64,000 nucleotides of DNA from Sneathiella sp. P13V-1 (GTDB taxonomy: Bacteria > Pseudomonadota > Alphaproteobacteria > Sneathiellales > Sneathiellaceae). Positions 1-64,000 of the stretch are shown piece after piece (positions within the stretch are counted from its first letter, which is position 1; the number at the start of each line of letters is the position of its first letter). Position numbers and translations under genes: made by a program. The notes beneath the pieces were generated by a model, which made no database searches, was not told where the DNA came from, and saw only the letters and a program-made list of their open reading frames with translations. The DNA lies in NCBI RefSeq assembly GCF_015143595.1, contig NZ_WYEU01000003.1, forward strand, positions 62,001-126,000, written 5' to 3'.

Positions 1-1338
1 TGTCGGCGCTGGCGTATTTTGCTGTCCGGTGGTTTCTTCTGTTGGACGGAAGGTATCACCGCTACCAAACAAATTTCTGTCGTTAGGTGGAACATAGCCG
101 TCTGTTGGAAGGGCGATTTCAGAATTCACCGGCTTCACCAGATACGGCGTCACAATGATGATCAATTCCGTTTCGTTACGTTGGAACGCTGTTGAGCGGA
201 ACAAAGCACCAATAATCGGAAGTTCAGCCAAAAGTGGGGTGCGGGAAACGTTATTATCTGAATCGCTGTTCAGAAGGCCGCCAAGAACAAAACTCTGACC
301 ACTGGCTAGCTCAACCGTTGTATCCGCACGGCGTGTCAGCAAGGATTGAATAAAAATGCCGCCCACATTAATTGCAGAAGCAGATGAAAGCTGACTAACT
401 TCTGGCCGTACTTTCAAGTTAATGCGGTTGTTGCCAACAAGTGTTGGTGTAAAATCAAGCGAAACACCAAATTCCTTATATTCAATACTGATGGCACCGT
501 CTTCTTGTGGCACAGGAATTGGAAATTCACCACCAGCCAGGAAACTGGCGCTTTCTCCTGATAAGGCTGTCAAGTTTGGCTCAGCTAATACAGTAATCAG
601 GCCATCGTCTTCTAACGCCTGAACCATACCATTAATACCGACATTGCCATCATTAAAGCCAAAGAACAGGCTCTTGACCGCACTATTGAAAAGAATGTTT
701 CCGTCATCTGAGATGGTTTCTGGTCCGGCAAAGTTACCAACCGTAAACTTACCGAAATTTGAAATATTTTCCCAGTTCACACCAAGCTGTTTGGTAACCG
801 AACGGGAAACCTCTGCGACACGTACGCGCAAATTAACCTGCTGCGCTCCCTCTACGACCATCCGATTGATGATGTTAGTTGCTGGTGCATATAACTCTGC
901 GAGGCGGCGCGCGTCCTCAGCCATATTTGACGTGGGCACGCGCCCTGTCAGAATAATACCCTCTTTCATGGAGATGGCTTTAATTGTCCGTTTAGGATCA
1001 ATATCCTGAAGGGCCTGCTGTAAAGACGCGATGTCATGCCGGATTGTTACCGGCGAATTTAACAACACCTGCCCATTTTTATCCAATGCAAACAGGTTTG
1101 TTTTGCCAGGTTTTTTGGCAAAAACATAGATCACTGTTGGGCTTTGAACCTGAACATCTGCAAGTTCAGGGTTACCCACAAACACTGAGTTTGCTGCGTC
1201 ATCCAACCGGATCAACTTGCCTGAATTCAACGTAATGTCGATCGGATCACCAATATCATTAATGACCGTGGCCGCGCTAACAATGCCTGAGAACAGGAGA
1301 CTGAAGCAAAGTCCAATACTTAAGATTATCTTTTTCAT
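1..1338 (-). CDS. cpaC: Tad/Flp pilus outer-membrane secretin CpaC (C-terminus beyond window)
   Basis: This reading frame stays open from an ATG at 1338 to the left edge, giving 446 residues without a stop, so the C-terminus is outside the window. The start MKKIILSIGLCFSLLFSGIVSA is a signal peptide. It is followed by a pilus/secretin N-domain (DDAANSVFVGNPELADVQ), a BON-like segment (GIILTGRVPTS) and the secretin domain with RVRVAEVSRS, VLAEPNLTALSGESASFLAGGEFPIP and the C-terminal VTPYLVKP. These are hallmarks of the CpaC/RcpA secretin that forms the outer-membrane pore for Flp pili. The spacing to cpaB (9 bp) and the following cpaA and flp genes on the same strand fit a tad operon. The cytoplasmic ATPase and platform genes (cpaE, cpaF, tadB, tadC) would be expected further left. 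Confidence 0.95.
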   Translation of the reverse strand, partial: MKKIILSIGLCFSLLFSGIVSAATVINDIGDPIDITLNSGKLIRLDDAANSVFVGNPELADVQVQSPTVIYVFAKKPGKTNLFALDKNGQVLLNSPVTIRHDIASLQQALQDIDPKRTIKAISMKEGIILTGRVPTSNMAEDARRLAELYAPATNIINRMVVEGAQQVNLRVRVAEVSRSVTKQLGVNWENISNFGKFTVGNFAGPETISDDGNILFNSAVKSLFFGFNDGNVGINGMVQALEDDGLITVLAEPNLTALSGESASFLAGGEFPIPVPQEDGAISIEYKEFGVSLDFTPTLVGNNRINLKVRPEVSQLSSASAINVGGIFIQSLLTRRADTTVELASGQSFVLGGLLNSDSDNNVSRTPLLAELPIIGALFRSTAFQRNETELIIIVTPYLVKPVNSEIALPTDGYVPPNDRNLFGSGDTFRPTEETTGQQNTPAPT

Positions 1339-1347
1339 TTCAAACCC

Positions 1348-2202
1348 CTACTTGAACTCTTTACTCTGAGAGTCACCGCCGCGGATCACCATAACCTTAT
1401 CCGCAGCTTTCCCGCTTGCTGCTGGTTTTGCGATCAACGAACTTGCATCACTGTCCCACGTAAACCCTCCGGTCTCGCCGCTATCTCCGCTCGTTGCGAT
1501 ACTGCGAAGAGACAGCGACAAACGTCCAAGTGCACGGGACACTGAAATTTTTTCGACTTGTTTTGGAGTAACTTCCAATGTTGCAATTCGACGAACAACA
1601 ACCTGTTGCTCCTGATCGTCAGTGCTCTGATCCATTGCAACAACACGCACATTGCTCAGGATGGTCTCACTTGCGTGGCGCGGGCGGGAGCTTTCGGTAT
1701 TTTCCTGAATGATCTCAAGCGTCAAGATCACATCCACGCGGTCACCTGGAAAAATAAATCCCGCAACGCCAGTTGTTTCATCAACTTGTATGGAAACAGC
1801 TCTTTTGCCAGGCTTCAACACAGCGGCAAGAAAACCCTGCTGACCCGGCTTCACCATACGACTATCTGTGATAGGTTCTCCTGCAGAAAGTCCGCTACGA
1901 ACAACAGTACCATAGAACTCATCTACTGGTCGGGAGTTTTCAACCACATATTGCTCTTCCAGACCGTCAGTTTCAGGCCATTCCTGCCATTTCACATGAT
2001 TTTCCCGAACCAGAGTACCGGCGGGAAGGTTTTGCGCAGCGACAAGGATTTTCTTAATTTCCCGTTTTTGGACGACCTGAGGCGCTTCCGCAGGTTGTTG
2101 CACAGCAACGTTACCTTGATTACCGGCCCAGTTTCTGACAAACCAGACAGTGGAACCTGCAATCAGCAGTGCGAATATGATCAATAGAAGCTTGCGTGCC
2201 AT
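1348..2202 (-). CDS. cpaB: Flp pilus assembly protein CpaB
   Basis: A 284-residue protein of the CpaB/RcpC family. An N-terminal membrane anchor (residues 1-25) precedes a SAF domain at about 50-115 (ILVAAQNLPAGTLVRENHV). A CpaB-type domain follows, with KPGKRAVSIQVDETTGVAGFIFPGDRVDVI and TLEVTPKQVEKISVSRALG. CpaB is a periplasmic factor that works with the CpaC secretin in Tad pilus assembly. It starts 72 bp after the cpaA stop and ends 9 bp before cpaC, so these are co-transcribed. The length is normal for the family. Confidence 0.95.
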   Translation of the reverse strand: MARKLLLIIFALLIAGSTVWFVRNWAGNQGNVAVQQPAEAPQVVQKREIKKILVAAQNLPAGTLVRENHVKWQEWPETDGLEEQYVVENSRPVDEFYGTVVRSGLSAGEPITDSRMVKPGQQGFLAAVLKPGKRAVSIQVDETTGVAGFIFPGDRVDVILTLEIIQENTESSRPRHASETILSNVRVVAMDQSTDDQEQQVVVRRIATLEVTPKQVEKISVSRALGRLSLSLRSIATSGDSGETGGFTWDSDASSLIAKPAASGKAADKVMVIRGGDSQSKEFK

Positions 2203-2274
2203 TGTAACTATCCAAATTTACGAATGATTCTTGTTTTAATACAGGGCGGATTAATTTGACGTTAATCTTATAAA

Positions 2275-2790
2275 TTAACTAAAACTCTCGCTAAATTCTG
2301 CGTATCTATAGAAGATCACCAAACTTCCCAAAGCGATCGCTACACCGTATGGAACTGGTGTCTTCGCGCGAAGGGAGGCTTTCACTCTGGCGCGTACCGA
2401 AAGTTCTTTATCACCACGAATAACTTCCCGGATCAGAACAACAATCACCAAGCCGCCGCCAGCCAAAACCATGGCGACCATAAAAGGGACAATAAACTGA
2501 CTTCCCGCCCATAAACTTAACGCGACAATAAGCTTCACATCCCCCCCGCCAAAACCACCAATGGCAAAGAGTATAAAGCCCACAACAAATGTCACACCCG
2601 CGACAATAAGCGAGTCGATCCATGAAATTTCAACGGGAGACAGCCAGAAAACGACAGGAAACAAAGCTATGAGAGCCAGACTGATATAGTTTGGAATTTT
2701 GTAGGATTTCCAGTCAGAGTATGCCGCCAACATAGTTAATAAGAAGGCCGCAAGAACAACCGCAAGGTACAAGTACTTTTCCCAGATCAT
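2275..2790 (-). CDS. cpaA: Tad prepilin peptidase CpaA/TadV (A24 family)
   Basis: A 171-residue polytopic membrane protein that cleaves the leader of Flp prepilins and pseudopilins. It has the A24 aspartyl-protease signature. The first catalytic Asp lies in the cytoplasmic loop AYSDWKSYKIPNYIS, and the second is in the FGGGDVKL (GxGD) motif. It is the short, TadV-like form without the N-methylase zinc domain of PilD. The ATG at 2790 is preceded by AGGAT. It lies between the pilin genes and cpaB, as expected in tad loci. Confidence 0.93.
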   Translation of the reverse strand: MIWEKYLYLAVVLAAFLLTMLAAYSDWKSYKIPNYISLALIALFPVVFWLSPVEISWIDSLIVAGVTFVVGFILFAIGGFGGGDVKLIVALSLWAGSQFIVPFMVAMVLAGGGLVIVVLIREVIRGDKELSVRARVKASLRAKTPVPYGVAIALGSLVIFYRYAEFSESFS

Positions 2791-2818
2791 ATTTCGGGTA
2801 ATCCTGCGTGTTCTAACT

Positions 2819-3043
2819 CTAGAAAGTACAGCTACCGCTGCCTGAAGTTGTCAGAGTAAAGCTACCGCCAACTGCGGTACAAAAATCTTCAGTAATATCT
2901 GCGAATGTCGCTGATATTGAATCGCCACTGGCCGTAAAAGCAATGATGCCCGCAAGAGCCACCAGCGCAGCGATCAGGCAATATTCCATCGCGGTTGCGC
3001 CATTTGTGTCTGATTTCAATTTATTTAGAACAAACAACAACAT
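2819..3043 (-). CDS. flp: Flp-family type IVb pilin, copy 2
   Basis: I place the start at the ATG at 3043, directly after an excellent Shine-Dalgarno (GGGAGG, 6-7 bp spacing). The frame is open to 3109, but that extension would translate the upstream hairpin. The 74-residue prepilin has a short basic leader ending in a Gly, then the Flp motif ATAMEYCLIAALVALAG forming the hydrophobic helix; the GATAMEY box carries the Glu-Tyr pair of Flp pilins. The tail after the helix is longer than in minimal Flp pilins and ends with two cysteines (CTAVGGSFTLTTSGSGSC). It is a paralogue of the adjacent pilin. A substrate for CpaA is inferred. Confidence 0.92.
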   Translation of the reverse strand: MLLFVLNKLKSDTNGATAMEYCLIAALVALAGIIAFTASGDSISATFADITEDFCTAVGGSFTLTTSGSGSCTF

Positions 3044-3074
3044 AACCACCTCCCGGAATACCCCTAAACGTGAA

Positions 3075-3099
3075 AGGGCCGCACCAGATGTGCGGCCCT
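3075..3099 (-). terminator. Intercistronic hairpin between the two Flp pilin genes
   Basis: A perfect 10-bp inverted repeat (AGGGCCGCAC / GTGCGGCCCT) with a 5-base loop lies after the stop of the first pilin and before the Shine-Dalgarno of the second. On the minus strand only a weak T-rich run (TTCACGTTT) follows. It could be a leaky terminator or an RNA stabiliser that makes the first pilin more abundant than the rest of the operon; this is inference. Confidence 0.6.
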
Positions 3100-3115
3100 C
3101 AATTTTCATACTACA

Positions 3116-3340
3116 TTATGAGAATACACAAGAACCTGTGCCTGTAGTCGTAAGTGTGTAAGTACCGCCAGCGCCTTCACAGAGGGCTTCAGCGACTTCA
3201 CTGAAGGATGATGAAATTGTGTCACCCAGAGCCGTAAAGGCAACAACACCAACCAGTGCGATCAAAGCTGCAATCAGACCGTACTCAATAGCTGTTGCAC
3301 CAGATTCGTCTTTAACAAAAGCGCGGAACATTTTAATCAT
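3116..3340 (-). CDS. flp: Flp-family type IVb pilin, copy 1 (probable major pilin)
   Basis: The start chosen is the ATG at 3340, 7 bp after AGGAG on the minus strand; the frame is open upstream to 3385 without a ribosome site. The 74-residue prepilin has leader MIKMFRAFVKDESG, then ATAIEYGLIAALIALVG, the canonical Flp cleavage and helix motif with Glu and Tyr at mature positions 5-6. Its C-terminus mirrors the neighbouring pilin: CEGAGGTYTLTTTGTGSC, with two cysteines able to form a disulfide loop. Being first in the transcript and followed by a hairpin, it is likely the highly expressed pilin. Confidence 0.93.
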   Translation of the reverse strand: MIKMFRAFVKDESGATAIEYGLIAALIALVGVVAFTALGDTISSSFSEVAEALCEGAGGTYTLTTTGTGSCVFS

Positions 3341-3815
3341 CTCAAATCTCCTAATCTCAAAGCGAAGGGCTGTCGCCCTTGGCATATGCTCTCAACCCCG
3401 AAAGCTTTTCTAAATGTGAACTCCTCACTCACAAGTTTAGAGAAGCTCTTAATCGATGAAGCTGCCAAAGTTTTACTTTCGCCTTGCTTCTGAGGATTAA
3501 ATTGCCAGATAAAAATTAATCAATAGTTAAAAACACAACTTTTTTCCTGAATTAAAATATTGATAAATATATAAAATTTTATGTTTCCTATTTATATGGT
3601 TAACAAATCAATAATGATAAAATTTTTACTTTTTTTATTGTTTATTTTTACAATTCAATTTTGTTTATTTATTTAATAAGAGTGAAAACACCTAAGTATT
3701 CGCAAATATATTTTCAGTAACTTTAAATCAAATTGAATCTCCTTTTTTAGGTGATTTTAACGTTTGAATTTTAAATTAAAGGCAATGTTGAAATATTATT
3801 CTTATGAGGTGTGAT
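3341..3815. other. AT-rich divergent intergenic region between flp and the tadG-like gene
   Basis: About 475 bp without a credible gene. The part from roughly 3520 to 3790 is extremely A+T-rich, with long T and A runs and many TTTATT/ATAAAT words, in contrast to the flanking genes. It must hold the divergent promoters for the flp-cpaABC operon and for the von Willebrand-domain gene. I cannot pick a single convincing -35/-10 pair because so many AT-rich hexamers fit. It would suit binding by a nucleoid silencer such as MucR or an H-NS-like protein (inference). Confidence 0.6.
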
Positions 3816-5480
3816 ATGTATTCACATACTCCATTGCACATTATTATTGGCAAATTTAAAGAACTGGCAGAAGACACCCGCGGAATTTCGGCGATTGTCC
3901 TCACTTTGCTGGCTATTCCTATTTTTGGTGCCATAGGCCTATCGATAGATCTGGCACGCGCTTATGTCTTGAAATCACAGCTTTCAACGGCACTGGACGC
4001 AGCTGGACTTGCGGCCGGTCGCGTTGTTTTCTCTGAAGAGGCAAAAGTGAAGGCAGATGCTCAGATGTTCTTTGATGCAAACATGCCTGCGGGATACATG
4101 GACGCCAATGTTTCTGCTTTGGATATTTCTTGGGATACATCACGCGAAAATATTGAACTGAAAGTTCACGCGGATTTTAAAACTACCTTTATGAATGTCC
4201 TTGGCAAGGACAAGATGACCGTAGGTGCCCGCACCGTCATTAATCGCGTTAATCGTGGCCTGGAATTGGTGATGGTACTGGATAACACCGGCTCCATGGC
4301 ACGTGATGCAGATAACAACAGCTACAATCAAGGTGACAGCAACATGCGCATTGTTGCCTTGAAGGAAGCCGCGCACGATCTTGTCGATATTCTTTATGGT
4401 GAAAAAGAAACTCAGAAAAACCTTTGGGTCAGTATTGTGCCATACGTTACCCAGGTAAATGTAGGGTATAACAATATTGGTTTTCTTAAGACATCGCATC
4501 GCAACAATATCATTACCGGCAGTGGCGGCGGTCGCAGCAAATATTATGACGATACAGATTACAGAAAAAGCCTAGGCTTTGATGTTAATGGTGATTTAGC
4601 AACAGACACCAATTACGGTTGGAAAGGCTGTGTTGAAATGCGGGATCATCTTGACGGTGGCACCATTGATTTGACAGATAACCCGCCAAACAGTGATTTT
4701 GTTCCCTACCTTTATTACAACGGTCACCACGACTTCAGCAGTGATTACCGTGATGAAGACAACCGCTGGATCGGTAATAATGCTGGCTCTATCTATCATG
4801 TAGATGAGGCAGACGTTACTGACTGGAGGAGTTTCTACAACTCTGTTGGTCGTGGCCCAAATGCCGGGTGCCCTTCAGCCATCCTCCCTCTGACCAAAGA
4901 GAAAACCACCATCAAGGCGAAAATTGATGAACTTCGTCCTTGGTTCAGCGGTGGCACCATGGGTAACGTCGGTATGGTTTGGGGCTGGCGCGCTATTTCA
5001 CCGCGTTGGCGTGGTTTGTGGGCAGGCATGGATCCAACTCTGCCAAAAGATTATGATGAACCACTGATCGACAAAGCGGTCATTATGATGACAGACGGTG
5101 AAAACACAATCTTCAGCCATGGCGGCAATCGATATTATTTCGATTACAACTCCTACTCCCGCCAGGAGAAAAGTAATTACTCAATTACCGGTGGCTCTAA
5201 TAGCTGGGATTCTTATACCAACGCCGATGGCCGTTTGCGCTACACATCCACCAGTTATTACCGTGATCGCATTGATAGCAAGTTTTCGCAGGTTTGCTCA
5301 GCGATGAAGGCCAAAGGCATTATCGTTTATACGATTAAGTTTAAGGACGGTAATGAGAATCTCTATCGGAACTGCGCGACATCACCGAACCACTTCTTTA
5401 ATTCACCGACAAAAGAAGCGCTCAAAGAAGCCTTCCGCACTATCGGCCAGGAGCTCAGTAACCTGCGCATTAAAGAATAA
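3816..5480 (+). CDS. TadG-like pilus assembly protein with von Willebrand factor A domain
   Basis: The start is set at 3816, 5 bp after GAGGT; the upstream in-frame ATG at 3804 has no ribosome site. The 554-residue protein begins with a TadE/TadG-type N-terminal hydrophobic helix (SAIVLTLLAIPIFGAIGLSIDLARA) followed by a pseudopilin-like segment. It then has a von Willebrand A domain with the metal-site motif D156-NTGS and the strand IMMTDGENT near residue 427. The large insert between these, rich in Asp, Asn, Tyr and Gly, is probably surface exposed. Family members sit at the envelope and are linked to pilus assembly or adhesion. It is transcribed away from the flp operon and ends in a strong terminator. 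Confidence 0.88.
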   Translation: MYSHTPLHIIIGKFKELAEDTRGISAIVLTLLAIPIFGAIGLSIDLARAYVLKSQLSTALDAAGLAAGRVVFSEEAKVKADAQMFFDANMPAGYMDANVSALDISWDTSRENIELKVHADFKTTFMNVLGKDKMTVGARTVINRVNRGLELVMVLDNTGSMARDADNNSYNQGDSNMRIVALKEAAHDLVDILYGEKETQKNLWVSIVPYVTQVNVGYNNIGFLKTSHRNNIITGSGGGRSKYYDDTDYRKSLGFDVNGDLATDTNYGWKGCVEMRDHLDGGTIDLTDNPPNSDFVPYLYYNGHHDFSSDYRDEDNRWIGNNAGSIYHVDEADVTDWRSFYNSVGRGPNAGCPSAILPLTKEKTTIKAKIDELRPWFSGGTMGNVGMVWGWRAISPRWRGLWAGMDPTLPKDYDEPLIDKAVIMMTDGENTIFSHGGNRYYFDYNSYSRQEKSNYSITGGSNSWDSYTNADGRLRYTSTSYYRDRIDSKFSQVCSAMKAKGIIVYTIKFKDGNENLYRNCATSPNHFFNSPTKEALKEAFRTIGQELSNLRIKE

Positions 5481-5502
5481 GAAGAAATCACTTCCAAATG
5501 AT

Positions 5503-5532
5503 AAAGCCCACCATCCGGTGGGCTTTATTTTT
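5503..5532 (+). terminator. Rho-independent terminator of the tadG-like gene
   Basis: A perfect 10-bp stem (AAAGCCCACC / GGTGGGCTTT) with a 4-base loop is followed by TTTATTTTT on the plus strand, 22 bp after the stop codon. Confidence 0.92.
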
Positions 5533-5573
5533 GCCTCTCGTCATATCAATTCATCCATAAGACTTCAGCGTAG

Positions 5574-5598
5574 TAAAAAGCCCGCGGATAGCGGGCTA
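5574..5598 (-). terminator. Rho-independent terminator of the TadE/F gene pair
   Basis: On the minus strand GCCCGC-TATCC-GCGGGC is followed by TTTTTACTA, about 27 bp past the stop of the gene at 5625. With the terminator at 5503-5532 it separates two convergent units. Confidence 0.88.
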
Positions 5599-5624
5599 TG
5601 CTCTTCTACAGGAATAGATGAGCT

Positions 5625-6248
5625 TTAGTTAAAGGTTGTCTGCTCTGACAGACGTGGACGGAAGAAGGCACGGCGATAAATGATCATATCCCCCAGAAAC
5701 CCATCCAACAACCCGGAGCCGAGCGTCAGATATGGCTCATAGTCATAAAACACTTCTGCAACGATGAGACCTTCCCCATCTTGAAGCACTTGATCATTCG
5801 CATCCTTAAACACATCAGGAAGGGTAGCTGTACCGCCATTTGTCCCAATGACGCTTTCCACGTCCGGAATAGAACCACGGCTGCGCTGTCCAATGATCAA
5901 AGGTGCCTGATTTGCCCGGCCAACAATGGAGGAAATAACCACCATGCCACCAGTAGCAAAATCAAATGGCTGTGCGAGATGGTCTGTAGAATTAAAAAGG
6001 TTATCAACCTCATCCGCACTAAGCGCCTCTGCGCGCGCAGTAAGGTCCGCCATCGTCGCCGACACGCGATCCAACTTTTGTGTCAACAGCGCATAACGCG
6101 CTACTTCAAAGCTGCCCAGTGTCAAAACTGTCAACATCGGCAGGATCATGGCAAATTCAACCATTGCCACCGCCGAGCTGTCTTTTAACAGACTGGAAAA
6201 TTGTTTTTTTGCCTTCTTAAGGCGATCAAGAACAAGTAGCTTCTTCAT
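5625..6248 (-). CDS. TadE-family minor pilin/pseudopilin
   Basis: A 207-residue protein. Its N-terminus (residues 20-55) has the TadE signature: SSAVAMVEFAMILPMLTVLTLGSFEVARY, a hydrophobic helix with Glu near its start preceded by a basic leader. The rest is a periplasmic domain without a recognised enzyme motif. TadE/F proteins are processed by the same peptidase as Flp and are needed for pilus assembly. It follows the next gene upstream by 18 bp and shares its transcript. The length and the ATG at 6248 fit the family. Confidence 0.88.
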   Translation of the reverse strand: MKKLLVLDRLKKAKKQFSSLLKDSSAVAMVEFAMILPMLTVLTLGSFEVARYALLTQKLDRVSATMADLTARAEALSADEVDNLFNSTDHLAQPFDFATGGMVVISSIVGRANQAPLIIGQRSRGSIPDVESVIGTNGGTATLPDVFKDANDQVLQDGEGLIVAEVFYDYEPYLTLGSGLLDGFLGDMIIYRRAFFRPRLSEQTTFN

Positions 6249-6266
6249 TTTACTAACCCCCTGCCC

Positions 6267-6842
6267 TTAGAATGGCTCGTTGCGAACAACCATAGAGGCG
6301 CTCAAGGGGATAATCCCCTTCAGAACGGGAACCAATTCTCCGCTCAGGAAATTCCAGTTATAGCGGATTGTGTAAAGAACGATCTCACCTGGGCCGCCAA
6401 GGCCCGCGACACCCATATCGTTATCCCAACCACCATTTCCGTTGATGTCATCAAAATCTTCGCCGGCGGTATATTCCCCGTCCCCGTTTTCATCTGTATA
6501 GGGCTCCGGCATCCCGATATCTCCAAAACTCGGATATACTTTTGAAGAAATGTCGGTCAGTTTCAGATCGACCAAACCAAGAGAGGCGTCATTCACAATA
6601 TTGACAATTGTCTGCTCTCGGCTGATCCCATCCGTTTCAAGTCCGGTAAGACCAACCCGGGAAGCGTCACGCAAACCGCCTTCAATTACCGTGTTCACGA
6701 ACATGGCAATGCTCATCTCAATAAGACCGAAAAGAATAACGATCAAAACAGGGGCGATTAACGCCACCTCAACGGCGGTCGTTCCATCCTGTTCTTTCCG
6801 CAAACGGCGGAATATCTTTAATGAAAGTCTACGCTTTGCCAT
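6267..6842 (-). CDS. TadE/TadF-family minor pilin/pseudopilin
   Basis: The start is the ATG at 6842, preceded by GGAAGG about 8 bp away; an in-frame GTG at 6851 lacks a ribosome site. The protein has a basic leader, then DGTTAVEVALIAPVLIVILFGLIEMSIAMF, a TadE-like hydrophobic helix with the conserved Glu. The exported part contains an Asp/Gly/Asn-rich loop (DENGDGEYTAGEDFDDINGNG) resembling a calcium-binding dockerin or EF-hand-like segment. It is first of a two-gene unit with the TadE-like gene. Confidence 0.87.
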   Translation of the reverse strand: MAKRRLSLKIFRRLRKEQDGTTAVEVALIAPVLIVILFGLIEMSIAMFVNTVIEGGLRDASRVGLTGLETDGISREQTIVNIVNDASLGLVDLKLTDISSKVYPSFGDIGMPEPYTDENGDGEYTAGEDFDDINGNGGWDNDMGVAGLGGPGEIVLYTIRYNWNFLSGELVPVLKGIIPLSASMVVRNEPF

Positions 6843-6936
6843 ACTCTGCACCTTCCGATTTGGTGCAAAGTTAGCAAAAAAGCCTTAAATCGCAGTTAAG
6901 TAATAGGCAGAATTTTTCACAAAATTCCGCCCAAAC

Positions 6937-8628
6937 TTACTCTTTTCCGCCAAATTTCTCTTCCCATTCAGCGACCTGATCATCACTGATTTTACTGAAA
7001 AGAACGTCCGGAATTTCGAACGCGTGTCCTGCCTTCAATGTGGATAGTTCAGCAACCATGTCATCGCTGAGCCATGACCGCTCATTCAGATCAAGACCCA
7101 AGGCGTCGGATAGTGTTTTCGCCGCAGACGGGATTACAGGTGCGCTCAAAATCGCAAACACACGGATCAGATTAATGGCTGCGCGCAATGATACAGCCGC
7201 CGCAACAGGATCCGTCTTAAACGCCGTCCAAGGGGCTGCCTCTGTCAGGTATTCATTCCCCATCACCCAGATAGCCCGCAGCTCCTGCATGGCTTTACGG
7301 ATCTGCAGTTCATCCATATGCGTATTGTAAGCCGCAACGCGTTTCGCCAGATCCTCTGCGAGTTTGGCTTCTGCCTCTCCATATTCGCCGCCTTCAGGCA
7401 AAGCGAGGCCAAATTTGGAGTTACAGAACTTCAAGGTACGGTTTACAAAGTTACCCAGCGTGTCCGCCAAGTCTTTATTCACAGTGCCGGAGAAACCATC
7501 CCAAGTGAAGCTGCTATCTGAGCTTTCTGGCGCATTGGCTAGCAGATAATAACGCCAATAATCCGCAGGCAGCATCTCAATCGCGTCGGACATAAAGATA
7601 CCGCGCTGCTGACTGGTGGAGAATTTACCACCATAATAATTTAACCAGTTAAATCCCTTAATGAAGTCAACCATCTTCCATGGTTCACGACTACCAAGTT
7701 GGGTCCCCGGGAAAGTCACTGTATGGAAAGGGATATTATCCTTCGCCATAAATTCTGTATATCGGACATCTTCTGCTTCGTACCACCAGGACTTCCAATC
7801 ACGGTTGTCAGGATCTTCATCCGCCCATTCCTTGGTAGCGCCGATATATTCAATAGGGGCATCAAACCAGACATAGTAGACTTTGTCTTCCATGCCTTCG
7901 CGCCCCACAGGAACACCCCATTTCAGATCACGGGTAATACCACGGTCATGCAGGCCTTCATCCAGCCATTTAAGCGCAATGGAGGACACCAGATTTGGCC
8001 AGTCTTTATGTTTGTTCACCCACTCGCGAATTTCATCTGCCAATTTGGATTGCAGCAGAAAGAGATGTTTGCTTTCACGCACCTCCAGATTGCTACTGCC
8101 AGAGATGGCAGAGCGCGGATCAACAAGATCTGTAGGGTCCAAAAGACGCGTACAGTTTTCACACTGATCACCACGTGCCTTGTCATATCCACAATGCGGA
8201 CAGGTTCCTTCCACATACCGGTCCGGCAAGAAACGATCATCATCGATGGAGAAAACCTGCTTTGTCACACGTTCTTCGATAAACCCGTTTTCCAACAGCT
8301 TATTCCCAAAATGCTGGGTCAGCTCATGGTTCTGCTGAGATGAAGAACGGCCGAAATAGTCAAAAGACAAAGCGAAGGCGTCACCTAGACCTTTTTGAAC
8401 CTCATGCTGTTCCGCACAGAAATCTTCAACCGCCTGGCCAGCGGCACGCGCTGCGAGCTCTGCCGGGGTGCCATGCTCATCTGTCGCGCAGATCAGAAGA
8501 ACCTCTTCCCCACGTGCACGCAAATATCTTGCGTAGAGGTCGGACGGCAACATGGATCCCACCAGATTTCCCAAATGCTTGACGCCATTAATATATGGGA
8601 GGGCAGAAGTAATAAGATGTCTTGTCAT
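6937..8628 (-). CDS. metG: Methionyl-tRNA synthetase
   Basis: A 563-residue class Ia synthetase that charges tRNA-Met. The HIGH-type motif is HLGN at residues 18-21. A zinc knuckle lies at CPHC...CENC. The KMSKS loop reads KFSTS at 335-339, so its second lysine is replaced by threonine. The C-terminal anticodon-binding helices follow. No C-terminal EMAP/Trbp111-like domain is present. The start at 8628 gives [15 protein letters not shown], the usual N-terminus. Gene context (next to tad genes) says nothing further. Confidence 0.95.
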
Positions 8629-8724
8629 CCGAAAATCTCTCTAGACGGCTTAATTATTGAAGTTGGCTGTACTTTTACAGGAATAACCTGACAGGATCAA
8701 AATAATCTTTAAGCCAACTTGACC

Positions 8725-9570
8725 CTAGAATTTATTGCGGCAACCAGCGTTGCGCCGGTGCTCTTCGCGCCAAATACTCTCCCACCCTTTATTGTGGGAC
8801 GCATTGGGAACCATTCGAATAAAAGCGCAGTTCTCAGCGCCTTGTTTTGCAACAAAACTCTCAGCAATAACTGGCGGGACATTATCGTCTTTACCGCCCA
8901 CCAGATGACGCTGGGGCATATGGCGAAGGTCGCGGACGTAATCAGCTGGGTTGAGCGAGCCATGGAGCTGCTTAACTTTGTGCAAATTGGAATGTTGAAC
9001 AATATCCAGATTTCCTGCAACGGTTTTGAGGCTCAGGATATCATCGCGTTTTGCCGCCAAAAGGGTCGCAATTGCGCCGCCGCCGGAAAACCCTACCAGG
9101 TGATATCCTCCTACCCCTGCTTGTCTTTTTAAGTTATCCAAAACCGTCTCATAGGCTTCAACAATCTCTTTTGAATATCGATGAGAGGTCCAGTACTTAC
9201 TTTGGCAGTTACCTTCCTTCTTTAAGTCTACATACTGACACGGACGCCCAAGGTAAATGACATCCGCGCTTTGATCGACCGCGGCCAACCGCAAGGCAAC
9301 AGGATTTCGTGGTGTTGGGTTAAATGACGGCCGTCCGCTCACAAAAGCGAGCCCATCCCCTTCTATATAAACTGTGGGATATTCAGGCTGCGCCTGTAAT
9401 CTCCAAAAGCCCTGCAACATAAATGATCTGGTTGCGACAACCAGAGGAGCTAGATTTCCCTCAGCAGCTATTTTGGATGCTTTTGCTCTTCGCTCATCAA
9501 CAGAGAAAGACGAGCAACCCGTCAGGACCATCAATAGAGCAAAAACAGCTACGACATTTCGGAACATCAT
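8725..9570 (-). CDS. Alpha/beta-hydrolase fold lipoprotein
   Basis: A 281-residue protein with a lipoprotein signal (lipobox LTGC, Cys19). An alpha/beta-hydrolase domain follows. The nucleophile elbow GFSGGG places the probable catalytic serine at 162, with a likely acid in GGKDDN (Asp228/229) and histidine 259 in NASH. The substrate is unknown; sequence alone does not separate esterase, lipase or peptidase. Its ATG-ATG start directly abuts the stop of the upstream methyltransferase gene, so the two are translated from one transcript. Confidence 0.85.
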   Translation of the reverse strand: MMFRNVVAVFALLMVLTGCSSFSVDERRAKASKIAAEGNLAPLVVATRSFMLQGFWRLQAQPEYPTVYIEGDGLAFVSGRPSFNPTPRNPVALRLAAVDQSADVIYLGRPCQYVDLKKEGNCQSKYWTSHRYSKEIVEAYETVLDNLKRQAGVGGYHLVGFSGGGAIATLLAAKRDDILSLKTVAGNLDIVQHSNLHKVKQLHGSLNPADYVRDLRHMPQRHLVGGKDDNVPPVIAESFVAKQGAENCAFIRMVPNASHNKGWESIWREEHRRNAGCRNKF

Positions 9571-11115
9571 CTAATTCTCAATCAACAAACTATTTCTTAA
9601 GAAGAAGCCAAATTGAGCATCCAAATATGTCTTTAAAATGGTATCGATTTCCGGGCTATCAGCGGCCACGACATCCCCGTTTTTGTTCAAATTCAACTCA
9701 CCGCTTGCAATGTGCTTTAAGAGTTCCTTCCGAATTCTCTCTGCATCATTTTTACCATCCAGATATTGAAGCAATATCCGTTGATCCACTTTCAGCTTTA
9801 TCTGATCATGCTTTAAATTTGTCACCACATCCTGTTTTTCAGCTTGAAGGCGGGCATAAGAAAAAACCTCTGGTTTCTCATTAACTTCACTCGCGATCGG
9901 GGCGGCGTCTGCCCGCGCAGCGAGCAATCCGGAAAACAGAAAACGAACAACAAGATTGGACAAATCCCGTTCAATTTCTTCGCTGGATTTATCCAACTTC
10001 TTTTCAAGTCTGGAGAAAACCTGATCAAAAGACAGCATCTTGGGAAAGGCGTTTATTATCTCTTTGTAAGCCCCGACTGCGACCTCCCCAGAAATAGTCG
10101 CAATCAGCTCAGGCTCTTTCAAACGCTTAATGCGAAGCTCCTGATCATTTGGTTGATCGGGTGTTATACCGAACAATGGTATCAAGCAGAGTTTCTTCAC
10201 AACTTCGCTGGAAATGGAGCGCTTAATTTCATGCCCTTTTCGGGTAAGCACCGTCATTCTGAAACGGCGGTTGGAGATAAAGTCCAGATACTGTTCCTGC
10301 TCTATCACGTTGGTCATGGGAGCGAGCGTTTTCTTCACCTTATCACTATGGTTCCCAAGGTACATGGACGGCAGCTCACTATCCCCTACATATGAAAGGC
10401 CCGCTTCATTGGCACGGCTCATAAACTCATGGAAATAACAAGGCTCGTTAATTGCTTCCAAATGATCGTGCAGCAGATAATTGTCATCTGCATTCTGAAG
10501 CGTTTTAACCTCTTGTTCTAAAAGTGTTTTATACGCTCCTGAAGAAGACCCAAGGTTATCAGCTACAAATTTCAGCATTTGCCGAGCTTCACGAACTTTT
10601 TTGGCAGGATCGGAAAACCTTTGTCCATGGTACAGCATCATATCCCGAACTGTTTTCACGGCATTCCAGCCGGGCAGAGTATTGTAACTGAGATAAGCAA
10701 GTCCATTATCGCTCAACCGCTCCCCGCATATTTTCAAGATCGCATCCTGAACAAATGACGGCACCCATGAAAAAACACCATGCGCCATGATGTAATCGTA
10801 AGTCTCGTGAGGAAATTCCACTTCATCAATCGAACCCGCGATAAAGGTGACGTTCGTGAGGTTCAATTTTGCAACCAGCGCATTCGCTTGAGCGATTTGA
10901 TTTTCTGATAGGTCAACGCCAACAAATGTCGCATCTGGATATTGGACGGCCAGTGGAATGATATTCCCACCAGATGCACATCCTATCTCCAATACCGTTG
11001 CCTTCTCAATACCCGCTGGAGATAAACTAAATACCTGCCCGATTGCCGACATGGCAGAGGGTGTTGCCTGAGGGTATCCATAACTGGGATATGGGATGTC
11101 GTCATAGGTCGTCAT
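9571..11115 (-). CDS. Class I SAM methyltransferase with methyltransferase-regulatory domain
   Basis: A 514-residue protein. The N-terminal third is a Rossmann methyltransferase with motif I VLEIGCASGGN and post-I VGVDLSENQIAQA. A middle and C-terminal region fits the methyltransferase regulatory domain family (NYLLHDHLEAINEPCYFHEFM). Such proteins are widespread in Proteobacteria but their targets are unknown. AGAAGG precedes the ATG at 11115. A TATAAT lies only 7 bp before the ATG, immediately after the upstream terminator, so the gene may have a very short leader or depend on read-through. It is coupled to the lipoprotein hydrolase gene (no gap). Confidence 0.85.
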   Translation of the reverse strand: MTTYDDIPYPSYGYPQATPSAMSAIGQVFSLSPAGIEKATVLEIGCASGGNIIPLAVQYPDATFVGVDLSENQIAQANALVAKLNLTNVTFIAGSIDEVEFPHETYDYIMAHGVFSWVPSFVQDAILKICGERLSDNGLAYLSYNTLPGWNAVKTVRDMMLYHGQRFSDPAKKVREARQMLKFVADNLGSSSGAYKTLLEQEVKTLQNADDNYLLHDHLEAINEPCYFHEFMSRANEAGLSYVGDSELPSMYLGNHSDKVKKTLAPMTNVIEQEQYLDFISNRRFRMTVLTRKGHEIKRSISSEVVKKLCLIPLFGITPDQPNDQELRIKRLKEPELIATISGEVAVGAYKEIINAFPKMLSFDQVFSRLEKKLDKSSEEIERDLSNLVVRFLFSGLLAARADAAPIASEVNEKPEVFSYARLQAEKQDVVTNLKHDQIKLKVDQRILLQYLDGKNDAERIRKELLKHIASGELNLNKNGDVVAADSPEIDTILKTYLDAQFGFFLRNSLLIEN

Positions 11116-11133
11116 ATCATTATACCTTCTATA

Positions 11134-11162
11134 AAAAACCCCGGCACAAGACCGGGGTTTTT
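11134..11162. terminator. Terminator after the autotransporter gene
   Basis: An 11-bp perfect stem (AAAAACCCCGG / CCGGGGTTTTT) with a 7-base loop, T-runs on both strands. It lies 20 bp past the autotransporter stop and directly before the methyltransferase ribosome site. Confidence 0.93.
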
Positions 11163-11182
11163 ATCGAAAATCACTTATCGAT

Positions 11183-14100
11183 TTAGAAATCGACGCGGGC
11201 CTCAAATCTTGCGGAATGACCGATGGATCCAGACTTCAATTCGGCATCGTAATTGAAGCCAACACGGAAGCCATCCATTTCATACCCCAAGCCAAACCCA
11301 AGGTTACCTGCAAACTGCTCCACATCCGCCCCATCGACCTTAAAGGCCGCGCCACCACCGGTGTAAGTGGCCGTTGCACTCGCTGTATCCCCAATAAGGT
11401 CATAGCTCACGCCACCCGTGATCGATGGCACCAGATAGGCTTCTTCCATCCGGATTTTGGAATGCAATTTAACATTTGCAGACGTGATAAAGACATTAAT
11501 CGCATCTGGATCAACTGTCTGGCTAAACCCGCCGCCGCCATTTTCAGTATATTCTTCACCTTCAACATGGGTGTAGTTAAACCCAACAGACGGCGTAAAA
11601 TAAGCCGTGCCGCGGAGATGAAGCGGAATACCAGCATTACCCGCAATCATGAACTGATGAGACACATAGTCGCCAGTTACGTCACGATCGAGACCACCAA
11701 AATTGATCACGCGCCGCGTTTCATTACTGTTATATGCATAACCCGCCATCAGATCCGCATAATACGCCTTCCCGGTAAAATCGGTATAGACCGTGAACTG
11801 ATAACTATTGATATCGATATTGGATTTACCGGCACCATCACCTTCAACCTCTGTTTGGGAAACGGACAGAGACGCACCAATACGATACTGACGTTCCTTA
11901 TCCATGAAGGTATCCACACCGCCTGAGAGGCCGTAAGTGGTTGCATCATATCCATCAACACCGCCGCTAGCATCCTGCGATAACCAGTTACCAAATGGCT
12001 GCAACCACATGCCGATCCCTTTGGAATCATAATCACCGGTGGCAAGGCCCTCATAAACAGTTTGACCATATTGCGCGCCAAAACGAAGGCTCGCCAAGCG
12101 GTTTGAGGCGACACTAAAGACTTGTGTTGAGGTTGCGATATTTGATGTTGTAACACCACCCAAGGCATCCGCCTGCACTGCAACCTGTTCTGCGGCAAGC
12201 GTCGCATCAGCTCCACCCGTGTTTAATGCTTCATTCAATGCAGCGGCACCGGTCGCATCAGCGGCATCCGCAGAAGCTACCGCTTGCGGCAACGCTGTGG
12301 CTACATCGACTGTAGATCCAAGTTCTGATGCTGTCTCCGCCGCAGTTCTTGCTGTTGCCGTAATTTCCACATCATTACCGTTTGCAGAAAGCGCGTATGT
12401 AATAAGGGCATTATCTGTAACAGAAAGATTTGCAATTTCCCCACTAACATCAACAGCACCATCAAACAGTACAATTTTTCCTGAATTAAAGGTAGCCGGT
12501 AGATTGACAGTAGTGGTGCCTGCTGAGGTTACCCCACCCACAATGAATGCGGTTTCTGTATCCTCAATTCCGTTTCCAAGCGTAATCACTGCACCGTCAG
12601 CTAAATCAAGATTTGTATCAACAGTGATCGTCTCTTCCACCCGGATTTCACCATCCAAATCAATGTTCTCGACTTTCGCAGTTTTTAGGAAAGCGCCTTT
12701 GAATGTGGCTCCAATAACGACATCACCAGCAAAATCGGTAATCGTTTCAGCAAAAATCACTTCAGCTTTGCTGTTTTCAACAAGAATGGCATCACCCGCC
12801 ATACCTTCAATATCCAATGCGATATTTTGCTCGGTTGTACCGCTAAACTTAATATCACCGCCATTGGTATCAACTCCACCTGTCCCAGATGTCACGTCAC
12901 CAGAAATATTCAGTGTTTTACCTGCGGCTAGCTGAATTCCATTTGCTTCAGTAATTGTGACATCGTGAACATTGATATCCCCCCCAAGATTCACAGTGCC
13001 ACTTTTTGTATCTGCAATAAGTGCTTTGATTTCTTCGGTAGCGCCAATGTCACCCGACACGCTACCGGCATCGGCAATGTTCAATGTACCCACGACATCT
13101 GAATCATGCGTGTTATCTACGTCTTCCAGACTTTTACCCGCAGCCACAGTAACCGTACCATCTTGCGTGAAATTCACAGTACCTGTTACATCATCAGAAA
13201 AAGAAACGGTGCCTGTTCCATTGATGTTAATGTCTTGCGCATTCACGGTACCGGCAAATGTTGCAACTTTTCCTGCGCCTGGAATAACGGCTACAGACTT
13301 CAATTGCGCAACGCCAGAACCAATATCTCCAGTAACAAGAGTGATGTCATCAGTATTCGCGGTAAAGCCTACCTGACCCTGACCATCTGTGTCCGTTGTA
13401 ATATCACCGTCCAATACCACGTCTGGGTTAAAAGTAACGGCCGCGTCTTCATCAAATAAAATACCTGTCCCGTTTGACGTATCTACATTGCCTGCAAATT
13501 GTACACCTCCATCACCTCGAACAACAATTTGATCAGCATTTACAGTATCGCCAAACAAGCCAATTGTTTTATCACCAGTTGTGATATCTATAGTTTTAAG
13601 AGAGTGAGTTTCACCAACTTTCCCGTTAATAAAAGTCGAAACAAGCGTTGTGTCTCCCATTTCATCCGCTTTGGAGAAGGTCAGCGTGCCAACACCATCA
13701 CCACCGCTTTTGTTGTCCACAGTTCCTGTAATACGCTTATCTTCAGCGATCACAAGGGTTGCATCTGTGGAAAATTCAACAGCCCCTGTCACATTGCCAG
13801 CGACTTCAACCGTTTCTGTACCGCTAATTTCGATGGTTTTCGCTGATACGTTGCCGCCGAACTTAGCTGTACCGCCAGCATTTCCTGTATCCACTGTGAT
13901 TTTATTCAAGGCGTTGAGGCCGCCCACCGCTCCAGATACAACGGTAACGTTCGCACCACCAATATCTTGAATATTTAGCGTACCTTGATCTGCAGCCGTT
14001 GTACTTATTGCGCCAGTGATCGATTTACCACCGACGAGATTAACAGTTCCATCAGCGGAGAAAGTAAGTGATGTAACAGTCACATCATCTTCGAACGTTA

Positions 14101-14827
14101 CCGATTTTGTACTAAAGACTGCAATGTTGCCTGCATCAACAGTACCTTCAAACACTGCTGTTACAGGTCCACCTATGGAAATGGAATCAATTGCTTCGAC
14201 AGAACCAATATTGCCAGCAAAGGTTATGACATTGTCATTTATGTTATCCGCATTGGCAAGCGCTAGAGTAACACTATCATCCTCACTTGCCGCATCAATA
14301 TCCGCAGTGATGATTATATTTTCATTGTTGACGGTATTCACCTGCATCGTGGCTGTGGCTTTTGCAGTGTTACCGAGCGTAATGGCAACATTATCTGATC
14401 CATCAGGTTCTATGCTGCCTTGGAAAATCACGTTACCGCTGGTGACATTAATTTTCAAAGTATCGTTATTATCGTCCCCGTCATCAGCAACTAAAACGTC
14501 ATCAGCGAATGTAACTGAAGTTGAATTCGTTGATGTGATCGTTACGGTCAGGTCTGCTTGACCTGCAGGGTTATCCACCGTTAAAGATGGTGTTGCATCA
14601 GCACCTATCGTGAAAGACCCGCCCGATGCGTCCAGAGTCACTCCAACAGCACCGGCTTCATTAGTCTCTGTCAAACCAGCAGCATCATCCGCTATAATTG
14701 TAGCGCCATCCACGATCTCGGCAGCCAACGAATATCCACTTACAGCCAACATGGATGTGAAGGCCATGATTGACATGCCTCCCATCAACGCTTTTTTAAA
14801 CGAGCAATTTTTCTGTGCGACCAACAT
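11183..14827 (-). CDS. Autotransporter (type V secretion) with repetitive passenger domain
   Basis: The start is set at the ATG at 14827, 7 bp after AGGGG; the frame is open to a TTG at 14851. The 1214-residue protein has a signal peptide (to about residue 35). A long passenger follows, with repeated Gly/Asp/Thr/Val-rich strands of the type GTVNF...G.TVTVAAGKSL and ITG.V, typical of a beta-helix. The last ~280 residues form an autotransporter beta-barrel (MWLQPFGNW, GLGYEMDGFRVGFNYD) ending in the C-terminal aromatic ARVDF. The passenger would be displayed on or released from the cell surface. No catalytic motif is apparent, so an adhesin-like role is the likeliest but unproven. Confidence 0.92.
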   Translation of the reverse strand: MLVAQKNCSFKKALMGGMSIMAFTSMLAVSGYSLAAEIVDGATIIADDAAGLTETNEAGAVGVTLDASGGSFTIGADATPSLTVDNPAGQADLTVTITSTNSTSVTFADDVLVADDGDDNNDTLKINVTSGNVIFQGSIEPDGSDNVAITLGNTAKATATMQVNTVNNENIIITADIDAASEDDSVTLALANADNINDNVITFAGNIGSVEAIDSISIGGPVTAVFEGTVDAGNIAVFSTKSVTFEDDVTVTSLTFSADGTVNLVGGKSITGAISTTAADQGTLNIQDIGGANVTVVSGAVGGLNALNKITVDTGNAGGTAKFGGNVSAKTIEISGTETVEVAGNVTGAVEFSTDATLVIAEDKRITGTVDNKSGGDGVGTLTFSKADEMGDTTLVSTFINGKVGETHSLKTIDITTGDKTIGLFGDTVNADQIVVRGDGGVQFAGNVDTSNGTGILFDEDAAVTFNPDVVLDGDITTDTDGQGQVGFTANTDDITLVTGDIGSGVAQLKSVAVIPGAGKVATFAGTVNAQDININGTGTVSFSDDVTGTVNFTQDGTVTVAAGKSLEDVDNTHDSDVVGTLNIADAGSVSGDIGATEEIKALIADTKSGTVNLGGDINVHDVTITEANGIQLAAGKTLNISGDVTSGTGGVDTNGGDIKFSGTTEQNIALDIEGMAGDAILVENSKAEVIFAETITDFAGDVVIGATFKGAFLKTAKVENIDLDGEIRVEETITVDTNLDLADGAVITLGNGIEDTETAFIVGGVTSAGTTTVNLPATFNSGKIVLFDGAVDVSGEIANLSVTDNALITYALSANGNDVEITATARTAAETASELGSTVDVATALPQAVASADAADATGAAALNEALNTGGADATLAAEQVAVQADALGGVTTSNIATSTQVFSVASNRLASLRFGAQYGQTVYEGLATGDYDSKGIGMWLQPFGNWLSQDASGGVDGYDATTYGLSGGVDTFMDKERQYRIGASLSVSQTEVEGDGAGKSNIDINSYQFTVYTDFTGKAYYADLMAGYAYNSNETRRVINFGGLDRDVTGDYVSHQFMIAGNAGIPLHLRGTAYFTPSVGFNYTHVEGEEYTENGGGGFSQTVDPDAINVFITSANVKLHSKIRMEEAYLVPSITGGVSYDLIGDTASATATYTGGGAAFKVDGADVEQFAGNLGFGLGYEMDGFRVGFNYDAELKSGSIGHSARFEARVDF

Positions 14828-14950
14828 TCGCATACCCCTGCTATTGTCCAAGGTCTTAACCTGATAGATTTATTTGCACCAAAAGTAGCACTCAACCCAT
14901 CCTTTTTTCCACCCAATATTTGGAAAATTGAAGATTGATTTCTCTATTTT

Positions 14951-15463
14951 TTATCCAAGAGCTGAGAAGGCCTTGGTAAAGCCAATAAGCGTGAGCTTCA
15001 CAACCGTGACCTGCTGAGCGCCCCAACCGCGAAATCCGACGAGCATCTCGTTGCCCCCCAGCATTGCTTCCAAAAGCTGATCATCCACCTGAAAGGCAGC
15101 ATCGCAGCCAGATTTAGTACATCTAAGGAAAGATCTTTTTTGCTGTTCCCCATCATCAATCCGGTAAATGAGACCAGGCCTCAAATCCACTCCCAGTGGC
15201 AATTGAAGACTGAGATGTGGGTGCCGCTCTCCTGTTTTTTTATCGGCCAGATAAATAATGGTGGCGCTCAAAATCTTGCCAGTTACCGTTTTGCCGTCTT
15301 TAGTTTTCTGCTGAACGTAGTGATTCTGCGTCATTCGGCAGCTTTGTGGATTGCTGTCATCCTGACAGATCACATTCCATTTTGGCGTTTCCTGCGCCGC
15401 AGGCGTTCCTGCCAAAAACATAAATGCAAATGCGGCTAACATTAACGATGGTAGATATCTCAT
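14951..15463 (-). CDS. Invasion-associated locus B (IalB) family periplasmic protein
   Basis: A 170-residue secreted protein with a signal peptide ending at AQA-like sites near residue 23. IalB-family features include WNVICQDD, CRMTQNHYVQ, LPLGVDLRPGL and the paired cysteines in FLRCTKSGCDA. The family is common in alphaproteobacteria. It was named for a Bartonella invasion factor, but most members are in free-living species and have no defined role. It lies 66 bp downstream of fadH on the same strand. Confidence 0.85.
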   Translation of the reverse strand: MRYLPSLMLAAFAFMFLAGTPAAQETPKWNVICQDDSNPQSCRMTQNHYVQQKTKDGKTVTGKILSATIIYLADKKTGERHPHLSLQLPLGVDLRPGLIYRIDDGEQQKRSFLRCTKSGCDAAFQVDDQLLEAMLGGNEMLVGFRGWGAQQVTVVKLTLIGFTKAFSALG

Positions 15464-15529
15464 AGCGCCCCTTTTCTGTTACGCGCAACAGTACAAAGTA
15501 AACCGCTCAATGGAAAGTACCCAGATATA

Positions 15530-17593
<2,064 letters not shown>

Positions 17594-17758
17594 CTATCGG
17601 CGGTGTAAGAAAAACTCAACAAGGATGCTTGAATTGATATGAATAACTTTCAAAATTAATCTTTAGTTCAGCAATTTTTTCTAATATTTTAAGGATCTGG
17701 CAATTTGTTGGTCTACAGCGAATTGTCTCTTGGGTAATAGCAGTGTGTACTTAGTATA

Positions 17759-20461
17759 ATGGCGGTCGTTTTGGGCATTCAAAACCGGAAGATCAAAGAG
17801 GCATCTGACATTGCGTCATTGATCCGTGATTTCTCTCACTGGGCAACTTCATGGCCACGGCCGGTTGAAGAAGGTGCCCGTATTGTTTCAAAAGTTATAG
17901 GCACTGATCAGTTGTGCATCGACATCAAGCCGGTCGATGACTTGCCTCAAACCTTTCACTACTGCCAAATTCCGGAAGCGCCTGCGATCAAAGGCAATGA
18001 AGATGAAGGCTTCCGAGATAGAATCTTAAATGACATTATCAATAGCGGTCATAATCTTGATATTAGACCGGTCGGATCCGGTTACTTGCTGTCGACATCC
18101 ATCAACCTTCAAATGCCAAAAGGGTATTTCGTCCTTTCAGCAATGTTTGAAACAGAACCTCATTTAACGATCGAACAATCGACTTTCTTTCAGGTTGCTG
18201 CCCCCCAGCTTGCCCATGAAATCTCTCGGGATTACAGAAAAGTAACCGCAGTGGAACTTGCGGAAGAAGCAATTGAAGCGATTGAGGAAAGCATCATCAT
18301 CTATGACAAAGACGATCGAGTGATGATCCACAACAGACAATACCGGGATCTGTTCCCATCGATCGCAAAAATGCTCCGACAAGGGGTTACTTATGAAGAA
18401 TTGCTGAGAGAGCAGGCAAAACACAATCCTATATACCAAAAACATGGAACTCTTGAAGAGTGGATCAGTTACAGAAGGAAACAGCTCCATACACAAGGCC
18501 ATCAGGAAGAACAAAGCTTCAAGACAGGTCAGACGCTACGACTTACAAACTACCAATTGAAATCTGGTGGTACAATTTCGATCCGAAATAACATCACTGA
18601 ACTTGCGGAAGCTCGGAAACAAGCAGAAGAAAATGAAAAACTCTTCCGCACACTGCTTGAAAGTGCGCCAGTTGCACTCGCGATTACGGCTGGAGAACGG
18701 GTTCTGTTTGCCAATCAAATTCTACATGACCTGGTGAAAGCAGGTGAGGGAGAATTAATTGGAATTCATACAAGAGAATTCTTCTTCGACCAGGAGGAAC
18801 ATGACACAATTTCTCAAATATTAATCAAAAACGGAAAACTGCGTGATCATCTAATCAAGATAAAAGATGTTGATGGAAACCTGATAAAGGCCTCTCTTAC
18901 GGGCACACCTATCATCTACAAAAACAAACCCGCTCTTTTTTACGCTGTCCTTGACGTGACTGAAAACCTCGCAAATCGTGAGGCACTGCAAAAAAGTGAA
19001 CATCAGAACCGTTCAATACTGGAACTGATACCCGATGCTATTACAGTCCAATCAAAAGGCAAACTTGTCTACACGAACCCGAGCTTTCTGGAGATTTTTG
19101 GTACTAAAGATGCACAGAATATTCTCGGGACTAATAGCATTGATCTTATTGTAGAAGACCATAGAGAAGCAGTTTTGGCGCACCGCAACCGAGTACTCGA
19201 GACACACCAGGCTGCGTACATGCAGACACAACATCAACGTCAGAATGGGGAACGTTTTCACTCTGAGCTTTATACCTGCGCCATCAATTGGGACGGTATT
19301 CCTAGCACCCTCAACATCATCAAAGATGTGTCTCGTCGCCATCAGTATGAAGAACAGCTCAAACGAAATGAGCAGGAAATGACATTGGCGCAACATATCG
19401 GAAATTTTGGTCATTGGCGTCATAACCTAAAAGATGACACTGTTGTTTGGTCCAGAACTTTATATGACCTACACGGAATAGATCCAGCAACCGAAATTAC
19501 GCCCGGCTTCTTTAAGGATATGATTTCAAGCGAAGATTTTGTTCAAATGAACAAAGCAGCGGAACACGCTATCGAAACGGGCGAAGTTACACCTTATGAA
19601 ATTGTTGTTCATCACCCTGACAATTCTCAAATAACTATCTCAGGATCTCTTCTGGCCGAGTATGGTAACGATGGAAACGTTGTTTCGTTTTTTGGTGTAT
19701 CGGAAGATGTTACTGAACGCCGGGAACTGGAACAAAAATTTAGACAGTCACAAAAAATGGAGGCCGTTGGCCAACTAACTGGTGGCGTTGCCCACGACTT
19801 CAACAACCTGTTGGCGATCATTCTTGGCAACAGTGAACTTCTGGAAGAAAATCTAAATAGCGATCAGAAAACGGAACATGCTTTCATCAACAACATAATT
19901 CGGGCTGCCACCCGAGGTGCCGATCTTGTTAACAGCATGCTGGCTTTCTCAAGAACGCAGGAGCTAAGACCTACCTACGCCTACCTGAAAGAGCCTGTAA
20001 CCAATATCGCCGATGTTTTAAAACGGACCATCGAGGAGAACGTAAATATCAGTGTATCGGTCGCGGAAGATATTTGGCCCTGTACTGTTGATGTTGGGCA
20101 GGTAGAGAACGCTCTGTTGAATTTGTCTTTAAATGCCCGCGACGCCATGCCTGAAGGTGGAAGCCTCAGCATTGATCTTTCCAATGTCACTTTGGAAGCT
20201 GGTGAAGATACAATGGGTGAAGAATTTAAATCAGGCGACTATGTGAAACTATGCGTGTGTGACAGTGGCACAGGTATCCCACAAGATAAGATCCAACAAG
20301 TTTTTGATCCTTTCTACACGACCAAAGAAGTTGGAAAAGGAACAGGACTTGGACTATCGATGGTTTACGGATTTATCAAGCAGTCCAAAGGGCATGTGAT
20401 CATTCACTCGACAATGGGCCTGGGCACGAAAGTCGAGCTCTATCTACCTAGAAGTATGTAA
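17759..20461 (+). CDS. Multi-PAS sensor histidine kinase, orphan
   Basis: A 900-residue predicted cytoplasmic kinase without evident membrane spans. A GAF-like N-terminal region (1-160) is followed by four PAS-type sensor modules (about 165-285, 295-410, 420-530, 540-655). The HisKA domain has its phospho-acceptor histidine at 679 (GGVAHDFNN). The HATPase domain has the N box (NLSLNARDAMPEGG), DSGTGIP, FDPFYTTK and GTGLGLSM. It ends right after the ATPase domain: there is no receiver, and no response regulator gene adjoins it. The ATG at 17759 lacks a good Shine-Dalgarno. The signal is unknown; PAS modules often sense redox, light or small ligands. Confidence 0.9.
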   Translation: MAVVLGIQNRKIKEASDIASLIRDFSHWATSWPRPVEEGARIVSKVIGTDQLCIDIKPVDDLPQTFHYCQIPEAPAIKGNEDEGFRDRILNDIINSGHNLDIRPVGSGYLLSTSINLQMPKGYFVLSAMFETEPHLTIEQSTFFQVAAPQLAHEISRDYRKVTAVELAEEAIEAIEESIIIYDKDDRVMIHNRQYRDLFPSIAKMLRQGVTYEELLREQAKHNPIYQKHGTLEEWISYRRKQLHTQGHQEEQSFKTGQTLRLTNYQLKSGGTISIRNNITELAEARKQAEENEKLFRTLLESAPVALAITAGERVLFANQILHDLVKAGEGELIGIHTREFFFDQEEHDTISQILIKNGKLRDHLIKIKDVDGNLIKASLTGTPIIYKNKPALFYAVLDVTENLANREALQKSEHQNRSILELIPDAITVQSKGKLVYTNPSFLEIFGTKDAQNILGTNSIDLIVEDHREAVLAHRNRVLETHQAAYMQTQHQRQNGERFHSELYTCAINWDGIPSTLNIIKDVSRRHQYEEQLKRNEQEMTLAQHIGNFGHWRHNLKDDTVVWSRTLYDLHGIDPATEITPGFFKDMISSEDFVQMNKAAEHAIETGEVTPYEIVVHHPDNSQITISGSLLAEYGNDGNVVSFFGVSEDVTERRELEQKFRQSQKMEAVGQLTGGVAHDFNNLLAIILGNSELLEENLNSDQKTEHAFINNIIRAATRGADLVNSMLAFSRTQELRPTYAYLKEPVTNIADVLKRTIEENVNISVSVAEDIWPCTVDVGQVENALLNLSLNARDAMPEGGSLSIDLSNVTLEAGEDTMGEEFKSGDYVKLCVCDSGTGIPQDKIQQVFDPFYTTKEVGKGTGLGLSMVYGFIKQSKGHVIIHSTMGLGTKVELYLPRSM

Positions 20462-20478
20462 GGCCACGCTATATCGGC

Positions 20479-21186
20479 TTAAGCGGCTTCGTTTAAAGCC
20501 GCATCCAATTGGGACAGATAGTCCTCCACCGAGATGGCGGCTTCAGAAGTAATTTCAAGTTCTCTGTCTTCAAATACATCCCTGTCGGGATGCGCCATTT
20601 GCCATTTCTCTATTGCTTCATCTCGCTCTTTCAGCAATTGAATGATAAGAGGCTTGAACAAGATAAACATGGATGTGAGCCAAATATTCACGGGCCATGA
20701 CGGCGGAACAAGGTCAATTTCGAAGCTATCCAGCATCTTTATCACATCATCCGCTGAATACCAGTTCTCTGCCGTTACCCATCTATTTGTAGTGAACAGG
20801 GATGTTGGAAATCCCTTGTTATCCATAGAAATTGCTATCAAATGAGAGAGTTTGTCTTCTCGTTCATCCATATAACTTTCGTGGCTCTGCTCCTCAATGG
20901 GGGTCATGTCCGCGGCCATTCCCGCTTCTCTCAGGAAGGTATGGAAATGCCCATGCTCTTCAGGCCCACGATGTGCATGATAGTAATACTGGCTGTGGCT
21001 CTCATTGTCGTAAATGTCCCCTTCCGGGTAGTGGTCCATCTCATAGAAAGTCTCCACACCTCGCAAGATCTCCCCAACGATATTATCGCCAGTTTTTCCC
21101 AGCACCCGATAACAGTTGAGAACTTGCTGCCCCGCCTCTGACATCTCTTGAAGTTCAGACTTGGAAAGTGCCTTCCAGTTAATCAT
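20479..21186 (-). CDS. Conserved protein of unknown function, histidine-rich segment
   Basis: A 235-residue soluble protein that I cannot assign with certainty; it resembles the uncharacterised DUF6969 type. A segment near residues 63-84 (SHSQYYYHAHRGPEEHGHFH) has six histidines, with further His at SHESY and LSHLIA, suggesting metal or heme-iron binding. The C-terminal half has a hydrophobic stretch (WPVNIWLTSMFILFKPLIIQLL) and a charged tail. The ATG at 21186 follows AAGGGG at ideal spacing. It lies directly downstream of the Asn-Pro-Cys repeat genes on the same strand but beyond a hairpin. Confidence 0.7.
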   Translation of the reverse strand: MINWKALSKSELQEMSEAGQQVLNCYRVLGKTGDNIVGEILRGVETFYEMDHYPEGDIYDNESHSQYYYHAHRGPEEHGHFHTFLREAGMAADMTPIEEQSHESYMDEREDKLSHLIAISMDNKGFPTSLFTTNRWVTAENWYSADDVIKMLDSFEIDLVPPSWPVNIWLTSMFILFKPLIIQLLKERDEAIEKWQMAHPDRDVFEDRELEITSEAAISVEDYLSQLDAALNEAA

Positions 21187-21207
21187 ATCGGCCCCTTAAG
21201 AACAGAA

Positions 21208-21234
21208 ATCACGCGGCACAAGGAGCCGCGTGAT
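21208..21234 (-). terminator. Hairpin after the small Cys-repeat gene
   Basis: A 10-bp perfect stem (ATCACGCGGC / GCCGCGTGAT) with a 7-base loop. On the minus strand it is followed by TTCTGTTCTT, a modest T-tract. It separates the Cys-repeat gene from the His-rich gene. Confidence 0.75.
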
Positions 21235-21268
21235 TATTATATAATCAGTTAATTTCTATTCTCTAGAA

Positions 21269-21541
21269 TTAGCTGGCTTTACAAGGGTTTTTCTTGGCAG
21301 CACATGGGTTGCATGGGTTTTTAGCCGCGCAAGGGTTGCAAGGGTTTTTCTTTGCTGCACATGGGTTTTTAGCGGCACAAGGGTTACATGGGTTTTTCTT
21401 TGCCGCACATGGATTACATGCGTTTGCAACGATAATCTGACCTTCTTTTTCAACAGCCTGTACAGCAGGAGTTGCAGCGATGGCTGCTACAGACAGCGCA
21501 GACAGACCCAGTGCAGTTGCTTTGATAGATTTTTTCAACAT
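21269..21541 (-). CDS. Small secreted Asn-Pro-Cys repeat protein
   Basis: A 90-residue protein starting at the ATG at 21541 (upstream AAGGGAAAATC); the frame extends to 21694 without a ribosome site. A signal peptide (MLKKSIKATALGLSALSVAA...AVQA, cleavage near 29) is followed by a short linker. From residue 41 to the end it is nearly pure repeat: units of NPC or NPCNPC separated by AAK or AAKK, ten cysteines in 46 residues. No domain of known function is present. The mature protein would be a basic, Cys-rich exported peptide. Metal binding, sulfur carriage or disulfide cross-linking are all possible. The same repeats occur in the P460 protein encoded 86 bp upstream, so the pair probably acts together. 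Confidence 0.85.
   Translation of the reverse strand: MLKKSIKATALGLSALSVAAIAATPAVQAVEKEGQIIVANACNPCAAKKNPCNPCAAKNPCAAKKNPCNPCAAKNPCNPCAAKKNPCKAS
21281..21418 (-). repeat. DNA encoding NPC/AAK repeats in the small Cys protein
   Basis: Imperfect tandem copies of a 15-24 bp unit (AACCCATGTGCTGCAAAG-like on the minus strand). Synonymous codon differences between units show that the amino-acid pattern, not only recent duplication, is retained. Confidence 0.85.
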
Positions 21542-21579
21542 TTGATTTTCCCTTAAATTAAGTTGAGGAGAGATGAGAT

Positions 21580-21608
21580 GGCTGGGCTTTTTTAAAAAGA
21601 GCCCAGCC
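21580..21608 (-). other. Intercistronic hairpin between the two Cys-repeat genes
   Basis: GGCTGGGCT / AGCCCAGCC, 9-bp stem extended by T5/A5 pairing. There is no T-tract beyond it on the minus strand, so RNA processing or stabilisation is more likely than termination. Confidence 0.6.
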
Positions 21609-21627
21609 GTTAATTTCACAAGCAGAG

Positions 21628-22722
21628 TTACCTGCGAACTTCTTCTGGGAGGAGGAGCAGGAAGTCCTGATCCTCGCCCACTGATGCATGACATTCTTTA
21701 CAGAACACCATTCCTTCAGAATTCTTTCCATTTGTCTGGCCAAACACACTGCCGTTTGGCATGACCATCGTGTACTTCCAATCACCTCCATCAGGATCGA
21801 AACCAGCGGACATTTTCTCCATCAGGAACATAGGTCCTGGCGATACTTGCCCTTTGCCATTTACCTGAAAACTATCTTTGGCGATTACTGATCCAACGGG
21901 CATGGTGCCCAATTCTTCGTATTTCAGGTATCGGGCCTTTGCGATATCATTCGCCCAGTTGTTGACATATCGACCACCGTGGGTAGCCGCGTTATAGGGG
22001 CTGGTAGCCACGTTGGTCCAACTGGTGTAATCCTCCATTTCTGAAAGGTTAGCTTTCGCATAACCAGCTTTCAGCTTATCTTGAACACAATTGTAAGCAG
22101 CAAGTGCTTCCGCAGATGTCAATTCAGGTGTCTCTGCCGCTGCGCATGGATTACAAGGGTTACATGGGTTAGACGCTGCGCAGGGGTTCTTTGCTGCACA
22201 AGGGTTGCATGGATTTTTCGCAGCACATGGATTACACGGATTCTTTGCAGTGCACGGATTGCAAGGGTTTTTAGCCGCGCAAGGGTTACAAGGATTTGCG
22301 GACGCTATGCGTGGAATTTCACATCCCGCCACATATGCAGTTTTTCCACCAGCAGCACAAGGGTTACAGGGATTGCAAGGATTTGACGCTGCACAAGGAT
22401 TACATGGGTTTTTAGCCGCGCAAGGGTTACATGGGTTCTTAGGCGCACATGGACTGCATGGATTTTTCTTCGCGGCGCAAGGGTTCTTCTTAGCGGCACA
22501 CGGATTTTTAGCTGCGCATGGATTACATGCACTTGCAACCGCCAAATTCTCAGCTTTAGTTACAGCTGGCCTTGCCACTGCAGCTGGATTGGTTTTCGCC
22601 GCAGCAACTATTATCGTTGGCGCGGCAGCTGAAATGGTTACTCCACCCAAAGTAACAATTCCTGCACCAAACAATGCTGGCAGTATCGTTGAACAAAATA
22701 GGCGATGACGTAGCGTATTCAT
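21628..22722 (-). CDS. Cytochrome P460-family heme protein with Asn-Pro-Cys repeat region
   Basis: A 364-residue exported protein. The ATG at 22722 follows GGGAG by 8 bp. The signal sequence occupies about 1-33. Residues 66-193 are a repeat region of NPC/NPCNPC blocks separated by AAK, AAKK or AAS, holding 26 cysteines and broken once by a linker (about 124-142). From about 205 a cytochrome P460 domain follows ([59 protein letters not shown]). It ends in a heme-c motif C341-KEC-H345. P460 proteins bind a modified c-type heme and can oxidise hydroxylamine or act on NO species, but many members are uncharacterised. Fusion to a large Cys-repeat module is unusual. It lies upstream of the small repeat protein in one transcript. 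Confidence 0.88.
22144..22527 (-). repeat. DNA encoding the NPC repeats of the P460 protein
   Basis: Two blocks of near-tandem short repeats encoding NPCNPCAAK-type units, separated by a unique linker (around 22296-22353). Sister repeats occur at 21281-21418, so recombination between them is possible. Confidence 0.85.
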
Positions 22723-22851
22723 GGTCTGGACTCCCGTTAGTGATTTCTCTTGAATACTTGCCCTTTAACGAAATATGACAAATTAACGGGAAGCTCACTA
22801 ATAACGTCCTTTCACATAATTGTGACGCTTCGAGAGTTTTTGAGAACACGC

Positions 22852-22881
22852 AAAATAAAAGGCGTGAGAAATACTCACACC
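22852..22881 (-). terminator. Rho-independent terminator of the YeeE-like/cupredoxin-like unit
   Basis: On the minus strand GGTGTGAG-TATTT-CTCACGCC forms an 8-bp stem with one G-T wobble and is followed by TTTTATTTT, about 30 bp past the stop at 22913. The P460/Cys-repeat genes downstream therefore need their own promoter. Confidence 0.88.
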
Positions 22882-22912
22882 TTTAAATGATCGATTAACT
22901 GAATACTTAAAT

Positions 22913-23404
22913 TCACCCTTTTTCTACAATCAAATTGTAGTCCAACGTTGTATTCAAAGGGCAGGAGAACAGATATTCACCTTCTTTCAAAGTGACCTTA
23001 TATTCTTTCACCTGCCCCTCATGAAGGCCACCTCCCGACACACTGATTTTGTTCAGTTTATGAAGTGGATTAGCCCAGTTGTAATCTTTTTCACGCAACC
23101 AAAATCCAAGCTCATAGGGTACGTTTTCGTTCTTAACACGGAAAATATATTCACCTGGTTTAAGCTTCATGGTTTTGGATTTTGCCAGTCGATCTGCCCC
23201 TGAAGTTTCATTAATGGCTTCACAATCTGCTTTCTTGGTGGACGTATATCCATGGTCCTTTTCAACATCCAAGAATTGACATGGCACCTGAGTAAGTTCA
23301 ATGACCTGCGGTTCCGCATTCGCTTGTGATAGTGCTGCCAAAGAAACAGCACCAGCTGCTAATGCAACCAAACTTGATTTTCTAAGCAAATGTTGAGGTT
23401 TCAT
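22913..23404 (-). CDS. Exported cupredoxin-like protein lacking a complete type 1 copper site
   Basis: The start is the ATG at 23404, after AAGGAG (7 bp spacing); the longer frame to 23548 overlaps the upstream gene. The 163-residue protein has a signal peptide ending at SQANA. Two cysteines (VPCQF, KADCEA) may pair. A beta-sandwich of cupredoxin type follows: KLKPGEYIFRVKNENVPYELGFWLR and LKEGEYLFSCPLNTTLDYNLIV. The C-terminal loop keeps a cysteine but lacks the His and Met that follow it in blue copper proteins, so ordinary type 1 copper is unlikely. It follows the YeeE-like transporter by 40 bp in one operon. Confidence 0.75.
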   Translation of the reverse strand: MKPQHLLRKSSLVALAAGAVSLAALSQANAEPQVIELTQVPCQFLDVEKDHGYTSTKKADCEAINETSGADRLAKSKTMKLKPGEYIFRVKNENVPYELGFWLREKDYNWANPLHKLNKISVSGGGLHEGQVKEYKVTLKEGEYLFSCPLNTTLDYNLIVEKG

Positions 23405-23428
23405 GATCGTCTCCTTTTGAAATAGCTT

Positions 23429-23445
23429 AGGCCTTTTGAAGGCCT
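23429..23445 (-). other. Small intercistronic hairpin
   Basis: A 7-bp perfect stem (AGGCCTT / AAGGCCT) with a 3-base loop overlaps the stop codon of the transporter gene. No long T-tract follows; it may tune expression of the next gene. Confidence 0.45.
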
Positions 23446-24617
23446 CAGTTTTTAAGGTGAAAATATTTCCTGAGATGCATTCCAAGCCAGTTTCCTGGCA
23501 AGGCACATGCAATCCAGACCCATCCATGCAAACTTGTTGACGCTGCACCGCTCACGAAAGCACCTATGTTGCATCCATAAGCGAGACGAGCACCATACCC
23601 AAGCATCAGCCCGCCAAGGCAGGCGGCGGCTATGTGGCGTAAACTGATTGATTGTCGCTTTACTTTGCGGGTACAGGCCAGCATCGCAGTAAATGCACCA
23701 GCCATGATCCCGATATTCATTACAGAAGTGAGGTCTTCCCAGAACGGCGCTTGAAGGGCCTGATACTGAAATCCACTTGCCCAAAAACTGCTGCTGAGTT
23801 CATTCCATCCCAACAGATTGGCAACTTTAGCTCCCCACAGGGTAAACCCCCAGGTAATGGTCCAAGGGTGCCCAGCATTCACTAAGGTCGCGACGTTCAA
23901 AAGTGCGAGGATAAGTGCAGCAACACCCAGCTTCCACGGACCACGTAATATTCGCTGTACAATTGGAATATGCACAGTGCGTTCAACATCATCTGTCGCG
24001 CGGTCAATTAATTTCAGGAACAGATATATCAGGGCAAGAATTCCGAGCTGCAATGTAATTGCTGAACCCCAACCAAGTGTGTCCGCAAAGGTAATTACCC
24101 CTAGTGAGGGAAGTTCCTGCCACCACACCAAATCCAGACTGCCCCAGAAAGCCCCAGCGCAGAAGAAAATCAGGACAAGGATCATTCGAGGGTTGCCTGA
24201 CCCCGCAGTATAAAGACTGCCCGACGCGCAAGCGCCTCCAAGTTGCATACCAATCCCGAACACAAAAGCGCCAAACACCAAACTTAAACCTACTGGCGCG
24301 ACCGCTCCCGAAACAGAACCTATTCCTGAAACAGCTCCTGACAATAAAGGCGCAAACAGTAAAGTTGTTAAGCCCAAGAGGAGAATATGGCTTTGCACCC
24401 CGCTTGTCTCCCGGGTGCTAAAAAGCTTGCGGTAAGCCGCGCTAAAGCTGAATGAAGAATGATATAAGGTCACCCCCATAAGAAGCGCGATGAAAAATAG
24501 CAAAGCCATTTTTTGATCATGCAATTGTACAAGCGCAACACAAAGAAGTAGTGCTACAACTGACAATGCCAATCGCGGCTCTCTTACCACAGGTGTTCTT
24601 AAGTCTAGCGCCTTCAT
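23445..24617 (-). CDS. YeeE/YedE-family sulfur-compound transporter
   Basis: A 390-residue inner-membrane protein with about ten hydrophobic segments. It has the two conserved Cys motifs of the YeeE/YedE (TsuA-like) family: GGACASGSLYTAGSG and GARLAYGCNIGAFVSG. Characterised members import thiosulfate through these cysteines, and others are tied to selenium or sulfur handling. The ATG at 24617 follows GAGGG. Its neighbours (cupredoxin-like protein, Cys-repeat proteins) suggest a thiol, sulfur or metal theme. The exact substrate is not evident. Confidence 0.88.
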   Translation of the reverse strand: MKALDLRTPVVREPRLALSVVALLLCVALVQLHDQKMALLFFIALLMGVTLYHSSFSFSAAYRKLFSTRETSGVQSHILLLGLTTLLFAPLLSGAVSGIGSVSGAVAPVGLSLVFGAFVFGIGMQLGGACASGSLYTAGSGNPRMILVLIFFCAGAFWGSLDLVWWQELPSLGVITFADTLGWGSAITLQLGILALIYLFLKLIDRATDDVERTVHIPIVQRILRGPWKLGVAALILALLNVATLVNAGHPWTITWGFTLWGAKVANLLGWNELSSSFWASGFQYQALQAPFWEDLTSVMNIGIMAGAFTAMLACTRKVKRQSISLRHIAAACLGGLMLGYGARLAYGCNIGAFVSGAASTSLHGWVWIACALPGNWLGMHLRKYFHLKN

Positions 24618-24716
24618 ACCCTCATCCTCATCGGACTTAACAAGGTGAATGTAGAAGGTCTTCTGCTCACTTGCAGTTCAAATTGACGCGATAATTACGT
24701 GAGCAACAAAGGCGCC

Positions 24717-25856
24717 TCAGTATTTTCTGGGTGAGATATAAACATCGCGGTGAATATAAACACTGATGATCAGGCCAAAGCTGATGAGAAGGGTTAGCAT
24801 GGAGGTTCCACCATAAGAAATCAGTGGAAGCGGAACACCAACAACAGGAACCAGACCCATGACCATCGCAATGTTAATAAAGAAATAGAGGAAAAAGACC
24901 CCTGTAAGGCCTATTGCCAACAATCTGCCAAACTGGTTACGAGAACGAATGGCGATGGCAAACCCATAAGCTATCAACATAAAATAAAGGGTGAATAAGG
25001 CCAGTCCACCGACCATACCAAATTCTTCAGCCAACATACTGAAAATAAAATCTGTCCGCATTTCGGGAAGATAGTTCAAATGGCTTTGCGTTCCCTGCAC
25101 AAACCCTTTACCAAAAATCCCACCTGAGCCTAGTGCGATCTTGGACTGCATAATGTGATACCCGGAACCAAGTGGATCGGATTCAGGATTTAGGAAAATC
25201 AGAATTCGTTTCTTCTGGTAGTCATGCAGGAATTGGTATGCAAAAAATCCAGCCGGTATAGCGGCACCAATTACCAACGCAAATTTCCACAACCGAACAC
25301 CAGCGGCAAAGAATACAATACCAGCACCCGCCACAAGCAACAATGTAGTGCCCAAATCGGGTTGGCGCAGAACCAGCCCTGCAGGCATGGCGATCAATAT
25401 TAGAGGTGGAATAAGCCAGGGGATACGCCGGACTTCGTTCATATCCAGCCCATGAAAATACCGGGCCAGCGCCATGATCAGAGTAATTTTCATTACTTCC
25501 GAAGGCTGAACTTGAATAGGCCCAAGTTCCACCCAGCGCCGCGCGCCCATACCAATGACGCCCATCACTTCAACTGAACCAAGCATCAACAAAGCAATGG
25601 CATAAAAAGGGTAAGCGAGACGCAACCAAATCCGAATATCTGTCAGCGCCACAACAAACAGAATAAACATCCCCGCGGCGAAACGGATCATTTGCCGCGA
25701 TGCCCACGGGTTAATATCACCGTTTGCGGCTGAATAGAGCATCAAAAAACCGACAGAGGCCGTTAAGCAGATGAGAAGAACCAGACCCCAGTTGAGATCC
25801 AATATTTTCTTTGTCAAAGTGAGATTAACTTCACGCGATCCAAGTTCTTTAAGCAT
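24717..25856 (-). CDS. rodA: Rod-shape SEDS glycosyltransferase RodA
   Basis: A polytopic SEDS-family protein that polymerises lipid II glycan strands together with PBP2 in the elongasome. Family motifs include GMGARRWVELGPIQVQPSEVMK, RQPDLGTTLL and PLISYGGTSML. The frame has adjacent GTG (25859) and ATG (25856) starts; GAGGGGG spacing favours the ATG. It overlaps the end of mrdA, giving translational coupling, and is last of the mreBCD-mrdA-rodA operon. Confidence 0.95.
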   Translation of the reverse strand: MLKELGSREVNLTLTKKILDLNWGLVLLICLTASVGFLMLYSAANGDINPWASRQMIRFAAGMFILFVVALTDIRIWLRLAYPFYAIALLMLGSVEVMGVIGMGARRWVELGPIQVQPSEVMKITLIMALARYFHGLDMNEVRRIPWLIPPLILIAMPAGLVLRQPDLGTTLLLVAGAGIVFFAAGVRLWKFALVIGAAIPAGFFAYQFLHDYQKKRILIFLNPESDPLGSGYHIMQSKIALGSGGIFGKGFVQGTQSHLNYLPEMRTDFIFSMLAEEFGMVGGLALFTLYFMLIAYGFAIAIRSRNQFGRLLAIGLTGVFFLYFFINIAMVMGLVPVVGVPLPLISYGGTSMLTLLISFGLIISVYIHRDVYISPRKY

Positions 25857-27759
25857 CACGCCCCCTCACCGCAGAACTGTCTTTTTCTGCATCATTTTCG
25901 CGAGTTTGGGCGATCGGATCCAGTTTCATGGCTTCCATCAGTAGATCCCGGGCCATAGGAGCAGCCACTTTCGAAGCGCTTCCGCCATGTTCAACAATGA
26001 CAGAAACAGCGTATTTTGGATTATCATAGGGGGCATATGCCACGAATAAGGCGTGATCCCGCTCCTCCCAAGGCCGCTCTTCTGCTTTCAAGACACCTGT
26101 CAGGCGCTCTTTTTTACTAATGCGCCGCACTTGAGCGGTTCCAGACTTACCCGCCATTTCACGTCCGTCTTCGTCAATACGGGCGCCAAACGCAGTTCCT
26201 TTCTTATCATTCACAACCTCGAACATACCTCTTAGAACATGTTGAAGCGCAGATTTACTCAGTCCTATTTCTTCGGCTTCTTGGACGGCTACAGCCTTTT
26301 CTCCATCATTCTGTATAGGGGCCTGATGACGTACAAGTCGGGGGAGCACTTTCTTCCCACCATTGGCAAGACGCGCCGTCATAACCGCAAGCTGCAACGG
26401 CGTTGTCAGGACATACCCCTGCCCGATACCCGCGTTGAAGGTATCCCCTACCTGCCAACGCTCACCGCGTACAGCCTGTTTCCATGAAGTCGTTGGGATA
26501 AGTCCCCGTTTTTCGCCATAAAGATCAAGGTCAAGTTTTTCACCCAGTCCGAAATGATTTGCCATTTCGGCAATTTTATCGATGCCCACTTTCCGCGCGA
26601 TATCATAAAAATAAACGTCGCAGGATTGTGCGATGGACTCGGCCAAATTGAGTTTTCCGTGTCCTCCGCGTTTCCAGCAATGAAACTTATGCTTTCCAAG
26701 CATCGTATGCCCCCCGCAAAACACTTTGTAATCAGGGGAAATCACACCTGCTTCCAGTGCAGCCAACGCCACCACCATTTTAAAGGTGGATCCTGGTGGA
26801 TATTGGCCGGTTATTGCTTTGTTAGATAAGGGGTTCTTGGGATTGGAACGCAATCCTTCCCATTCTTTGACGCTGATACCTGTTGTAAAGCTATTTGGAT
26901 TAAAACTTGGAACAGACACCATGGACAGAATATCACCAGAATGGATATCAAGGACTACGGCTGCTGCACTCTCCTCTCCCATTCTTTCCACTGCGTAATC
27001 CTGTAAACGCACGTCAATGGTCAGCTCCAGATCCTCACCGGGCTCACCTTCCTGACGGCTAAGCTCCCGAATGACGCGACCATAAGCATTTGCTTCAACG
27101 CGGCTCGTCCCTGCGGTGCCGCGAAGTTTCATGTCATAGAATTTTTCGATCCCGCTTTTACCAATACGGAATCCTGGCAATTCAAGTAAGGGATCCGGCT
27201 CCAGGTTCCGGAGGTCACGTTCTGACACTGCTCCCACATACCCTACTGTATGTGAAAAGAGATGATTGTAGGGGTAGTGTCGCTTCTCTCCGACCTCTAG
27301 GTGAATGCCTGGAAGTTCCGGGCTGTGCACGTTAATTCTGGAGAACTCCTCCCAGGTCAGGTTCTCCATCACCGGTATCGGAACAAAGCCGCGCTTGCGC
27401 CGTGTCTCCTTCAGAACCTTCAAGCGGTCATCTTCCGACACTTCAACCAAGTCAGACAAACGGTCCAATGTCTTCTCAACATTTTCGGTCTGCTCTCTTA
27501 CCAGAACCACTCGGAAGTTTTGTCTGTTACTAGCAATTTCCTGGCCTGTACGATCGAGAATACGCCCACGCAAAGGCGCCAAAAGCCGGATATTCATCCG
27601 ATTTTCGTCTGCCATCATGGTGTATTCGTCCGATTGCATCACCTGCAGATAATAAAGCCGACCAGCAAGCACTGACATTAACGCAGCCTGCCCACTCCCA
27701 AGAAGCAATGCTCTTCGGTTAAATAGTCTGGATTTTTCTTTATCGCGCGTATTCGACAT
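25849..27759 (-). CDS. mrdA: Penicillin-binding protein 2 (MrdA)
   Basis: A 636-residue peptidoglycan DD-transpeptidase of the elongasome. An N-terminal membrane anchor (ALLLGSGQAALMSVLAGRLYYLQV) precedes the PBP dimerisation domain. The transpeptidase domain has STFK (nucleophile Ser324), SCD (AQSCDVYF) and the KSGTAQ box. The length is typical. It is transcribed with mreD (1-bp gap) and overlaps rodA. Confidence 0.96.
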   Translation of the reverse strand: MSNTRDKEKSRLFNRRALLLGSGQAALMSVLAGRLYYLQVMQSDEYTMMADENRMNIRLLAPLRGRILDRTGQEIASNRQNFRVVLVREQTENVEKTLDRLSDLVEVSEDDRLKVLKETRRKRGFVPIPVMENLTWEEFSRINVHSPELPGIHLEVGEKRHYPYNHLFSHTVGYVGAVSERDLRNLEPDPLLELPGFRIGKSGIEKFYDMKLRGTAGTSRVEANAYGRVIRELSRQEGEPGEDLELTIDVRLQDYAVERMGEESAAAVVLDIHSGDILSMVSVPSFNPNSFTTGISVKEWEGLRSNPKNPLSNKAITGQYPPGSTFKMVVALAALEAGVISPDYKVFCGGHTMLGKHKFHCWKRGGHGKLNLAESIAQSCDVYFYDIARKVGIDKIAEMANHFGLGEKLDLDLYGEKRGLIPTTSWKQAVRGERWQVGDTFNAGIGQGYVLTTPLQLAVMTARLANGGKKVLPRLVRHQAPIQNDGEKAVAVQEAEEIGLSKSALQHVLRGMFEVVNDKKGTAFGARIDEDGREMAGKSGTAQVRRISKKERLTGVLKAEERPWEERDHALFVAYAPYDNPKYAVSVIVEHGGSASKVAAPMARDLLMEAMKLDPIAQTRENDAEKDSSAVRGRDA

Positions 27760-27760
27760 A

Positions 27761-28276
27761 TCAGATGTGCTTGATCAAGCTACTTTGAACGAGGGCGAAC
27801 ACCCATGCGAGTAGCGGGAACATTAAAATAGTTAAACCCGACTGTACCATAACTGGTAAGACCGGGATAAGAGCCAATGAATAAATACAAGCGACCAACC
27901 AGGTCAGCAAAGAAATCCCCACATTCACGAGCATAAACCCCCACCATAACTGGATAAAGGGTTTCCCTACAAAAACCTGTCTTTGCGTCAAGGATATGGC
28001 ATAGATGACCAGCATCATGAGCGAGGTGAGGCCAAACGGCACCCCGGTAATCATATCCTGCACAAGTCCCAGCAAGAACACCGCGATCGCTGGCATCAAG
28101 TAAGGGCGATGAATTGTCCAGTAGAAAACGGAAATCGCAAGAAAGGAAGGGGTTACAACATCAAATCCCGGCAACCGAAAGGGAATAACACTGACAAACA
28201 CAAGGAGCAACGACAGGAAAAAGGGGATACTTCCCCTCAGAAACTGATTAACCTGATAAGAAAATGTAGGTGTCAA
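27761..28276 (-). CDS. mreD: Rod-shape-determining protein MreD
   Basis: A 171-residue integral membrane protein with five to six hydrophobic helices. The FGLTSLMMLVIYAISLTQRQVF segment fits MreD. The start is TTG at 28276, with AAGGA 8-9 bp upstream. It lies 15 bp after mreC and 1 bp before mrdA, as in standard mre operons. Sequence conservation of the family is low, so the position is a main argument. Confidence 0.92.
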   Translation of the reverse strand: MTPTFSYQVNQFLRGSIPFFLSLLLVFVSVIPFRLPGFDVVTPSFLAISVFYWTIHRPYLMPAIAVFLLGLVQDMITGVPFGLTSLMMLVIYAISLTQRQVFVGKPFIQLWWGFMLVNVGISLLTWLVACIYSLALIPVLPVMVQSGLTILMFPLLAWVFALVQSSLIKHI

Positions 28277-28291
28277 AAGACCCGTCCTTGA

Positions 28292-29182
28292 TTAATTTCC
28301 GAGACGGCTTTCGCTCAGATCACCTGGATTGGTTTGCTGATCTGTAAGTCCTGGTAGATCGTACCGAAGCACACTGACATATTCCAGGCGCGCCCAATCA
28401 GCGTAAGCCTGTACATTAATCTGGCCATCCGTTACCGAACTGACAACCCCAACAGGCCAACCAGTAGGCAACATTCCACCATCACCCGAAGTTACCACCC
28501 GATCACCCGGCGACACTTTTGCATTATTCGGCAAATATTCGAGTTTCGGCGTACTTGAGTTATCACCGACCAAAATGCCTTTCTGGCGAGAGTTTTCGAT
28601 AATAACTGGAATACGGGAGTTCAAATCCGTTAGCAGCAATATTCTGGCGGACTGATGTCCAACCTGAACCACGCGGCCAATCACACCATTAGGGCCCACC
28701 GCCGCCTGACCAGCACGCACGCCATCCAACCGACCGGCGTTTAACAGAAGCGTGCGAACGAATGGCCCGCCAGAGTCCCCGATAACTCGGGCGGTAATTG
28801 GTAACACCAATGGATCAGACAGAGCATTCAGAAGCTGACGGTAATAGTCATTTTCCTTCACCAATGCACGTGAGGCTGCTTGCCACTTTATCAATCGTTC
28901 ATTCTCAAGTCGCAGGCGTTCATTTTCTTCAACGAGGCTTGCAAGCTCCTGAACGCGCTCAATGCCTTTGTTGATCGCATTCACTGGTTGAGAGAGTGTT
29001 CCAAGAACTGGTGAGAGGGCATCGGTGCTAATTGTTCTGGCGCGTTCCAGCAATACAAGGTCCGCTTTTCCCAGAACAAGAAGGGCAATGGAGAGACAAA
29101 TCAGGGACAGGAAGGCAAATCGCTGAAAAAAAACTTTCAGCGGTATTGCTAATCTCCAGGCTGAACCCTGATCGAAAGCCAT
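28292..29182 (-). CDS. mreC: Rod-shape-determining protein MreC
   Basis: A 296-residue bitopic protein. An N-terminal membrane helix (FLSLICLSIALLVLG) is followed by a coiled coil (IERVQELASLVEENERLRLENERLIKW) and the beta-rich periplasmic MreC core (VIGRVVQVGHQSARILLLTDLNSRIPV, GDRVVTSGDGGMLPTGWPVG). It links MreB filaments to the peptidoglycan synthases. It lies 28 bp after mreB. Confidence 0.96.
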   Translation of the reverse strand: MAFDQGSAWRLAIPLKVFFQRFAFLSLICLSIALLVLGKADLVLLERARTISTDALSPVLGTLSQPVNAINKGIERVQELASLVEENERLRLENERLIKWQAASRALVKENDYYRQLLNALSDPLVLPITARVIGDSGGPFVRTLLLNAGRLDGVRAGQAAVGPNGVIGRVVQVGHQSARILLLTDLNSRIPVIIENSRQKGILVGDNSSTPKLEYLPNNAKVSPGDRVVTSGDGGMLPTGWPVGVVSSVTDGQINVQAYADWARLEYVSVLRYDLPGLTDQQTNPGDLSESRLGN

Positions 29183-29210
29183 GTCAAATTACCCCTTCAA
29201 CCCGGCGCGT

Positions 29211-30721
<1,511 letters not shown>

Positions 30722-32494
30722 ATGCTCGGAAGTATTAAAATTGGAGTTAAACTCCTTATTATCGCCATTGCGTCTTTAATAGGTATTGCTTTGATTGGTA
30801 CGGTTGGCTCAATGTCAATCAGCACGACCTTATATCAAGATCGTGAGGAAACTCTCAGAAATATTATTGAAAGCAATTTGAGTATTGTAGCCCATTACCA
30901 CAAGCTGGCGAGCTCTGGCGCATTAACAGAAGAGGATGCAAAAACAAGAGCACTTTCAAGCATTGAAGCAGTTAGATACAATGAAACTGATTACCTTTGG
31001 ATCAATGATCTTGATGGCAAGATGTTGATGCATCCTATTGCAAAAAAATTGGTTGATACTATTGCTCTTGATCTGAAAGACACCAACGGAAAATTCATTT
31101 TTAAAGAAATTGTCCGCGTTGCGAAAGAAAGTGGCTCTGGGACCATAGACTATTACTGGCCAAAACCGGGTTCAGAAGAACCTGTGGAAAAGCTCTCTTA
31201 TGTTCAGCTTTTCAAGCCTTGGGGTTGGGTACTTGGCACTGGTGTTTATATTGACGATCTAACAGAAGCCCGCAATGCCCATATTGTTCAAACAGTTATT
31301 ACCGCAGGTGTGTTACTTGCAGTAATAGCCATTGTTTCACTGTTGTTCGCCCGGGATATCACAGCACCGTTAAACCGTATTACCGCGAACATAAAGAAAC
31401 TAACTGATGGGGAGAGAGATTTCGCCGACAGTGACACAGATAGAAGTGATGAGCTTGGTGTTCTGGCAAACGCAGTATCTCAATTCCGTGAGAATGCCAA
31501 AAAAATGGATGCAATGGCGGAAGAGCAAGCTCAAATGAAATTGCGCCAGGCCGAGGAAGCCCAACGTCAAGCCGAAGAAAAAGAAAAAGCCAAACGGCGA
31601 GAAATTGAAAAAGAAGAAGAAGCACGAAGAGAAGCAGAAGCCGAACGCAAACAGGCAATGCTGGAGCTTGCAAATACTTTTGAAATCAACGTCCTTGGTA
31701 TTGTTGACTCAGTTTCCACCTCATCCACTACGATGTGCAGTACAGCGGAAACCATGACTGGCAATGCAGATGACGCCAGCAACCGCTCCAATGTTGTTGC
31801 AAATGCTGCTGCTGGCGCCTCTACGAATGTTCAAGCTGTGGCTTCTGCAACAGAAGAACTCTCCAGCTCAATCGCAGAGATTTCTTCTCAAGTTAGCCGG
31901 TCGGCTAACATCTCAACACGTGCTGTTGAACAAGCAAACAAAACTGGTGACGCCATGTCCTCCCTTCAAGGGTCAACAGGTCGCATTGGTGAGGTTATTA
32001 CCTTGATCAATGATATTGCCGGTCAAACCAACCTTCTGGCGCTCAACGCAACAATTGAAGCCGCCCGAGCAGGCGATGCAGGTAAAGGATTTGCAGTGGT
32101 TGCCAGTGAAGTAAAATCACTTGCCAATCAAACTGCAAAAGCAACTGAAGAGATTTCAAACCAGATTTCCAGTCTTCAGAGCGAAACTGAAAGCATGTCA
32201 TCAGCAATTACGGAGATTTCTGAAACCATTCGGGAGATCAACGAAATCGGCACAGCGATCGCTTCCGCGGTGGAAGAGCAAGGCGCCGCAACAGCAGAAA
32301 TCAGCAGAAACGCACAATCTGCCGCCCAATCCAGCAACGAAGTAACTCAAAACATCACTGTAGTTAAGCAATCATCCAGTGAAACTGGATCAGCGGCAAA
32401 TGAGGTATTAACAGCCGCACAATTGCTCTCACAGCAATCGAACGAGCTTAGAGAACAAGTGTCGGCATTCCTGTCGAACATCAAGACCGGTTAA
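30722..32494 (+). CDS. Methyl-accepting chemotaxis protein with single Cache sensor
   Basis: A 590-residue receptor. TM1 lies at about 8-32. The periplasmic single-Cache domain has [17 protein letters not shown] and [19 protein letters not shown]2 is at about 195-215, then HAMP. A Gln/Glu/Arg-rich coiled coil (about 265-315) leads to the signalling domain, with the hairpin tip [22 protein letters not shown]. Single-Cache sensors bind small carboxylates or similar ligands. The C-terminus lacks a CheR-tethering pentapeptide. The gene is monocistronic. Confidence 0.95.
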
Positions 32495-32499
32495 GTATC

Positions 32500-32528
32500 A
32501 GGGGGAGGCAACTCCTCCCCTAATTTTC
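32500..32528. terminator. Hairpin between convergent receptor and TetR genes
   Basis: A 7-bp stem (GGGGAGG / CCTCCCC) with a 5-base loop lies between the receptor stop and the TetR stop, followed on the plus strand by TAATTTTC. It is a weak-to-moderate terminator. Confidence 0.6.
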
Positions 32529-33077
32529 AAGAAGCTTTGAAGCAGTCTCTTTAGCCAGCATTGCAGGTTCACTGCTTTTTGTGATGTGAGCGACCGCGGT
32601 TGCTCCTTCATGGAGCAAATTCATCTCTTCCGCAACATCAACAGGATTTTCACACCCATCAAGGCGCGCCATTTCTTCCAGAAAGGCAATGACCAATCGT
32701 TTATGTAACGTCGCCTCTTGCATGATCGCACAAGGCTCGGATCCGTATTCTCCAGCTGCACTGATAAAGGGACAACCAAAGAAAGAACTATCCTCAAACC
32801 ACTTTTCAAGAAAGTCAAAGCTTAGAAGAAGTCTACTCTGGTCTCCGCTCGCGCGCCCTTCAACAAATTCACGCATTTCGTCACGATACTTCATGTCCAG
32901 TTTTTTCAAAACAGCGACGATCAGATCTTCTTTTGAAGGAAAGTGGCGATAGAGAGTGGTTTTCGCAATACCGGATTCCTCAATTACCCTATCAATACCA
33001 GCCGCGTGATATCCGTATTTATTGAACAGCTCGGAAGCCACCTCAATCAACTGTTCTCTTTTTGCGCTTCTGCTCAT
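32520..33077 (-). CDS. TetR/AcrR-family transcriptional regulator
   Basis: A 185-residue repressor-type protein. The N-terminal helix-turn-helix (GIDRVIEESGIAKTTLYRHFPSKEDLI) is clear. The C-terminal ligand domain contains FFGCPFISAAGEYGS and two further cysteines (EPCAIM, DGCEN), leaving room for thiol or redox sensing. It is transcribed divergently from the P460/DUF4142/cupredoxin operon. A near-perfect palindromic operator lies in the shared intergenic region, so it most likely represses that operon and perhaps itself. Confidence 0.92.
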   Translation of the reverse strand: MSRSAKREQLIEVASELFNKYGYHAAGIDRVIEESGIAKTTLYRHFPSKEDLIVAVLKKLDMKYRDEMREFVEGRASGDQSRLLLSFDFLEKWFEDSSFFGCPFISAAGEYGSEPCAIMQEATLHKRLVIAFLEEMARLDGCENPVDVAEEMNLLHEGATAVAHITKSSEPAMLAKETASKLLEN

Positions 33078-33212
33078 GATTCACAAAACCATACTAAACT
33101 GTTTCATTTTTGCGTCGATCTTTCGTGAAGTCAGGGTACTCACCCCCTCATCACATCAATATAAATAATTATTTATCAGCAGTTTATCAAATATCCAAAG
33201 AAAAATTTGACA

Positions 33213-33255
33213 AACGCTACAGATCTGTCTACTTACAGTACCGATCTGTAGCGTT
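33213..33255. promoter_or_regulatory. Palindromic operator, probable TetR binding site
   Basis: Perfect 13-bp inverted repeat AACGCTACAGATC / GATCTGTAGCGTT with a 17-bp centre. It also nests shorter palindromes: ACAGATCTGT (33219-33228) and TACAG...CTGTA (33234-33250). This matches two adjacent sites of the kind bound by TetR dimers. It ends 45 bp before the P460 start codon and lies between the divergent TetR gene and that operon. Confidence 0.85.
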
Positions 33256-33300
33256 AAGTAATTCACTTTCCCAAATTCCTGTCATTATTCTTGGAGATTT

Positions 33301-33897
33301 ATGATGCGTAGATTTAAGTACCTAAAGTCAGTTCTCGTCTCAGGTGTTGTTTTAACAGCCGCCTGCTCCCCAACATCGGCACAGATGATGAAAGAGGAAG
33401 GGCGAGCGACATTCAACGCACAAGGGGAGACGACAATTCCGGAGGGTTTCCGCCTATGGCCATTTATTGGCGCCCCCCTCACGCCCAATGGTCTAAATGG
33501 TGGTGAAGCCGGTTTCCCTGAGTTTCATCACGTCTACATTGATCCAAAATCATTTGCTGAATATCGCAAAACAGGCAAATTCCCCGAAGGCACGACCATC
33601 GTTAAGGAATTGGTTTTATTGCAAAAAGGCGATTATGAAGATGGCTCCAAAGATGCGCCATCTGGTCGCGGCTTCTTTGCCTTTTCCTTTAATGGCATCG
33701 ACATGATGGTCAAAGACACCAAACGCTTCTCCGAAACTCAAGGATGGGGCTTCTTTAACTTCGGTCACCACGCCCCTCCATATGCAAAAAAAGCGGCGGC
33801 GGCCCCAGCTGATGCCTGCGCAGCCTGTCACGAAGCCAATGCTGATGAAGATATGGTTTTCAAAAGTATGTACCCAATCCTCAACCAAAAGAAATAA
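33301..33897 (+). CDS. Cytochrome P460-family heme protein
   Basis: A 198-residue exported protein. The ATG pair at 33301 follows GGAG by 4-7 bp. The N-terminus is a signal sequence whose end (LTAAC) could be a lipobox or a signal peptidase I site near SAQ. The P460 domain (YIDPKSFAEYRKTGKFPEGTTIVKEL, GWGFFNFG) ends in the heme-c motif C173-AAC-H177. It lacks Cys repeats, unlike the P460 protein near 22 kb. P460 members react with hydroxylamine, NO or peroxides; function here is not proven. It is first of a three-gene operon. Confidence 0.88.
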   Translation: MMRRFKYLKSVLVSGVVLTAACSPTSAQMMKEEGRATFNAQGETTIPEGFRLWPFIGAPLTPNGLNGGEAGFPEFHHVYIDPKSFAEYRKTGKFPEGTTIVKELVLLQKGDYEDGSKDAPSGRGFFAFSFNGIDMMVKDTKRFSETQGWGFFNFGHHAPPYAKKAAAAPADACAACHEANADEDMVFKSMYPILNQKK

Positions 33898-33936
33898 CTG
33901 ACATTCAGTTTTTCTAGTTAGATGAAAGACAAAGAC

Positions 33937-34467
33937 ATGAAGAAGATTTTTAAAACTCTCGCAGTACTAATCTGTACACCTACAATCGCATTCTCTGCAA
34001 ATGCAGCAGACAAAATGAATGACCTTGAAATTGCCCATGCCGCCTACACAGCGGGCGAATTGGATATCCGTTATGCCCATCTGGCTTTGGCTATTTCTGA
34101 AAATCCAGACGTTCATAATTTTGCAAAAACAATGCTGCGTGACCATGCCGCGGTAAACAGGCAAGCCGTAGCCTTAATCAAAGAACTCAACGTCACACCG
34201 GAAGACAATAACCTCAGTCGCGCCCTTGTCAAAGGGGCGGCCGATAAACGGGCTGAACTGATGAAGCTTAGCGGTAAGTCTTTTGACTGCGCTTACGCGA
34301 CAAATGAATTTGGGTACCATCAGGTGGTCAACCAAACCGTAGAAGGGAAATTCATTCCGTCCGTGACAGTCCCACAGCTCAAAGATCTGTTGAGCGAAGC
34401 CTTGGTGACCTTCAAAGTTCACGAAGGTCATGCAGGGATGATGGTCAAGAAACTTCAATGCAGCTAA
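33937..34467 (+). CDS. DUF4142 ferritin-like exported protein
   Basis: A 176-residue protein with start at the ATG at 33937 (MKKIFKTLAVLI...); an upstream ATG at 33922 lacks a signal-peptide-like start. The signal peptide ends near SANA. The remainder is helical, with features of DUF4142: YTAGELDIRYAHLALAISENPDVHNFAKTMLRDHAAVNRQ and a C-terminal FKVHEGHAGMM. The ferritin-like helical bundle has His/Glu pairs that could bind metal. It overlaps the cupredoxin gene by 10 bp. Confidence 0.85.
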   Translation: MKKIFKTLAVLICTPTIAFSANAADKMNDLEIAHAAYTAGELDIRYAHLALAISENPDVHNFAKTMLRDHAAVNRQAVALIKELNVTPEDNNLSRALVKGAADKRAELMKLSGKSFDCAYATNEFGYHQVVNQTVEGKFIPSVTVPQLKDLLSEALVTFKVHEGHAGMMVKKLQCS

Positions 34468-34823
34468 ATCTGATTGTCAGAAAACGTGAGCTTGGAGGCC
34501 TGCTGGTGGCAGCAGCCTCCAGCCTTCTCTTTCCCAGCGCGAACAGTATCGCATCACCAAACGGTCAAGTGCATCAGGTGATGATCAAGAAATTCAAATT
34601 TGATCCGGCAACACTAGAAATCAAAGCTGGGGATACTGTCGAATGGATCAACCTGGATCTCGCCCCCCATACAGCAACGGATACCGATGATCGATGGGAT
34701 TCTGACGATTTGAATAAAGGCATGTCTGCCCGCATCAAATTTGAAAAACAGGGAGACTTTTCCTACCTCTGCCGCTTCCACCCTTCCATGCGCGGCAAGG
34801 TAAAGGTTCTGCCGCACCGTTAG
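34458..34823 (+). CDS. Amicyanin/plastocyanin-type blue copper protein
   Basis: A 121-residue exported cupredoxin. A signal sequence (to about residue 33) is followed by a cupredoxin domain. All four type 1 copper ligands are visible: H71 (APHTAT), C105, H108 and M111 (CRFHPSM, a Cys-x2-His-x2-Met loop as in amicyanin). It is likely a periplasmic electron carrier, possibly donor or acceptor for the neighbouring P460 heme protein. It is the last gene of the operon, and its stop lies within a strong hairpin. Confidence 0.9.
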   Translation: MQLNLIVRKRELGGLLVAAASSLLFPSANSIASPNGQVHQVMIKKFKFDPATLEIKAGDTVEWINLDLAPHTATDTDDRWDSDDLNKGMSARIKFEKQGDFSYLCRFHPSMRGKVKVLPHR

Positions 34824-34836
34824 GCGGCAGAACCTT
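34803..34836 (+). other. Long hairpin overlapping the end of the cupredoxin gene
   Basis: A perfect 13-bp inverted repeat (AAGGTTCTGCCGC / GCGGCAGAACCTT) with an 8-base loop that includes the TAG stop. No T-tract follows, but a true terminator begins 10 bp later. It may act as a 3'-end mRNA stabiliser. Confidence 0.7.
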
Positions 34837-34843
34837 ATCCAAC

Positions 34844-34878
34844 AAAAAAAGCCGGCGAATAATCGCCGGCTTTTCTTT
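34844..34878. terminator. Bidirectional terminator between the cupredoxin operon and ilvC
   Basis: A7-GCCGGCGA-TTAT-like stem GCCGGCGAATAATCGCCGGC with T-runs on both sides (AAAAAAA on the left, TTTTCTTTT on the right). It serves the plus-strand cupredoxin operon and the minus-strand ilv operon. Confidence 0.92.
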
Positions 34879-34895
34879 TGTTCGTTATAAACGAA

Positions 34896-35918
<1,023 letters not shown>

Positions 35919-35969
35919 TCATTTCCTTCTAGATAAATAATGCTTTGATATTCTATTTGGCGATCACCG

Positions 35970-36482
35970 TTAAATGGTGTCTTTGCCACGTTTCACTGCC
36001 ACAACACCTGTGCGGCAAACTTCTGTCCGTCCGAGGGTTTCATACTGCGCAATAAACGCTTTTACTTTCCCACGGGCACCTGTCACTTCAAAAATCAGGC
36101 TATCTTCGGAGACGTCCACAGTGCGAGCGCGAAAAATATCCGCAACACGCATTGCTTCAACTCTCTTGTCACCCTTGCATTCAACCTTCACCAACGCCAT
36201 TTCACGTTCAACGCTAGGACCTTCAACCGTCAGGTCCGCAATTTTGTGAACGGGCACAAGCCGCTCAAGCTGTGCTTTAATCTGAGCGATCACCATCTGG
36301 GTTCCCGTTGTCACGATTGTAATACGGGAGAGGTTCTCGTTGTCATCCACCTTCGCAACTGTCAGGCTTTCGATATTGTACCCACGGCCTGCGAACAAGC
36401 CGATTACACGGGCAAGCACACCGGATTCGTTGTCAACAAGAACTGCAATCGTATGACGATGAATTTCTGTCTGTTCCATCAT
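35970..36482 (-). CDS. ilvH: Acetolactate synthase small (regulatory) subunit
   Basis: A 170-residue protein if started at the ATG at 36482; a TTG at 36500 in frame is less likely. The N-terminal ACT domain (HTIAVLVDNESGVLARVIGLFAGRGYNIESL) binds valine. A second regulatory domain (VEREMALVKVECKG, FRARTVDVSEDSLIFEVTGA) follows. It activates and gives feedback control to the catalytic subunit encoded just upstream. Confidence 0.96.
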   Translation of the reverse strand: MMEQTEIHRHTIAVLVDNESGVLARVIGLFAGRGYNIESLTVAKVDDNENLSRITIVTTGTQMVIAQIKAQLERLVPVHKIADLTVEGPSVEREMALVKVECKGDKRVEAMRVADIFRARTVDVSEDSLIFEVTGARGKVKAFIAQYETLGRTEVCRTGVVAVKRGKDTI

Positions 36483-36555
36483 TGTCCAAGCAACTTTCAA
36501 TTCACCCTATTCTCTAGGGCATCAAATTCCGTTTCAGTTTCGAGCTTTGCCCGCC

Positions 36556-38319
36556 TTATACCAAAGTCATGCCCTGTGTCGTGACTTGCGGTCCATCACC
36601 TTCTTTGTCATCAGCCAGCAGCATTTCGTTATGCGCGGCCCCGGAAGGCACCATCGGGAACACATTTTCCTGCTTATCGACAATCATATCGACAACTACA
36701 GGGCCTTTGATATCAATCATTTCCTTGATTGTATCATCAACCTTGTCAGCTTCGGTACAGCGAAGGCCGGTAGATCCAAAGGCTTCGGCAACCTTCACGA
36801 AATCTGGCAAGCTTTCCATATAACTTTCAGAATAGCGGCCACCATGCAGAAGCTCCTGCCACTGACGGACCATGCCCATATATTCGTTATTCAGGATGAA
36901 AACCTTAACCGGCAAGCGATATTGCAGGATCGTTGAAAGCTCCTGAATATTCATCATCAAAGACGCTTCACCGGAAACGTCAACAACCAGGCTATCAGGG
37001 TGCGCAATCTGAACACCCATCGCAGCCGGAAGACCATATCCCATTGTACCCAGACCACCTGATGTCATCCAACGGTTTGGCTCATCAAATTCCAGATACT
37101 GGGCAGCCCACATCTGGTGCTGTCCAACCTCGGTTGTAAAGTAACGGTCCATACCCTTTGTCAGTTCATTCAAACGGCTAAGGGCATATTGTGGTTTAAT
37201 CACCTGACCATTTTGCTGGAATTTCAGGCAATCGCGGTCGCGCCAGCCATCAATTTCTTTCCACCATTTGGTTAAGGCTTTTGCATCCGGTTTACAAACC
37301 TCAGATTTCCAGACCTTGACCATGTCTTCCAGAACATGTCCCACATCACCCACAATCGGCAGATCAACCTTGATATTCTTGTTGATAGAAGAAGGATCAA
37401 TGTCGATATGGATTTTCTTGGAGTTGGGGGAGAAGGCATCCAGACGGCCTGTAATACGATCGTCAAAGCGGGCACCAACACAAACCATAACATCACAGTC
37501 GTGCATGGCATTATTGGCTTCGTATGTTCCGTGCATGCCCAGCATCCCAAGGAACTGCTTGTCCGATGCCGGATAAGCGCCAAGCCCCATCAACGTGCTT
37601 GTAATTGGATAGCCAGTCATCTGAACAAATTGCGTCAAAAGCTGTGATGCTTTTGGGCCGGAATTAATAACACCACCGCCACTATAGAAAATTGGCTTCT
37701 TGGCCCCGGCGATCATTTTCACCGCTTCTTTAATAGCGCGAAGATCGCCTTTCACCTGTGGTTTATAGCTTTTGTGCTGAACCATGGATGGCGGGATATA
37801 TTGCCCTGGATTGAACTGGACATCTTTTGGCAGATCAATCACTACAGGGCCTGGGCGGCCTGTTGTTGCCACATGGAAGGCTTCATGCATTGTACGGGCA
37901 AGCGTGTTTGTATCTTTCACAAGATAGTTATGCTTCGTCACAGGGCGCGTAATACCGACGGTATCCGCTTCCTGGAAGGCATCATTGCCGATCAAGGCTG
38001 TTGCCACCTGCCCGGTCAGGCAGATCAGTGGAATACTGTCCATCATTGCATCTGCAAGTCCTGTCACAGCATTAGTTGCGCCCGGACCTGAAGTCACAAG
38101 CACCACACCGGGTTTTCCGGTGGAGCGCGCGTACCCTTCTGCCGCATGGACAGCGCCACCTTCCTGACGAACCAGGATGTGACGGATGCTGTTCTGTTTG
38201 AACAGTTCATCATAAATAGGGAGCACAGCACCACCAGGATACCCAAAAATCACCTCGACGCCTTGATCAATCAGCGCCTTGATAACGATTTCTGCACCTG
38301 TCATTTCCTGGTTTGCCAT
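36556..38319 (-). CDS. ilvI: Acetolactate synthase large (catalytic) subunit
   Basis: A 587-residue thiamin diphosphate enzyme catalysing the first common step of branched-chain amino acid synthesis. It has the ThDP Glu in VIFGYPGGAVLPIYD, a FAD-binding middle domain (GLGAYPASDKQFLGMLGMHGTYEAN), and the ThDP/Mg motif GEASLMMNIQEL...ILNNEYMGM with Asp replaced in position by the family-typical GE. The ATG at 38319 follows GGGAAA. The operon is read from a promoter at 38422-38450. Confidence 0.96.
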   Translation of the reverse strand: MANQEMTGAEIVIKALIDQGVEVIFGYPGGAVLPIYDELFKQNSIRHILVRQEGGAVHAAEGYARSTGKPGVVLVTSGPGATNAVTGLADAMMDSIPLICLTGQVATALIGNDAFQEADTVGITRPVTKHNYLVKDTNTLARTMHEAFHVATTGRPGPVVIDLPKDVQFNPGQYIPPSMVQHKSYKPQVKGDLRAIKEAVKMIAGAKKPIFYSGGGVINSGPKASQLLTQFVQMTGYPITSTLMGLGAYPASDKQFLGMLGMHGTYEANNAMHDCDVMVCVGARFDDRITGRLDAFSPNSKKIHIDIDPSSINKNIKVDLPIVGDVGHVLEDMVKVWKSEVCKPDAKALTKWWKEIDGWRDRDCLKFQQNGQVIKPQYALSRLNELTKGMDRYFTTEVGQHQMWAAQYLEFDEPNRWMTSGGLGTMGYGLPAAMGVQIAHPDSLVVDVSGEASLMMNIQELSTILQYRLPVKVFILNNEYMGMVRQWQELLHGGRYSESYMESLPDFVKVAEAFGSTGLRCTEADKVDDTIKEMIDIKGPVVVDMIVDKQENVFPMVPSGAAHNEMLLADDKEGDGPQVTTQGMTLV

Positions 38320-38370
38320 AAGGTTTCCCTAGTCTCTCTTCTAGAATTTGGCGAAATAAATTGTCTCTTA

Positions 38371-38400
38371 CGAAAAAACCGCCCGGATTTAGGTCCGAGC
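38371..38400 (-). terminator. Terminator-like hairpin in the ilvI leader / after miaA
   Basis: On the minus strand GCTCGGA-CCTAAA-TCCGGGC (7 bp, one G-T pair) is followed by GGTTTTTT. It lies after the miaA stop but downstream of a good ilv promoter, so it may end miaA transcripts and also attenuate ilv expression. Confidence 0.65.
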
Positions 38401-38421
38401 GATACATCGGCTAGCACAGCA

Positions 38422-38450
38422 TTTATAGTTAAAAATGACATTTGTGCCAA
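38422..38450 (-). promoter_or_regulatory. Sigma-70-like promoter for ilvI-ilvH-ilvC
   Basis: On the minus strand TTGGCA, 17 bp, TATAAA. Transcription would start near 38415, about 95 bp before the ilvI ATG, and would run through the hairpin at 38371-38400. The leader is too short before the hairpin for a leader peptide rich in branched-chain codons. Confidence 0.65.
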
Positions 38451-38468
38451 CGGTTGGAAACTAGCCAT

Positions 38469-39443
38469 TCATTTACCGTGGGTCAACAAAAATCGGCGAA
38501 TAAATGGAAAGAATTCAGCTTCAAAACTTTCCAAATCTTGCGCGGATGACGTAATTGCGGCATTCATCTTATTCCGAACCCATGTCATTTGGCGCTTTGC
38601 ATAGCGTCTGGTCATCATCTTGATTCTCTCTAGCATGGCTTCTTTGCTAAGGTTTCCGGCCAGATAATCAGCAATTTCCGGTACCCCAAGCGCTTTCATT
38701 GCCGGAAGGGCCGGATCCAGATCCCGCTTCAATATGTCGCGTACCTCCTCAATGGCACCACCTTCTTCAATCATCCAATCAAGACGACGATTACATCTGT
38801 CATATAGCCATTCTCGATCAGGCGTGAGCGCCAGATGTAAATAGGGTGTCTCCAATACAAGGCCTTCTGGGCTTTTCCGATGCCATTCCCCCAATGGCAC
38901 GCCGGTCTGCTCCACAACTTCCAACGCACGAAGCAACCTTTGGGTATCTCCTAAATTTAATTTCTCAGCACTTTCAGGATCTTTCTCCTGTAAACGTTTG
39001 TAGATAACTTCGTTACCTTCGCGCTTCTGCAGGTCTCTCAGAAAACCACGCACCTCGTCAGTGATTTCAGGCACCTCTGCAATGCCTTTGGTCAGGATTT
39101 CAAAATAAAGCCCTGTTCCTCCCACCACAATGGGTAGCGTTCCTTCTTCGTGGCATTTATGGATTTCTGCGAGCGCCATATCGCGCCATCTGGCAGCACT
39201 ACAAAAATCAGACGGGTCCAACACCCCATATAACCGATGGGGACATTGGGCCTCTTCCTCTTCGCTTGGCCTCGCAGTAATGACACGCAGACCGTCATAA
39301 ACCTGCATTGAATCTCCGTTAATCACAACACCATTGAACTCTTTTGCAATACTGATCGCCAAAGCGGATTTGCCGCTGGCGGTTGGTCCTGCTAAAAGAA
39401 TGCAAGCCTGCCCGTTTTGGGGTGTATGTTGATCAGGAGCCAT
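38469..39443 (-). CDS. miaA: tRNA dimethylallyltransferase
   Basis: A 324-residue enzyme that prenylates A37 of tRNAs reading codons starting with U. It has the P-loop LLAGPTASGKSALAI, the DSMQVYDGL motif, and the tRNA-binding EEGGAIEEVRDI and RRYAKRQMTWVRN segments. The start at 39443 is 23 bp from the divergent serB start, so the two promoters overlap. Confidence 0.96.
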   Translation of the reverse strand: MAPDQHTPQNGQACILLAGPTASGKSALAISIAKEFNGVVINGDSMQVYDGLRVITARPSEEEEAQCPHRLYGVLDPSDFCSAARWRDMALAEIHKCHEEGTLPIVVGGTGLYFEILTKGIAEVPEITDEVRGFLRDLQKREGNEVIYKRLQEKDPESAEKLNLGDTQRLLRALEVVEQTGVPLGEWHRKSPEGLVLETPYLHLALTPDREWLYDRCNRRLDWMIEEGGAIEEVRDILKRDLDPALPAMKALGVPEIADYLAGNLSKEAMLERIKMMTRRYAKRQMTWVRNKMNAAITSSAQDLESFEAEFFPFIRRFLLTHGK

Positions 39444-39466
39444 GGCTTCAAATACCGGTAATCAAA

Positions 39467-40354
39467 ATGAATTCAGTTTTAACACTTGTCGCAAACCCCG
39501 AAGATCTGCCTTCACTTTCTAGCACATTATCCACGGCAGAAGCCAGATTGCAGGAACTGGGTGCAACAGATATCACACGGACCTGGTTGAAGGATGGGTT
39601 TGCTGTAGACCTTGCGTTCACCGCTGAGCTCAATTCAATAGATATTGCAGCTGATTTGGAAGCTGTGGATTGGTGCCTGCAACCAGTAACAAACAGAAAG
39701 AAAAAGCTGTTACTTGCGGATATGGATAGCACCATTATCACTGTCGAGTGCATTGATGAGCTTGCCGATTTTGCAGGGTTAAAAGAGCAGGTTTCTGAAA
39801 TCACTGAAAAAGCCATGCGGGGCGAACTTGAATTTGATGACGCCTTCAAATCCCGTGTCGCCATGCTAACCGGCCTAAAAGAAGAAGTCCTCGATAAGAC
39901 CTTTGATGAGCGTGTGAAACTCACAGCCGGCGCGCGCACCCTTATTCAAACACTGAAGAAAGACGGCTGTTACAGCGCGTTGGTCTCCGGCGGTTTCACT
40001 TATTTCACCGGCCGGGTTCGGGATCTGGTTGGCTTTGATATGGATGACGCTAACGAGCTTTTATTTGAGAATGGCGCCCTCACAGGTAAAGCAGCGGAAC
40101 CGATCCTCAATTCCTCGGCCAAGCTGGCGAACCTTAACCGCCTGTTGGAAGAAAAAGGCTTGGACCGCTCTCAAAGTGTTGCGATCGGTGACGGGGCAAA
40201 CGATATCCCAATGATCGAAGCAGCAGGCCTAGGGGTTGCCTTCCACGCAAAACCGAAAGCGCAAGATGCGGCGGATGCCAGTATCCGATATGGCGATCTT
40301 ACCACGCTCCTTTATTATCAGGGGTATAAAAGCATTGAATTTGTGGAGGATTAA
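39467..40354 (+). CDS. serB: Phosphoserine phosphatase
   Basis: A 295-residue HAD-family phosphatase, last step of serine synthesis. The start is set at 39467; the frame is open back to 39383, but that would run into miaA on the other strand. An N-terminal ACT-like region precedes the HAD core: LLADMDSTIITVECIDEL (nucleophile Asp), VSGGFTYF and IGDGANDIPMIEAAG. The C-terminal sequence YQGYKSIEFVED is typical. Confidence 0.95.
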   Translation: MNSVLTLVANPEDLPSLSSTLSTAEARLQELGATDITRTWLKDGFAVDLAFTAELNSIDIAADLEAVDWCLQPVTNRKKKLLLADMDSTIITVECIDELADFAGLKEQVSEITEKAMRGELEFDDAFKSRVAMLTGLKEEVLDKTFDERVKLTAGARTLIQTLKKDGCYSALVSGGFTYFTGRVRDLVGFDMDDANELLFENGALTGKAAEPILNSSAKLANLNRLLEEKGLDRSQSVAIGDGANDIPMIEAAGLGVAFHAKPKAQDAADASIRYGDLTTLLYYQGYKSIEFVED

Positions 40355-40358
40355 TCCG

Positions 40359-40829
40359 CTACACAGATTTCCTCATGGTGAAACTGGTAGGACGGTCATA
40401 TCCTTCATGAGCGTCTTCACCCGTTTTAACAAAACCCATTTTCTTAAAAGCGGTTTGATTTTCAGTGAGCTCCACTCTTACCTGTAATTCGAGCGTGTCA
40501 AACCCCAATGCCTTTGCCCGAGCGGTTGCAAGCTCAATCAATTCTCTGGCAAGGCCTTGTCCTCTAACAGCTTCATCCACGGCAAGTTTCCCCACATATA
40601 GGCAGTCACTCTTAACGGTAAAAAAAATGCAGGCGACAGGCGGCTCCCCGATACACCAGACCTCTTCTTTTCTGCAATGATCGGAAATACTCTCCGGTGA
40701 CAGTCGACGCATCGAAGAAGGAGGATCGATCCGCCCTTCCATAAATGCAAAAGACTTTTGAATAAGATTTAGAACAGCGGGAATGTGCTCTGACAAAGGA
40801 TCCAGTTTATAGGTTACTAGGTTAGACAT
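40359..40829 (-). CDS. GNAT-family N-acetyltransferase
   Basis: A 156-residue protein starting at the ATG at 40829, 6 bp after AGGAG (the frame extends to a GTG at 40847). The GNAT acetyl-CoA motif is YVGKLAVDEAVRGQGLARELIELA, followed by ELQVRVELTENQTAFKKMGFVKTGE. The substrate is unknown. It converges on serB (4-bp gap), and the degP terminator lies upstream. Confidence 0.85.
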   Translation of the reverse strand: MSNLVTYKLDPLSEHIPAVLNLIQKSFAFMEGRIDPPSSMRRLSPESISDHCRKEEVWCIGEPPVACIFFTVKSDCLYVGKLAVDEAVRGQGLARELIELATARAKALGFDTLELQVRVELTENQTAFKKMGFVKTGEDAHEGYDRPTSFTMRKSV

Positions 40830-40855
40830 CAGATGCTCCTGTTTCACACAGATTC

Positions 40856-40881
40856 AAAAAGCCCCGCAAAATGCGGGGCTT
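40856..40881 (-). terminator. Rho-independent terminator of degP
   Basis: A 10-bp perfect stem (AAGCCCCGCA / TGCGGGGCTT) with a 3-base loop. On the minus strand TTTTTG follows, 25 bp past the degP stop. Confidence 0.92.
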
Positions 40882-40906
40882 TCGCTTACGCAAGAGGTAT
40901 CTCCCC

Positions 40907-42430
40907 TCATTCTTTATCAAGGGCTAAAGCTACAAAGCGAGAGTTCGGTCCGCGGCGCACCAGCATCAGAACAGATTTTCTGTCGGTTTCGCGAATTTCA
41001 CTTAGGGTCTTTTTCACTTCGCCAACCGTTTTTACTGGCTTGAGTTGAACCTCAAGAATGATATCACCCGGACGGATCTCTTTTTCAGCAGCTTCACTGT
41101 CGCGATCCACATCAACGACAACCACACCTTCTGCTTCATCGCTCAACTTTAAGCGTTGGCGAATTTCAGACGTAATGGTCGCAAGTTCCATTCCCATAAC
41201 ATTGCTGGTTTTTTCAGCTTCCGGCTCACTGTTACCGTTCAACTTGTCTTCCGCTTTTTCAAGCTGACCAAGTTTCACAGTTTTCGTGACCTTCTCACCA
41301 TTGCGCCACAACTCAACCTGAACATTGGCGCCCACATCGGATTCCGCAACGGCCCGGGACAGTTCGCGAGTTTCACGTACTTTCTGACCATTGAATTTCA
41401 GAACCACATCACCTGCCTTGATTCCGGCTTTATAGGCCGGACCATCTTCAGGAACACCTGCGATCAATACACCTTCGGTATTATCAAGCCCAAGGCCATC
41501 AGCAAGTTCTTCTGTTACGTTCTGAATGACAACACCCAACCATCCACGACGTGTTTTACCGTATTTAACAAGCTGCCCTACAACACGTTTGGCAAGTTCA
41601 GAAGGAACAGCAAAGCCGATACCAACGCTGCCACCGGATTGAGAGAAGATCGCTGTGTTAATCCCGATAACCTGACCCTTCATGTTAAAGAGCGGGCCGC
41701 CGGAATTACCTTTGTTAATAGACGCATCCGTCTGGATATAGTCATCATAAGGACCAGAGCGAATATCACGACCGCGGGCGGAAATGATACCTGCGGTTAC
41801 AGTGCCACCAAGGCCAAATGGGTTACCGATTGCCATAACCCAATCGCCAACACGGGCCTTATTACTGTTACCCCAATTCACTGCGGCCAGCTTTTTCTTT
41901 GTTGGATCAATCTTCAAAACTGCCACATCGATCTTTGGATCCGTTCCCACCAATTCAGCGGGAATTTTTTCACCATCCTGGAAGATCACGAAAATCTCGT
42001 CTGCGCCATCAATTACGTGGTTATTGGTGACAACCAGACCGTCTGCATCAATCACAAAGCCGGATCCAAGGGACGTTGCTTTGCGTTGTTTCTGCTCTTT
42101 GTCACCACGACCACCGAAATCTTTGAAGAAATCCTCAAAAGGGTGGCCTGGCGGGAACTGAGGGAAACCACCACCACGATTGTTATTTTTTACAATCTGC
42201 GTAGTGGAAATATTCACAACCGCGGGGGAGAGTTTCTCCGCTAGGTCAGCGAAGCTATCCGGTGCGCCTTTCGCAAAACTGTTCAGCGAGAAAAATACCA
42301 CCAGAAGGAATGCAGTAACGCCCCAGACAACAGGCATTGCCATATCTTGGTTACGTGCACGGCTTCTGCTTATTTGTCTTGTTTGACGGACAGGCGCCGC
42401 CTTTTCTGAATTTTGATAAGGTGTATACAA
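40907..42430 (-). CDS. degP: Periplasmic serine protease/chaperone, DegP/Do family
   Basis: A 507-residue HtrA-type protease. An N-terminal signal anchor (VVWGVTAFLLVVFFSLNSFAKG) is preceded by a basic cytoplasmic tail. The catalytic triad is in NHVIDG (His), IDVAVLKID (Asp) and NKGNSGGPL (Ser). Two PDZ domains follow (GWLGVVIQNVTEEL; VMGMELATITSEIRQRL). Start TTG at 42430 has AAGGA about 8 bp upstream; internal ATGs at residues 30-32 are alternatives. It lies downstream of hflK-hflC-DUF2065, a common alphaproteobacterial order for membrane quality control. Confidence 0.95.
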   Translation of the reverse strand: MYTPYQNSEKAAPVRQTRQISRSRARNQDMAMPVVWGVTAFLLVVFFSLNSFAKGAPDSFADLAEKLSPAVVNISTTQIVKNNNRGGGFPQFPPGHPFEDFFKDFGGRGDKEQKQRKATSLGSGFVIDADGLVVTNNHVIDGADEIFVIFQDGEKIPAELVGTDPKIDVAVLKIDPTKKKLAAVNWGNSNKARVGDWVMAIGNPFGLGGTVTAGIISARGRDIRSGPYDDYIQTDASINKGNSGGPLFNMKGQVIGINTAIFSQSGGSVGIGFAVPSELAKRVVGQLVKYGKTRRGWLGVVIQNVTEELADGLGLDNTEGVLIAGVPEDGPAYKAGIKAGDVVLKFNGQKVRETRELSRAVAESDVGANVQVELWRNGEKVTKTVKLGQLEKAEDKLNGNSEPEAEKTSNVMGMELATITSEIRQRLKLSDEAEGVVVVDVDRDSEAAEKEIRPGDIILEVQLKPVKTVGEVKKTLSEIRETDRKSVLMLVRRGPNSRFVALALDKE

Positions 42431-42644
42431 GGTTATTTTCCTTCTATTTCCTGTAACGCCCTCTTTTCACATAGGACAAGAGTGGCAACATTCTACTTGG
42501 GTTTCAAGTGACCAACGGTTATTTGATCAAATCTCGAACATCCGTTCCAATGATAGGTGGCGGCTAATTATGGCATAATTGTGCAATTTGAATATTTGCA
42601 AAAATTTCTTTTAAAAAACTTTACAAATCGCGCTCAAATAACCA

Positions 42645-42833
42645 CTAGCTGCGCAATAGCCAGGCAAAAAACACCCCAAGAATTGCCAAAACCAATCCTG
42701 AAGTGCGCAAATGCGCTGTTGGGGTCGCCAGAATAGCGATCATCATCTTCTTCATGCCATTCGGAAACAATGTATAGAGCGCGCCTTCGATAAAAAGCAC
42801 CAAAGCCCCCGCTAAAAGCAAATCATCCAGCAC
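42645..42833 (-). CDS. DUF2065 small membrane protein
   Basis: About 62 residues with two hydrophobic helices: LLLAGALVLFIEGALYTLFPNGMKKMM and LRTSGLVLAILGVFFAWLL, the DUF2065 pattern. The GTG at 42833 lies 7 bp after AAGGA; a TTG at 42839 is too close to it. Function is unknown, but the gene routinely sits between hflC and degP, suggesting a role in membrane protein quality control. A terminator separates it from hflC here. Confidence 0.85.
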   Translation of the reverse strand: MLDDLLLAGALVLFIEGALYTLFPNGMKKMMIAILATPTAHLRTSGLVLAILGVFFAWLLRS

Positions 42834-42854
42834 AGCCAATTCCTTTGAAGAGAA

Positions 42855-42888
42855 ACAAAAAGGCCTGCAAGGAACACCTTGCAGGCCT
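42855..42888 (-). terminator. Terminator between hflC and DUF2065
   Basis: A 12-bp perfect stem (AGGCCTGCAAGG / CCTTGCAGGCCT) with a 4-base loop. On the minus strand TTTTTGTTT follows directly. DUF2065 and degP may thus depend on read-through or their own promoter. Confidence 0.9.
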
Positions 42889-42907
42889 GATTTAAAGACC
42901 AGAAACC

Positions 42908-43783
42908 TTAGTTTCCAGCTTTACCTTGTGATCCGAAATACCGGAAGAAATCTGAGTCCGGTGACAAGATCATGGTTGTGTCATCATCAGAGATCGCTTC
43001 ACGGTAGGCCTGCATAGAACGGTAGAATGCGAAGAAATCTGGATCTTGTCCAAATGCTGCGGCAAAAATACGGTTCTTTTCCGCATCACCTGTACCACGA
43101 AGAATTTCAGCATCCTTCTTTGCGTTCGCAATCAGAACAGTCCGTTCACGTTCAGCATTCGCGCGGATACGCTGAGCAATTTCGGCACCTTCCGCACGAA
43201 GCTGTTTGGCTTCCTGCTCACGTTCGGTCCGCATGCGGTCAAAAACTTTCTGACTGTTTTCGTTAGGTAGGTCAGCACGTACGATACGAACATCCACCAC
43301 CTGAAGACCGCGGCGTTCGACTTCAACATTTACCTGATTCTTAATTTCATCCATCAGCCGTGAGCGTTCGCCAGACACGATATCCGTCAAGATCTGTGTT
43401 GCCAACACCTGACGCACACGGGAGCTTAGCAAAGTACCGATACGGGATGAAGCAACGCGCAAGTCACCGAATGATTGATAGAACAACAACGGATCAGAAA
43501 TACGGAATCTGGAAAAAGCGTCGACAAGAAGACGTTTCTGATCTTTTGTCACCACTTCGCTACGTGATGCATTCACGGCCAAAACACGCTTTTCAACAAA
43601 AATCACATTTTGTACAAATGGAATTTTATACTGAAGCCCAGGTTCCGTAATAATCTTATCAACTTTACCAAAGCGCATTACCATCGCCTGTTGGCGTTCG
43701 TCGACAGTGAACAGAGAACTGGCACCGACAATACCAAGAGCCACAACGATGATGGCGAGAATAATGCTAATAGTCTTACCCAT
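42908..43783 (-). CDS. hflC: FtsH protease modulator HflC
   Basis: A 291-residue bitopic protein with an N-terminal membrane helix (ISIILAIIVVALGIVGASSLF) and a prohibitin/SPFH domain (ERQQAMVMRFGKVDKIITEPGLQYKIPF). A long Ala/Glu/Arg-rich coiled coil (EREQEAKQLRAEGAEIAQRIRANAERERTVL) follows. It forms a complex with HflK around FtsH. The start overlaps the hflK stop by one base (TAATG). Confidence 0.95.
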   Translation of the reverse strand: MGKTISIILAIIVVALGIVGASSLFTVDERQQAMVMRFGKVDKIITEPGLQYKIPFVQNVIFVEKRVLAVNASRSEVVTKDQKRLLVDAFSRFRISDPLLFYQSFGDLRVASSRIGTLLSSRVRQVLATQILTDIVSGERSRLMDEIKNQVNVEVERRGLQVVDVRIVRADLPNENSQKVFDRMRTEREQEAKQLRAEGAEIAQRIRANAERERTVLIANAKKDAEILRGTGDAEKNRIFAAAFGQDPDFFAFYRSMQAYREAISDDDTTMILSPDSDFFRYFGSQGKAGN

Positions 43784-44874
43784 TATTTCGCTCCCTTATT
43801 TTGCAACTCGTTTAAAGGCAGGTACGGGACAACGCCTTGACCACCACCCGTTTGGCTATCGATAATGACTTTATTTTTACCTTTCAGAACCTCTTGAAGA
43901 GTTTCCAGATAAATACGTTGACGTGTCACTTCTGGGGCTTTGCGATATTCTTCATAGATAGAAATAAAGCGGGCGGCATCACCTTCTGCTTCCGCGATCA
44001 CCTGTTGACGGTAACCTTCAGCTTCCTGACGCATTTTTTCAGCTTCACCACGGGCACGTGGAACAATGTCATTGGCATAAGCCAACGCTTCGTTCTGTGC
44101 ACGCTCTTTGTCGGCCACAGCCGCCTGAACATCACGGAACGCGTCGATAACTTGTGGTGGTGGATCAGAATCTTCTAGTTTCACTTCTGAAATCTCGACA
44201 CCCAAACCATAGACATCAACAATCTTCTGCAGTTTTTCCTGAACTTCAAGTTCGATAGCGGAACGACCATCAGTAATCGCATATCTAAGATCAGCACGGC
44301 CAATAACTTCACGCATGGCACTTTCTGCAACTGCTTTGATGGTCAATTCCTGTTGTGCAACATTAAACAGGAACTCACTAGCATCGCTGATGACCCAAAG
44401 AACCGTGAAGCCGATATTGATGATATTTTCATCACCTGTCAGCATCAGGCTTTCTGATGTTACAGTGCTGCTTCCGCTCGCGTTCTTGCGGAAACCAATT
44501 TCGATCTTGTTCACCTTCGTTACGTTCGGTGTCAAAACCGTTTCGATCGGGTATGGCAAGTGATAGTTCAAACCAGGTTTGGTAAGAGCCACTTTTTCGC
44601 CAAAGCGAAGAACAACACCTTGCTGGTTTGCTTCAACAGTATAGAATCCACTCGCGAGCCAGCCTGCAATTACAAGAAACAGGATAACAAGGATACCAAA
44701 GGCTCCACCGCCACCTCCTGGCAACGTGTCCCTTAATTTGTCCTGACCTTTCTTGATAATGTCTTCAAGGTTGGGAGGCTGCTGACCACTTGGTCCCTGC
44801 CCCCAAGGCCCGCGGTTCCCACCGCCTCCACCTTGCCAACCTCCACCATTACCACCTTGATTATTCCAAGGCAT
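43783..44874 (-). CDS. hflK: FtsH protease modulator HflK
   Basis: A 363-residue protein starting at the ATG at 44874, after AGGAGAGG (7 bp). The frame extends to 44907 without a better site. The Gly/Asn/Gln-rich N-terminus (PWNNQGGNGGGWQGGGGG) is typical of HflK. A membrane helix (FGILVILFLVIAGWLASGFYTV) and SPFH domain follow. It works with HflC to regulate FtsH. Confidence 0.95.
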   Translation of the reverse strand: MPWNNQGGNGGGWQGGGGGNRGPWGQGPSGQQPPNLEDIIKKGQDKLRDTLPGGGGGAFGILVILFLVIAGWLASGFYTVEANQQGVVLRFGEKVALTKPGLNYHLPYPIETVLTPNVTKVNKIEIGFRKNASGSSTVTSESLMLTGDENIINIGFTVLWVISDASEFLFNVAQQELTIKAVAESAMREVIGRADLRYAITDGRSAIELEVQEKLQKIVDVYGLGVEISEVKLEDSDPPPQVIDAFRDVQAAVADKERAQNEALAYANDIVPRARGEAEKMRQEAEGYRQQVIAEAEGDAARFISIYEEYRKAPEVTRQRIYLETLQEVLKGKNKVIIDSQTGGGQGVVPYLPLNELQNKGAK

Positions 44875-44952
44875 GGGATAACCTCTCCTCTGTTTTTCGC
44901 AGCACAATTGCTAACTCGTGTTACAAGGGTTATATGACACCCAGATAAATTG

Positions 44953-44972
44953 TGCAATGTAGGCACATTGCA
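44953..44972. promoter_or_regulatory. Palindrome in the hflK-mrp divergent promoter region
   Basis: A perfect 8-bp inverted repeat (TGCAATGT-AGGC-ACATTGCA) in the middle of the 138-bp region between divergent hflK and mrp. Its position fits an operator; the binding protein is unknown. It is not a match to the IscR site I know. Confidence 0.55.
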
Positions 44973-45012
44973 TTCTGTACCCATTTGATGATGAATACTG
45001 GAGTTTTCAAGT

Positions 45013-46113
45013 ATGGCCGGCCTTTCGGAGCAAACAATCCTCGAACTTCTGTCCAAAATTCAGGATAAAAAGCGGGGTAAGGACATCGTCTCCCTTGGAA
45101 TGGTCCAAGGATTGATCATAAAAGATGGCAATGTTGCTTTTGCACTGGCCATTGATCCTGCTGAAGCGGGTGAAATGGAAGTCCTTCGAAAAGAAACAGA
45201 ACAGGCTGTGTTTGGAATGGATGGTGTTAAGTCGGTCAGTGTTGTTCTCACCGCCGAAAAACAAGGTGCTCAAACGACTGCACCACATGCTCCGCAACAA
45301 CCGCAGCAAAAACCTGAAGTTCCTGGTGTGGCTTCCATCGTCGCAGTCGCCTCAGGCAAAGGCGGCGTGGGTAAGTCAACATGCTCTGTCAATCTGGCGC
45401 TCGGACTTGCTGCGCAAGGTCTTAATGTAGGGATTCTGGACGCTGATATTTATGGACCTTCCCTGCCTCGTATGCTGGGACTTTCCGGCAAACCCGACAC
45501 CAAAGATGGCAAGAAACTCATCCCAATGGAAAAATGGGGTCTTAAAGTTATGTCCATGGGTTTCCTTGTAGAAGAAGACACACCCATGATTTGGCGTGGT
45601 CCGATGGTTATGAGCGCCTTACAACAAATGATCTTTGATGTAGAATGGGGGCAACTGGATGTTCTGGTCGTTGACATGCCGCCGGGCACTGGTGATGCGC
45701 AACTTACCATGGCACAACGGGTTCCTCTTACGGGATCTGTGATTGTCTCTACTCCTCAGGACATAGCTCTACTTGATGCCCGCAAAGGTCTCAATATGTT
45801 CCGTAAAACAGAAGTCCCTGTTTTCGGCATCATCGAAAATATGAGTTATTTCCTCTGCCCATCCTGCGGGGAGCGAAGCGATATTTTTGGTCATGGTGGC
45901 GCTGAAGAAACTGCCAAAGAGCTCGGCATTGATTTCCTCGGTGCGGTTCCCCTTCATATGGAAATCCGAGAAACTTCTGATGCAGGCACTCCAATCACCG
46001 CGACAAAACCGGATGGAGAGCATGCAAGTATCTACAAACAGCTTGCGGAGAAAATTCAGGATAAAATTGAAGCTGAGCTTGCCCAATCGGGCCCTGCCTT
46101 TGTGATTGAATAA
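45013..46113 (+). CDS. mrp: Mrp/ApbC-family iron-sulfur carrier ATPase
   Basis: A 366-residue P-loop ATPase that assembles or transfers Fe-S clusters. An N-terminal MIP18/DUF59-like domain (1-85) precedes a Pro/Gln-rich linker. The ATPase domain has the deviant Walker A GKGGVGKST, LDADIYGPS and VVDMPPGTGDAQL. The cluster-binding CPSC lies near the C-terminus. The ATG at 45013 is preceded by TGGAG. It is divergent from hflK and monocistronic, ending in a shared terminator. Confidence 0.95.
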   Translation: MAGLSEQTILELLSKIQDKKRGKDIVSLGMVQGLIIKDGNVAFALAIDPAEAGEMEVLRKETEQAVFGMDGVKSVSVVLTAEKQGAQTTAPHAPQQPQQKPEVPGVASIVAVASGKGGVGKSTCSVNLALGLAAQGLNVGILDADIYGPSLPRMLGLSGKPDTKDGKKLIPMEKWGLKVMSMGFLVEEDTPMIWRGPMVMSALQQMIFDVEWGQLDVLVVDMPPGTGDAQLTMAQRVPLTGSVIVSTPQDIALLDARKGLNMFRKTEVPVFGIIENMSYFLCPSCGERSDIFGHGGAEETAKELGIDFLGAVPLHMEIRETSDAGTPITATKPDGEHASIYKQLAEKIQDKIEAELAQSGPAFVIE

Positions 46114-46129
46114 ACCGATAAGATCAGGG

Positions 46130-46163
46130 CGCCCCGTTTCTAATTTTCAAACGGGGCGTCTTT
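46130..46163. terminator. Bidirectional terminator between mrp and a solute-binding protein gene
   Basis: A 10-bp stem (CGCCCCGTTT / AAACGGGGCG) with a 9-base loop that contains the stop of the minus-strand gene. It is followed on the plus strand by TCTTTATAAT. Confidence 0.8.
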
Positions 46164-46961
46164 ATAATGCGTTTTCATCACATCTTCGCGGAGCAGATAT
46201 TTCCCGTCAAACATCCCTGCATCAGCAAGGTTTTTGAAAGCATGATTGAATTTTTCTAGAAGATCAGCCCTCGAATTATTGACCCAAAGAACAATTGGCT
46301 TGGTCACAAGCGGGGTGAAGGACAGTTTTCTATTGTTTCCCATGCGGTCCATGTACCACCTGAAATCATCAGATCCCCAAAGATTTGGCACACGACCTTT
46401 CAAAAACATGGAAACTGCCGTTTTGATATCTTTCGCCTTCGACAGGCGAATTTTATTTTCTTTAGCATTCTGATCCAGATTAGGCATAAAGAGATAAGGG
46501 GATTTCATACCGTTTACGACCAAGAGATGCTGATCGAACATATCTTCTTCTTTGCTTGGGGACTCCCGATAAGGGACGTAACTATAGACGCCGGCAGACC
46601 AGGGGGAGAACCATTTACTCGCCGTACAGCAATCCTTTAATTGTCCAAAGTCCAAAGTAATAAGTGCATCCGCCACCCCTTTCCTCACCATCTGATAGGC
46701 TCTGGACAACGGGACAACCTGCACCTCACACATGATCTCAGCATTTTCGCAGATAGCCAACACCGTTTCTCCAACTGTGCCAGAAAAACTCCCATCTTCT
46801 GCTATATGTAAAAGAGGTGGAATTGAGAAAGACGCCACCTTCAAAACTGGCCAGGTGGATGTATCTTTGGCCTGAGATACGGGTATGCCGAGGAAAAAAG
46901 CGAATGCGATAAACAATATTGAACAGGTTCGAGTTATGTATTTTATTGACAGTATGGGCAT
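46140..46961 (-). CDS. Orphan family-3 solute-binding-like periplasmic protein
   Basis: A 273-residue exported protein. A signal peptide (IAFAFFLGIPVSQA) precedes a SBP_bac_3-like fold: LKVASFSIPPLLHIAEDGSFSGTVGETVLAICENA, VPLSRAYQMVRKGVADALI and the C-terminal NLADAGMFDGKYLL. There is no permease or ATPase gene nearby. Such orphan proteins can be sensors or ligand-binding partners. It resembles the three such genes at 56.3-58.7 kb in general design. Confidence 0.8.
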   Translation of the reverse strand: MPILSIKYITRTCSILFIAFAFFLGIPVSQAKDTSTWPVLKVASFSIPPLLHIAEDGSFSGTVGETVLAICENAEIMCEVQVVPLSRAYQMVRKGVADALITLDFGQLKDCCTASKWFSPWSAGVYSYVPYRESPSKEEDMFDQHLLVVNGMKSPYLFMPNLDQNAKENKIRLSKAKDIKTAVSMFLKGRVPNLWGSDDFRWYMDRMGNNRKLSFTPLVTKPIVLWVNNSRADLLEKFNHAFKNLADAGMFDGKYLLREDVMKTHYKDAPFEN

Positions 46962-47035
46962 AACTAAAACTCTCTACAAAATGAGCAAACCCCCTATCCT
47001 CAAAGTTTATATACAAATTTACTAATTTTATTTTA

Positions 47036-47063
47036 AAGAAAAAAAAGGCCGGCATAAATACCG
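47036..47063 (-). terminator. Rho-independent terminator of ppdK
   Basis: On the minus strand GAGGCCGG-TATTTATG-CCGGCCTT followed by TTTTTCTTT, about 20 bp past the ppdK stop. Confidence 0.92.
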
Positions 47064-47089
47064 GCCTCTCCTTTAATTAGCCAAATGTT

Positions 47090-49768
47090 TTACGCCTCTG
47101 AAACACGGGTCATACCGAGGGCTGCCTGAGCAGCCGCAAGACGTGCAATCGGCACACGGTACGGAGAACAGGACACGTAATCCAGCCCAATTGTTTCACA
47201 GAAATCGATACTGGATGGGTCGCCGCCATGCTCACCGCAGATACCAAGTTTGATATCTTCACGTGTCACACGGCCACGTTCCGCAGCCAGTTTTACGAGC
47301 TCACCAACACCGTCTCGGTCCAAGGAGACAAACGGATCAGTGTCGTAAATACCTTGTGTAATATAGTCTTCAAGGAAAGACCCTGAATCGTCACGGCTGA
47401 TACCGTAGGTTGTCTGAGTCAGGTCATTCGTCCCAAATGAGAAGAATTCAGCCTGATTGGCAATCTGCCCTGCCTGCAAGGCTGCACGTGGAAGCTCAAT
47501 CATTGTACCAATAAGGTATTCCACAGAGGCACCGCTCTCTTCTTCGATTGTAGCTGCAACCGCCTCAATCTTCCCTTTCAGAATTTCCAGTTCTTTCTCT
47601 GTTGCAACAAGCGGGATCATGATCTCCGGGATCACAGTCTCTCCAAGCTCTTTACTCACTTCTGCGGCGGCTTCCAAAATGGCACGTGCCTGCATTTCAT
47701 ATATTTCCGGATAAGAAATACCTAATCGACAACCACGGTGTCCCAACATCGGATTAAACTCATGCAGTTGAAGTGCACGGTGACGAAGTTTTTTAGCATC
47801 CGCACCCAAGGCTTTAGCCAGGTCGTCAATTTCTTCATCAGTTTTTGGCAGGAATTCATGAAGTGGTGGATCCAGTAGACGAACTGTTACTGGCAGACCA
47901 GACATAATACGGAACAGCTCCACAAAATCTGCTTTCTGCACTGGCAGAAGTTTCGCTAAAGCCTCTTCCCGCTCATCCAGTGTATCTGCGAGGATCATCT
48001 GGCGAACAGCAACGATGCGGTCTGCGTCAAAAAACATGTGTTCTGTCCGGCAAAGACCAATGCCTTCCGCACCAAATTTACGGGCTGTTTCTGCATCAAG
48101 TGGTGTTTCCGCATTTGTACGGACACGAAGACGGCGAATTTCGTCCGCCCATGCCATCAAAGTACCGAATGTACCTGAAAGCTCTGGCAGGATCATATCA
48201 ACAGATCCCAGCATGACTTCACCAGTACCGCCGTCAATTGTAATAATGTCACCCTTATTGAAGGTCTGACCAAGAACGGACATGGTCTCTTCGCGGTAAT
48301 CAATGTTGATGGAACCAGCACCGGACACACAGGCACGGCCCATGCCACGGGCAACCACAGCAGCGTGTGAAGTCATACCACCACGGCTGGTTAGAATACC
48401 TTTTGCGGCGTGCATGCCATGAATATCTTCAGGACTGGTTTCAATCCGAACCAAAATAACTGATTTGCCTTCCGCAGCCAGTTTCTCGGCTTCATCACTG
48501 TTGAAAACAATTTCACCTGATGCAGCACCCGGGGATGCTGGCAAACCACGCGCGATAATGTTTCTTTCAGCATCTGGATCAAGTGTAGGGTGTAATAGCT
48601 GGTCCAGTGAAGAAGGCTCAATACGCTCAATTGCTTCTTCGCGGGTAATCATCCCCTCTTCCACCATGTCCACTGCGATCTTCAAGGCCGCTTTCGCTGT
48701 ACGTTTACCTGAACGGGTTTGAAGCATCCAGAGCTTGCCCTGCTGGACAGTAAATTCAATGTCCTGCATATCGCGGTAGTGATCTTCCAGTTTGTGGTAA
48801 ACCTCAACAAGCTGTGTAAAGACGGATGGGAACAACTCTTCCATGGAAGGTGCATCATCGCCTGCTTCTTCGCGCGCTTCCTTCGTCAGGTTCTGTGGGG
48901 TACGGATACCGGCCACAACATCTTCACCCTGCGCGTTTACAAGGAATTCACCGTAGAAGCGTTTTTCGCCAGTCGATGGGTTACGGGTAAAGGCAACACC
49001 AGTTGCACTATCATCGCCCATATTGCCAAACACCATGGCCTGAACATTAACGGCTGTACCCCATTCAGCAGGAATATCATGTAGACGGCGATATTTAATC
49101 GCACGTTGGTTCATCCAGGAACCAAACACAGCGGTAATAGCACCCCAAAGCTGATCATTTACATCTTGCGGGAACGGACGGCCCAGCTCTTCCTGAACTT
49201 TGGCTTTATACTGACCCACCAGATTTTCCCAATCATCTGCGGAAAGGTCCGTATCCAGAATGTAGCCATTTTCTTCTTTCAGAATTTCCAGCAATTCTTC
49301 AAAGTGGTGATGTTCAACACCCAACACAACATCTGAATACATCTGGATAAAACGACGGTAGCTGTCGTATGCAAAGCGTTTATCGCCAGATTGTACAGCA
49401 AGTCCAGCGACTGTGTCGTCGTTCAGACCAAGGTTCAAAACCGTGTCCATCATCCCCGGCATTGAAGCGCGAGCACCGGAACGAACAGAAACAAGAAGAG
49501 GTTGCTCTTTGTCACCAAAACGACCACCAACTGAATCTTCGATTTTATCTACCGCCGCTGATACTTGATCCGCCAGATCTTCTGGATACTTCTCATCATT
49601 ATCGTAATAGGCAGTACAAACTTCCGTTGAAATGGTAAAGCCCGAAGGAACCGGCAAGCCCAGATTACTCATCTCGGCGAGGTTGGCACCTTTACCGCCG
49701 AGCAGGTTTCTCATATCAGCCTGTCCGTCTGCGGTTCCATCTCCAAAGGAATAAACCCACTTCGTCAT
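47090..49768 (-). CDS. ppdK: Pyruvate, phosphate dikinase
   Basis: An 892-residue enzyme starting at the ATG at 49768 (an upstream GTG at 49786 is in frame). It interconverts pyruvate+ATP+Pi and PEP+AMP+PPi. The N-terminal ATP-grasp domain begins LLGGKGANLAEMSNLGLPVPSGF. The central phospho-His domain is GGMTSHAAVVARGMGRACV. The C-terminal PEP-binding barrel ends with CGEHGGDPSSIDFC. It follows glyS, a common alphaproteobacterial order. Confidence 0.97.
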   Translation of the reverse strand: MTKWVYSFGDGTADGQADMRNLLGGKGANLAEMSNLGLPVPSGFTISTEVCTAYYDNDEKYPEDLADQVSAAVDKIEDSVGGRFGDKEQPLLVSVRSGARASMPGMMDTVLNLGLNDDTVAGLAVQSGDKRFAYDSYRRFIQMYSDVVLGVEHHHFEELLEILKEENGYILDTDLSADDWENLVGQYKAKVQEELGRPFPQDVNDQLWGAITAVFGSWMNQRAIKYRRLHDIPAEWGTAVNVQAMVFGNMGDDSATGVAFTRNPSTGEKRFYGEFLVNAQGEDVVAGIRTPQNLTKEAREEAGDDAPSMEELFPSVFTQLVEVYHKLEDHYRDMQDIEFTVQQGKLWMLQTRSGKRTAKAALKIAVDMVEEGMITREEAIERIEPSSLDQLLHPTLDPDAERNIIARGLPASPGAASGEIVFNSDEAEKLAAEGKSVILVRIETSPEDIHGMHAAKGILTSRGGMTSHAAVVARGMGRACVSGAGSINIDYREETMSVLGQTFNKGDIITIDGGTGEVMLGSVDMILPELSGTFGTLMAWADEIRRLRVRTNAETPLDAETARKFGAEGIGLCRTEHMFFDADRIVAVRQMILADTLDEREEALAKLLPVQKADFVELFRIMSGLPVTVRLLDPPLHEFLPKTDEEIDDLAKALGADAKKLRHRALQLHEFNPMLGHRGCRLGISYPEIYEMQARAILEAAAEVSKELGETVIPEIMIPLVATEKELEILKGKIEAVAATIEEESGASVEYLIGTMIELPRAALQAGQIANQAEFFSFGTNDLTQTTYGISRDDSGSFLEDYITQGIYDTDPFVSLDRDGVGELVKLAAERGRVTREDIKLGICGEHGGDPSSIDFCETIGLDYVSCSPYRVPIARLAAAQAALGMTRVSEA

Positions 49769-49799
49769 CGTTCCGTTCACTTTCACTTGCTAGTAATTA

Positions 49800-51857
49800 T
49801 TAGCCTTCGATTTTCGAAAGGTCCGCCAATTGGTCGAGCGCATTACGAATGCTCGACAACAGGCGAAGTCTGTTCACGCGGACGTTCGCATCATCCGCGT
49901 TCACAATCACATCATCAAAGAAGTCATCAACTGGTTTACGCAAAGTTGCCGCTGCTTTAAACGCAACATCAAATTCGTCATTCCCAAGTGCAGCGCCAAG
50001 CATAGGCAGTACTTCTTCAATACGATTAAATAGGGCAGTTTCCTGACTTTCCGCCATTAACGCGGCATCAGGCTGCTGATCATATGAGGCGTCATCCTTC
50101 TTCTCTTCGATTCGAAGAATGTTCGCCGCACGGCGATACGCCACCAAAAGGTTCGCACCATCATCTGAGTCCAAAAATGATGAAAGCGCATCCACCTGTG
50201 CCATCAGACGGACTAGATCGCTGGTTCCACCAAGTGCAAAGATTGCCGCCACATAATCGTGACGTACATTTTTTTCTTTCAGGTGAACCTTCAGGCGATC
50301 TGCAAAGAAATCAAGAAGCTCTTCAGCATTCAATTTCTCATCAATGATCTGCAATTCATCTGCTGTTTTGAAAATCTTTACAAGCGGCAGGCGCAATCCA
50401 TTCTCAAGAACCAGACGGATAACACCCAACGCCGCACGGCGAAGCGCGTATGGATCCTTTGAACCTGTTGGTTTCTCATCCATTGCGAAGAAACCAACAA
50501 GCGTGTCGATCTTATCCGCCAAGGCAACCACAACACTTACTGGATCGGATGGGCACGTATCACTTGGCCCAAGCGGGGAGTAATGTTCCTGCAATGCTTT
50601 TGCGACGGATGGTTTTTCACCATCATGTTCCGCATAATAGCGGCCCATCAAACCCTGAAGGTCAGCAAACTCACCAACCATTTCCGTGGTCAGGTCAGCC
50701 TTACACAGCAGCGCTGCGCGTTTGCAATCCTCTACATCCGCACCGGCTACAAATGGCGCAATTGCTTCACTCAAAGCCACAATACGAGAGATCTTTTCCC
50801 GAACCGTTCCAAGGCGTGCGTGGAACACCACTTTATCAAGTGGGTCAAGACGATCTTCAAGGCGACCTTTACGGTCCTGATCCCAGAAAAATTTCGCATC
50901 GGATAAACGCGCGCTTAACACACGCTCATTACCGGCAGTGATTTTCTTGCCACCATCTTCAGCCCGCAAGTTAGCAACCGTAATAAAATACGGCGCCATT
51001 TTCCCGCTATCATCTGAAAGAGAGAAATACTTCTGATGACTACGCATCGCTGAAATAAGAGCTTCTTGTGGTACATCCATGAATTGCGGATCTACGCGCC
51101 CGATCAGACTTTCCGGCCATTCAACAAGACCGGCCACCTCTGCAAGCAGTCCCTGATCTTCGATGAGTTTAACGTCTTCAGACGCGGCAAGGCGTTCTGC
51201 ATCTTTGGCGATGATGGATTTTCGCTCATCATGCTCAAGCACCACAAAGGCACTACGAAGTTTTGCTTTGTAATCGTCAAATCCTGTAACCGTGATGGCA
51301 TCAGGTGCCATAAAGCGGTGACCAAATGTCTGATTGGAAGAGGTTAAGTGCTCCCAACTAAATGGCAGTGTCTCTCCGTCAAACAGGCACAGAATGGAAT
51401 GCAAAGGCCGCACCCAACGTGCTGTATGGTCTGACCATTTCATTGGCTTTGGCCAAGGCAGGTTAGAGAGCGCCGCTGGCAGGATTTCAGCCAACACATC
51501 AGCCGTCTTTCCGCCTTTTGTTTCAATCACTGCGTAATAGAACGCGCCTTTTGGTGTTTCACGTTCTTCTAGTTGTTCTTGAGTGAGACCAGTGGAGCGC
51601 AGAAAACCTTCCAGCGCCTTTTCTGGTGCCCCAACACGTGGACCGCGGCGTTCTTCAGATTTATCAGGTTGCGCAACGGAAAGGTCATTGATCACCAGTG
51701 TCAAACGGCGCGGTGTGGAATGAGACGCTACTGCTCCAAATTCCAGACCTTTATCTTTCAGCGCTGATGTCACAAGACGTGCCAGATCATCAGCGGCTTT
51801 CACCTGCATCCGCGCAGGGATCTCTTCAGAGAAAAGCTCAAGCAGAAATTCAGCCAT
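49800..51857 (-). CDS. glyS: Glycyl-tRNA synthetase beta subunit
   Basis: A 685-residue subunit of the bacterial alpha2-beta2 GlyRS, involved in tRNA-Gly recognition. The N-terminus AEFLLELFSEEIPARMQ is diagnostic. The middle VEWPESLIGRVDPQFMDVPQEALISAMRSHQKYF is conserved. The start overlaps the glyQ stop by one base (TAATG). Confidence 0.97.
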   Translation of the reverse strand: MAEFLLELFSEEIPARMQVKAADDLARLVTSALKDKGLEFGAVASHSTPRRLTLVINDLSVAQPDKSEERRGPRVGAPEKALEGFLRSTGLTQEQLEERETPKGAFYYAVIETKGGKTADVLAEILPAALSNLPWPKPMKWSDHTARWVRPLHSILCLFDGETLPFSWEHLTSSNQTFGHRFMAPDAITVTGFDDYKAKLRSAFVVLEHDERKSIIAKDAERLAASEDVKLIEDQGLLAEVAGLVEWPESLIGRVDPQFMDVPQEALISAMRSHQKYFSLSDDSGKMAPYFITVANLRAEDGGKKITAGNERVLSARLSDAKFFWDQDRKGRLEDRLDPLDKVVFHARLGTVREKISRIVALSEAIAPFVAGADVEDCKRAALLCKADLTTEMVGEFADLQGLMGRYYAEHDGEKPSVAKALQEHYSPLGPSDTCPSDPVSVVVALADKIDTLVGFFAMDEKPTGSKDPYALRRAALGVIRLVLENGLRLPLVKIFKTADELQIIDEKLNAEELLDFFADRLKVHLKEKNVRHDYVAAIFALGGTSDLVRLMAQVDALSSFLDSDDGANLLVAYRRAANILRIEEKKDDASYDQQPDAALMAESQETALFNRIEEVLPMLGAALGNDEFDVAFKAAATLRKPVDDFFDDVIVNADDANVRVNRLRLLSSIRNALDQLADLSKIEG

Positions 51858-52753
51858 TATGCTTCCTCCTCATTCAGATGTCCGCGATTGCGCAACCACT
51901 GTTCGGCACAACCTTTGGCAAGCGCACGCACACGGCCAATATAGGCCGCACGTTCTGTCACACTGATAACGCCCCGCGCATCAAGCAAGTTGAATACATG
52001 GCTTGCTTTCATGCATTGGTCATAGGCTGGCAATGCCAAGCCAGCTTCCAAAACTTGTTGGCACTGTTTTTCGGCATCTGCAAAATGGCGGAACAGAATT
52101 TCCGGATCAGAATGCTCAAAGTTGTAGGCGGACATTTCCTGCTCGTTTTGCAAGAACACATCCCCGTAAGTCACACCCTCATTGTTCCACTTGAGGTCAT
52201 ACATACGATCCACACCTTGCACATACATGGCAAGACGCTCCAGTCCATATGTCAGCTCGCCAGATACGGGAGAGCAGTCAAAACCACCAACTTGCTGGAA
52301 GTAAGTGAACTGGCTGACTTCCATGCCGTCACACCAGACTTCCCAACCAAGACCCCACGCCCCCAGTGTTGGGCTTTCCCAGTCATCTTCCACAAAGCGG
52401 ATATCATGGTTCTTTGGGTCGATACCCAGCGCATAAAGGCTTTGAAGATACAAATCCTGAATATTATCAGGTGACGGCTTCATAATGACCTGAAACTGGT
52501 AATAGTGCTGACCACGGTTCGGGTTTTCACCATAGCGACCATCGGTTGGACGGCGGGAAGGCTGCACATAGGCCGCATTCCATGGCTCAGGACCTAACGC
52601 ACGTAAAGTTGTCGCAGGGTGAAATGTACCCGCGCCGACTTCCATGTCATAAGGCTGAAGAATAACGCATCCCTGATCTGCCCAGAAATGCTGCAAAGTC
52701 AGGATCAAGTCCTGAAAGGAGTTAGATGCCACCGGGGCCGAACTAGTCGACAT
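51857..52753 (-). CDS. glyQ: Glycyl-tRNA synthetase alpha subunit
   Basis: A 298-residue class II catalytic subunit that activates glycine. Diagnostic sequences are [39 protein letters not shown] and [21 protein letters not shown]. It is first of glyQ-glyS with ppdK after it. Confidence 0.97.
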
Positions 52754-52847
52754 TGAAGCTGACCATATGTTTTTTGTTAAAGCTAGTGCGCTGCAACATA
52801 ATGGTCACGAAACGGTGGGTCAACAAAGCAAAGGCTGCTTTTCTAAA

Positions 52848-53054
52848 TCATTTCTCACAAACATGATCTTCAATCGCGGCAACATAGGTCCCGCAGTCAG
52901 GGCATTTTTGCAGTTCTGTCGTCTGATCGGTCGTTTTTTCCTGCTTATTCGCGGAGATTTCACCGCTTTCGTCTTTTTTGCGAAATTGGCGGGCGATAAT
53001 AAATACCGCTCCGACAACAACTGCCAATAATATGATTTTCAAAGGTGAGAGCAT
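52848..53054 (-). CDS. Small single-pass membrane protein with zinc-ribbon-like tail
   Basis: 68 residues: an N-terminal membrane helix (IILLAVVVGAVFIIARQF), a basic/acidic linker, then a Cys motif CPDCGTYVAAIEDHVC resembling the PP0621-type small protein. Its function is unknown. The metal-ribbon pattern (C-x2-C...H-x-C) suggests zinc binding. It is transcribed with the S49 peptidase gene (31-bp gap) upstream and lies before glyQ on the same strand. Confidence 0.78.
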   Translation of the reverse strand: MLSPLKIILLAVVVGAVFIIARQFRKKDESGEISANKQEKTTDQTTELQKCPDCGTYVAAIEDHVCEK

Positions 53055-53085
53055 TTTACCCGCCTAGTCTTGCTATCAGAACGAA

Positions 53086-53949
53086 TCAGAGGCCAAATCG
53101 TTGCCAACTTGCTTCTTCGCGAATCCCACCAATAGCCGCACCAACCGCAACACCTGGAAGAGATTGACTACCAAGGCCAAGAGTTTTCTGGATCCAACTC
53201 TTGCGGCCTTCATGAAGTTCAAGCTTCACGTCTTCACCGTATTTTTCGCGCATGAAAGATCTCATATCCGCAATACCATCAATCAGACCAAGCTCTTCCG
53301 CTTTCTTGCCTGTCCAAACGTCCCCTGAGAAGAGCTCTTTATCTTTGCGTTTTTTGAGGCGCTCACCACGGCGCTCTTTCACGTAACCCTTGAAGTTTTC
53401 ATGAATTTCGGTTTGAACTTTCTTCAACCACTCAATGTCATCTTCTTTTTCCGGACTAAATGGATCAAGTTTGGATTTATTGTCGCCTGCCGCATAAATG
53501 CGCCGCTCCACCCCAAGCTTCTCCATCGCACCTGTAAAGCCAAAACCCGCTGAGATCACACCGATAGAGCCAACAATTGAGTTCTGATCTGCGTAGATCT
53601 CATCGGCACAAAGGCCGAGCCAATACCCACCGGACGCCATCACATCTTCGGCAAAAGCGTATACGGGAACTTCCTTCTCATCCGCCAACTGACGAATACG
53701 CTTCGCAATTAAGGCTGACTGAACCGGTGATCCGCCAGGTGAGTTGATTGACAAGGCAATCGCAGAAAGGTTCTTTGTTTCGAACGCCTCCTTAATAATC
53801 CCGGCAACTCCCATCAGGTTCAGATGTTCGCCGCGCAACTTCCCTCCCCCAGGTGCAATCACACCGTGAAGAGCAATAACAGCAACCACTGGATCTTTTT
53901 TCATCCAGCGCTTTAAAGGTGTTTTTTCAAGAAGAGATTTTATTTTCAT
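53086..53949 (-). CDS. S49-family peptidase (SppA-like)
   Basis: A 287-residue protein with the SppA fold: VVAVIALHGVIAP, SINSPGGSPVQSALIAKRI, and the catalytic serine in MASGGYWLGLCADEIYAD, with a lysine partner elsewhere in the domain. No clear signal peptide or membrane anchor is seen, so its placement at the membrane is uncertain. Family members degrade cleaved signal peptides or membrane proteins. It is upstream of the small membrane protein and glyQ. Confidence 0.9.
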   Translation of the reverse strand: MKIKSLLEKTPLKRWMKKDPVVAVIALHGVIAPGGGKLRGEHLNLMGVAGIIKEAFETKNLSAIALSINSPGGSPVQSALIAKRIRQLADEKEVPVYAFAEDVMASGGYWLGLCADEIYADQNSIVGSIGVISAGFGFTGAMEKLGVERRIYAAGDNKSKLDPFSPEKEDDIEWLKKVQTEIHENFKGYVKERRGERLKKRKDKELFSGDVWTGKKAEELGLIDGIADMRSFMREKYGEDVKLELHEGRKSWIQKTLGLGSQSLPGVAVGAAIGGIREEASWQRFGL

Positions 53950-53987
53950 GTATCTAAAAGTAATCGCTGATTTTAAAGGCGCAAGCC

Positions 53988-54761
53988 TTATTTGTAGATG
54001 TCTTCCAAACCGATACCTTCACGAAGTATTCGCTCACTTATTTCAGTGGGCTGCCCGTTCTTTTCATGGAGCACAAGGCCAGGAAGAATAATGTTTCCAC
54101 TCTTATCTTCTTTGACGCCCTGGACGATAACCCGTTTGGCAGGTGTTTCCTTATTTGGCCACAACGGAATAACCGTCAACCTGCCGCACTGGCTTTCCAA
54201 GGTTTTCAATATATCTGTTAGGCGGTCGGTTCTATGGATAACTGAAATTTGCCCTCTGGGCTTTAACCGGGCGACACAGAATTTAAGCCAACTCTCAAGG
54301 TCAACCGCCCCTTCCACATGGGCTGTCGCTTTAATTTGATCAGGAGAAGATTGCGCTTTTCCATCCGCATAAAAGGGAGGGTTCGTTACAACATGATCAA
54401 AAACATCGTTCAAGAAAGGGCGATCATTTGGTCCTTCCATGCCATTGAATGCTGTACGATCTCCAATATCCACATTCAGAATATGAAAATCCTCGGCACA
54501 GTTATTTGCACGGGCATTTTCCAACGCCTGATCTGCCAGCACCTTCTGACATTCGATTCCATAAATACTGGCTTTTGGCATTCGATGTTTAATACAGATG
54601 CCAACAGTCCCAACACCTGTCCCCACATCCAATACCGAGACCTTAGCACTTCGGTTGACAGACGCGGCTAATAGGACAGCGTCTGATCCAGCACGAAACC
54701 CTTTTTTGGGTTGCCTAATTTGAATTTTGCCATCCAAAAACTTATCGTTGGTCCACTCCAT
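53988..54761 (-). CDS. TrmN6/YfiC-type SAM methyltransferase
   Basis: A 257-residue methyltransferase. SAM motif I VLDVGTGVGTVGICI and catalytic motif NPPFYADGKAQSS (NPPY type, N-methylation of adenine or glutamine) fit the tRNA1(Val) A37 N6-methyltransferase family. The upstream FLDGKIQIRQPKKGFRAGSDAVLLAA is also typical. The exact substrate is inferred. It lies 4 bp after the DUF2007 gene. Confidence 0.88.
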   Translation of the reverse strand: MEWTNDKFLDGKIQIRQPKKGFRAGSDAVLLAASVNRSAKVSVLDVGTGVGTVGICIKHRMPKASIYGIECQKVLADQALENARANNCAEDFHILNVDIGDRTAFNGMEGPNDRPFLNDVFDHVVTNPPFYADGKAQSSPDQIKATAHVEGAVDLESWLKFCVARLKPRGQISVIHRTDRLTDILKTLESQCGRLTVIPLWPNKETPAKRVIVQGVKEDKSGNIILPGLVLHEKNGQPTEISERILREGIGLEDIYK

Positions 54762-54765
54762 AGGG

Positions 54766-54984
54766 TTATTCTTTTACCTCACCCGGCGCTAAATCCTCTA
54801 CAATCACTTTTGCGCGCTCAAGATCTTCTTCTGCGACAACGACCCGACGCTGGATGGCACCAATACTGCCCTCCAGTATGGATGTATGCTCATCCAGAAT
54901 AACGGCATCGATTCCCTCATCCTTCAGAACAGCTACCAGATAGGAAATCAAAACCGGATCATTTGCACGAATTAGCTCTTTCAA
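54766..54984 (-). CDS. DUF2007 small protein
   Basis: 72 residues, start TTG at 54984, with GGGGG about 8 bp upstream. The sequence MKELIRANDPVLISYLVAVLKDEGIDAVILDEHTSILEGSIGAIQRRVVV fits DUF2007, a small PII/ferredoxin-like fold thought to bind signals, without a proven function. It is co-transcribed with the methyltransferase gene (4-bp gap), an arrangement common in alphaproteobacteria. Confidence 0.88.
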   Translation of the reverse strand: MKELIRANDPVLISYLVAVLKDEGIDAVILDEHTSILEGSIGAIQRRVVVAEEDLERAKVIVEDLAPGEVKE

Positions 54985-54998
54985 GGCTTAAACCCCCG

Positions 54999-55025
54999 TT
55001 GAATTTGCGTGAATTAAATTATAAT
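54999..55025 (+). promoter_or_regulatory. Promoter-like sequence upstream of the polyprenyl synthase gene
   Basis: TTGAAT, 15 bp, TATAAT on the plus strand. The -10 is perfect but the spacing is short. Transcription would begin near 55032. Confidence 0.4.
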
Positions 55026-55130
55026 TCAGGGTAAAGCTCAAGGATTAGTACTGTAGCTTGACCCTGCGGCATGTTCAGCTATGCTCTCGGCGGTTTTGCC
55101 TTAAGGCGTTTTAGGAAGTGTGAGGCGGTT

Positions 55131-56153
55131 TTGGAACTTTCACCAAATCTGGACAAAAACAGTAACAAATCCCAATTGAATGCGTCCTTGACGCCTTTGA
55201 TGGACATTGTTGCCGATGATCTGAAAGATACGAACCAGATCATTCTGGATCGAATGCACAGCGACGTGGAACTGATCCCAGTTCTTGCCCGCCATTTGAT
55301 TGCTGCAGGTGGCAAACGTCTACGCCCTGTTCTCACTCTTGGAGCTGCAAAACTCTGTGGTTATGAAGGTGATCGCGCGAAGAAGCTCGCGGCCTGCGTT
55401 GAATTTATTCATACCGCCACCCTTCTTCATGATGATGTTGTCGATGAAAGTGATCTTCGCCGCGGTAACGAAACTGCAAATGCCGTTTGGGGGAACCAGG
55501 CCAGCGTTCTGGTTGGGGACTTCCTTTTTAGCCGCTCCTTCCAATTGATGGTCGAAGATGGTTCACTGGAAGTTCTCCGTGTTCTGTCCAACGCATCAGC
55601 TGTCATTGCAGAGGGTGAAGTTCTGCAATTGATGAATGTCGGTGATATCAATGTTACCGAAGAAAGCTATTTCGAGGTTATCGCAGCCAAAACCGCTGCG
55701 CTTTTTGCTGCAGCAACTCGTGTTGGCGCCGTTGTCGCAAACCGGCCTGAAAATGAGGTTGATGCTTTGGAAGAGTTTGGCATGAACCTTGGCATCGCGT
55801 TTCAGCTTATCGATGATGCACTTGATTATTCTGCTGAACAGCAATCCTTGGGAAAAACCATTGGAGATGACTTCCGTGAAGGCAAAGTCACTATGCCTGT
55901 TCTTCTGGCCTACCGTGCCGGCGATGAAGAAGAAAAAGCGTTCTGGACCCGCGTGATTGAACAAGAACAAAATGACGGTGACTTGGATGAAGCAATGCGC
56001 CTCATAGAAAAACACCAAACCATCCGAGGTACTTTTGACACCGCACTGAAATATGGTGACATGGCGAAAGCGAACTTGGGATTGTTTGCTGATGGACCTG
56101 AAAAAGCGGCTCTTATCAGCGCTGTCGATTTTGCAATTGAGCGAGCTTACTAA
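55131..56153 (+). CDS. ispB: Polyprenyl diphosphate synthase (octaprenyl-type, IspB-like)
   Basis: I place the start at the TTG at 55131, 5 bp after GAGGCGG; the frame is open to an ATG at 55071, but that extension lacks a ribosome site and has an unusual sequence. The 340-residue protein has the two Asp-rich motifs of long-chain prenyl synthases: LLHDDVVDESDLRRG and LIDDALDYSA. Conserved GGKRLRPVLTL and HTATL occur around them. It makes the side chain of ubiquinone. Chain length cannot be read from the sequence. Confidence 0.93.
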   Translation: MELSPNLDKNSNKSQLNASLTPLMDIVADDLKDTNQIILDRMHSDVELIPVLARHLIAAGGKRLRPVLTLGAAKLCGYEGDRAKKLAACVEFIHTATLLHDDVVDESDLRRGNETANAVWGNQASVLVGDFLFSRSFQLMVEDGSLEVLRVLSNASAVIAEGEVLQLMNVGDINVTEESYFEVIAAKTAALFAAATRVGAVVANRPENEVDALEEFGMNLGIAFQLIDDALDYSAEQQSLGKTIGDDFREGKVTMPVLLAYRAGDEEEKAFWTRVIEQEQNDGDLDEAMRLIEKHQTIRGTFDTALKYGDMAKANLGLFADGPEKAALISAVDFAIERAY

Positions 56154-56293
56154 AATTGTCGAGCATGTGACATTCATCTGGCTCTCATGTAATTTTTTCG
56201 CCCGACTACCGTTATAATTCTGGATGTTTCCCCTTCAAGCGTTAGGTAGATATAATACCTCTATCTGTGTTTTGGTATTCAAGGGCGATATCC

Positions 56294-57052
56294 ATGATTA
56301 AGTCAGGCTGTTTGAGGATCGGTATTCTCGGGATCTTATTTTGCTTCGCCTCGCCAGCCTTCACCCAAGAATCAACACCTGTTCTCCAGACGATTGGGCA
56401 AGAGCCATATAGCTATCTAGTCGATGACAATAGATATGAAGGCTATCACTATGAAATCGCCAACAGCATTTTGAAACAGGCCGGGTACAAGGTTACCGCA
56501 GAACCACCCCCCCTTAAACGCCTCATTCATAATCTTAAAGAAGGTCATTCTGATTGCATTCTGGCTGCCAACTCGCCTTTTGCAAGAAAGCACTTCATAG
56601 CTGTCGAAGAGATTGGGCACAATTTGCAGGTCGGCATTTTGCCGCGTGAAGGGATAAACCCTTCAGAATATGAAGACTTGCAGGGGCTGGCAATTGCGGT
56701 TCCACAAGGCATGACCATCGGAGAGCCGTTTGACAGCGACACGTCGCTCATTAAAGTTTCCACTCCCGACTATAATCAAAGCTCTTTAATGCTAAAGCAC
56801 AATAGGATTGACGCAATTATGGGGGCACTGGAAAGCATCCGCTTCAGCGCCTATAAAGTTCTTCCAAACGAACAACCGAGATATGGCACTCCATTGATAA
56901 TACAATCCCTTCCTGTCGCGCTGATATGCAACAAGGACAAAATAGACACTGAGATTGTCAAACGGCTGAAGACCGCCACTCAGGAACTCAAAGCCAATGG
57001 CACAATTGAAAAGATTATTTCAAACTTCTTTGCCAATTTATTTGCTAGCTAA
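56294..57052 (+). CDS. Orphan family-3 solute-binding-like periplasmic protein
   Basis: A 252-residue exported protein starting at the ATG at 56294 (AGGG 8 bp upstream; the frame extends to a GTG at 56267). A signal peptide ends near FAQ/FTQ. The SBP_bac_3 pattern is EPYSYLVDDNRYEGYHYEIANSILKQAGYKV, with the late hinge LKTATQELKANGTIEKI. No permease or ATPase gene lies nearby. The ligand is unknown. Confidence 0.82.
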   Translation: MIKSGCLRIGILGILFCFASPAFTQESTPVLQTIGQEPYSYLVDDNRYEGYHYEIANSILKQAGYKVTAEPPPLKRLIHNLKEGHSDCILAANSPFARKHFIAVEEIGHNLQVGILPREGINPSEYEDLQGLAIAVPQGMTIGEPFDSDTSLIKVSTPDYNQSSLMLKHNRIDAIMGALESIRFSAYKVLPNEQPRYGTPLIIQSLPVALICNKDKIDTEIVKRLKTATQELKANGTIEKIISNFFANLFAS

Positions 57053-57197
57053 CCGAGCATATGAGCTTTGGCAGCACCACCCAGAAGTAACACGCCGCCT
57101 AATTTAGTTAACTTTCATGTTACTTTTTGTCATTATACTAACAAGTTATAGTCAAGACTGACTTTGAATAGTCAGATATTTGTATTGGATAACAGCA

Positions 57198-57932
57198 ATG
57201 TTTCGCTGCTTTGCCATGTTAATCTTACTATCAATTACCATGCCACTGCAGGCTTTTGCTGCGCCAGTGTGCAGCAGCATGAAGATTGCCTATTCCGAAA
57301 ATTGGTATCCCCTTTCCTATGACACGCAGTCCTCAAAAGCGCTGGGAATTGCCCTTGATATTCACCGAAGCATTTTGAAAAAACTCAAAATTCAAGCTGA
57401 ATTTCTGAGCGAGATACCTTGGAAACGACAATTATCAATGGTGCAAGATGGTGCGATTGATGCAATAGCGACCCTCAATTACAACGAAGACCGAGCAAGG
57501 ACATACATTCTAACGGCTCCCATTCATCAGTTTAAGGTCCGCGCCTTCGCGAAAAAAGGAAAGGGCACAACTTTTGAAAATGTCAGTGATTTAAAAAATT
57601 TCCGCATCGCCTATTCAAGAGGCTCAAGTTATGGGAGGGTATTTAACGAACTCGCCGCTAACAGCCCCCTAATTCAACCCATAAACGGTACCAAAAAAAT
57701 TATTGAACTATTGATTGCTGATCGCGTTGACTTCATTGTTCTTCCCCATCACTTGGGCGAGAAACTTATCGTGGACGCCGGGTATCAGAATGCGATTGAA
57801 GCAACGGGACCTGTGATATTTTATCAAAATGTCCACATGGCAATTTCCAAGAAATCACAGTGCTCAGATATCGTTGACAGTTATAACGAGGCATTAAAGG
57901 AAATAAGACAGCAGAAGGATATTTCTGGCTGA
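57198..57932 (+). CDS. Orphan family-3 solute-binding-like periplasmic protein
   Basis: A 244-residue exported protein starting at the ATG at 57198; the frame extends to a TTG at 57180. The signal peptide ends near QAFA. The body has SENWYPLSYDTQSSKALGIALDIHRSILKKL, IPWKRQLSMVQDGAIDAI and a late SYGRVFNELAAN, of SBP_bac_3 type. Its stop codon abuts the stop of the next, convergent gene with no spacer. Orphan: no transport partner seen. Confidence 0.82.
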   Translation: MFRCFAMLILLSITMPLQAFAAPVCSSMKIAYSENWYPLSYDTQSSKALGIALDIHRSILKKLKIQAEFLSEIPWKRQLSMVQDGAIDAIATLNYNEDRARTYILTAPIHQFKVRAFAKKGKGTTFENVSDLKNFRIAYSRGSSYGRVFNELAANSPLIQPINGTKKIIELLIADRVDFIVLPHHLGEKLIVDAGYQNAIEATGPVIFYQNVHMAISKKSQCSDIVDSYNEALKEIRQQKDISG

Positions 57933-58730
57933 TTAATAAATACTGTGCCCGAGGTACTTATCCTTGATCTTCCAGAGCAAGTCTCGATTTTGAGGTTTGG
58001 CAAATTCACCATCTAGCAACGCCAGAAACTCAGCCCCCCAAGAGACATTTGGATTCACCGCCAGAAAGAATGGTTTAGGACTCTGGCACCCGTTAATTCG
58101 GTAGCGAGCAGCGATATCAGTTCCTTTTTGATTATTTTGCTCAAGTTCCAAATACCATTTCACAATATTGATATCTTCCACAAGTGTATCAATGCGCCCC
58201 GCATTAAGAAGCTTCATTAAACGAACCAACCCTTCACTACCGGCCACACTTATCAAATGGCTTTTATTCTCAGGCTGGGAAATATACGTATCAGTGGGCT
58301 CTCCATAACCATAATTTGCAACATAGCCTAACTTGCCATTGAACGATCTCAAAGAGGAAGGACCGTCGTAATTCCAATTGTTCTGCGACAAAGAAATATA
58401 ACATACCTGATATGTATCAATTGGAATTTTTGTCATTCTAAAATCAGGCGCTTCGGAGTAAACAGCGGTTAGAAGGCCGCTTATGTCATTATCATTTCGC
58501 GCCACTTCGATCGCCCTACTCCAAGGGTAAGAGCTTACGACCAGTTCAATACCATGTTTCCCTAATATAGTTTCAAGATATTCATGGACTATGCCTTTTA
58601 CGCCGCCCTCATCACAGGCATACGGACACCAGTCTGTTGTTGCAAGTGCTACAGTCTTAGGGATATCGGCATTAACTGGCCGGGCCAAAAGAAGGCCAAA
58701 TCCTAATAAACCAAGCATCTTTAAATACAT
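57933..58730 (-). CDS. Orphan family-3 solute-binding-like periplasmic protein
   Basis: A 265-residue exported protein. A signal peptide (LGLLGFGLLLARPVNA) is followed by TTDWCPYACDEGGVKGIVHEYLETILGKHG (two cysteines in place of the usual aromatic-rich opening) and SYPWSRAIEVARNDNDISGLL. SBP_bac_3-like fold, orphan of transport genes. It is divergent from the ATP-grasp operon that begins 142 bp away, so it could be linked to it in function (inference only). Confidence 0.82.
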   Translation of the reverse strand: MYLKMLGLLGFGLLLARPVNADIPKTVALATTDWCPYACDEGGVKGIVHEYLETILGKHGIELVVSSYPWSRAIEVARNDNDISGLLTAVYSEAPDFRMTKIPIDTYQVCYISLSQNNWNYDGPSSLRSFNGKLGYVANYGYGEPTDTYISQPENKSHLISVAGSEGLVRLMKLLNAGRIDTLVEDINIVKWYLELEQNNQKGTDIAARYRINGCQSPKPFFLAVNPNVSWGAEFLALLDGEFAKPQNRDLLWKIKDKYLGHSIY

Positions 58731-58872
58731 AAAAATATGCGCCCTATTAAGTTATAATTTATTAATATATATCGATAAAACAATTTTGGAAATGTATCTT
58801 CTTTTGCAGCTTGTTAACCATATCTCTGATATGACAAAGAGAAGAACGAAAAACTTCGGCAGGCGCTAAAAT

Positions 58873-60057
58873 ATGAGATTATTACTTGTTGATCTTCACA
58901 GCAATGCATGTATGGCAAAGCTGCCTTCAAGACTGAAGTTCCTGGATGTCGAGTGTTTTGCTTTTGGCGAAAATGAAACCCTTTTGATGAAAAGCGGTTT
59001 GATTAAGCAAAAATATGGTGCGAAAAGGACCAACGGCAAAATGACTGAAAGAAGTTTTATGTCATCTTTGATTTTTGCCATCGACCATTGCAATCCTGAT
59101 TTTATGGTGACCAATGACGAATTTATCATTCATTCACTCATGAAAATGAGCGCGAATTACAAATCCTCTGAAAAGGCACATCCTGATCCAATAAAAAAAT
59201 TTATAAAACTTATTGATCGATCTTTTTTCGAAGATGTGAACGATGCTTTGCGGCCAAATTCCCTGGAAAAAGCAGAAGCCGCAGGTTTTCCAGTCCCACA
59301 GTTCGAGACAATTCAGAGCTCAGAAGCTTTGAATACCAGCCTCCAAACGACCCCTCGTCCCTTTTTTCTGAAAGAAAGCCTCTCAATCGGAAGGCAAGGC
59401 GTTTTGTATATTGAGGAAAGCACAAAGGATCTCTGGGTACGAAGCGCACTTGAGGCGGCAACTGCGCCTTCTCCGTCTCACCCATATGTGGCCCAGCAAC
59501 CTGCGGATGGCACTGAAATGACGATTTCTTTCGCAGCCTATCAGGGACGATTGCTCGGCTACACCGTCGCCAAACCCCTAAAAACAATATTTAAAGGCGG
59601 ACCGAGCACAGTGATCGAAGGCCAATATCGCCCTCAATGGCAGAAGGTAATTTCCAATTTTGTAACATTAACCGGTTATAATGGATTTGGCGGATTTGAC
59701 GTAATCGATAGAGGAAAAGGTCTTCCTCAAGTCATCGAAGCAAATATGCGGCTCACCCATACGGTTCCATGTGCCCATAAACTTGGATCAAACCTTTTGG
59801 AATTATTCGTTAGTGCGGCAAAGGGAGAGATGCCTGAAGACGCTGAAGCTGTCCACAAAAAACATAAGCAGGCCTTTGCACTTTACCCTGAAGAACTTAT
59901 GCGAGACATGGATAGCCCCCTGTTAGATGAACTCCCCCTGGACGGGCCTTGGTCTGACCCCAGGATTATTCGGCATATGACCCAATATATTCGAAATGAT
60001 GTTCGCTATCCGTCAAATGACCTCGAAAGCAGATTTAACCAAAAACTGAGAAAGTAG
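58873..60057 (+). CDS. ATP-grasp ligase of unknown substrate
   Basis: A 394-residue protein of ATP-grasp type. The N-terminal region (1-130) is a Rossmann-like segment (MRLLLVDLHSNACMAKLP). The ATP-grasp core includes RPFFLKESLSIGRQGVLYIEE (nucleotide-binding Lys), PYVAQQPADGTEMTISFAAYQGRLLG and GFGGFDVIDRGKGLPQVIEANMRLTHT (metal-binding Glu/Asn). It may join a carboxylate to an amine. It is the first gene of a compact operon with an adenylating enzyme, a GNAT enzyme and an acyl carrier protein, 4 bp before the next start. AGGCG precedes the ATG at 58873. Confidence 0.85.
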   Translation: MRLLLVDLHSNACMAKLPSRLKFLDVECFAFGENETLLMKSGLIKQKYGAKRTNGKMTERSFMSSLIFAIDHCNPDFMVTNDEFIIHSLMKMSANYKSSEKAHPDPIKKFIKLIDRSFFEDVNDALRPNSLEKAEAAGFPVPQFETIQSSEALNTSLQTTPRPFFLKESLSIGRQGVLYIEESTKDLWVRSALEAATAPSPSHPYVAQQPADGTEMTISFAAYQGRLLGYTVAKPLKTIFKGGPSTVIEGQYRPQWQKVISNFVTLTGYNGFGGFDVIDRGKGLPQVIEANMRLTHTVPCAHKLGSNLLELFVSAAKGEMPEDAEAVHKKHKQAFALYPEELMRDMDSPLLDELPLDGPWSDPRIIRHMTQYIRNDVRYPSNDLESRFNQKLRK

Positions 60058-60061
60058 AAAG

Positions 60062-61480
60062 ATGCTCTTCAACAGTTTCCTGAACATAGGCCGAATTGCC
60101 ACCACTGAAGACGGCAAATTTATTAAAGCCACAGAACTGCTCAACCGTATTCAAGACCGAAAAGGGCAGTTTGAAAAGGTTATGAAAGCCGGTGACATTG
60201 TTATGATATGTCACGGGGGTAGTGCTGAATTTGTGGTTGATTTACTGGCAAGCTGGTCGCTGGGGGCTGCGGCAGCTTGTGTAAATCCCGCTGCAACCGA
60301 AAATGAAATCAATAATCTGGTAGATTTTATCGAGCCCAGCCTGCTCATTCGGGATAGTGAAAACACTCCGGAGATATTGAAAGAAAGTAACGTAGCCTAT
60401 CCTGCGTCTTTCAACCTCGACAACCCCGCTTTGTATCTATTTACGTCAGGAACTACAGGAACCCCAAAGGGGGTAGAGCATTCGTTTAGATCCCTACTCG
60501 CGCGATTTACGCTTAACCAAACTTATATTGGAAAAGAAAACTTTGAGCGCACGCTTTGTGCCCTTCCAACCCATTTTGGTCATGGATTAATTGGCAATCT
60601 ATTAACCCCTCTTCTTGTGGGAGGCGATGTCGTCCTGCTCAGCGACAAATCTCCAATGGGATTGTCAAAACTGGGACAAATAATTGACGACTTTGACATC
60701 AATTTCCTGAGTTCCGTTCCTTCATTTTGGAAAATGGCGCTTCGCCTCTCCAAGCCTCCCCAAAAGGGCACCCTAAAAAGACTTCATGTCGGCTCTGCTC
60801 CTTTGTCCCTGGAACTCTGGCAAGAAATTGCTACCTGGGCCGGGACCGATAACGTCTACAACATGTATGGGATTACAGAAACCGCAAACTGGATTGGCGG
60901 CACATCGCTTCAAGAAGGCGCGGATGCTGATGGTCTTATTGGATCAGTGTGGGGTGGCAGCGCTTTGGTAAAAAATACTGAAAATGGCGAAATTTCAAAA
61001 TCAGGTACCGGTGAACTCCTGATACAGAGTCCCTCCTTGATGAACGGTTATTTTAAACAACCTGAGTTAACCGCAGACGTCCTGAAAGAAGGATGGTTTC
61101 ACACAGGTGATATTGGACAAATTGAAGAGGATGGGAGCATCAGGATTACCGGCCGCCAAAAATCCGAGATCAATAAAGCGGGCATGAAAATTCTTCCTGA
61201 GGAAATTGATCTGCTGCTTGAAAAGCACGAAAACATTCAGGAGGTGTGCACTTTTGGCCTGCCCGACCCAATAAGTGGCGAGCGTGTTGCCGCTGCAGTT
61301 GTAACCGATGGCTCTGAACTGAACGGCGCGACCTTATCAAAATGGATGACCCCCCTCATTCGCAAAGATGCCATCCCGGAAAAATGGTTTTTTGTCACCG
61401 AAATTCCAAAAACAGACCGGGGTAAAATCAACAGAGACAATGTGAGAAATGTCTGCCTTGAACAGGACACTAGCAAATGA
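60062..61480 (+). CDS. Acyl/amino-acyl-adenylating enzyme (ANL superfamily)
   Basis: A 472-residue member of the adenylate-forming superfamily. The phosphate-binding loop is LFTSGTTGTPKGVEHS; NMYGITETANW and GWFHTGDIGQIEEDG are the A5 and A7 motifs. GRQKSEINKAGMKI (A8) and the C-terminal catalytic Lys in KTDRGKINRD (A10) complete it. It would activate an acid as adenylate and load it onto the acyl carrier protein at the end of the operon. Substrate unknown. It starts 4 bp after the ATP-grasp gene and overlaps the GNAT gene by 4 bp (ATGA). Confidence 0.9.
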   Translation: MLFNSFLNIGRIATTEDGKFIKATELLNRIQDRKGQFEKVMKAGDIVMICHGGSAEFVVDLLASWSLGAAAACVNPAATENEINNLVDFIEPSLLIRDSENTPEILKESNVAYPASFNLDNPALYLFTSGTTGTPKGVEHSFRSLLARFTLNQTYIGKENFERTLCALPTHFGHGLIGNLLTPLLVGGDVVLLSDKSPMGLSKLGQIIDDFDINFLSSVPSFWKMALRLSKPPQKGTLKRLHVGSAPLSLELWQEIATWAGTDNVYNMYGITETANWIGGTSLQEGADADGLIGSVWGGSALVKNTENGEISKSGTGELLIQSPSLMNGYFKQPELTADVLKEGWFHTGDIGQIEEDGSIRITGRQKSEINKAGMKILPEEIDLLLEKHENIQEVCTFGLPDPISGERVAAAVVTDGSELNGATLSKWMTPLIRKDAIPEKWFFVTEIPKTDRGKINRDNVRNVCLEQDTSK

Positions 61481-62061
61481 ACAAAACAAAAGGGCCTGAC
61501 ATAAATCTGGAGACGAAGAATTATGTTCTGCGATCCGTCAAGGACGGACACATTACCGACGCTGTCGTTTCTTGGTACTCCGATAAGGAAGTCATGCGCT
61601 TCATGAATGACAGAATGGATCTGTCACGTGAAAACCTGTGCAAGATGTTTAACCGATACGACAATAGGGATAATTACGCCGTTTTCATTCAGGACAAAGA
61701 AAATGGTAATCCTGTTGGCATCTTTCGCATCTATATAGACAGACGGCACAATCAGGCAACAACCAGTATCATGATCGGCAATAAGGAATATTGGGGGAAA
61801 AATGTTGTTCTTGAGGTTCGAAATATTTTCCTCGATACTCTGTTCAAGAAGGTGAAATTGCGTAAAGTCTGTGGATTTGTACGAGGGCGCAATTTCCCAG
61901 CTCATTTAAACTATATGAAGCAGGGTTTTACAAAAGAAGGTGTTCGCCGGCAGCATTTCCTAAATCGAGATAAAGAATATGAAGACATTGTAGAGTTTGG
62001 CCTGTTAAGCGAAGAATGGTTCGCGCGTGAAGATATACAAAAAGAAGGGCAAGGAAACTGA
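61477..62061 (+). CDS. GNAT-family acetyltransferase (RimJ/RimL-like)
   Basis: A 194-residue GNAT enzyme. It opens with YVLRSVKDGHITDAVVSWYSDKEVMRFMNDR and has a later IMIGNKEYWGKNVVLEVRNIF (acetyl-CoA site) and VRGRNFPAHLNYMKQGFTKEG. This style occurs in ribosomal-protein acetyltransferases and in sugar-amine N-acetyltransferases. Translational coupling (ATGA overlap) to the adenylating enzyme points to acylation within the same pathway, perhaps with acyl-ACP as donor. Confidence 0.87.
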   Translation: MNKTKGPDINLETKNYVLRSVKDGHITDAVVSWYSDKEVMRFMNDRMDLSRENLCKMFNRYDNRDNYAVFIQDKENGNPVGIFRIYIDRRHNQATTSIMIGNKEYWGKNVVLEVRNIFLDTLFKKVKLRKVCGFVRGRNFPAHLNYMKQGFTKEGVRRQHFLNRDKEYEDIVEFGLLSEEWFAREDIQKEGQGN

Positions 62062-62062
62062 A

Positions 62063-62293
62063 ATGTCGTCAATAGATGCTGCTAAATCTGTTTTGGCTGA
62101 AATCCTGGAGATCGAAACGTCGGAACTTACGGACGAAGATACTATCGAAAGTGTTGAAAGGTGGGACAGCCTCAATCACATGCGTATGATCATGCTGCTT
62201 GAAGAGAAACACAAAACCACTGTTGCCACCGATGATGCGATGGAGATGTTCACACTGCAGGCCATTGCTTCCTGGATAGAAAAGCAAACATAA
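62063..62293 (+). CDS. Acyl carrier protein
   Basis: A 76-residue acidic carrier protein starting at the ATG at 62063, 7 bp after AAGGA; the longer frame overlaps the GNAT gene. The 4'-phosphopantetheine serine is S36 in WDSLNHM. It differs from housekeeping AcpP (DSLDTVE) and is similar to specialised carrier proteins of small biosynthetic clusters. It is last of the four-gene operon, 1 bp after the GNAT gene, and is followed by a strong terminator. Confidence 0.92.
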   Translation: MSSIDAAKSVLAEILEIETSELTDEDTIESVERWDSLNHMRMIMLLEEKHKTTVATDDAMEMFTLQAIASWIEKQT

Positions 62294-62330
62294 AAAACAC
62301 CCCTGATTACTTAGGGGCGTTTTTTTTGTT
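62293..62330. terminator. Bidirectional terminator between the ACP operon and a chemoreceptor gene
   Basis: A stem of about 8 bp (ACACCCCT / AGGGGCGT with one G-T pair on the minus strand) flanked by A6 on the left and T8 on the right. It ends both the ACP operon and the minus-strand receptor gene. Confidence 0.9.
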
Positions 62331-62335
62331 CTTAC

Positions 62336-64000
62336 TTAGGCGCGCACTCGAGCAAGGAAGTTATTCACTTCCGCCTCAAGTTCCGTGACCTCCTTAGAGA
62401 GAGATGCAGAGACCAGTTTGACTTCACCGGCGGTTGCGCCTGTTGTCTGTGCTGCCTGATTTACCCCTTCAATATTGCGAGATACTTCCTGAGTACTTTG
62501 GGCCGCTTGCTGGACAGATCTGCTAATCTCGCCTGTCGCCGCGCCCTGCTCTTCCACTGCAGATGCAATGCTTGTCGCAATCTCGTTGATCTGTCCAATC
62601 GTGGAAGTAATACTTCCAATTGCTCCTACCGCACTGGATGTCTCATCCTGCACGGCTTTGATCTGGCTGGAGATTTCCTCTGTAGCCTTGGCTGTCTGAC
62701 TTGCAAGGTTCTTAACCTCACTAGCCACAACTGCGAAGCCTTTACCTGCATCCCCCGCACGTGCGGCTTCAATGGTTGCGTTCAATGCCAGCAAGTTTGT
62801 TTGCCCTGCAATATCATTAATCAAACCAACGACGTCGCCAATTCGAGACGCCGCTTCGTTCAGGCTGGTCACCATCTGATTGGTACGCTCAGCTTCCGTT
62901 ACAGCGCCATTTGCTATATTAGCAGCCTGACCAACCTGACGGCTGATTTCATTAATGGAAGAGGTGAGCTCCTCGGTCGCGGCTGCAACGCTATCCACAC
63001 TTGCGCTGGCAACATCAGAGGCGGCAGAAACCGACCCGGAACGTTGTTCCGTGTCACTGGCAGCATTACTCATCACATCAGAACTTGCTTCCATTTGAGT
63101 GGTCGCTGAAGCGAAACTTTCAACCAGGTGCTTAACGCTGCCTTCAAAGTCATCAGCAAGTTTAGTAAGCTCGGCCTTACGTTGTACTTCGGCTTCCTGC
63201 TCAAGGCGTTCTTTTTCAGCACGGGCGCGTTCTTCAGCTTCACGCGCTTCCTGTTCCGCCTTATGTTCAGCCTCTTCGCGCTCTCGACGTTGTCGTTCAC
63301 TTTCGACACGCATCTGCTCAGCTTCACGTGCATTATCACGGAAACCAACCAGAGCCGTTGCCATAGCTGTAATTTCATCACTTCCTGCAACAGCAACTTC
63401 TGTGTTCAAATCTCCGCCGGCAATTTGCGTCATGTCACGAACAAGGGCATTCAGGCGTTTCATCAAATTGCGACCAACATATAGCCACGCGATCAACACT
63501 GCAAAAACAAGACTTGCTATAGAAATTGTAGCTAGTATGACTTTTCCTTGCGTGATCTGCTCATCAGCTGCTTTGATTGCAGCTGCAGTGCCTGCTTTAA
63601 TTTCTTCTGAGATTTTACCGACAACTTCAGACATAGCTTCTACGCCTTGCTTTAACCCAAAGCTGATCTGTTGAACCTCACCCAGAGTTTTAATATAAGC
63701 ACGCCGGTTTTCGAGAATACCGCCTTCACGTCCGGCTGAGTCAGCGAGTTTCACCGCGAGGTCTGATAACTTGGCCTTCCCTTCAAAATCGGGAAGCAAA
63801 AGAGAAATTTTCAACCGAGTACTGTAAACCGTAAATTCGTCTTCAAGCTCTTTCAAAGTTGTGAGATCAGTTGCAACATTCATTCTGTTGAGAAGAGCTG
63901 CGCTCATATTCAGGTTGCTCATAAGATTTATGGCACGGCCATAAATTTCCACATCCTGTTCAATCAGCTTCACGACACCTTCTTGAACTTTCTCAAGATT
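62336..64000 (-). CDS. Methyl-accepting chemotaxis protein (N-terminus beyond window)
   Basis: The frame is open from the right edge to 62336, about 554 residues visible, so the real start lies beyond the window; the GTG at 63973 is not a convincing start. The visible part has a helical-bundle sensor region, a membrane helix ([19 protein letters not shown]), HAMP, a long Glu/Arg coiled coil and the signalling domain with [22 protein letters not shown]. The first membrane helix is missing. The cytoplasmic half is very similar in plan to the receptor at 30.7 kb. Confidence 0.93.

What the first reader, a model, noticed from the sequence alone, without database searches (positions are those of the whole stretch)
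58873..62293. Four-gene ATP-grasp / adenylation / GNAT / carrier-protein operon
Four genes are packed with 1-4 bp gaps or overlaps: an ATP-grasp ligase, an ANL adenylating enzyme, a GNAT acyltransferase and a specialised acyl carrier protein. Together they have the parts to activate an acid, hold it as a thioester, acylate an amine, and form an amide or peptide bond. There is no polyketide or nonribosomal synthase. It looks like a minimal pathway for a small modified amino acid, amide or surface decoration. I cannot match it to a known pathway.
Basis: partly seen in the sequence, partly recalled or inferred. Interest (0 to 1): 0.78.

Follow-up and report, generated by a model that had tools for sequence, protein, structure and literature searches.

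The report
Four-gene amide-making operon in Sneathiella
A compact set of four bacterial genes looks like a small assembly line that activates an acid, holds it on a carrier protein and joins it to an amine; three of the genes form a cassette seen in many other bacteria, and the fourth appears to have been added in one marine genus.

Summary
In detail: window 58873-62293 (+) encodes an ATP-grasp ligase, an ANL adenylating enzyme, a GNAT and an acyl carrier protein, with +4, -4 and +1 bp between genes. The host is a Sneathiella. The quartet is syntenic in 8 of 24 Sneathiella genomes, in one of them with a split ATP-grasp. ANL, GNAT and ACP form a wider cassette: of 68 loci with this ANL family, 41 have both others beside it (38 of the 47 with at least 1 kb downstream). 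The ATP-grasp was found in 4 of the 68, all Sneathiella-clade. Best reading: the ANL loads a small polar acid, not an alpha-amino acid, on the ACP and the GNAT passes it to an amine, the division of labour shown for SbzL/SbzG/SbzI (PMC6331615, passages); the ATP-grasp makes a second amide bond. Acid, amine and product are unknown. A pseudaminic-acid role is not supported in this genus: no NeuB match in the 8 quartet genomes, 5 of them at least 99% complete. New variant of a known kind.

The parts
58873..60057 (+). ATP-grasp ligase, 394 aa; least conserved of the four between Sneathiella species (29-43% identity to the window protein, 8 rows)
   Evidence: PF15632 below cut-off; K167, D276, E289, N291, R293 in 11 of 11 rows; C-terminal FPxE...R...S...W.D signature shared, with small changes, with distant relatives L009 and L010
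60062..61480 (+). stand-alone ANL (adenylate-forming) enzyme, 472 aa, with the family signature LPTHFGHGLIGN (168-179)
61477..62061 (+). GNAT acyltransferase, 194 aa, RimL/SpeG/PseH-like fold (AlphaFold2 pLDDT 95.3)
62063..62293 (+). acyl carrier protein, 76 aa, Ser36 of the DSL motif as expected phosphopantetheine site
62292..62325 (.). terminator-like stem between the operon and the convergent MCP gene
   Evidence: pattern match only; not more sites than in shuffles

Best explanation
The ANL adenylates a small polar carboxylic acid and loads it onto the phosphopantetheine arm of the dedicated ACP. The GNAT then transfers the acyl group from the ACP to a primary amine, giving an amide. In Sneathiella an ATP-grasp ligase has been added, which probably makes a second amide bond through an acyl phosphate, on either the product or the substrate of the trio. 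Shown here: the four families, motifs in place, operon order, recurrence of the trio in many Proteobacteria, and the ATP-grasp as the variable add-on. Inferred: ACP loading, ACP as donor for the GNAT, the nature of the acid, the order of steps and the second ligation. Unknown: acid, amine and product; an amino sugar or amino-acid-like amine is my first guess.
For: Trio recurs: 41 of 68 ANL loci have GNAT and ACP beside the ANL, 38 of the 47 with at least 1 kb of downstream sequence (loci chosen by the ANL motif). Of the 10 non-Sneathiella loci found by profile rather than by motif, 7 have both; all 10 recur among the 68, so the two counts are not independent. Quartet order kept in 8 of 24 Sneathiella genomes. 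ANL motifs intact. No row has an Asp in the A4 stretch 171-175 (HFGHG in 17 of 17), where LgrA has FDGS and oxalyl-CoA synthetase a His opposite His174; TIGR01733 amino-acid adenylation scores 171.5 against a cut-off of 317.4, so an alpha-amino acid is unlikely. The two best PDB matches of the ANL profile are oxalyl-CoA synthetases, 253 and 239 bits. His171, His174, Asn276 and Trp277 are invariant in 17 of 17 rows; in 67 rows from all contexts Trp277 is 67 of 67 and Asn276 66 of 67, the two His there by construction. The GNAT model is an amine-acyltransferase fold. Precedent: SbzL loads SbzG or SbzK and the GNAT SbzI transfers from the carrier to an amino group; in the parallel SbzB/SbzC assay CoA gave no product (PMC6331615, passages).
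Against: No biochemical data. The G/A of the GNAT pyrophosphate loop is kept in 29 of 56 readable trio GNATs, so CoA use is not excluded (of six control loci only 2 rows were readable). ATP-grasp and trio are separable: G290 keeps an ATP-grasp next to the MCP gene without the ANL, and the ATP-grasp of S. glossodoripedis is in two ORFs while its trio is intact. 5 of the 47 loci with room have neither GNAT nor ACP by my profiles, 2 GNAT only and 2 ACP only. The general fatty-acyl ligase model NF004837 scores 219.9 bits on the ANL (cut-off 476). The operon's ANL is less conserved in the genus (62-67%) than the FadD-like ANL next door (82-85%). The ATP-grasp fold prediction failed (pLDDT 39.7).
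Confidence: 0.58

Rival explanations
1. Surface-glycan decoration: the GNAT N-acylates a nucleotide-activated amino sugar with the ACP-bound acid, as PseH does with acetyl-CoA, and the ATP-grasp amidates a sugar acid.
For: 8 of 68 ANL loci lie beside members of PseC-, PseG- or NeuB-like clusters (one member of each cluster checked by model); the best-scoring NCBIfam model of the window GNAT is PseH, although below cut-off (28.4 against 93.1); the distant ATP-grasp relative L009 lies among polysaccharide genes, and L132 perhaps, both read by eye.
Against: In those 8 loci the full trio was detected in only 1 (L088); 3 have room downstream and neither GNAT nor ACP (L073, L097, L101). No glycosyl gene recognised beside the Sneathiella operon. 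No NeuB match in the 8 quartet genomes, of which 3 are only 66-86% complete; NeuB occurs in 2 of 24, and no ANL of the family was found in those two (one is 56% complete). In the tree the glycan-labelled ANLs lie apart from the Sneathiella clade (labels partly by eye). I lowered this from 0.25 to 0.2 on recounting the 8 loci.
Confidence: 0.2
2. N-acylation of polyamines or aminoglycoside-like small amines, a detoxifying or signalling reaction.
For: Nearest solved relatives of the GNAT by sequence and by fold include SpeG spermidine acetyltransferases and proteins named aminoglycoside 6'-acetyltransferase.
Against: RimL, MccE and PseH chains have tied Z-scores; NCBIfam SpeG model 21.9 against 218. 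A dedicated ANL and ACP would be unusual for this job, and the ATP-grasp is unexplained.
Confidence: 0.1
3. Aminolipid or N-acyl amino acid synthesis from a fatty acid, by analogy with FeeM.
For: GNATs that take acyl groups from a carrier protein exist (FeeM, named in PMC6331615, passages); fatty-acyl ligase models score well though below cut-off on the ANL (219.9 against 476).
Against: Oxalyl-CoA synthetases score above fatty-acyl ligases in the PDB (253 and 239 against 199 for FadD13). Conserved His, Asn and Trp near the aligned pocket suggest a small polar acid. No second lipid acyltransferase recognised nearby.
Confidence: 0.07

Closest known systems
SbzL / SbzG-SbzK / SbzI (and SbzB / SbzC) of SB-203208 biosynthesis, PMC6331615 (passages)
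   Same: A discrete adenylating enzyme loads an acid on a stand-alone carrier protein and a GNAT transfers it to an acceptor.
   Different: Streptomyces cluster of 18 genes with known products; here a 3- or 4-gene unit in Proteobacteria with unknown product and, in Sneathiella, an ATP-grasp. Sequence relatedness was not tested.
Oxalyl-CoA synthetases (PDB 5ie0, 6qjz)
   Same: Best PDB matches of the ANL profile; a His opposite ANL His174.
   Different: They form a CoA thioester (their name). In the printed alignment the LPTHFGHGLIGN stretch reads LPLFHVHGLLAG and Asn276-Trp277 reads His-Leu.
PseH, UDP-4-amino-4,6-dideoxy-N-acetyl-altrosamine N-acetyltransferase
   Same: RimL-like GNAT fold (4ri1 Z 20.0, rmsd 2.3, 173 aligned); best-scoring NCBIfam model of the window GNAT.
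   Different: Score 28.4 against cut-off 93.1; no NeuB match in the genome.
Aeromonas group II flagellar glycosylation islands (PMC7874193, passages)
   Same: ACP, AMP-dependent synthetase and pse genes in one island.
   Different: They also carry 3-oxoacyl-ACP reductase, LuxE and LuxC; relation of that synthetase to this ANL not tested.
Predicted peptide-synthesis operons with ATP-grasp, acyl-CoA ligase, GNAT and ACP genes (PMC2922099, passages)
   Same: Comparable part list, predicted to make small peptides.
   Different: Built around tRNA-synthetase-like or cupin-oxygenase genes, which are not among the four genes here.

Membership tests
Discrete ANL-ACP-GNAT amide module (Sbz type) | stand-alone adenylating enzyme with intact motifs | tested here: met
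Discrete ANL-ACP-GNAT amide module (Sbz type) | stand-alone carrier protein with the attachment serine | tested here: met
Discrete ANL-ACP-GNAT amide module (Sbz type) | GNAT encoded with them | tested here: met
Discrete ANL-ACP-GNAT amide module (Sbz type) | GNAT uses the carrier-bound acyl group | not testable with these tools
   loop evidence mixed
Amino-acid adenylation domain (TIGR01733) | score over the curated cut-off | tested here: not met
   171.5 against 317.4
Amino-acid adenylation domain (TIGR01733) | A4-motif aspartate that holds the alpha-amino group (role recalled) | tested here: not met
   HFGHG at 171-175 in 17 of 17 rows; the Asp of the first LgrA domain (FDGS) pairs with His174 and that of the second domain with Gly175, so the register is uncertain by one but no Asp is there
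PseH (TIGR03585) | score over the curated cut-off | tested here: not met
   28.4 against 93.1
PseH (TIGR03585) | nonulosonic acid pathway in the genome | tested here: not met
   no PF03102 match in G000; other genes of the pathway not searched
ATPgrasp_Ter (PF15632) | score over the gathering cut-off | tested here: not met
   19.7 against 29.1
Oxalyl-CoA synthetase | oxalate as substrate | not testable with these tools
   nearest PDB family only
SpeG polyamine acetyltransferase | shared fold | tested here: met
   3wr7 Z 20.9, rmsd 2.0, 168 aligned, tied with RimL, MccE and PseH
SpeG polyamine acetyltransferase | score over the curated cut-off of the SpeG model | tested here: not met
   NF011709 21.9 against 218
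NRPS or PKS | condensation or ketosynthase domain in the operon | tested here: not met
   Pfam scan of the four proteins; the rest of the genome was not searched

The most novel reading that the evidence does not exclude
An N-acylation cassette (ANL-GNAT-ACP, marked by LPTHFGHGLIGN) attaches one and the same small polar acid, possibly oxalate-like, to different amines in different settings: peptides in lasso-like clusters, amino sugars in some glycan clusters, and in Sneathiella a metabolite that a fast-changing ATP-grasp ligase then varies from species to species.
Probability: 0.17. Interest if true: 0.68.

Novelty: new variant of a known kind. Interest (0 to 1): 0.5.

Why it matters
If right, this is a small acyl-carrier cassette outside NRPS and PKS systems, seen in many Alphaproteobacteria and in a few other groups. 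In Sneathiella a better-conserved activation enzyme beside a fast-changing ligase would suggest a common building block with a species-specific end product. The trio is small enough for one-pot reconstitution, so one adenylation screen could find the acid. It would also mean that some proteins that annotation would name 'acyl-CoA synthetase' or 'GNAT acetyltransferase' work on an ACP.

Tried and rejected
Tried without result: the search for related loci with the ATP-grasp in genome contigs (30 pattern hits, none confirmed); plasmids with the ANL, no match at 1e-60; AlphaFold2 of the ATP-grasp with three sequences, pLDDT 39.7, not used; Asn-synthase search in 7 genomes with lasso-like neighbours: matches in 7 of 7, but I did not map them to the loci, so it decides nothing; paper search for oxalyl-CoA synthetase pocket residues, nothing usable in the listing. 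FeeM, the Sbz proteins and carrier-loading ATP-grasp ligases were not compared; that FeeM is not listed says nothing.

Considered and rejected: amino-acid adenylation; a pseudaminic-acid pathway in Sneathiella; the Ter-operon ATP-grasp (below cut-off); the idea that the altered GNAT pyrophosphate loop proves ACP use: 27 of 56 readable trio GNATs lack G/A at position 6 and 29 keep it (some loci give more than one GNAT). Statement on print: the searches in open PMC papers listed nothing that I recognised as a description of this cassette; I read passages of four papers and only listings of the rest. Subscription papers are mostly missing from that library.

Caveats on counts: all 10 loci and 5 of the Sneathiella loci recur among the 71 stretches under other ids (judged by equal contig lengths), so the samples overlap. 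3 of the 71 stretches hold no such ANL (L071, L092, L112). Most stretches are 8 kb (some shorter) with the ANL anywhere in them, so missing neighbours, upstream ones too, may be cut off. In one search at most 4 candidates per genome were scored for most genomes. In one search the ACP rows of L031 and L033 and the split ATP-grasp of L031 are missing from the identity list. In one search the motif 171-179 is invariant by construction. In one search the labels were mine: 10 loci listed as glycan (9 in the tree; L107, L114 and L116 by eye; L121, which has a PseC-like neighbour, was left unlabelled) and 7 as lasso-like (6 in the tree).
Full report
OBSERVATION. Four ORFs in one direction fill 58873-62293: 394, 472, 194 and 76 aa, with +4, -4 and +1 bp between them. 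The ORF list starts the ACP at GTG 62027; the ATG at 62063 fits the end of the GNAT gene. Upstream are genes for solute-binding proteins (PF00497 in two; the third, 57933-58730 on the minus strand, has no Pfam hit); downstream is a convergent gene that reads as a methyl-accepting chemotaxis protein. A terminator-like stem lies between.

HOST AND SYNTENY. The window is a stretch of contig C3 of a 3.7-Mb genome. Same-genus genome G292 has a contig of the same length as one of Sneathiella glossodoripedis JCM 23214, which names the genus. Among 24 genomes of the genus, 8 have the ANL at E <= 1e-80 and 10 an ATP-grasp match. In 8 the order ATP-grasp, ANL, GNAT, ACP is kept beside the MCP gene; in one of these, G292 (L031), the ATP-grasp is in two overlapping ORFs. 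G290 has the ATP-grasp at this place without the trio. In G304 the ATP-grasp stands at a contig end and no ANL was found in that assembly.

RATES. Identity to the window protein within the genus: ANL 62-67% (7 rows), GNAT 42-48% (7), ACP 34-52% (5), ATP-grasp 29-43% (8, including G290 and G304). Neighbours, named by eye: IspB-like 74-87% (3), GlyQ-like 88-96% (3), FadD-like 82-85% (8), MCP 47-57% (8). So within the operon the ANL is the best conserved and the ligase the least, but none is as well kept as housekeeping genes. Relaxed constraint is as possible as diversification.

THE TRIO BEYOND SNEATHIELLA. A profile search of 385 alphaproteobacterial genomes gave hits in 13, 3 of them Sneathiella; the weakest was at 1.1e-129 although the limit was 1e-80, so the family looks cleanly set apart. 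Of the 10 outside the genus, 7 have GNAT and ACP next to the ANL and none of the 10 loci an ATP-grasp match. All 17 ANLs share H171-F-G-H-G-L-I-G-N179. A scan of genome contigs for HFGHGLIGN gave 71 stretches, 68 with this ANL; 51 have a GNAT and 44 an ACP nearby, 41 both; of the 47 with at least 1 kb downstream, 38 have both, 2 GNAT only, 2 ACP only and 5 neither. The ATP-grasp was found in 4 of 68 (L075, L094, L122, L123), all Sneathiella-clade; upstream sequence is not held for every locus. Carriers outside Alphaproteobacteria by record title include Gammaproteobacteria, Legionellales, Geobacteraceae and a Planctomycetota MAG; MAG binning may err.

CONTEXTS. Eight of 68 loci lie beside members of PseC-, PseG- or NeuB-like clusters (L073, L080, L081, L088, L097, L101, L104, L121); one member of each cluster was checked (PseC 472.8 over 423.5, PseG 237.3 over 153.55, NeuB PF03102 254.4 over 22.1). 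In these 8 the full trio was detected only in L088, so in glycan clusters the ANL mostly seems to work with other partners, or they escaped my profiles. Seven lie beside lasso-like accessory genes (L070, L091, L098, L099, L110, L111, L124; B2 56.2 over 33, PqqD 45.3 over 23.4, NTP_transf_5 104.4 over 31.2, one member each; the HprK-like protein is below its cut-off), and 5 of these 7 have the full trio. Others, such as Kaistia adipata L118, sit among what look like housekeeping genes. In a tree of 67 ANLs, Sneathiella is one clade (100/100) and each context label needs one change; labels were mine, partly by eye, and 44 rows had none.

WHAT THE ANL MAY LOAD. Best PDB matches are oxalyl-CoA synthetases (253 and 239 bits), ahead of LgrA (211, two domains together), FadD13 (199), a third oxalate-CoA ligase (198) and MenE (183). 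In the printed alignments His174 pairs with a His of oxalyl-CoA synthetase and with the Asp of FDGS in the first LgrA domain; in the second LgrA domain the Asp falls one column on. Asn276 (66 of 67) and Trp277 (67 of 67) are conserved across contexts. In five loci (L081, L106, L107, L114, L116) an isocitrate-lyase/PEP-mutase-like protein follows the ANL or ACP, fused to the ACP in Thalassospira lucentensis L116; the one tested, of L106, is nearest to petal death protein 1zlp, and oxaloacetate acetylhydrolase 3lye is further down the same list. Oxaloacetate hydrolases make oxalate (recalled), so oxalate is a guess worth testing, no more.

THE GNAT. Predicted with pLDDT 95.3. Best Foldseek match SpeG 4mj8; VIA-align puts RimL, SpeG, MccE, AAC(6')-Ie and PseH within 1.3 Z units. 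The fold shows an acyltransferase for amines, not which amine. The Q/RxxGxG/A loop (consensus recalled) is variable, a hint at most.

THE ATP-GRASP. A rare family: matches in 5 of 289 class genomes, 3 of them Sneathiella, and in 3 of 398 phylum genomes, the window's own included. Outside relatives G004 and G066 (L009, L010) share the C-terminal signature and each lies beside a flavoprotein of similar sequence, divergent in L009 and on the same strand in L010 (only that of L009 was scanned). By eye L009 is a polysaccharide cluster with glycosyltransferases and a Wzc-like gene; L010 is not clearly one; L132 (G625) has cellulase-like genes within 8 kb.

CONCLUSION. What it works like: an Sbz-type carrier-protein N-acylation module with an extra ligase. 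Is it a member of a named family? The trio meets the part-list features of that kind and fails the PseH, amino-acid A-domain and ATPgrasp_Ter cut-offs. The mechanism of the trio is likely, the second ligation plausible, the product open. On recounting the eight glycan-linked loci I lowered the glycan rival (0.25 to 0.2) and the novel case (0.2 to 0.17).

Noticed in passing
L116 3736-4884 (Thalassospira lucentensis): ACP fused to an isocitrate-lyase/PEP-mutase-like domain just after the ANL; separate lyase-like ORFs in L081, L106, L107 and L114.
   Followed up: partly
L065 2149-5985 and L078 1-3055: Several GNAT-like ORFs around one ANL (four in L065, three in L078), an apparent GNAT array.
   Followed up: no
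L070, L091, L098, L099, L110, L111, L124: ANL of this family beside lasso-like accessory genes (B2, PqqD, HprK-like, NTP_transf_5); no cyclase or precursor located.
   Followed up: partly
L075 7015-8000 / L031 9016-10193 (S. glossodoripedis): ATP-grasp in two overlapping ORFs; real decay or sequencing error cannot be told.
   Followed up: no
L036 8769-9992 (G290): ATP-grasp kept beside the MCP gene without the trio; this genome is one of two in the genus with a NeuB match.
   Followed up: partly
window 21628-22722 (-): Protein with many [12 protein letters not shown]-type Cys-Pro repeats and a C-terminal CKECH haem-like motif (by eye).
   Followed up: no
window 56267-58730: Three solute-binding-protein-like genes in a row with no transporter gene recognised beside them (two PF00497; one without Pfam hit).
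   Followed up: no
window 11183-14851 (-): 1222-aa autotransporter-like protein with a C-terminal beta-barrel look (by eye).
   Followed up: no
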